A stretch of DNA of 34,503 bases, from assembly GCA_943324415.2 (NCBI GenBank), contig CALPLN020000003.1:1-34503 (forward strand), written 5' to 3'. A program made the position numbers and the translations under genes. Below, one piece after another: positions 1 to 34,503 of this stretch. Position 1 is the stretch's first letter. Each line of letters starts with the position of its first letter. The stretch is from Sediminibacterium ginsengisoli (GTDB lineage: Bacteria > Bacteroidota > Bacteroidia > Chitinophagales > Chitinophagaceae). A model generated the notes under the pieces. The model saw nothing but the letters and a program-made list of their open reading frames with translations, was not told where the DNA came from and did not search any database.

Positions 1-1
1 T

Positions 2-883
2 ACCCTAGGTCAGTTTGAAAAAATTAATTGGGCTACAGCAGTGTACTTTATTCGAGTAGAAATTGATCCGGAAAATCAATTACAATTTATTAGTATTGGA
101 CAACAACAAATTCAGTATGCCGCATATGCTTTTGCAGCAGACCGTGTATTGGCAGAAAATGTAGAAGGCGTTATGAGTATAACACAAGGAGGAACCGGGG
201 TGGCTAATTTATCCGCACTCAAGTCGTCTTTGCAAATTGATAAAGTCAATAATATTCCTGATAGTGCAAAAGCCTTAAGCAAGGCAATGGTGTTCACCCT
301 GAGTAATAAACTGGATAAAAAAGATACTGCTAGTCTGAGCAATAGAATTAACCAAAAACTGAATAAAGGTGAAATAAATGCCTTAGAGCTAAGTTCAGGC
401 TTGGGATTTCTTCCTTTTGAAATGTATTTTGGGGCATTTTCTGATTCAACCAAACAACTGGCGCTTGTCAATACTGCTACGGCAGTAAAATGGAGGGATA
501 CAAGTCATAACAATCAAATAGCGATTGGGCTTAACACCGGCCTTGATCCAACTAGAATCGTTCTTCATAAAGCAGGCCTCTATCTTGTACAATATACGAT
601 GCAGGTCAGTAATCCGCAGATGGCAAATGACGAAATCAGCATTTGGGTTCGTCGAAATGGGGACGCGTATCCTACTACACTAAAGCAGTTTCTAACTGGC
701 GCCGTAGGCGTCAAAAATATTTTTTCAGGATTGGCCATCATGCTCTTTGGAGAGGATGATTATCTAGAAGTGTTTTTTAGTGTAAAGCACAATCAAACAC
801 AATTATTAAAAACAAGTAAGCTATCCAATCCATCCAGGCCTTTCACCCCAAGTGCTCAAATTATATTATTTAGAATACAATAA
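2..883 (+). CDS. Partial CDS (5' end outside the window): secreted/surface protein with a Bacteroidota 'VEID...IGQQQIQYAAYAFAADRV' segment, a 'ITQGGTG' linker and a C-terminal C1q/TNF-like jelly-roll region
   Basis: The frame is open from base 2 (TLGQFEKINWATAVYFIRVEID...), so GTG at 41 is probably not the real start. The C-terminal 'HKAGLYLVQYTMQVSNPQ...ISIWVRRNGDAYP' resembles C1q-like domains. Confidence 0.7.
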   Translation, partial: TLGQFEKINWATAVYFIRVEIDPENQLQFISIGQQQIQYAAYAFAADRVLAENVEGVMSITQGGTGVANLSALKSSLQIDKVNNIPDSAKALSKAMVFTLSNKLDKKDTASLSNRINQKLNKGEINALELSSGLGFLPFEMYFGAFSDSTKQLALVNTATAVKWRDTSHNNQIAIGLNTGLDPTRIVLHKAGLYLVQYTMQVSNPQMANDEISIWVRRNGDAYPTTLKQFLTGAVGVKNIFSGLAIMLFGEDDYLEVFFSVKHNQTQLLKTSKLSNPSRPFTPSAQIILFRIQ

Positions 884-964
884 AGCAGGTCTAGTCCGTT
901 CATAAAATTTGTTTTTAAATACAAGCTAGCCTAGTTAACTTTAGTTTGAACAAAAAACAACACT

Positions 965-3649
965 ATGCGTCGAATTGTATCTCTGCTAAGTATTGTGCTA
1001 TTATTAAGTGTTCAACTTATTGCACAATCCATTCCAAATCCAAAAAGTCATTTTGGATTTAATATTGGTGACAATTATAAACTAGCCACATTTACTGCAA
1101 CAGAAGCTTATTTAAAAAAAATTGCTGCTAGTTCTAATAAAGTGAAGTTAACCACCATTGGTAAAACAGAGGAAGGCCGCAATCATTATATGATGATTGT
1201 CTCTAGTCCCGAAAATATCAAACAATTAGAGCGATATAAATCTATCTCCCAAAAACTTGCTAGGGCCGAATCATTGACAGACGCAGATGCCAAAACCTTA
1301 TCTAAAGACGGAAAAGCTGTAGTATGGATTGATGGTGGATTGCACGCAACAGAAGTGGTGGGAATTCATCAATGGATAGAAACAATGTATCAAATCATTA
1401 CGCGTCAAGATGAGGAAACAAAAAATATTTTAAAGAACACCATTATTTTATTTGTTCATGCCAATCCTGACGGACAGGAATTGGTATCCAATTGGTACAT
1501 GCGCAATGCAGATACTTTAAAAAGATCAACCAATGCATTACCAAGATTGTACCAAAAATATATTGGACATGATAACAATCGTGACTTTTTTATGATGAAC
1601 ATGAGTGAATCCAAAAACATGAGTCGTCAACAATATATTGAGTGGATGCCGCAGATTTTATACAATCATCATCAAACAGGACCAGCTGGAACGGTTGTTG
1701 CAGGCCCTCCTTACAGAGACCCATTCAATTACGTGTATAGTCCATTATTGATCACTAGCTTAGACGCAATGGGCGCTGCTATGAGTAGTCGTTTGAATGC
1801 GGAACAAAAACCAGGCTATACAATGAAGGGTGGATCGGTTTATTCTACCTGGTGGAATGGAGGATTGAGAACGACAGCATACTATCATAATATTGTAGGT
1901 ATTTTAACTGAGATCATTGGTAGTCCAACGCCTATGACTATTCCATTAGTGCCGCAAAGATTGATCCCGAACAGTGGCTTGCCTTATCCAATTGCGCCGC
2001 AAAAATGGTATTTCAAAAATTCTATAGATTATTCTATTTCATTAAATTATGCGGTATTGAACTATGCGGCAAGATACAAAGATGAAGTACTATTGAATAT
2101 GTACAAAATGGGTAAAGCAGCTATTGAAGCGGGCAACAGAGACAATTGGACACTTTCGCCGAATAAGGTAGAAATGTTGAATGAACAATTAAAGACAGAA
2201 AAAAGAGACCTTAGAGTTGACAGTGTTGCCTTCCAAAATTTTTCTAAAGTTTATAAGGCGCCAGGATTAAGAGATCCACGTGGCTATATTATTCCTGCTA
2301 ATCAAACAACAACTTCGGTTGCTTTTGTAAATATTTTAATTCAAAGCGGTATCCAAGTACACAAAGCAACGAACGATTTTGTTGTGAATGGAAAAAATTA
2401 TCCAGCAGGTTCTTATATTGTAAAAACCAATCAAGCATTTAGAGCCCATGTATTAGACATGTTTGATCCACAGGATCATCCAAATGATTTTTTATATCCA
2501 GGTGGACCACCAGTTCGCCCTTATGATGCAGCAGGCTGGACTCCGGCATATACGATGGGTATTGATTTTGACAGAATCTTAGACGATTTTAATGGCCCAT
2601 TTGAAACAATCCCTTACGGCCAAATTCAATCGGCAAAGAGTTCAATTTTTATTACAGCCAATAGTGCCAATAAATTTTATGCAATCAAATCCTATGACAA
2701 TAATAGTTTTGTTTTAGTCAATGATTTATTAAAATCAGGCAAAACAGTCTATAAAAATAAACTTGGTTTTTATTTCGATATGTCAAATGTATCGAATGAT
2801 AAAGAAGCGCTTGCAAAATCAGGAATTGTCGCTATTGCTATTGAAGCTTTACCAGCTGATGCAATTAAAATTGAAAAGCTAAAAATTGGTTTATGGGATC
2901 GTTATGGAGGTTCTATGCCATCTGGTTGGGTAAGATGGATTTTAGAACAACATCATTTTGATTTTAATTTAATCTATGCAAAAGAAATCAATGCGGGTAA
3001 TTTAAAAGATAAGTTTGATGTGATTGTTTTTGTAGATGGGGCGATTCCTTCGGTAGTTGCTGGTGCTGCTTCTCCCTATGAAGAAAAAGAACCAAGCTTA
3101 GACGAAATACCAACTGAATTTCATGCCATGGTTGGTAAAATCACTGCAGAAAAATCTGTGCCAGCATTAAGCACATTTATTGAAAATGGTGGAACGGTGG
3201 TGACTATCGGATCTAGTGCGAATCTTGCCTATCATTTAAACTTGCCAGTTAAAAATGCGATTGTTGAAATGAACAATGGAAAAGAAAGATCTTTGCCAGG
3301 CGAAAAATTTTACATTCCAGGCAGCATTTTACAAGTGGCTATTGAGCCATCTACTAAAGCCAACTGGGGAATGAAAAATAAAGCAGACGTCTATTTTAAC
3401 AATAGCCCTGTTTTTAAAGTGCAGCCAGATGCAATAGCCAATGGAAGCATCACTCCGCTTGCATGGTTTGCCTCAGATAAAACTTTGAGAAGTGGATGGG
3501 CTTTTGGACAAGCCTACTTGCAAGATGGTGTGGCTGCTTTTGAAGCAAAGGTTGGAAAAGGTAAATTGTTTGTATACGGACCCGAAATTACTTTTAGAGG
3601 TCAAACACACGGTACGTATAAAATGTTATTCAATCAATTGTATCGATAG
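965..3649 (+). CDS. M14 family zinc carboxypeptidase-like secreted metallopeptidase
   Basis: 894 aa with a signal peptide (MRRIVSLLSIVLLLSVQLIAQ). 'GGLHATEVVGIHQW' gives the HxxE zinc motif, and 'GHDNNRDFF' follows downstream. Confidence 0.9.
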   Translation: MRRIVSLLSIVLLLSVQLIAQSIPNPKSHFGFNIGDNYKLATFTATEAYLKKIAASSNKVKLTTIGKTEEGRNHYMMIVSSPENIKQLERYKSISQKLARAESLTDADAKTLSKDGKAVVWIDGGLHATEVVGIHQWIETMYQIITRQDEETKNILKNTIILFVHANPDGQELVSNWYMRNADTLKRSTNALPRLYQKYIGHDNNRDFFMMNMSESKNMSRQQYIEWMPQILYNHHQTGPAGTVVAGPPYRDPFNYVYSPLLITSLDAMGAAMSSRLNAEQKPGYTMKGGSVYSTWWNGGLRTTAYYHNIVGILTEIIGSPTPMTIPLVPQRLIPNSGLPYPIAPQKWYFKNSIDYSISLNYAVLNYAARYKDEVLLNMYKMGKAAIEAGNRDNWTLSPNKVEMLNEQLKTEKRDLRVDSVAFQNFSKVYKAPGLRDPRGYIIPANQTTTSVAFVNILIQSGIQVHKATNDFVVNGKNYPAGSYIVKTNQAFRAHVLDMFDPQDHPNDFLYPGGPPVRPYDAAGWTPAYTMGIDFDRILDDFNGPFETIPYGQIQSAKSSIFITANSANKFYAIKSYDNNSFVLVNDLLKSGKTVYKNKLGFYFDMSNVSNDKEALAKSGIVAIAIEALPADAIKIEKLKIGLWDRYGGSMPSGWVRWILEQHHFDFNLIYAKEINAGNLKDKFDVIVFVDGAIPSVVAGAASPYEEKEPSLDEIPTEFHAMVGKITAEKSVPALSTFIENGGTVVTIGSSANLAYHLNLPVKNAIVEMNNGKERSLPGEKFYIPGSILQVAIEPSTKANWGMKNKADVYFNNSPVFKVQPDAIANGSITPLAWFASDKTLRSGWAFGQAYLQDGVAAFEAKVGKGKLFVYGPEITFRGQTHGTYKMLFNQLYR

Positions 3650-3688
3650 TTATCCAGAGATAATTGGATAGCATACGATTAGACTAAT

Positions 3689-3722
3689 AAAAAAAGGAGC
3701 TACAATTGTAGCTCCTTTTTTT
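3689..3722. terminator. Bidirectional intrinsic terminator between convergent genes (perfect 34-bp palindrome)
   Basis: aaaaaaaggagctacaattgtagctccttttttt. It lies between the + stop at 3649 and the - stop at 3733. Confidence 0.92.
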
Positions 3723-3732
3723 ATTGTAGGTT

Positions 3733-5013
3733 TTATCCAAATGGTTGCTCGATAGAAATACTTTGTTTAGAAAAGTAATGTGGTCCATCTTCTGCGATAT
3801 ACAAGCAATCTTCTAAACGGATACCAAACTCTCCAGGAATTGAAATAGTTGGCTCATTGCTAAAACACATACCAACAGCCATTGGCGTTGTATTGCCCTT
3901 TACAAAATTTGTCCACTCATGCCCTTCTAAGCCAATACCGTGGCCTGTTCTGTGTGGAAGCCCTGGTAATTTATAATTGCGATTAAACCCTGCTTTTTCA
4001 ATGACTGCTCTTGCTGCAGCATCTACGACTTCACATGGTGCGCCAATTTTGATGGCTGCAAATGCTGCGTTTTGTGCTTCAAGTTCTATATTCCAAACAT
4101 CTGATTGTCTCTTTGTTGGTTTACCCACCACAATGGTTCTTGTGATATCAGAAGCATATCCTTCTACACTTGTGCCGCCATCTACCATCACAATATCTCC
4201 TTCATTGATCACTTGAGGTGTAATGCTACCGTGTGGCAATGCCGAATATTTACCCACCTGTACGGATGCACCGCCGCTATAGCCTAATTTTCTAAATGCA
4301 GCACTGATATTGCCGCTAAATTCAGATTGAGACATACCTGGTCGAATGGTTGCAAAAGCTGCTTGATACGCCTTAATCGTAATATCACTTGAATACTGCA
4401 TCAATGCAAGTTCTGCTTTTGACTTATACATTCTACAACCAGCAGTAACAGGAGTTGCGTCTACGATATCAAAGCCAGTTGCTAATTTTTTAACACCGTC
4501 TGCAATGAAAAAACGAACGCGTTCTTCCATACCAATTCTTTTATATTGAACACCTCGATCTTTAATAAGATTAAAAATCAATGCATATGGACTCTCGTGT
4601 TCTTCCCAGCATCTTACTTCATCACCAAATACTGGATTCAATAATTCCATCGCCCTGTCTTCTTCAAATTTTGGGCAGACATATGCAATGGCGCCTTTCG
4701 CTGGTATCACTACACCAAAAGTTCTTTCGCTTTGTCCCCAACGCATACCAGTGAAGTAAAAACAAGAAGCTGTTCCTTCTAAAAAAATGGCATCAATTTT
4801 TTCTTTAGCCATAATGTCTTGTGCCTTTGCAATTCTTTGTTTACGTTCTTCCACGGTAATAGGCACAACCCCTTCTTTCATTGGCGATAAGTCAATGATT
4901 GATTTTGGCATAGCGATATTATTTTCCCCTGCAATTAATTTGCCACTTAATCCTAACGCGCCTGCTGATAAAAAAGCAGTACTTAAAAATTTTCTTCTAT
5001 TTTGACTCATCAT
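3733..5013 (-). CDS. M24 family metallopeptidase (Xaa-Pro aminopeptidase-like) with Tat signal
   Basis: 'NRRKFLSTAFLSAGALGLSG' twin-arginine leader. The M24 (pita-bread) residues are recognisable: 'MVDGGTSVEGYASDITRTIVVG', 'PHRTGHGIGLEGHE' and 'NEPTISIPGEFGIRLED'. Confidence 0.9.
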   Translation of the reverse strand: MMSQNRRKFLSTAFLSAGALGLSGKLIAGENNIAMPKSIIDLSPMKEGVVPITVEERKQRIAKAQDIMAKEKIDAIFLEGTASCFYFTGMRWGQSERTFGVVIPAKGAIAYVCPKFEEDRAMELLNPVFGDEVRCWEEHESPYALIFNLIKDRGVQYKRIGMEERVRFFIADGVKKLATGFDIVDATPVTAGCRMYKSKAELALMQYSSDITIKAYQAAFATIRPGMSQSEFSGNISAAFRKLGYSGGASVQVGKYSALPHGSITPQVINEGDIVMVDGGTSVEGYASDITRTIVVGKPTKRQSDVWNIELEAQNAAFAAIKIGAPCEVVDAAARAVIEKAGFNRNYKLPGLPHRTGHGIGLEGHEWTNFVKGNTTPMAVGMCFSNEPTISIPGEFGIRLEDCLYIAEDGPHYFSKQSISIEQPFG

Positions 5014-5069
5014 TTTATTTTTATTCGATAATTATTTTTAATTCCGATTCAACTAATTTCATTCGGAAA

Positions 5070-6992
5070 TTACCAAGCGATACCATAATCTTCTCCATGA
5101 TTTGAACTGCCACCCCACATTGATCCATGCTTCCAATCAAATAAGATAGCATTGATAGGACCACTAGTTCGATCATCGAATGTTAAATTATATCCTCTTG
5201 CTCTTAAGTCTTTTCGAACCCACTCCGAAACATTGTCATGCAATAATAAACTTCCTGGTCTTGGTTTTCTGTCCGCAACTTTTGAGCCCCCTAAAGAAAG
5301 CCAAAGTTGATTGGTATTGATGTTCGCCGCTTCTGATGCCTCTTGTACTGTCATACCAAACTCAACCATATTCAAAAAGTACTGTAATAAGTTTTGGTCT
5401 TGCGTATCGCCACCTTGAACACCAAAGGCCATAAAAGGCTTACCTTCTTTCAATGCAATACTAGGCGTTAAAGTGACTCTTGGTCTTTTACCTGGAGCCA
5501 CCACATTAAAAGGATTTTGTGTAGAATCCAATACAAAACTTTGCATACGTTGGCTCATCCCTACACCGGTGTTACCCGCAATGGTTGCTGGCAACCAGCC
5601 ACCACTTGGCGTGATAGAGACAACCCAACCTTCTTTATCCGCTGCTTCCACTGTAGTGGTACCTCTCCACAAGCGATCCATATAGTCTGCATCAATTGGT
5701 AATTTTTCATTTGGATTTAAAGCGGCCACCGTTCTTAAATCATGTGCAGGTGCGAATCCGGTTTTTGTTTTTCCCGTATCTACTGCAGGTTGAAATCCTT
5801 TTGCTTTTATTAAATCTAAATAAGGATTTGTTTTGCCTTCAAAAGGGTAAGGGTCTCCGGGGCCAGCGTTAGGATTGTTCATTGCCATATTGATCTCACT
5901 TGCTCTTTGTTTTGCATAGGCTTTACTCAATAAACCTTCCATTGGTTGGTTTTTAGAAAATTTAGGATCACCATAATAAAAATCACGATCTGCAAAACTT
6001 AAATTCATTGCTTGATAAATGGTATGAATATAATCTGCAGAATTGTACCCCATTTTTTTAAGGTCAAAATTTTCAACAATATTTAAAGCTTGTAATAATG
6101 AGGGTCCTTGAGTCCATGCTTGTAACTTGTATACATCAATCCCTTTATAGTTCACCATAGACGGTGCTTCTTCGGTAGGTCTCCAGTTTTTTAAATCTTC
6201 TTTTGTAATCAATCCCCCTTGCTCTTGAGCGCCTCTTACAAATTCATCTGCAATATCCCCTTTGTAAAAACGATCGTATGCTGCCCAAATAGCCTCTTTA
6301 CGAGACTTGCCTTTTTTCAATGCATCTTGTTCCGCATCTACCATTTTTTGCAAAGTGTTCAATAAGTCTTTTTGAACAAAAATCTCACCAGCTTCTGGTG
6401 CCTCACGTTTTTCTCCTAAATGTGGCAACAATACTTTTTTACTATACGGCCATGTTTTAATCATTGCTTTACCACGCTCAATGCTATTCGCAGTTTGTGC
6501 ATCAATTGGATAACCCGCAGCCAAGTTCATCGCTGGTGCCAACACTTCCTTCAAACTCATTGTGCCATAATTGGCTAACATCAAACAGATACCACCAGGT
6601 GTTCCTGGAGTGGTTGCCGCGAGAGGTCCATATTCTGGAGGGAAACTATATCCCTTTCCTTTAAAAAATTCTGGTGTAGCACCTGTTGGCGCAAAACCCA
6701 TTGCACTAATCGCAATTACTTTTTTTGTATTGGGATTGTAAATCAATGCCTGTGTTTCTCCACCCCAACTTAACACATCCCACATCGTACAAGTTGCTGC
6801 TAACATAGCAATAGACGCATCTACTGCGTTGCCGCCTTTTTGAAAAATCATTGACCCTGCGGTAGCAGCCAAAGGTTTACCCGTGATGGCTACCCAGTCT
6901 TTACCGTGTAGCGGCGGTTTTTGAGTTTGTTGTGCTATTGCATTTGTCAAACAAAACGTTGTTAAAACAAGTGTTACGATGTACTTTTTCAT
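5070..6992 (-). CDS. Gamma-glutamyltransferase family protein (Ntn hydrolase), secreted; the track start at 7022 is probably too early
   Basis: The internal start MKKYIVTLVLTTFCLTNAIAQ gives a clean signal peptide. GGT family residues include 'GGNAVDASIAMLAATCTMWDVLSWGG', 'TPGTPGGICLM' and 'RPRVTLTPSIALKEGKPFMAFGVQGGDTQDQ'. Confidence 0.87.
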   Translation of the reverse strand: MKKYIVTLVLTTFCLTNAIAQQTQKPPLHGKDWVAITGKPLAATAGSMIFQKGGNAVDASIAMLAATCTMWDVLSWGGETQALIYNPNTKKVIAISAMGFAPTGATPEFFKGKGYSFPPEYGPLAATTPGTPGGICLMLANYGTMSLKEVLAPAMNLAAGYPIDAQTANSIERGKAMIKTWPYSKKVLLPHLGEKREAPEAGEIFVQKDLLNTLQKMVDAEQDALKKGKSRKEAIWAAYDRFYKGDIADEFVRGAQEQGGLITKEDLKNWRPTEEAPSMVNYKGIDVYKLQAWTQGPSLLQALNIVENFDLKKMGYNSADYIHTIYQAMNLSFADRDFYYGDPKFSKNQPMEGLLSKAYAKQRASEINMAMNNPNAGPGDPYPFEGKTNPYLDLIKAKGFQPAVDTGKTKTGFAPAHDLRTVAALNPNEKLPIDADYMDRLWRGTTTVEAADKEGWVVSITPSGGWLPATIAGNTGVGMSQRMQSFVLDSTQNPFNVVAPGKRPRVTLTPSIALKEGKPFMAFGVQGGDTQDQNLLQYFLNMVEFGMTVQEASEAANINTNQLWLSLGGSKVADRKPRPGSLLLHDNVSEWVRKDLRARGYNLTFDDRTSGPINAILFDWKHGSMWGGSSNHGEDYGIAW

Positions 6993-7096
6993 AGTTTCAT
7001 TATTGGTCCAATGAAAATACATTTTTTATGAATAATAAATAAAAATGAATGACAAATGGAGCGGGATTCAGTAAATTGAGTAGACAAAATATGTTT

Positions 7097-8665
7097 ATGA
7101 AAAATATCCTTCTAGGCATCGCCTTCGTTTTTACTGTGCTACAAACAAATGCACAAAATGCAGACTTTATCATTCGAAACGGAAAACTAATTGATGGCAC
7201 AGGAAATCAATGGCAATATAAAGATGTTGCAATCATAGGTAACAAGATTGTTGCCGTGGGCAATTTAAAAAACTGGAAAGCAACAAGAGAGATGGATGCG
7301 ACAGGATTGATTGTTGCACCTGGTTTTATTGATGTGCACGGCCATTTGGAAGGAGGAGAAACAAGAAATCCTTTGGCAAGCAATTTTCTCTATGATGGTG
7401 TAACAACAGTGGTGACGGGTAACTGTGGCGGATCCGCAGATAACTTAAATACCTATTTTAATCAACTTGACTCCATCGGGATGTCCATCAATATTGCCTC
7501 CTTAATTGGACACAATACCATTCGTAAACAAGTGATGGGCACTGCGAACAGACATGCAACCGAAGCAGAGCTACAACAAATGGAAAAAATTGCAGCGCAA
7601 GCCATGAAAGACGGTGCTGTTGGTATGTCAACTGGTTTAATCTATATTCCCGGAACCTATGCCCCAACAGACGAAGTGGTACGCATCGCTAAAGTGATTG
7701 CTGCAAATGGAGGCGTGTACGCCTCACATATTCGTAACGAAGAAAACCAAGTGGTAGATGCAGTGAACGAAGCGATTCATATTGGAAGAGCAGCGAAAAT
7801 ACCGGTAGAAATTTCGCATTTTAAAATTAGTGGTCAAAACAATTGGGGCAGGAGCAAAGAAACGATTCCATTGGTGGTCAATGCAAGAAAGGAGGGTATT
7901 GATGTAACGATAGATCAATATCCTTATACTGCTAGTAGCACGCAGTTAAGTGTGCTATTGCCAGACTGGGTTTTATCAGATGGACAGGATTCCATTTTTG
8001 CAAGATTAAAAAATCCAATCATTCGGAAAAAAGTGGCCAATGAAATTATTGGTATTTTAAAAGAAAGGGGCATCAAGCATTTTACTTACGCAGTAGTCGC
8101 CAATTACAAAGCAGATAGTACTTATAATGGAATGGATATTGAAGCCATTAATATATTAAGAGGAAACAAACATAAAGCAATAGACGAAGCAGAAACAATC
8201 ATTCAAATGATGGAACAAGGTGGAGCACAGATGATTTACCATGGTATGAACGAATCGGATGTCAAAGCCATTATGCAATATCCTTTTAACATGTTTGCAA
8301 GTGATGCTGGCATTGCAATGAAAGGGTATGGTAAACCACATCCAAGAGCATATGGGACCAATTCGCGCGTATTAGGAAGATATGTCAGAGACATGGGGGT
8401 GTTGAGCTTGGAAGAAGCGATAAGAAGAATGACCTCCCTGCCTGCGACTAAATTCAATATCGACAAGAGGGGTGTGATACAAGAAGGTCATTTTGCAGAC
8501 ATTGTTGTGTTTGATGCCAACGAGGTAACGGATATGGCCACCTTTTCTGATTCACACCAATATGCTAAAGGCTTTAAATACATCTGGGTAAACGGTGCAT
8601 TGAGTATGGACCAATCGATTCAGGTGCCTATCAAAAAGGGCATCTCGATTAGAAAATCACAGTAA
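7097..8665 (+). CDS. N-acyl-D-amino-acid deacylase / D-aminoacylase-like amidohydrolase, secreted; the track start at 7049 is probably too early
   Basis: MKNILLGIAFVFTVLQTNAQ signal peptide; 'IIRNGKLIDGTG', 'APGFIDVHGHLE' (HxH), 'YASHIRNE', 'EISHFKISG' and C-terminal 'GHFADIVVFDANEV'. Confidence 0.9.
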   Translation: MKNILLGIAFVFTVLQTNAQNADFIIRNGKLIDGTGNQWQYKDVAIIGNKIVAVGNLKNWKATREMDATGLIVAPGFIDVHGHLEGGETRNPLASNFLYDGVTTVVTGNCGGSADNLNTYFNQLDSIGMSINIASLIGHNTIRKQVMGTANRHATEAELQQMEKIAAQAMKDGAVGMSTGLIYIPGTYAPTDEVVRIAKVIAANGGVYASHIRNEENQVVDAVNEAIHIGRAAKIPVEISHFKISGQNNWGRSKETIPLVVNARKEGIDVTIDQYPYTASSTQLSVLLPDWVLSDGQDSIFARLKNPIIRKKVANEIIGILKERGIKHFTYAVVANYKADSTYNGMDIEAINILRGNKHKAIDEAETIIQMMEQGGAQMIYHGMNESDVKAIMQYPFNMFASDAGIAMKGYGKPHPRAYGTNSRVLGRYVRDMGVLSLEEAIRRMTSLPATKFNIDKRGVIQEGHFADIVVFDANEVTDMATFSDSHQYAKGFKYIWVNGALSMDQSIQVPIKKGISIRKSQ

Positions 8666-8951
8666 AGTGAATCTTTTTTTTAAAAATATTTTTTCAAATG
8701 TTAAAATTGACTTTAAAATCATGTTAATCAAGCATATAGGTTTAAAAAAAATATTTTTTGACTAAAAAGTTAAACAAAAAAAATTTACCTAATCAGTTGA
8801 TTCAATGCAGTTTAGTAAATAATCAATGATGCAACACGGAATTGTGCTGTTAATATTTTTAACATATTGTACTAAAACTTAACAAACAATTATTATAAAT
8901 TGATGTTATTACTAACGATTGTTATAACCAAGTTCACCAAATCTCCACAAT

Positions 8952-9674
8952 ATGGATTCTTTATTTCTATTAGACGCAACTACAGTGATTGCAAAAACGG
9001 ACTACGTTTCGTTTACTTTCTTTGTAGGCACAATGGCTATGATGGCCGCTTCTGTTTTTTTCTTTTTTGAACTGAACAACACAAGCCAAGAGTGGCGTAC
9101 CTCGGTATTAGTATCGGGTTTGATCACTTTTATTGCTGCAGTTCACTACTATTACATGCGTAGTTATTACGCAGAAACACAGGATTCTCCAACCTTCTTC
9201 CGTTACGTTGATTGGTTGTTAACTGTGCCTTTGATGTGTGTTGAGTTCTACTTAATCACAAAAAAAGCAGGTGGTACAACAAATTTATTATGGAAGATGA
9301 TTTTAGCTTCTGTAGTAATGTTAGTAACTGGTTACATGGGCGAAGCTGGTTTAGGCAACGCTACAGTTTGGGGTACAGTAAGTGCACTTGCTTACTTCTA
9401 CATTGTGTATGAAGTATGGATGGGCGATGTTAAGAAATTAGCAACTAGTGCTGGTACAGCTGTTGCAGCTGCAAACAAAGCATTAGGCTGGTTCATTTTA
9501 GTTGGTTGGGCTATCTATCCATTAGGATATTTAATCGGAACAGCTGAAGGTCAGTGGTATGCAGGATTTGCAAATATTGGCTTGAATATGGATATTGTTT
9601 ACAACATCGGTGATGCTGTAAATAAAATCGGATTCGGTCTTGTTATATATGCATTAAGCAGAAAAACTGCATAA
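8952..9674 (+). CDS. Proteorhodopsin/xanthorhodopsin-like light-driven proton pump (microbial rhodopsin)
   Basis: 'RYVDWLLTVPLMCVEFYLI' gives D87/T91/E98 (DTE) with M95 at the tuning position. Schiff-base lysine K225 is in 'NIGDAVNKIGFGLVIY'. H65 is in 'AAVHYYYMRSYY'. Seven hydrophobic segments are present. Confidence 0.97.
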   Translation: MDSLFLLDATTVIAKTDYVSFTFFVGTMAMMAASVFFFFELNNTSQEWRTSVLVSGLITFIAAVHYYYMRSYYAETQDSPTFFRYVDWLLTVPLMCVEFYLITKKAGGTTNLLWKMILASVVMLVTGYMGEAGLGNATVWGTVSALAYFYIVYEVWMGDVKKLATSAGTAVAAANKALGWFILVGWAIYPLGYLIGTAEGQWYAGFANIGLNMDIVYNIGDAVNKIGFGLVIYALSRKTA

Positions 9675-9688
9675 TACATACTATCTTT

Positions 9689-9720
9689 AAGGGGCGAGTG
9701 AATAACTCGCCCCTTTTTTT
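9689..9720 (+). terminator. Intrinsic terminator after the rhodopsin gene and before blh
   Basis: ggggcgagt-gaata-actcgcccc (stem 9691-9699/9705-9713, extendable by A-T pairs) followed by ttttttt. Confidence 0.93.
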
Positions 9721-9731
9721 ATGCCTACTAT

Positions 9732-10652
9732 ATGCAAATAAAGCTCAGACAAGTACTTTTGATGATTGGATTCTGTATGGCATTTTTACATGCTTATTTT
9801 CCAATATCAACTAATCAGCAATTGGTCGTTTTATTTGTTACCCTATTTACTTTAGGCATTCCACACGGCGCTTTAGATTTTTACATCGATCAAAAATTAA
9901 ACGCCGGTGCTGGTAAAAATCACAAATACTTATTTTTAGCAAAATACCTCATGAATATGTTGGCGTATGGATTGGTATGGTATTTTCTTCCAACCATCGC
10001 AATCCTTATATTCATTGGATTAACGGCATTTCACTTTGGGGAAATCGATTGGCTAGGAAAAAGCTATACTGGAATACACAAATTAGTTTATAGTATTTTA
10101 GGTCTCAGTTGGATATTGTTTTTACTGAGTAAAAACATTCATACAGCAATCGATGTATTTGTTCTATTGGGGCAATCCAAGATGCAAGCTGATGAGTATA
10201 TCCATTTTGCAAAAATAATATTGCCTATTTCTCAGGCAGCACTGGTTGGCATTCATATTATTTTATTCTTTTCTAGTAAATACTTTTTTTCGGACAACAA
10301 GCAATTCTTTTTTGCAGTCATGCAAATTGGATGTTTGACTATCTTAAATATGCTCCTACCACTTTGGTTGTGCTTTAGTTTTTATTTTGGATTGTGGCAT
10401 TCTATTTTATCATTTGATAAAATAAGACAGGAATTTGAAATGCAAAATAGCCTCCTTGGATGGAAAAAATTATTAACCAAAGCGATACCCTATGCGGTTG
10501 TAGCTTGGTCAGGCATAATTGTATTCATTTATTTTTCGCTAGAAGCCTGGACGATTAAAGAAGTCTTACCCCTTCTGTTCATTGGCATTGCTGTACTTGC
10601 CTTACCCCATTTGCAAGTGTTTACTAAAATTAAGCTTGACCCTTCTAAGTAA
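9732..10652 (+). CDS. blh: Brp/Blh-family beta-carotene 15,15'-dioxygenase (retinal synthesis)
   Basis: Polytopic membrane protein with His motifs typical of Brp/Blh: 'GIPHGALDFYID', 'AFHFGEIDW', 'LWHSILSFDK' and 'ALPHLQVF'. It is directly downstream of a rhodopsin. Confidence 0.93.
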   Translation: MQIKLRQVLLMIGFCMAFLHAYFPISTNQQLVVLFVTLFTLGIPHGALDFYIDQKLNAGAGKNHKYLFLAKYLMNMLAYGLVWYFLPTIAILIFIGLTAFHFGEIDWLGKSYTGIHKLVYSILGLSWILFLLSKNIHTAIDVFVLLGQSKMQADEYIHFAKIILPISQAALVGIHIILFFSSKYFFSDNKQFFFAVMQIGCLTILNMLLPLWLCFSFYFGLWHSILSFDKIRQEFEMQNSLLGWKKLLTKAIPYAVVAWSGIIVFIYFSLEAWTIKEVLPLLFIGIAVLALPHLQVFTKIKLDPSK

Positions 10653-10685
10653 GGTTTCTCGATGTGCCTAAATTATTGCTCAGCA

Positions 10686-11378
10686 CTATTTGGGTGATTT
10701 CAAAAATGACACAAATTCCTTTTGCCAAATTTGATACCCTTTGGGATTCATATGTAATTTGTCAGCTATAAAAATATCTTTCAAAACTTCTTTATTTTCA
10801 TCCAACATCGCATTGTGTATGTTTAAAAATCGAAGGTGTTTTTGTGTCTCTACATAATCCTTAATGATTCTATTTGCCTCTAAGTATTTCGTTTCTAAAT
10901 GCCATCTAGCTATACTTGGCTTGATAGAGACAAAAACGATTTCAGTAGATTTAGGTAATTTTTTTAATAAAATCTGGTGCAGTGTTTTGAACCTATTTAA
11001 CACAGTGGCAGGACTTACTGTATCTACATCTGCTAGATCATTTTCACCACAATAGATAAAAACTTGACTCGGCTGGTATTTTACAATCGACTCATCTACA
11101 TAATAAATTAAATCAACCAATGTTGCACCTCCAAATCCTCTATTGATAATGGGGTATCCTGGAAAATACATCGCCACATCTTTCCATTTTGTAAATGAGG
11201 AGCTGCCAGCAAAAACGATTTGCCCCTTAGGAGGCATTACAATGCTATCCGATTTTTGAAATTGAAGTACTTCTTGTTTAAAAGGCTGAGCATGAAGCTG
11301 ACTAGGCGCCTGGCTGCTTGCTATTGCAAACAATAGGATACATACAATTTGAAAACAGCTTTTATTACAAGGATGCAT
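10686..11378 (-). CDS. SGNH/GDSL hydrolase family protein (lipase/esterase-like), secreted
   Basis: 'IVFAGSSSFTKW' (block I), 'INRGFGGATL' (block II), 'YCGENDLA' (block III) and 'DKLHMNPKGYQIW' (block V). Confidence 0.87.
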   Translation of the reverse strand: MHPCNKSCFQIVCILLFAIASSQAPSQLHAQPFKQEVLQFQKSDSIVMPPKGQIVFAGSSSFTKWKDVAMYFPGYPIINRGFGGATLVDLIYYVDESIVKYQPSQVFIYCGENDLADVDTVSPATVLNRFKTLHQILLKKLPKSTEIVFVSIKPSIARWHLETKYLEANRIIKDYVETQKHLRFLNIHNAMLDENKEVLKDIFIADKLHMNPKGYQIWQKEFVSFLKSPK

Positions 11379-11394
11379 ATGCTACTGTCTATTG

Positions 11395-12978
11395 TTATTG
11401 GTAATCAGATTCGTTGTAATCATCTTCTTCACCAAAACTTCCTAAATTCATCATACTGCTCATCAGGTCATTGAATTCTATTTTTCCATCAATCATTTTT
11501 TTATTGATTAACGAGAATGCGGCAAGACCATGCAATACAAATTCCATTAATAAAGCTGATTCTTTTTCGTTGGCTTGAGGATAATATTTTTTAACCAAGC
11601 CAAACAGTCCATCCACCTTATATAAAGCGATTACTTTGTCGGCATCCTTCATGTCCAACATTAAATTCAAATGGTTGCCCCCATCAAACCAACCCGTGAT
11701 CGCTTTGTATGGATTGTCCAAGGCCTTTTCTTCTCCCTTTTTATTGACCATCTTTTTCTTCTTCAATAATTCTGGATTCGGGAAGTATTCAATAAACTGA
11801 GTCCGTATTGCCTTATTCAATAAATTTAGTGCTACTTCGTAAGGACCTTCTTGTTCGCCTTCATAAACCAATTCTATTTTACCAGTGATAGATGGAATGA
11901 TGCCCATTAAATCACTGATCCAAACATAAGTATGTTTTTCGTTGTGGATGATAGCACGACGTTCAGCTGAACTAATTGCATTTTCAAAAGCCGCAATCGT
12001 TAGACGCGCACTTACGCCGCTTTTCTTATCTACAAATTCATTCGATCTAGCTTCAAAAGAAACCTGTTCGATTAATCGTTTGATTAAATCACTAATGTCA
12101 ACTCTTTGTTTTTGTTCTTCTAAGATATCCGCCTCTTGTTCAGTAATTGCCAATGAGGTTTCCAAGGTTTTTGGATAGTGTGTCAATATTTGACTCTCGA
12201 TTCTGTCTTTTAATGGCGTTACAATACTACCTCTATTGGTATAATCTTCTGGATTTGCGGTAAAGACAAATAAGATGTCCAATGGCATACGCAATTTAAA
12301 TCCGCGTATTTGTATGTCTCCTTCTTGTAAGATATTGAATAAAGAAACCTGGATTCTTGCTTGCAAGTCAGGTAATTCATTGATGACAAAAATGCAACGA
12401 TTGCTTCTTGGTATAATACCATAGTGAATCACTTTTTCATCTGAAAAACTCAACTTTAAATTTGCAGCTTTGATAGGATCAATATCCCCAATTAAATCTG
12501 CTACACTTACATCTGGTGTGGCCAATTTTTCTCCATAACGTTCAGCTCTATGAAGCCACTGTATGGGTGTTTCGTCTCCATGTTCAGCGATTAAATCTTT
12601 AGCAAATTTACTTAATGGATTCAATGGATCGTCGTTGACTTCGGAACCCATGATTACAGGAATGTATTCATCTAACAAGTCTGTCATCTGACGTGCCATT
12701 CTCGTTTTAGCTTGTCCACGTAAACCTAAAAATAAAATATTATGTCTGCTTAATAACGCGCGCTCCGTATCCGGTATCACCGTGTCTTCGTAACCCAAAA
12801 TACCTGTAAATGGATTTTCTTTATTTTGTAAACACTTAATTAAATTATCACGTGCTTCATCCTTGATAGATTTAGATTGATATCCTGATTTAATTAACTG
12901 CCCTAGCGTATTGATTTTTTCAATGCCCACTAATTTCTTTTTTTCAATTTCTTTTTTATTCGCCACTTCTTTTTTCAT
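11395..12978 (-). CDS. MoxR/ChlI-like AAA ATPase (Mg-chelatase subunit I-like); likely start ATG at 12978
   Basis: Walker A-like 'GLRGQAKTRMARQ', Walker B-like 'CIFVINELPDL', and 'FVFTANPEDYTNRGSIVTPLKDRIESQI'. The ATG at 12978 lies 1 nt after the stop of the upstream vWA gene. Confidence 0.87.
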   Translation of the reverse strand: MKKEVANKKEIEKKKLVGIEKINTLGQLIKSGYQSKSIKDEARDNLIKCLQNKENPFTGILGYEDTVIPDTERALLSRHNILFLGLRGQAKTRMARQMTDLLDEYIPVIMGSEVNDDPLNPLSKFAKDLIAEHGDETPIQWLHRAERYGEKLATPDVSVADLIGDIDPIKAANLKLSFSDEKVIHYGIIPRSNRCIFVINELPDLQARIQVSLFNILQEGDIQIRGFKLRMPLDILFVFTANPEDYTNRGSIVTPLKDRIESQILTHYPKTLETSLAITEQEADILEEQKQRVDISDLIKRLIEQVSFEARSNEFVDKKSGVSARLTIAAFENAISSAERRAIIHNEKHTYVWISDLMGIIPSITGKIELVYEGEQEGPYEVALNLLNKAIRTQFIEYFPNPELLKKKKMVNKKGEEKALDNPYKAITGWFDGGNHLNLMLDMKDADKVIALYKVDGLFGLVKKYYPQANEKESALLMEFVLHGLAAFSLINKKMIDGKIEFNDLMSSMMNLGSFGEEDDYNESDYQ

Positions 12979-12979
12979 T

Positions 12980-14077
12980 TTAATACACTGTTTTTCTTTT
13001 TCCACTTTCAAAATCATTGAATATAAAACTACCTAGCTTATCCAAAGATGCGAAATAGGCCTTGCCATGGTTCATCTCGGTAAACTCCTCTACAAATTTT
13101 TGTAAATAAGGGTCGGACGCGATCATGAAAGTCGTTACCGGAATTTTTAATTTTTTACACTGTGCCGCCAAATTTAAACAACGATTCACTACTTTTCTAT
13201 CTAATCCAAAACTATTCTTATAGTATTTAGAACCAATTTTTAAACAAGTTGGCTTGCCGTCGGTAATCATGAAAATCTGTTTATTTGGATTTTTACGACG
13301 ACGAAGTAAGTCCATTGCCAGTTCAAGACCTGCAACTGTATTGGTATGATAAGGGCCCACTTGTAAATAAGGAAGGTCTTTGATCTCAATGCTCCAGGCA
13401 TCGTTTCCAAACACAACAATATCAATCGTGTCTTTGGGATATTTAGTAGTAATCAATTCGCATAACGCCATCGCCACTTTTTTAGCTGGCGTAATTCGAT
13501 CTTCACCATATAGAATCATGGAATGAGAAATATCAATCATCAATACCGTAGAGGTCTGCGTTTTAAAGTCACTCTCGCGAATGAGTAAATCATTTTCATG
13601 CATCGTGAAATTTTCAACACCATGATTGATTTGCGCGTTACGGATACTTTCTGTAAAATCTACCTGGTCGATGTTATCGCCAAACTGGTAGGCCCTTGTA
13701 TCTGGGCTTAATTCTGCGCTGGGACCAGTTTTATTTGTCTGATGGTTGCCTTTAGACCCTTTTTTAAGTTTACCAAAAATGTCTTCTAAGCTCTTTTTAC
13801 GGATAGTCTGCTCTGTTTTAGAAGTGATCTTAAAGGTTCCGTCAGGTCCATTTTCCTTCAAATAGCCATTTTCCTTTAAATCTTCGATAAAATCACCCAT
13901 TCCATAGTCGTCATTGGTGAATTTATGCTTTCGATCTAGTTGATTGAGCCAATCTAAGGCTTCAGTCGCATCCCCATTGGTATAGTTCAATAGCTCAGTG
14001 AACAAGTCAAGCATTTGCTCAAACATGCTTTTTTTATTTTCTCCAGCCTTAAATGGGGTAAATTGAAATCCAATCAT
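12980..14077 (-). CDS. vWA (von Willebrand factor A) domain protein partnering the AAA ATPase
   Basis: MIDAS motif 'VLMIDISHSM' (DxSxS), 'FMITDGKPTC', 'DIVVFGNDA'. Confidence 0.87.
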   Translation of the reverse strand: MIGFQFTPFKAGENKKSMFEQMLDLFTELLNYTNGDATEALDWLNQLDRKHKFTNDDYGMGDFIEDLKENGYLKENGPDGTFKITSKTEQTIRKKSLEDIFGKLKKGSKGNHQTNKTGPSAELSPDTRAYQFGDNIDQVDFTESIRNAQINHGVENFTMHENDLLIRESDFKTQTSTVLMIDISHSMILYGEDRITPAKKVAMALCELITTKYPKDTIDIVVFGNDAWSIEIKDLPYLQVGPYHTNTVAGLELAMDLLRRRKNPNKQIFMITDGKPTCLKIGSKYYKNSFGLDRKVVNRCLNLAAQCKKLKIPVTTFMIASDPYLQKFVEEFTEMNHGKAYFASLDKLGSFIFNDFESGKRKTVY

Positions 14078-14297
14078 AACAGGTACAAATTAGCGATTTA
14101 GTAGTCAAAATGATTACGAATTGAGGTTTTTTTGATGAAAAGATGCAATAAATGCAGAAAATTAACAAAACTGATAATGCTCCATTTTGAAATAAAAAGA
14201 TAGCACCAGTGCTTTATAAAATTAAAGTCGCTTATCTTATTTTATAATTCTTAATTCGCGATTTGTAAATTTATTGGGAAAATCGTATTTTTAGAAT

Positions 14298-14834
14298 ATG
14301 AAAGCTCATAAAGGCATGCGACCGCAGGATATAGTAGTACTCCTCAAAATTTTTTCTTTAGGGGAGGAGGAATGGTTGAATAAAGACCTTTCAACTAGCT
14401 TATTCATCAGTCAATCTGAAATTTCTGAATCCTTGAACCGATCCTTATTTGCGGGCTTAATAGGTGTAGACAAGAAAACCCTTCAAAAAAACGCCCTTTA
14501 TGGTTTATTGGTTTATGGGATAAGGTATATGTTTCCCGCTCGAGCCGGAACCTTAGCCAAAGGCATTCCAACGAGCGCATCCGCTCCTATATTAAGAGAC
14601 GACTTTCCTAACGAAAACAGTTTAGTTTGGCCAGACCCAAAAATGGAAACAAGGGGTCTTTTAATTGATCCACTGTATCCTAAAGTAGTGGAAGCTGTTA
14701 AATTGGATCCAATGTTATATGACCTATTGGCTTTGGCAGATACGTTTAGAGTCGGTAACGACAAAGAAGTTGCTAGAGCGAAAGAATTGCTAGGCAATAT
14801 ATTTGGACAAGGGGACGATTATATTAGTTGCTAG
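14298..14834 (+). CDS. Hypothetical protein with an N-terminal winged-helix/HTH-like region
   Basis: 178 aa. 'QDIVVLLKIFSLGEEEWLNKDLSTSLFISQSEISESLNRSLFAGLI' resembles a MarR-like winged helix. Confidence 0.7.
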   Translation: MKAHKGMRPQDIVVLLKIFSLGEEEWLNKDLSTSLFISQSEISESLNRSLFAGLIGVDKKTLQKNALYGLLVYGIRYMFPARAGTLAKGIPTSASAPILRDDFPNENSLVWPDPKMETRGLLIDPLYPKVVEAVKLDPMLYDLLALADTFRVGNDKEVARAKELLGNIFGQGDDYISC

Positions 14835-15534
14835 CAGTGTCAACAATAAAATAGGTTGGATACAACTTTAACAAATTTTGAAAACTATATAGCAATCCTT
14901 TAGGAGAACAATAACTGTGTTTAAATCTTTGCTTCACTTGAAGATGCAACCAAGAAGCCAAAGTGATACCTATCTCGGATCTTGGATCTATTTTTCCAAA
15001 TTCGGCCGATACTTCTTTTTCCTTTAAAATAGTTATGGCCTCCTGATACAATGCCAATAAGGCCTGTGGCTTTAGACGGAATAAATTATACAAATGAAAA
15101 ATATCAAATACAAGAAAGTAGATATGTTGTTGTCCTGAAGCACTTAAACCTCCTTTGCTTTGTAAAAAAGGAGTTAAACAGCCTGGTTCTAAGGCTACTG
15201 CAGCAACCATTCCCTGAAATGGATGAATGGTTTTTAATTTAATCAGATCAGGCGTTGCAATAAAGCGCCCTTCAAATTTTTCATTTAAGTATGTAAGCTG
15301 CAGCTTTCCTTTTACCTCCAAGGATAAACTTGAATCAATAAACAGTTGCATGGCATGATTGATTTTAATTTCATTCAATAAATCAGACCAAGAAAAATGA
15401 TAAAGGAAATTACGTGTTGTTTTTGACGGTAAGTCCTCATCGATTTTACCACCGCGGAGTTCGACTCTCTCGGTTGGCAGCCATTTAAGGCTTCTTGATG
15501 ATGGCACAAAGATACACAATAAATAAAAACACAC
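14824..15534 (-). CDS. Hypothetical protein (no family recognised)
   Basis: 236-codon ORF on the same strand and 31 nt downstream of the NAGPA gene. It overlaps the convergent gene end by 11 bp. The N-terminus is uncertain. Confidence 0.55.
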   Translation of the reverse strand: MCFYLLCIFVPSSRSLKWLPTERVELRGGKIDEDLPSKTTRNFLYHFSWSDLLNEIKINHAMQLFIDSSLSLEVKGKLQLTYLNEKFEGRFIATPDLIKLKTIHPFQGMVAAVALEPGCLTPFLQSKGGLSASGQQHIYFLVFDIFHLYNLFRLKPQALLALYQEAITILKEKEVSAEFGKIDPRSEIGITLASWLHLQVKQRFKHSYCSPKGLLYSFQNLLKLYPTYFIVDTASN

Positions 15535-15565
15535 TATAAAATAAGTAGGAAACTATAGAAAAATA

Positions 15566-16546
15566 TTATCTCACAAAAAATACAGCAGGGACTGGTCTTT
15601 GTCCTGTTGGGTCCGATGGCTTGATTGTTTCTTTTCCATTGATCAATAAACAACTACTTCCACCGCCATCTAAATTAATTGCCTCTACACAACCTAGGTC
15701 AATTAAAATTTGTGCAGTTTCAGTTAAGGTAGTGCCTACTGCAATATTTTTCATTCGACCCTGAACTGCAAGCAATATCAATTGGCCTGATTGAGTGTAA
15801 CCCATTGCGGTGCGGGGATGATGGTCGGCAATGGCCTTGCCAGCAAATTTTTTTTCTTCATTATTTGAAATAAAAATTACACCCTCTTTAATCAAAACAG
15901 GTCCACCACCGACAGCCCAATTTAATTTCCATTTTTTTAAACTAGTAAGCGCACTGTGGCTCTTTGATAATTTAGAAAACGCATCCTTAATGGGCGCCAT
16001 TGGACTTTGTTGATATAAGACATGCTTACTATTAGAATCGGTGTAAGTATACGCTACATCCATCTTGCCATTTTTTTGCATACCAATGGCAGATGACAAT
16101 ACATGTGTATAGGTTAAGCTATCTTTTCCTTTGCCCTCCATATCCTGCTTGTTCAAAGCTAATAAATGACCCTGATTGACTAAGACATTTAAATTCGTAT
16201 TGTTTTTAAATTCAAAGAAAGAAGCATTCATTACTATGGAAGGTTGTCCTAATCGTTGATAAAATTCGGTTGGTGTGAAGCGTCTATAAAGTGTTGTATC
16301 AACGCCCATTTCAATCATTGGGTCATTGGCATTGATGATAACATAATACGCCTTAAAAGCACTATCATTCAAAGTAGAAGAAGTAGAAACATATGCTTGA
16401 ATAGCCGTTGTTTTAAGATCGAACTCTGCTGATACATTCTTCCACTGCACTTTTTGAGCTAAGACCGGCACAGTGATAAAAGCGCAACAAACAAAAAGAT
16501 ACAGGTATAAAGAAGCTGTATTGGAACTAGTATTTTGGTATTTCAT
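15566..16546 (-). CDS. Phosphodiester glycosidase (NAGPA domain) family protein, secreted
   Basis: 'IVMNASFFEFKNN', 'HHPRTAMGYTQSGQLILLAVQGR', 'LGCVEAINLDGGGSSCLLINGK'. Confidence 0.88.
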   Translation of the reverse strand: MKYQNTSSNTASLYLYLFVCCAFITVPVLAQKVQWKNVSAEFDLKTTAIQAYVSTSSTLNDSAFKAYYVIINANDPMIEMGVDTTLYRRFTPTEFYQRLGQPSIVMNASFFEFKNNTNLNVLVNQGHLLALNKQDMEGKGKDSLTYTHVLSSAIGMQKNGKMDVAYTYTDSNSKHVLYQQSPMAPIKDAFSKLSKSHSALTSLKKWKLNWAVGGGPVLIKEGVIFISNNEEKKFAGKAIADHHPRTAMGYTQSGQLILLAVQGRMKNIAVGTTLTETAQILIDLGCVEAINLDGGGSSCLLINGKETIKPSDPTGQRPVPAVFFVR

Positions 16547-16611
16547 GATATGACTTATGAAGATGAAAACGATGTACTAAAGTTAAGGGTTATATCTAAA
16601 AAAGAGCTTGC

Positions 16612-16642
16612 ACAAAAAAGGCCTCCCGTTTCCGGAAGGCCT
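16612..16642 (-). terminator. Intrinsic terminator downstream of susD-like gene
   Basis: Minus strand reads aggccttccggaaacgggaggcct followed by TTTTTT. The stop is at 16674. Confidence 0.85.
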
Positions 16643-16673
16643 ATATTCAAATCTTACTAAACTTTGTATTTGA

Positions 16674-18317
16674 CTACTTCGTTGAGAACCACATTTCTTT
16701 AGTGTGGTAATCTATTGTAGTTGCACCAATTCTAGTTAACTCGTTGATATTCCAAACATACTCAGAGTTAAATCTTGGACGCATTCTATAAGCTACTTTA
16801 CCGCCATTGTCCTGGAACAAATCTGCTGTAGCAGGAAGTGTAAAGCCTGTATAGACTTGCACCCCATTTGCATCCTTATCAGTGTAGTGGTATCTACGCA
16901 TATCTACCCATGTTTCAAAAGTACCATGACCCCAAAGTGCGATGTATTTTTGTAACATGATCATTGGTAAGGTTAAGCTATTCGCACTTGCAGGAACAAC
17001 TGCTGTGTTGGCTAAGAAAGCATCTCTTTTAGCAGCTGTTAATAAATCTGCCGTTGGCACATTCGTATTAAAATTAGCCATTAATAAATCAAAGTGCTTT
17101 GCGATACCGTCTTTATATGCTGCCAAAGCAGTTGTTTTGTCTCCTTTTAAGAAAGCAGCTTCGGCACGTAAAAACGCCATTTCAGTGGCAGTCATTACTG
17201 GGAAAGGTGCATTATTTCTAAAGATAAAACGACAGTTCACGTCTGTAGCCGGAGCTGTATTCACTGTACCAGTTGCTTGTGATAAACCATGGAAACTTTC
17301 TGGACGATCAGCGCCTGCCAAAACAAGTTGTCCTTTTACAGGCTCAACACCTTTGAAAGTACCATTGCTATTTTTTCTTAACAAGTAAATCGCTCTTGGA
17401 TCTGCTACTCCTGTAAATGCTGGATTTAAACCACTCATTAAATCTGCAATGAAAGCAGATTGTCTGATCGCAGTTGGAGAAGCTGTTGTTGCACCACCCA
17501 AGTTATTTCTGAATGGTCCAAGGAAATTATTTGTTGCACTAACAGTCGTAGCAGCAAATTTAACTAAAGCGTCATCATTTGTTTCTTTCATTGCAAGATT
17601 CGTATAGTACAATACTGAATCTGCTTTGTAAATAGACTTATTAGATAAGTGATGATGTGATCTAGCCAATACGCCATAAACAAACTTCTTCCATTTAGCA
17701 ACATCCCCTGCATACAAGAATGCATCTCCTTTAGCCAATGCAGCTTGACCACCGTTCTCGCCTGTTTTATTCAATAAATCAAGCGCTTCAAAAGATAATT
17801 TTCTAGCATGTGCATACACTTCTTCCTGAGTATCGTATCTAAACGTAATTAAGTCTGTATTAAATGCATCTTTTAAAATTACTTCGCCATGATAGTCAGT
17901 TAATGTTAACCAGCTCCAAGCAAAAATTGCTTTTCCCACACCCGCTAATTCCCATTGTTTGTTTTCTAATGCCCAGTCAATCAGCTTAACATTGTTTTGT
18001 CCAATGTCATAATAATGAGTACGCCAGAATGATTGTGCAACGTCTGTATTAGTATGACCCATTCTGTCAAAGTTGCTTTGCGTTCCAGCAAAAGCAAAGT
18101 TTTGAACATAAGCGCCTATATATCTAAGGTCATTCATAGGACCGTGTCCGCCATAGTTGCCAGCCATTGAAGCAACTATCTGAGGCATTAAAGTTTCTGG
18201 AGCCACCTTCACATCATAGTTTGGGTTTTTGTAGGCTTCGTCTATTTTTTTAGAACAAGACGCCACTAATACGATCAAAGCGCTTATTGCTAAAAGATTT
18301 TTAAAATTATATTTCAT
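16674..18317 (-). CDS. SusD/RagB-like nutrient-binding outer-membrane lipoprotein
   Basis: Lipobox 'LIVLVASCSKK'; SusD-like sequence 'DEAYKNPNYDVKVAPETLMPQIV...', 'MTATEMAFLRAEAAFLKGD'. It lies 19 nt downstream of the SusC-like gene. Confidence 0.9.
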   Translation of the reverse strand: MKYNFKNLLAISALIVLVASCSKKIDEAYKNPNYDVKVAPETLMPQIVASMAGNYGGHGPMNDLRYIGAYVQNFAFAGTQSNFDRMGHTNTDVAQSFWRTHYYDIGQNNVKLIDWALENKQWELAGVGKAIFAWSWLTLTDYHGEVILKDAFNTDLITFRYDTQEEVYAHARKLSFEALDLLNKTGENGGQAALAKGDAFLYAGDVAKWKKFVYGVLARSHHHLSNKSIYKADSVLYYTNLAMKETNDDALVKFAATTVSATNNFLGPFRNNLGGATTASPTAIRQSAFIADLMSGLNPAFTGVADPRAIYLLRKNSNGTFKGVEPVKGQLVLAGADRPESFHGLSQATGTVNTAPATDVNCRFIFRNNAPFPVMTATEMAFLRAEAAFLKGDKTTALAAYKDGIAKHFDLLMANFNTNVPTADLLTAAKRDAFLANTAVVPASANSLTLPMIMLQKYIALWGHGTFETWVDMRRYHYTDKDANGVQVYTGFTLPATADLFQDNGGKVAYRMRPRFNSEYVWNINELTRIGATTIDYHTKEMWFSTK

Positions 18318-18336
18318 AAATAAAAGTTTTTATTGA

Positions 18337-21300
18337 TTAAAAAGAAGCTCTAAATCCAAAATTGAAGCTAACTGGCGCGCCCATGTTTCCATAGTCAAAT
18401 CCAAATCCACTAACACCACGGCTAGCAGAACTTGTTGCACCTACTGCAGGATCAGCTCCTCTGTAATTGGAAATAAGAATTAAATCATTAATCGTTAAAA
18501 ATACATTTAATGTTTTAGCTAATTTGTCAACATCACCGTGTAACAATTTCTTTACATTATAGTTAAAAGTAAGGTCTCTTAATCTAAACCAGTTCACGTC
18601 TTTTTCGATAAACGCTTCTTCTGGCATAGTTGTATAATATAAAGAGTTAGTTGCTGGAGTAATTGAAATGTTGTTTTGAGTTGGAGTAGTGGTGTTTTCT
18701 TTACCATCTCTTAATACACCAGGCACAACTCTTGCAATATCTCTGTCTGCTGTAATAGCACTTCTACCAATCGTTGTTAAATATCTTTCAGTTGCATTAA
18801 AGATATCTCCTCCCACTTTAATATCCCATAAGAAAGAGATTCTTAAATCTTTATATGAAATGTTATTCAACCAACCCAATGTGAAGTCTGGGTTACGATC
18901 ACCTCTTACTTTAAAGTTGGCATCAATTAATGGCAAACCTGTTGTAGGATTAATTAAAATTTGACCAGCATTGTTTCTAAGATAACCATGAGATGTAATC
19001 GTTGTTGTTGGTCCACCATTGGTTAAACCACCTCTTGCATTCGCATAAACCCATGTATCAGAGATATAGAATTCTGGAACGTTAGCAGGTAAAGAAGTTA
19101 CCTTGTTACGCATTCTATTAAAGTTAAAACGGGTATTCCAAGAAAAATTCTTGTTGTTTACCACTAAGTAATCTAACACCACTTCAAGACCCGTATTTTC
19201 ATTTGAACCAACGTTCAAAGTATTTAAAACAAAACCAGTACCATAACTTGCTCTAAAGTTCTCAGCAATCAAGTCTGTGTTTTCTGTTTTGTAATACGTT
19301 GCTTCGGTACTTAATCTTCCGTTCAAAAACTTCAATTCAGTACCAAATTCCATTGTCTTTTGACGCTCTGGAGTTAAATAAGGATTTGCGTTAGTGAAAT
19401 CATAATAATATCCACCACCACTACCAGTGTTAAAGTTCAAGATAGATTGGTTTGCATAAGGTGCACTAGAACGAGCCGTGCTCGCCAATGAACCTCTCAA
19501 TTTCCAATAGCTTGCAACTTCTTTCACCACAGGGAAGATATCAGACATAATTACACTCACACTTCCTGCTGGATAATTATATGCTCTGCTTGAAGTAGGG
19601 AAAATAGAAGACTCCTCAAAACGGTGAGAATAAGTAAAGAATACTTTGTTATCATAGTTCACCGCTGCTTCACCAAAATAAGCAGCCTGACGATTGATAC
19701 TATAGTTTGGCAAACCAAAACGATTCATATTGCTATTGCGAATTCTTGAAGCAACCGCAGTGTTAGCACTATCTGTTCTATTGGCATCTGTTAAGTTGTT
19801 ACCAAAAATTGAAGTGGTTTGTGTTTCATAATCCTGCCACATATTACCTATCATCAATCTAGTATTGATTTTACCAAAGCTTTTCTTTGCTGTAGCAGTT
19901 ACGGTATGGTTGTAACCATAATAAGTACGGTAGTAATTTTCTAAAGCTCCTTTTTGAGCGCGGCTTAAGAAGTTAGATGCAGAGTCCCACTTTGTATAAC
20001 CATTTTGTTGATAGGTATCATAACCTACTCTTCCATTGATCGTCAACCAACTTGTTGGTGTATAATTTACAGCAAGTGTAGCTACTGTTCTTGACACTTC
20101 GTCACGACTTCTGTTTTTGTATAAATTGAAATAAGGATTATCTAATTCGGCATTTGGATCACCTGAAAACAAAGCCTTCTTAGTACCATTTCCGCTGATC
20201 CAATCTTTTGCATCGTTGTCAACTGGCCAAGACAATAAGCTCAATACATATCCTCTAACACCTCTTAAAGGCTTATCGTTTGTGCTTTTGATATAACTCA
20301 CGCTTGGAGAAATTTCTAAGTTCTTACCAATTTTATGATTGGATACAATTCTGAAATTGTATTTTCTAAAATTATTGGTACGTACCGGAGAATTCTCATC
20401 TAAATAAGAACCAGACATACGAACTGAATGATTTCCTTTTCCATACTCTAAAGACACATTATGTGTATTTGAAAAACTTGTTTGAAAAAAGTTATCTAAG
20501 TTTTGATAACGCGCAGCGTTCTTATCTCCTTTTACAGGATAAGGCAACATAGGTCCAAAATAAGAAAAGATATTTTGTGCTACACCATTTAAACCTGCGT
20601 CAAACTCAGTCATCAATTCTGGAAATCTTGTATAAGCTGTTAGTCTAAGACTATTGTCATAGTTCACTTTTACTTTACCGTCGCTATCTCCACCTTTTTT
20701 AGTGGTAATTACAATTGCACCAGAACTTGCTTGGCTACCATAAAGCGCAGTCGCTTCTGGACCTTTCAAGACGGTTACGTTTTCAATATCATTTGGATTC
20801 AAATCTGCAATACGGTTAGTATAGTCATTAGATCTGTTTTCAGATGCTACGTTAGCACTTGTTGGCTTTACCGCTAGACCTGTATTTCTGTTATTTTCAT
20901 TTACAGATGAGTTATCAACGATTACACCATCTATGATGAACAAAGGAGAGTTATCTAAAGACAAAGAGTTAAAACCTCTCAAAACAATTTGAGAACTCGC
21001 ACCTGCTAATCCACTAGTCGGGTTGATGGTTAAACCCGCGATACGACCTTGTAATCCATTTACAAAGTTGTTACGTTGTGTTTCGGCAAGTTCGCTACCT
21101 TTTACTTTTTGTACAGAGTAACCTAATTCTTTAGGGTTACGCTTGATGTCCATTGCGGTAACAACAACTTCCTCTAAAGTATTGTCTTTAGGAGCAAGGC
21201 GTACTTCCATAGAAGTGGCATTGCCTACTCTCACATCTTTGGATTCAAATCCAACCAATGAAAAAGTTAATACTTGATTGTTTGAAACTGAAATAGAAAA

Positions 21301-21480
21301 TGTACCTGCATTATCGGTACTAGTTGCTACTCTCGTTCCTTTAACAAGGACGGAAACATTGGACAATGGAGATTTATCGTTTCCGACAACCTTACCAGTT
21401 ACCAATTTTTGTTGTGCGTTTGCTATTGAGATACTTGCAAAAAGTACCAACAACAAACTCCATAAACCTTTGGTTTGCAT
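18337..21480 (-). CDS. SusC/RagA-family TonB-linked outer-membrane protein; likely start MQTKG at 21480
   Basis: N-terminal carboxypeptidase-like domain 'VTGKVVGNDKSPLSNVSVLVKGT', TonB box-like 'EEVVVTAMDIKRNPKELGYSVQ' and plug 'VLRGFNSLSLDNSPLFIIDGVIVD'. Confidence 0.95.
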   Translation of the reverse strand: MQTKGLWSLLLVLFASISIANAQQKLVTGKVVGNDKSPLSNVSVLVKGTRVATSTDNAGTFSISVSNNQVLTFSLVGFESKDVRVGNATSMEVRLAPKDNTLEEVVVTAMDIKRNPKELGYSVQKVKGSELAETQRNNFVNGLQGRIAGLTINPTSGLAGASSQIVLRGFNSLSLDNSPLFIIDGVIVDNSSVNENNRNTGLAVKPTSANVASENRSNDYTNRIADLNPNDIENVTVLKGPEATALYGSQASSGAIVITTKKGGDSDGKVKVNYDNSLRLTAYTRFPELMTEFDAGLNGVAQNIFSYFGPMLPYPVKGDKNAARYQNLDNFFQTSFSNTHNVSLEYGKGNHSVRMSGSYLDENSPVRTNNFRKYNFRIVSNHKIGKNLEISPSVSYIKSTNDKPLRGVRGYVLSLLSWPVDNDAKDWISGNGTKKALFSGDPNAELDNPYFNLYKNRSRDEVSRTVATLAVNYTPTSWLTINGRVGYDTYQQNGYTKWDSASNFLSRAQKGALENYYRTYYGYNHTVTATAKKSFGKINTRLMIGNMWQDYETQTTSIFGNNLTDANRTDSANTAVASRIRNSNMNRFGLPNYSINRQAAYFGEAAVNYDNKVFFTYSHRFEESSIFPTSSRAYNYPAGSVSVIMSDIFPVVKEVASYWKLRGSLASTARSSAPYANQSILNFNTGSGGGYYYDFTNANPYLTPERQKTMEFGTELKFLNGRLSTEATYYKTENTDLIAENFRASYGTGFVLNTLNVGSNENTGLEVVLDYLVVNNKNFSWNTRFNFNRMRNKVTSLPANVPEFYISDTWVYANARGGLTNGGPTTTITSHGYLRNNAGQILINPTTGLPLIDANFKVRGDRNPDFTLGWLNNISYKDLRISFLWDIKVGGDIFNATERYLTTIGRSAITADRDIARVVPGVLRDGKENTTTPTQNNISITPATNSLYYTTMPEEAFIEKDVNWFRLRDLTFNYNVKKLLHGDVDKLAKTLNVFLTINDLILISNYRGADPAVGATSSASRGVSGFGFDYGNMGAPVSFNFGFRASF

Positions 21481-21633
21481 AATTTTAAAACTTTGGTGAT
21501 TAATAAACATAGGACTGACCCTATTGTTAACGTTAAGTTAACGCATATTAGTATTTAATGAGAAAAAATTATATGAAAAACTTGCATGATTTTGGTTCTT
21601 TTTTTTTCAAAGGACCAATTGCGCTCCCCGCAA

Positions 21634-22443
21634 TTATAATTCAATCGTTGCCTCACGGTTAAAGCCAGCTCCTTCTTTAAATTTGATATAGCCTAATTGA
21701 TTGGTGTAAAGTCGTGTTTTTCCAATCCAAAAGGGAGAAATGTTGGCATGGTGATGACCAAAAATCCAGGCATTTGGGGCCATTTTTTGTATAAAATCGT
21801 CCAAATTTGTGGCAAAACCAGCATTTATTGGGTCATTTTGGTGTTTTTTGGGATAATTCAAAAAACTCGGTAAATGATGCGAAATAACCATCTTTCGAGG
21901 CAATTTTGTAGCCTCCTCGGTACCTGGTTCTGGGGTTGATGCTGTCTTGTCCTCAAGAGCAAGGGTCAAAAAACGGATCGCTTCTTGGTGTAACCGATTG
22001 TATTCCAGCGGGGTTATTTCCTGTCCTTTTAAATGAATTTGAGTAAAATCACGCATCCTTTTCGCGACTATTTCAGTTAACTGAGGGGGGATATGAGACC
22101 ATAGGGTCGAAAAAATAAGTTCAATGGGACCGGCTGGGTCCTCTAAGCACTTGACTTTATTGTTTAACAAGAAGACATTCGTTCGGATAGCTTCTTCAAA
22201 ACTACCTGGCATAGTCGCCAAATCTGTTCCAAAATATTCATGATTCCCAGGCAACCAATACGTCATTTGAAAATGGTCGGATACATAATTCAAAAAATCT
22301 TGATGCTGTTGCCGATCACAAAGCGGCATAATATCTCCAGCTAATAGTAAGATATCAGCAGAAGCCAAGAGTGGTTTTTTAAAAATTGCTTTTTTATTTT
22401 GCGCAAATTCTAGATGTAAATCAGATGCGTACTGAAAATTCAT
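21634..22443 (-). CDS. Calcineurin-like metallophosphoesterase
   Basis: 'YASDLHLEFAQ', 'LLLAGDIM', 'WLPGNHEYFG', 'VISHHLPS', 'WIFGHHHANI'. Confidence 0.9.
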   Translation of the reverse strand: MNFQYASDLHLEFAQNKKAIFKKPLLASADILLLAGDIMPLCDRQQHQDFLNYVSDHFQMTYWLPGNHEYFGTDLATMPGSFEEAIRTNVFLLNNKVKCLEDPAGPIELIFSTLWSHIPPQLTEIVAKRMRDFTQIHLKGQEITPLEYNRLHQEAIRFLTLALEDKTASTPEPGTEEATKLPRKMVISHHLPSFLNYPKKHQNDPINAGFATNLDDFIQKMAPNAWIFGHHHANISPFWIGKTRLYTNQLGYIKFKEGAGFNREATIEL

Positions 22444-22493
22444 TAAGATAAAACTAAACAAAGTAATTATCTTGCTGCCATAAAATATACATT

Positions 22494-22922
22494 ATGAAAG
22501 AACAAAATTTTAAAAATCACGCGCAAATGGTACCTGGATTTCACTATCTAACTTTTGGAGCCATTCTTGCATTAATAGGTGGATCGATCAACTATTTATT
22601 AAAAGCTACACCTGAAAACAAATATTTAGCATCCTTGATTGTATTAACCTCCATCATATTTGTTCTAATCGCTTGGTTTTCTAGAACATTTGCTTTAAAA
22701 GCACAAGATAGAGCCATTCGTGCAGAAGAAAATTTGCGTCATTTTGTGTTAACAGGTAAGTTGCTTCCTGCTAGTTTAAGAGTGGGTCAAATTGTTGCAT
22801 TGAGATTCGCAGCAGATGCTGAATTTGTTGCTTTGGCTGAAAAAGCGGCAGCGAACAATTTATCAGGAAAAGAAATCAAAGCGTCTATCCAAAACTGGAA
22901 AGCAGATTTTTATCGCGTATAA
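22494..22922 (+). CDS. DUF6526-like small membrane protein
   Basis: 'MKEQNFKNHAQMVPGFHYLTFG' start, two TM segments, then 'LRHFVLTGKLLPASLRVGQIVALRFA'. The family name is from memory. Confidence 0.75.
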   Translation: MKEQNFKNHAQMVPGFHYLTFGAILALIGGSINYLLKATPENKYLASLIVLTSIIFVLIAWFSRTFALKAQDRAIRAEENLRHFVLTGKLLPASLRVGQIVALRFAADAEFVALAEKAAANNLSGKEIKASIQNWKADFYRV

Positions 22923-22946
22923 TGAGCTCCACGCTAAAAGATATTC

Positions 22947-22975
22947 AGACCCATTACTCAATGGGTCTTTTTTTT
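22947..22975 (+). terminator. Intrinsic terminator
   Basis: agacccat-tactca-atgggtct followed by tttttttt, 25 nt after the stop at 22922. Confidence 0.9.
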
Positions 22976-23005
22976 GCTTAAATTTATTGCATCTAAAACA
23001 ACTTT

Positions 23006-26000
23006 ATGATCAAACAGTTCATCGCTTTACTAAGCATCATTGTATTTACTCAATTGGGTTATGCGCAGGATTTAAATAAAGAACTAAGTCCATTAAAATG
23101 GAGAAGTATTGGCCCCTTTAGAGGCGGTCGTTCCAATATGGCAACTGGAGTCCTCAATAATAGAGATGTTTATTACATGGGTACCACTGGTGGTGGTTTG
23201 TGGAAGACAGAAAACAGCGGACTCAATTGGAATAATATTTCTGATGGATTTTTTAAAACAGGATCTGTTGGTGCAGTAGCAGTGGCAGAAAGTGATGCCA
23301 ATATTGTTTATGTAGGCATGGGCGAACATGCTGTAAGAGGCGTGATGACACATCATGGAGATGGTGTCTATAAAAGTACGGATGCTGGTAAGACTTGGAA
23401 AAAAATGGGATTGGATGCAACACAACATATTTCTAGAATTACCATTGATCCAAAAAATCCAAATATTGTTTTTGTTGCTGCACAGGGCGCATTGTATAGT
23501 AAGTCAACAGAACGTGGTATTTACAAATCAATAGATGGTGGAGTAAACTGGAAAAAAGTGTTGTATGTAGATGATAAAACAGGTTGTGCAGAACTATCCA
23601 TGGATATGCAAAATCCATCTATCTTATATGCTGCCATGTGGGAACATGGTCGCTTGCCTTGGCAGGTAATCAGTGGTGGACCTGGAAGTGGTTTGTATAA
23701 ATCAACCGACGGTGGAAACAATTGGGAGAAGATGGACAATGGATTGCCAAAAGAAATGGGTAAGATGTCTATCGCTGTATCAAGAGCAAATTCTGAAAAA
23801 GTATATGCGTTAATTGAAAGTGATTTTAGTAAAGATGCGGGTGGTTTGTATGTATCGGATGATGCGGGTGCAAGTTGGTCACAGATTAACAAGAGTCATC
23901 GTTTGATTCAACGTGCATGGTATTATATCGAACTCTTCCCAGATCCAACAGATGAAAATACGGTGTATGTAATGAGCGCGCCCTCTTTAAAGTCTATTGA
24001 TGGTGGCAAAACTTTTGTAGACTTTGCTGACACGCATGGCGACTATCATAATTTATGGATTCATCCAAGCAACGGAAAGAATATGATTATTGCGGACGAT
24101 GGCGGCGCTGCGGTAACACATGATGGTGGAAAATCTTGGAGCAGTCAAGACAATATGCCTACTGCACAATTTTATAGAATTAATGTAGACAACGAAACAC
24201 CTTATAATATTTATGCAGGACAACAAGATAATACTTCAGTAAAAATTGCAAGTCGTGCAATAGGGTCTAGGAATGGAATAGATGAAAGACATTGGTCTGC
24301 TTCTGCGGGCGGAGAGAGCGCATTTTTAGCATTCGATCCAAACAATCCTCGATATGTTTTAGGTGGCTCTTATCAAGGAACCATTGAAGTGTTAGATACT
24401 AAAACAAAAGGAAGCACCAATATCATGGCGGCTCCAATTCAATACTTAGGAAGAGATGCGAAAGATATCAAGTATCGTTACAATTGGAATGCACCAATCA
24501 TATGGAGTAAGCACGAGCCAAACACGTATTATCATGGAGCTCAATATTTATTGAAAACTGCTGATATGGGAAAAACTTGGAAAGAAGTTTCTCCGGACTT
24601 AACACGCAATGAAAAATTGAAGCAAGGAAAACCAGGTGTACCCTATACCAACGAAGCAGTAGGTGCAGAAAACTACGGTACATTGGCCTATGTAATGGAA
24701 TCAATCCATGAGAAAGGGGTGATCTATACCGGCAGCGATGACGGCTATGTGTATCTTACAAAAGATGGCGGCGCTACTTGGAAAAATATTACACCAGCTG
24801 GATTGGCTGAGTGTTTAATCAACGCAATAGAAGTTTCACCACACGATAAAGCCACCGTGTATATTGCCACAACAAGGTATAAGTTCAACGACCACACACC
24901 AGGATTGTATAAATCAACGGATTATGGAACTACTTGGACTAAAATAAATACGGGTATTGCAAACAATGCATTTACAAGAGTGGTGCGCGAAGATGATACG
25001 ATCAAGGATTTATTATTTGCAGGAACTGAATTGGGAATGTATATCTCTTTGAATGGTGGTAAAAACTGGAGCCCGTTCCAATTGAATTTACCCATCACAC
25101 CAATTACTGATTTGCGCGTTCATCAGAATAATTTAATAGCTGCAACCTCTGGTCGATCATTTTGGATATTGGATGACTTAAGTTTAATTCGCCAATTTAA
25201 GGCAGACAGCACGGTCGCAAAAATCTACTCCCCAAGTGCTACCATGTTGGTAGCTGGTTACAGTGAGATGGATAACAATGATGCTAGTTTTAATGGAACA
25301 AATACCAGCCGCGGAGTGAATCCTGCAACGGGTATGGTATTGTATTATCAGTTACCAAGTATTGCAGATTCAGTTGAACTAAGCATGGAGATAAGAGATG
25401 CTGCAGGCAATTTAGTTCGTCGTTTTAGTTCTAAACCAGATGAAAATTATAAGCGTTATGATGGTGCACCAAGAAGAGATCCCACATTGAATAAAGAAAA
25501 AGGCTTAAACCGTTTTGTTTGGAATCTATCTCACGCTACTGTCACTGGCATTCCAAATGTATATATTGAAAGTAGCTTTAGCGGACATAAAGCCATTCCT
25601 GGTAATTATAACATCCGTTTACTTGCTGGCACAAAAACCATTGGGACAACCACTGGTAGCATTGTTGCCAACCCGAACTATTTTACAAGTTCAAGTGAAT
25701 ACCGTGTATATGATTCCTTGATGCGCTTAATGGAGAATACGGTTAGCGAAATGCACCAAATGGTCAATCAGCTTAAAGACAATAGCGATCATCTAGAAGC
25801 ATTGGTTAAAAAACTACAAAGAGACGCTAACTATAGTGGTGACAAATACAATAGCTTAAAACAAAATGCAAGTACTTTAATTGCTAAGTTAAGAGTATGG
25901 GACGAGGATATGATTCAAAGAAAATCAACGGCATATGATGATGTAGAAAACTTCCCCAACAAGTTTACAGCGAACTATTTATTCCTGATGAATCAAACAG

Positions 26001-26161
26001 AAAGTGATATCCCGCAAGTGAATCAACCTAATTTAGATTTATTAAAAACGTATACCGCTGAATGGGAAAGATTAAAAAAGATCGGACTTAATTTAAAGAA
26101 CGAAGCCATTCCTGCATTCAACAAGCAATTATGGGAATTAGGGATGGGTGCTATTTGGTAG
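23006..26161 (+). CDS. Secreted BNR/Asp-box (VPS10/sortilin-like beta-propeller) protein
   Basis: Signal peptide '[21 protein letters not shown]'. Repeated Asp-boxes: [82 protein letters not shown]. Confidence 0.92.
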
Positions 26162-26203
26162 CAACTATTTCCAGTTCCTAGTAGAGACGCAATCCTATTG
26201 ATA

Positions 26204-27496
26204 TCAATTGTCTGCATGTAAAATGCTAGGCCTCGTATCTTTAGGGTTGCGTTTTTCGTATTGGCGAACCTGATTGATTAGTTTAGGCTTGAATGCTCTA
26301 GGACGCTTTAGTTCATAGGCATAAAAAGCTGCGCCAATATTTTTTAAAAACGGAAAGCCAACGGTTGCTTCATCATATTTTGAATCATTCACTACACCAT
26401 CGCTATTGACATAGACTGTTGCAGACAACATATAGTCAATATTGTTTTTGGTATCTAATACGTAAGACACGTCTGTTAAGAATCCATAAGCCCAGCCCAC
26501 TTTATTAAAAACCCTAATATGCTTTGGTAGACTATGTGTGCTGTCTTGAAAAAAGAATTTGACATAACTATCGTAAAATGTGGATTCATCATATTTTGGG
26601 TAGTTGGTCTCTGAAGGATACTGTGATAAATATTGTAACAAAAACAATCTATCCTCTTTGGACAGATTGAATCTGTTTTGTTTTGGCACTGAGGCTGGAA
26701 ACACAACAGCTTGTAGCATTTTCTGCATGTCCATTAAAGAAATATTGTTGTGCTTTGTAAAATCATACGGCGCATTGATGAGTTCATCCTTACTATTCCA
26801 ATGTGCATCACCAATCAAAATTGGCGCGCTAAATTTAAAACTATCTGTATTGTATTGTGGCGCAAGGGCTAAGAGGGATTGACCATTTGAGTCTAAGAAT
26901 CGCACACCGTTGCTATGTCTATTTTGGTCCTCTGTAAATCCCATAAACTGTCTAGTGATCCTAGATGAACCATAGCCCTTCTCTTGTAGTTTTTGATTGA
27001 TTGGACCTTGACCCATAAATTGATACATGCGATTGTAAGGATCGTTTTCCGAGATCAAAAAAGCACGCTTTATAAAATGAGCGATAGATGGTTTTTTACT
27101 TTCAGCACTTGAATCTGCATACATCGCAACCTGTCTTTGATAGCTACTATCAAATTGAATGGTGGTGAATTTGTTGATGCCTGGCAGGTTCATTTCCTGT
27201 AATTTTTCTAAAGACAAAAACGCCAATGGCATTTTAACCATCGAAGCGGGATTGAAATAATTATTGTCATTTGCGTTGAACGTGTAATTCGTAAAATGCG
27301 GTGTACCCTTTTGATCCCGATCGATTTTGGTGTATACCAATTGGTATCTATACTTTTCTGGATTGTCTAACACATTTTTGGTCACACTATCTTGAATGGT
27401 ACTTAAAATAGTATTGAATGGGGCCGACAATTGAGCAGCTACTTTGTTTGTCTTGATCATTAGAAACAGACTAACAAAAAGAAGGGTATTTTTCAT
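26204..27496 (-). CDS. Class-A beta-lactamase-like serine hydrolase, secreted; probable start MKNTLL at 27496
   Basis: 'YFNPASMVKMPLAFLSLEKL' (SxxK) and 'FLISENDPYNRMYQFMG' (S-E/D-N-like). Confidence 0.82.
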   Translation of the reverse strand: MKNTLLFVSLFLMIKTNKVAAQLSAPFNTILSTIQDSVTKNVLDNPEKYRYQLVYTKIDRDQKGTPHFTNYTFNANDNNYFNPASMVKMPLAFLSLEKLQEMNLPGINKFTTIQFDSSYQRQVAMYADSSAESKKPSIAHFIKRAFLISENDPYNRMYQFMGQGPINQKLQEKGYGSSRITRQFMGFTEDQNRHSNGVRFLDSNGQSLLALAPQYNTDSFKFSAPILIGDAHWNSKDELINAPYDFTKHNNISLMDMQKMLQAVVFPASVPKQNRFNLSKEDRLFLLQYLSQYPSETNYPKYDESTFYDSYVKFFFQDSTHSLPKHIRVFNKVGWAYGFLTDVSYVLDTKNNIDYMLSATVYVNSDGVVNDSKYDEATVGFPFLKNIGAAFYAYELKRPRAFKPKLINQVRQYEKRNPKDTRPSILHADN

Positions 27497-27559
27497 GATA
27501 GACGTCATTGATGTATTGCAAATAAAACAAAATATATTATATTCACTAAAATTAAAACT

Positions 27560-27799
27560 ATGGATAAGAATATACTTTTTGGTATTTGGGTTTTATCTGC
27601 CATTTACTGTGTTTACAAGCTCTTTAAAAGATCTAAAAATATCTCACTTGATGGTGTGATCGGATACTCACCAGGCCTTGAAGTCGTAATGGTGATTATT
27701 TTAGGACCATTATTGGCCGTAATCGATATCTCTTTAACTTGGATCAGGATTTACAAAGAAGCCGAAGAAGCAAGAAGAAGATCAAAGCAACAATCATAA
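27560..27799 (+). CDS. Small membrane protein, hypothetical
   Basis: 79 aa with two hydrophobic segments and a charged C-terminus. It is followed by a terminator at a sensible distance. Confidence 0.6.
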   Translation: MDKNILFGIWVLSAIYCVYKLFKRSKNISLDGVIGYSPGLEVVMVIILGPLLAVIDISLTWIRIYKEAEEARRRSKQQS

Positions 27800-27828
27800 C
27801 ACAATACATATTGTGGTAAATGACGCAT

Positions 27829-27862
27829 AAAAAAGCCCTCAACAATTGTTGAGGGCTTTTTT
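27829..27862. terminator. Bidirectional intrinsic terminator between convergent genes (perfect 34-bp palindrome)
   Basis: aaaaaagccctcaacaattgttgagggctttttt between the + stop at 27799 and the - stop at 27866. Confidence 0.93.
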
Positions 27863-27865
27863 GTT

Positions 27866-29944
27866 TTAGATCCCTGGATGATACACTCGCTCTGCTTTTT
27901 GAAGTACTTCTGTTTTATCTAAGGTCATTCTTTTTAGTTGTTGCGATTGATACATGGCTCTTTGGTCGTTATAATGCTTGTCCCCTTGATTATAACTTGC
28001 ACCAAAAGTATTGACTGTTTCGATTAAAGGCAATCCTCCGTTTTTAGGGAATTTTACAAATCCAATATAAGCATCACCACTATTCATTTTTCTTTTGTCT
28101 TTACCAAATGGCTCAGACATGACTGCGGCCAATACATCTGGCATACCTCCTTGTGGCCAGTTTTCCTTTCCTCTCACCAATCGCTGTACATCGCCTAATG
28201 TTAAATCCGTTCTGCCATAGTTTGTCTGCAAAAAGTCAAAAATAATTTGATACACTTTTACTGCTTCCTCAATGGTTAACTTGTCATTCTTGCGACCTTC
28301 CATTACAAGCGGCACATTATAGTAAGCTAAATTATAGATTAATGCACCCTTACTTTCTGCCACTGCATTGTGGTCCCAATTTTTTAATGTGCTTATGATA
28401 GACGCTAATTGAGGATGTTTATTTTCATCCACCATGAAGATTGAATCTGCATTGAAGCCATAAGGAAACAAGATTGTATTTGGAAGTTGGCGATCAAACT
28501 TAATGCGCTTGATATCGTCGTAACTGATTTTATCAAGCTGATCGATTAAATCTTTAGCACGTCTGCTTCTATTGTCATGATAAGTTTCATATCCATCATT
28601 CACGTCAAAATCGTTTGGATTTAAATTGTCAGCTTCACTACTTGCCAAGAAAGGAGAGTGGTTGGCATTGAACAAATAACCGCTTTTTGGATTCAACATT
28701 TGCGGCAAGGCGCTTAGTGGTTTAAATTGATTCCATAAGGTTGCGGTCGTATTGCCTGGAAGAGTACTGCTCCAGTGATAGCTGGTATCCTTATTGCGAT
28801 AGGGCATTTTTCCATTGGAAATATAAAAAATATTGTCCCCCTTATCGGCATACATAATATTAAACATAGGCAGGTGGTTCTGCTCCAGTGCACCTTTAAA
28901 TTCTGTAAAATTAGTCGCCCTATTCATTGCGTACCACTGCTGCAATGCTCCCGCATCCATGAGCGCTGGCAAGCGCATCGAAAAATATTCCCCATTTGGT
29001 GTGGCCACTGTTGGTCCATAAATAGACTGGTAAGCTGTCTTGAAAATTGGAAAAGGAATGCCTTTGATATTTAATTTGATTTTTCGTTTTTCTAATTTCA
29101 ACCAGTTTCCGTCTACTTTATATTCACCTGGATGTGACTTACTCGTTTCTAATTGATAGATGTCTATCTTGTCTTGAAAATTAACCGTATGCGCCCAACT
29201 TAAATTGGGCGTGACGCCATGAAAAATTAACGGTGCTCCAGGAAACAATCCGCCTAAAATATTCCAACCTTCTTCACTTTGTAAATGTGCTTCGTAAAAT
29301 GCAGTTGGCCCTTCAATAGGCTGGTGTGCATTAATGACCAACATGGTTTCGCCTGATGCTGATTTATTCGCATTAATTGCAAATGCATTACTGCCCTCAC
29401 CAGTGAATCCCTCTAATTTTGGAATGGTGCCGTTTAAAATTTTAGGCAACGCCTTGTCTACCCCACAAAATATGGCCACCGAAAATGCAGTTGAAGCTAA
29501 ATAATCTTCGATACTTATTGGGAACACGTGTTTGTTCAACACCTTGTCTGGATGGGCTTTTGCATAAGCTTCCAAACCCAACAAATAGCCTTTCACTAGT
29601 TGTATCAACTTGGGGTCAAATTGATTCATTTGAGCAAGTACAGTTGCTTTTGTATTCAATAATCCAAAAACAAAATCGATCGGTGCGCCTTTTTTACCAA
29701 GATAGGTGGCCACTTTACCCTTTCCAGTAAGGATCAACGTTTGCATCGTAGTAAAATCATCTTCTGCATGTGCCCATGCAAGACCGTATGCCACTTCGGG
29801 ATCGGTAGGTGCAAAAATATGGGGCACACCGAAGCTATCTCTAGCAATGTTAATCTGCTCTGTACGAATGATTGGAGGATTGGTGTATTGACTAGAAGCA
29901 AATTGCACCATTAGGGTACATAAGGCAAGTAAAAATAAGCGCAT
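27866..29944 (-). CDS. Penicillin acylase / acyl-homoserine-lactone acylase-like Ntn hydrolase, secreted; likely start MRLFLL at 29944
   Basis: 'GEGSNAFAINANKSASGETMLVINAHQP' (Ser nucleophile context), 'YEAHLQSEEGWNILGGLFPGAPLIFHGVTPNLSWAHTVN', signal peptide MRLFLLALCTLMVQFASSQ. Confidence 0.9.
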   Translation of the reverse strand: MRLFLLALCTLMVQFASSQYTNPPIIRTEQINIARDSFGVPHIFAPTDPEVAYGLAWAHAEDDFTTMQTLILTGKGKVATYLGKKGAPIDFVFGLLNTKATVLAQMNQFDPKLIQLVKGYLLGLEAYAKAHPDKVLNKHVFPISIEDYLASTAFSVAIFCGVDKALPKILNGTIPKLEGFTGEGSNAFAINANKSASGETMLVINAHQPIEGPTAFYEAHLQSEEGWNILGGLFPGAPLIFHGVTPNLSWAHTVNFQDKIDIYQLETSKSHPGEYKVDGNWLKLEKRKIKLNIKGIPFPIFKTAYQSIYGPTVATPNGEYFSMRLPALMDAGALQQWYAMNRATNFTEFKGALEQNHLPMFNIMYADKGDNIFYISNGKMPYRNKDTSYHWSSTLPGNTTATLWNQFKPLSALPQMLNPKSGYLFNANHSPFLASSEADNLNPNDFDVNDGYETYHDNRSRRAKDLIDQLDKISYDDIKRIKFDRQLPNTILFPYGFNADSIFMVDENKHPQLASIISTLKNWDHNAVAESKGALIYNLAYYNVPLVMEGRKNDKLTIEEAVKVYQIIFDFLQTNYGRTDLTLGDVQRLVRGKENWPQGGMPDVLAAVMSEPFGKDKRKMNSGDAYIGFVKFPKNGGLPLIETVNTFGASYNQGDKHYNDQRAMYQSQQLKRMTLDKTEVLQKAERVYHPGI

Positions 29945-30056
29945 AATAGTATGGGTTAAAGAGAACAAGTAAATTTGGATACTTACAAAGTGCAATCTAT
30001 GAAAATTAAATTAAGCATGATAAAACAAAAAACTACTAAAATTTGTTTTAACTTAT

Positions 30057-32369
30057 ATGATGCTTAAAAATACTGGATTATACTTTTCATTTCTTTTATT
30101 GTTCCTTGCTGTGTCCCTATCTGCACAAGAAAAAATGGTCATCAATGGAAGTATAAGAGATCAACAAACAGGAGAATCACTGATCAGGGCCGCCATAAAA
30201 ATCAACGAAATACCGGGTCTGGGTGTGCTCTCTAATGAATATGGATTTTATGCCCTTGCTCTCCCTAGCGGAAAGTATACGATTACGGTTTCGCAAATAG
30301 GGTATGAAAAGCTCCAACAACAAGTCGATCTTAAAGCAAATTTAAGCTTGACGCTCTATTTAATACCAACTACGTCCCTAAAAGAAGTAGTGGTAGAGAG
30401 TAGTAAAAAAAATGACAACCTTTTAAAACCTCAGATGGGAACAGAGACCCTTAATTTAAACGCCATCAGAAAAGTGCCTGTTATTTTTGGTGAAAAAGAT
30501 ATTTTAAAAACATTACAACTACTTCCTGGCGTTAAATCTGCTGGAGAGGGCAATAGTGGCTTTTATGTCAGAGGCGGAGGTGCCGACCAAAATTTAATTT
30601 TATTAGACGAAGCCCCTGTATACAATGCTTCTCACTTGCTTGGGTTTTTTAGTACTTTCAACAGTGATGCCATTAAGGATGCCACCCTAATTAAAGGAAA
30701 CGGCCCTGCGCAATATGGGGGCAGGTTGTCCTCTGTTTTAGATGTCAAAATGAAAGAAGGCAACAACCAAGATTTTAATGTAAATGGGGGATTAGGCCTT
30801 ATAAGTAGTAGACTAAGTGTTGAAGGGCCATTGCAAAAAGACAAGTCCTCTTTTATTGTTTCTGGGAGAAGAACTTATGCTGATATTTTCTTGCGCGCAT
30901 CAGAAGAATTTAAAGATAATATTTTGTACTTCTATGATTTAAACATGAAGGCCAATTATAAAATTGACGAAAAGAATAAGTTATTTATTTCTGGTTATTT
31001 TGGGAAAGATGAATTGGGGCTTGGAGATTCGTTTGGTATCAATTGGGGAAATAAAACAGGAACCATTAGGTGGAATCGCATTCTGTCCAATAAACTATTT
31101 TTGAACACATCATTCATTTATAGTGACTATAATTATAATGTTCAACTTAAAAATGGAGCCACTAATTTTAATGTGAACTCTAATATTAAGGATCTTAACT
31201 TAAAACAAGATTATAGTTTTTATGTCAATCCAAAAAACACGCTTAGGTTTGGATTTAATAGCATTCTACACACGATAACTCCAAGCACATTTAGTGGAAC
31301 GGTGATTAATAGCAATCCGAAAGCCGGAAGAAATGGACTTGAAAACGCAATTTATATAAGTAATTATTATAAGCCAAACGACGACCTTAGTGTAGATTAC
31401 GGAATGCGTCTCTCTGCATACAGTTTAATGGGTGGAGATGAATATGTTATTTATGAAAACGACCTCATTAAAAATAAAATAAAGTTAGACAAAAATAATT
31501 TTGGGAAAACCTATCTGAACCCAGAGCCAAGAATTACCGCCAATTATCGTTTAGCAGAACAAGTAAGCATCAAAGCGGGTTATGCGCGAAATGTGCAGCA
31601 TCTTCATTTACTAAGTAATTCAACAGCCTCAAGTCCGTCTGATCAGTGGATAGGCAATTCCTATAATATTCAACCAGAAATTGCTGATCAAATTAGCCTA
31701 GGTTATGTTCAAGGATTTCAAAAAAATAATTTTGAACTAAGTACCGAATTGTATTTTAAAAATTTACAAAATCAACTAGACTATAAAGATGGAGCAGAAA
31801 TAAATACCCTTGCAGATATTGAATCTGCCCTTTTATATGGAATAGGTCGAGCCTATGGCATTGAATTGTTATTTAAGAAAAAAGAGGGCGTCTTGACAGG
31901 ATGGATAAGCTATACCTTGTCTAAAACGGAAAGGAAAATTAATGGCATCAACCAAAACAACTGGTATAATGCAAAACAAGACAGAACACATGACTTGTCT
32001 ATAGTGGGTGTGTACACAATTAATTCAAGCTGGTCTGTCTCTAGTGTGTTTGTATTCAACACCGGAGATGCGGTCACTTTTCCAACAGGTAAGTATTTGA
32101 TTCAAGGTCAGACATTATACCAATACGCTTCTAGAAACGCAAATCGTATGCCCTCAAATCACAGGATGGACCTGAGTGTGACTTATGATAAAAAAAGAAA
32201 AAAAAGAATTCAAGAATCCTGGAACTTTAGTTTGTATAATGTCTATGGAAGAGAAAACGCTTACCAAATTAATTTTCAAGAAGACCCAAAAGATGCAAGT
32301 AGGACGCAGGTCATACAAACGTCCTTGTTTAGATGGGTGCCTAGTATTACCTATCAATTTAAATTTTAA
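30057..32369 (+). CDS. TonB-dependent receptor with N-terminal carboxypeptidase-like regulatory domain
   Basis: 'INGSIRDQQTGESLIRAAIKINE...YEKLQQQVDL', 'LKEVVVESSKK', plug 'GFYVRGGGADQNLILLDEAPVYNASHLLGFFSTFN'. Confidence 0.93.
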   Translation: MMLKNTGLYFSFLLLFLAVSLSAQEKMVINGSIRDQQTGESLIRAAIKINEIPGLGVLSNEYGFYALALPSGKYTITVSQIGYEKLQQQVDLKANLSLTLYLIPTTSLKEVVVESSKKNDNLLKPQMGTETLNLNAIRKVPVIFGEKDILKTLQLLPGVKSAGEGNSGFYVRGGGADQNLILLDEAPVYNASHLLGFFSTFNSDAIKDATLIKGNGPAQYGGRLSSVLDVKMKEGNNQDFNVNGGLGLISSRLSVEGPLQKDKSSFIVSGRRTYADIFLRASEEFKDNILYFYDLNMKANYKIDEKNKLFISGYFGKDELGLGDSFGINWGNKTGTIRWNRILSNKLFLNTSFIYSDYNYNVQLKNGATNFNVNSNIKDLNLKQDYSFYVNPKNTLRFGFNSILHTITPSTFSGTVINSNPKAGRNGLENAIYISNYYKPNDDLSVDYGMRLSAYSLMGGDEYVIYENDLIKNKIKLDKNNFGKTYLNPEPRITANYRLAEQVSIKAGYARNVQHLHLLSNSTASSPSDQWIGNSYNIQPEIADQISLGYVQGFQKNNFELSTELYFKNLQNQLDYKDGAEINTLADIESALLYGIGRAYGIELLFKKKEGVLTGWISYTLSKTERKINGINQNNWYNAKQDRTHDLSIVGVYTINSSWSVSSVFVFNTGDAVTFPTGKYLIQGQTLYQYASRNANRMPSNHRMDLSVTYDKKRKKRIQESWNFSLYNVYGRENAYQINFQEDPKDASRTQVIQTSLFRWVPSITYQFKF

Positions 32370-32371
32370 TC

Positions 32372-33166
32372 ATGTTTAAAAAATACATTTATTGCTCATT
32401 GCTATTTTTTGGTTTAAGTGCGTGTAAAAAAGAAATCACCCTTCCATTAGATATGAATCAATCCATGCTTGTAATTGATGCCGTGATAACAGACGAGATG
32501 GGTCCGTATTATGTTAAACTTAACAGATCATTGGCCGTTACCGATGCGGCTACTTTTCCGGGAGTTGTCAATGCGATGGTGGTCATCAAAGATAATTTTG
32601 GACAAATAGACACACTCAATCACACAAAAAATGGACTCTATCTTACTAACAAAATAAAAGGTGTGTATGGACGAACCTATTTTTTAGAAGTGCTAGTTGA
32701 TGGAAATAAATATACAGCCCAATCGACCATGCCTCAAAAAGTAGTTCTAGATAGTTTACGAATAAATACTTTTAATATCAATGGCACTATACGGTATAGC
32801 GTCATTCCTGTATATGAAGACCCGATTTCATTAGGCAACAGTTATCGTTTTATTCAGAAAATTAATGACACATTAGATAAAACATTTCATGTTTTTAATG
32901 ATAATTTAAATAACGGAAAAGTGAATCAACGACCACTAAGAGGCGGTACGGACTCGCTAGAAGTAAAATTGAACGACCTAGTTGCTGTAGAAATGCAATG
33001 TATCACGAGGGAAACCTATTTATATTATTATACCCTAAATCAACAAAGTGGTGCTGGACCTGGTGGCGGGACAACCCCATCCAATCCTCCCTCCAATTTG
33101 ATTGGTGGTGCCCTTGGACTTTTTTCTGCGCATACCGTTCAAAAAAGAGGAATCAATATTAAATAA
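32372..33166 (+). CDS. DUF4249-type lipoprotein
   Basis: Lipobox 'LLFFGLSACKKEITLPLD', then 'SMLVIDAVITDEMGPYYVKLNRSL'. It starts 3 nt after the TonB receptor stop. Confidence 0.87.
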   Translation: MFKKYIYCSLLFFGLSACKKEITLPLDMNQSMLVIDAVITDEMGPYYVKLNRSLAVTDAATFPGVVNAMVVIKDNFGQIDTLNHTKNGLYLTNKIKGVYGRTYFLEVLVDGNKYTAQSTMPQKVVLDSLRINTFNINGTIRYSVIPVYEDPISLGNSYRFIQKINDTLDKTFHVFNDNLNNGKVNQRPLRGGTDSLEVKLNDLVAVEMQCITRETYLYYYTLNQQSGAGPGGGTTPSNPPSNLIGGALGLFSAHTVQKRGINIK

Positions 33167-33216
33167 AAAAACCCTCAAGTTTCGTTGAAGGGAGATCTAT
33201 AATTGAGTAGAAAAGT

Positions 33217-33250
33217 AAAAGCCTTGTAAGTTTAAACTTACAAGGCTTTT
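33217..33250. terminator. Bidirectional intrinsic terminator (perfect 34-bp palindrome) for tRNA-Phe
   Basis: aaaagccttgtaagtttaaacttacaaggctttt, 9 nt beyond the tRNA 3' end (33260). Confidence 0.88.
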
Positions 33251-33259
33251 GATTTTTTG

Positions 33260-33332
33260 TGGCACCACCCGGGCTCGAACCGGGGACACAAGGATTTTCA
33301 GTCCTTTGCTCTACCAACTGAGCTACAGCGCC
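33260..33332 (-). tRNA. tRNA-Phe (anticodon GAA)
   Basis: Minus strand: GGCGCTGTAGCTCAGTTGGTAGAGCAAAGGACTGAAAATCCTTGTGTCCCCGGTTCGAGCCCGGGTGGTGCCA. Cloverleaf is consistent (D arm, GGACT-GAA-AATCC anticodon arm, CCCGG-TTCGAGC-CCGGG T arm). CCA is not encoded after the discriminator. Confidence 0.97.
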
Positions 33333-33375
33333 ATCGGATTTACATCCATCCAAACAAATTGCTTTGTTCGGGGAG

Positions 33376-33406
33376 CAAATATAAGCAGACCGACCTTAAA
33401 TAGCAA
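33376..33406 (-). promoter_or_regulatory. Bacteroidota sigma-factor (TTG / TAnnTTTG) promoter for tRNA-Phe
   Basis: Minus strand TTG (33406-33404), 20-nt spacer, TATATTTG (33383-33376), about 43 nt upstream of the tRNA 5' end. Confidence 0.75.
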
Positions 33407-33532
33407 AAAATTGGGGTTGTTTATTGAAAATCAATGGAATTGGAAGGAATGAGACTCAATTCGACTTTCTTATGTGTTTTCAGGCTTTTATACTAGCGAG
33501 ACAGTAAACGAGACAGATACAAACTATCAATC

Positions 33533-34503
33533 ATGTTTACCGAACCAACCATTTACAACCCCAATGACATCCAAAAGCGAGCATTTGTTCAATCCTATAT
33601 CAATGGGAAAAGATTCAGATTCTACACTGGAAAGAGTTTACAAATCACCTGCTTCCCTAACGAACAAACGGTCTTTAAAGACCGATCTAGGGAGATTAGG
33701 AGGCTTTCGCGTCACCTTAACAATCTACTTGAGAAGGGATGGTTACCCACAGATGAAGTAGACAAAATAGCACCTGAATTGCCCATAAAAGAAGCATTAG
33801 AAATGGTGTTAAATTTGGTCTGCTCGGGGGCATATAGCAAACTTTATGAAAGGGATATCATTAAAATAATTCAACAGCTTCAAGCGTTTCTTATATCTAG
33901 AAATCAACTAGGCTATATTGGGGCAATAAAGAGTAAAGATTTGGAGGCATTTCTATCTCAATTTAAAAGTTCTGGTACTTATTACATGAATAAGAGACGA
34001 ACCCTTTCTTCTGTTTTTAGCATTTTAAATAAGCAAGGATATATTGAAAATAATCCCGTTATACAAACCACTAAGTTAAAAACTAAGGCTTTACTTCATG
34101 CTCCATATGAACCAGAATACCTTGCTAAAGTTTTCTCACACTTAAAAATCAATCAACCAAAATTATACCTATGTGGATTACTCATGTATGGGTGTTTCTT
34201 AAGACCGCATCAGGAAATAAGGTTGTTAAAAAGGGGCGATTTTTCTGACACACTTGAAACAATCTCACTTGATGGATCATCCAACAAGACGGGTAATATT
34301 CGAATCGTAAGAGTACCCTCCTTTATTATTAAAGAACTAAATGCATTAGGAATTCATTCACTGAATGACAACATTAATATATTTAGTAATGCCCCCGAGC
34401 CGCTCAACGAATCCTATTTTAATCTATTATGGTCAAGATCAAAAGTTAAGATGAAACAATTAGGACTAATAAAAGACAATCAAACGCTTTATAGTTTTAG
34501 ACA
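33533..34503 (+). CDS. Partial tyrosine recombinase/phage-type integrase (3' end outside the window)
   Basis: ATG at 33533 opens a frame with no stop to the window end: MFTEPTIYNPNDIQKRAFVQSYINGKRFRFYTG... It carries 'LLMYGCFLRPHQEIRLLKRGDF' (box I Arg), 'SSNKTGNIRIVRVP' (beta-hairpin Lys) and ends at 'TLYSFR[H]' (start of box II). It is not in the supplied ORF track. Confidence 0.88.
   Translation, partial: MFTEPTIYNPNDIQKRAFVQSYINGKRFRFYTGKSLQITCFPNEQTVFKDRSREIRRLSRHLNNLLEKGWLPTDEVDKIAPELPIKEALEMVLNLVCSGAYSKLYERDIIKIIQQLQAFLISRNQLGYIGAIKSKDLEAFLSQFKSSGTYYMNKRRTLSSVFSILNKQGYIENNPVIQTTKLKTKALLHAPYEPEYLAKVFSHLKINQPKLYLCGLLMYGCFLRPHQEIRLLKRGDFSDTLETISLDGSSNKTGNIRIVRVPSFIIKELNALGIHSLNDNINIFSNAPEPLNESYFNLLWSRSKVKMKQLGLIKDNQTLYSFR

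Follow-up and report, generated by a model that had tools for sequence, protein, structure and literature searches.

A green proteorhodopsin with a predicted xanthophyll antenna site in a Sediminibacterium-type genome

The rhodopsin locus

The stretch of DNA that we analysed (the window, 34,503 nucleotides) belongs to a Sediminibacterium-type MAG that is 75% complete. It contains a rhodopsin gene followed by a gene for retinal synthesis, with these features:

8952 to 9674, plus strand: proteorhodopsin gene, 240 aa, matching Bac_rhodopsin (PF01036, 1e-40), with a DTE motif
9210 to 9245, plus strand: helix C motif D87, T91, M95 (predicted green tuning) and E98, read directly
9372 to 9374, plus strand: G141 (GGT), the fenestration glycine by alignment, equivalent to G156 of xanthorhodopsin (XR) and G153 of Kin4B8; Phe in green proteorhodopsin (GPR)
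9528 to 9545, plus strand: helix F antenna-site residues Y193, L194, T197 and A198, aligned to Kin4B8 Y204, A205, S208 and Y209
9624 to 9626, plus strand: K225, the retinal Schiff-base lysine, aligned to the GPR and XR lysine
9689 to 9715, plus strand: predicted intrinsic terminator between the rhodopsin gene and blh, a perfect hairpin and then T residues
9732 to 10652, plus strand: blh, predicted to encode a beta-carotene 15,15'-dioxygenase that makes retinal (PF15461, 3e-35; TIGR03753, 137 bits against a cut-off of 95)

The rhodopsin, which also carries H65 and D221, gave phmmer matches to 9jov (4e-88) and to the GPR entry 7b03 (6e-56). It is 62-63% identical to NM-R1, a protein that we take from its name to come from Nonlabens marinus, 44-46% identical to GPR and 30-31% identical to XR, Gloeobacter rhodopsin (GR) and Kin4B8. 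Judged by pairwise identity (30-31% versus 62-63% to NM-R1), we rejected membership of the xanthorhodopsin clade. The DTE motif is invariant among relatives of the protein, fragments aside. An earlier note on this DNA gave the exact positions and codons of D87 (codon from 9210), T91, M95, E98 and G141. It predicted an outward proton pump from D87-T91-E98 and green absorption from M95 (Met at position 105), and alignment upholds both predictions. The fold, the Schiff-base lysine, the D-T-E residues and a linked blh are all present, and by sequence the protein is a Bacteroidota green proteorhodopsin, predicted to act as an outward H+ pump of the DTE type. Its pumping and colour would be those of characterised relatives.

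Blh cleaves beta-carotene to retinal. The blh gene starts 57 bases downstream of the rhodopsin gene, and the hairpin and T-tail lie between them. A strict scan found a perfect hairpin with a T-tail in 24 of the 35 relatives that have blh directly downstream, and imperfect hairpins are visible in several of the other 11. The stems vary on both sides among relatives (GGGGCGAG/CTCGCCCC, GGGGCAAG/CTTGCCCC, GGCCTATGT/ACATAGGCC). The terminator suggests a strong rhodopsin transcript with weak read-through into blh; weak blh expression has been described in Dokdonia PRO95 (PMC3587595). More distant relatives (L026, L029, L045 and L050) have the rhodopsin gene, a lycopene cyclase-like gene and blh in that order, whereas the lycopene cyclase gene lies elsewhere in the genome of the window. 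At two other loci (L032 and L064) the cyclase-like reading frame seems to run on into Blh-like sequence, possibly encoding a CrtY-Blh fusion protein.

The fenestration glycine

A carotenoid site is recognised first of all by a glycine at the fenestration; Gly153 of Kin4B8 is equivalent to Gly156 of XR, and a bulkier residue at position 153 blocks the binding of zeaxanthin to Kin4B8 (PMC12308411). The earlier note had placed G141 at this position, with Phe in GPR and Gly in XR, and had proposed alignment to XR, Kin4B8 and GPR. Our alignments confirmed this assignment, and the open fenestration (Gly) stands. Using phmmer against GPR (7b03), we found that helix E aligns without gaps and that G141 lies opposite Phe. 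G141 also shares its column with the glycine of XR, Kin4B8 and GR. The XR query matched 3ddl over its whole length of 273 residues, and no mismatch was visible. One MAFFT alignment was off by two residues for GPR only, giving Pro in place of Phe; another alignment gave Phe. We therefore ruled out a closed fenestration hidden by misalignment, because helix E is free of gaps in phmmer and the Gly column is common to four carotenoid-binding references.

We examined how widespread this glycine is among close relatives (80 genome loci and 30 whole-genome loci) and found it in all 109 that were readable, the single gap being a truncated gene. G141 is thus not there by chance. In genome G031 the rhodopsin (locus L239, 3847-4125) breaks off within helix C, at a length of 92 codons, and is followed by an intact blh from 4203; this short gene reflects either a deletion or an assembly error. 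We also drew an even sample of 396 Bacteroidota genomes, 61 of which have a rhodopsin, and aligned 66 rhodopsins. The glycine was present in every DTE (42/42) and NDQ (17/17) protein and in one DTK and one DTQ protein, and the remaining five (DTY, DTA and TSA types) had Phe or Trp. Judged by these sequences, glycine is the standard state for ion-pumping rhodopsins in Bacteroidota. Because it is universal in the group, it is no special property of the window protein.

The helix F site and the closest known structures

Four helix F residues of Kin4B8 (Y204, A205, S208 and Y209) have been named at the antenna site, where a Tyr and a polar residue are tied to the binding of 3-hydroxy xanthophylls; the S208A change lowers zeaxanthin binding to 2%, and Y209F lowers energy transfer from about 40% to 18% (PMC12308411). 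The Tyr is kept in the window rhodopsin as Y193. The position of S208 is also polar (T197), and that of Y209 is Ala (A198) with E199 next to it. The second polar residue would therefore be missing, unless E199 could stand in for it.

We built an AlphaFold model of the protein on 22 homologues (mean pLDDT 80.9, pTM 0.80), in which the loop of residues 195-198, with T197 and A198, is of low confidence. The earlier note had called for such a model. Its top Foldseek match among solved structures was 9jou (62% identity, TM 0.89, rmsd 1.7), so that the solved fold nearest to the model is that of NM-R1 with zeaxanthin bound. The title of this entry describes a zeaxanthin-bound light-driven proton pumping rhodopsin, NM-R1. 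The NM-R1 entries (9jou and 9jov) are cryo-EM structures and are nearest in the PDB both by sequence and by fold; our literature search found no paper for them. NM-R1 and the window protein have in common the DTE motif, Met at 105, the fenestration Gly, the helix F Tyr and Thr, and the fold. They differ in helix F, where NM-R1 has Met and Pro and the window protein has Leu and Ala, and in helix E, where NM-R1 has Gly in place of A145. NM-R1 has Pro at the 209 position yet is zeaxanthin-bound, suggesting that binding may do without a second polar residue.

KR1 of Dokdonia, Kin4B8 and EINA29G6 bind lutein and zeaxanthin (PMC12308411). KR1 (Dokdonia eikasta), compared here on less than its full sequence, belongs to the same Bacteroidota proteorhodopsin family as the window protein and has the same helix F Tyr and Thr, but has Asp at the Kin4B8 209 position where the window protein has Ala. 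Kin4B8 (7ytb, 8i2z) resembles the window protein in its fenestration Gly, helix F Tyr and polar residue at 208; it differs in belonging to the xanthorhodopsin clade, with about 30% identity, and in having Tyr209 as a hydrogen-bond partner. GPR (7b03) shares the pump motif and the retinal site at about 44-46% identity, but its fenestration is closed by Phe and it has no antenna, whereas the window protein has Gly.

Host carotenoid genes and the antenna

A search of the host genome for crtZ and other carotenoid genes, which the earlier note had suggested, revealed a crtI-crtB-crtZ-crtY cluster. The crtI gene (NF058655, over cut-off) lies on contig C130 beside MerR and sigma-factor-like genes, and crtB, crtZ and crtY lie on contig C150; the two contigs share an overlap of 141 identical bases where crtI ends. 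PF04116 was useless as a detector of crtZ, with matches in nearly every genome, and the host CrtZ matches no Pfam or NCBIfam model. We recognised crtZ from its place, flanked by crtB and crtY, and searched other genomes with it as the query. The name crtZ rests on this position and on a His-box pattern. With crtI, crtB, crtZ and crtY in the host, zeaxanthin is the expected product and, by gene content, should be available to it.

Based on these results, we think it probable (roughly 0.75) that the window protein is a green-absorbing outward proton pump with a xanthophyll antenna, most likely zeaxanthin, in a freshwater Sediminibacterium-type bacterium. The 3-hydroxylated ring of the host-made xanthophyll would sit in the fenestration opening next to retinal, where Tyr193 and Thr197 of helix F would hold it, and the xanthophyll would pass blue-light energy to retinal. 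Our data show the residues and how they align, the fold, blh as the neighbouring gene, and the genes of the carotenoid pathway, crtZ among them; that the protein binds a carotenoid and receives energy from it is proposed by analogy with characterised relatives. Proteorhodopsins with xanthophyll antennas are already known, either published (KR1) or deposited (NM-R1). The hydroxylated-carotenoid antenna put forward in the earlier note thus gains support as a prediction from zeaxanthin-bound NM-R1, from Y193 and T197 and from the host crtZ, but the glycine from which the note argued is not distinctive.

All 37 genomes searched within the genus carry crtZ, whether a rhodopsin is present or absent. 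Zeaxanthin therefore has other uses, and crtZ permits an antenna without demonstrating one. This independence would also fit a pump that runs on retinal alone in the host, with the Gly an inherited ancestral state and lipid filling the opening. The universality of the Gly in the phylum sample, which extends to the NDQ sodium-pump types, is in keeping with such a pump, as is a genome (G057, 97% complete; locus L107) where a rhodopsin with the fenestration Gly occurs with no match to the host CrtZ. We consider this unlikely, since proteorhodopsins of the same type, KR1 and NM-R1, bind 3-hydroxy xanthophylls, the window rhodopsin retains the helix F Tyr and Thr, and the gene content of the host provides for the ligand.

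If the xanthophyll antenna is in use, xanthophyll-assisted phototrophy would reach freshwater Sediminibacterium, a genus described as ubiquitous in freshwater bacterioplankton (PMC9671011). Since every sampled Bacteroidota rhodopsin of the ion-pump types (DTE and NDQ) has Gly, rhodopsins of this phylum may as a rule use an antenna. This would be a matter of scale and no new mechanism.

Other candidate antenna carotenoids

We set aside a ketocarotenoid antenna when no ketolase (CrtW or CrtO) was seen in the host genome, an absence that weighs little because the genome is 75% complete. The three FA_desaturase matches in the host resemble an acyl-lipid desaturase, an AlkB-like protein and a DesA-like desaturase, and the crtI-family cut-off was passed by CrtI and CrtD only.

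The gene for CrtD (NF042421, 611 bits against a cut-off of 500) lies side by side with a gene for a CruF-like protein (PF04240) on a separate host contig, C9 (locus L162, 1458-4374). CrtD and CruF, together with CrtA-OH, make myxol in Nonlabens spongiae (PMC11855829). By analogy, CrtD and CruF with CrtZ should yield saproxanthin, the product of the myxol pathway minus the 2'-hydroxylase. Our search for CrtA-OH gave no match and its control was equally silent; myxol is thus a further possible product. These adjacent genes raise the prospect that the antenna, in place of zeaxanthin, is saproxanthin or another monocyclic 3-hydroxy carotenoid, with only the beta-ring end in the fenestration, as for salinixanthin in xanthorhodopsin. 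We regard this as quite improbable. The score of CruF is under the NCBIfam equivalog cut-offs, and C9 is placed in the host MAG by binning and composition alone. Furthermore, CruF, and CrtD at equal stringency, are absent from the three genomes nearest by rhodopsin identity (G001, G014 and G028, 94-98% complete), the rhodopsins of which are near-identical to that of the window. It would be a bold guess, and a doubtful one, that saproxanthin is the natural antenna in this lineage, as a hydroxylated counterpart of salinixanthin, and that the type of pigment switches between relatives with near-identical rhodopsins. Zeaxanthin is the ligand that we favour, and the occurrence in one genus of nearly the same rhodopsin with or without crtD and cruF offers a natural test of which carotenoid is used. 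The psi-end carotenoid pathway (CrtD and CruF) is patchy within the genus; genome G007 has the two adjacent, with 82% identity in CrtD.
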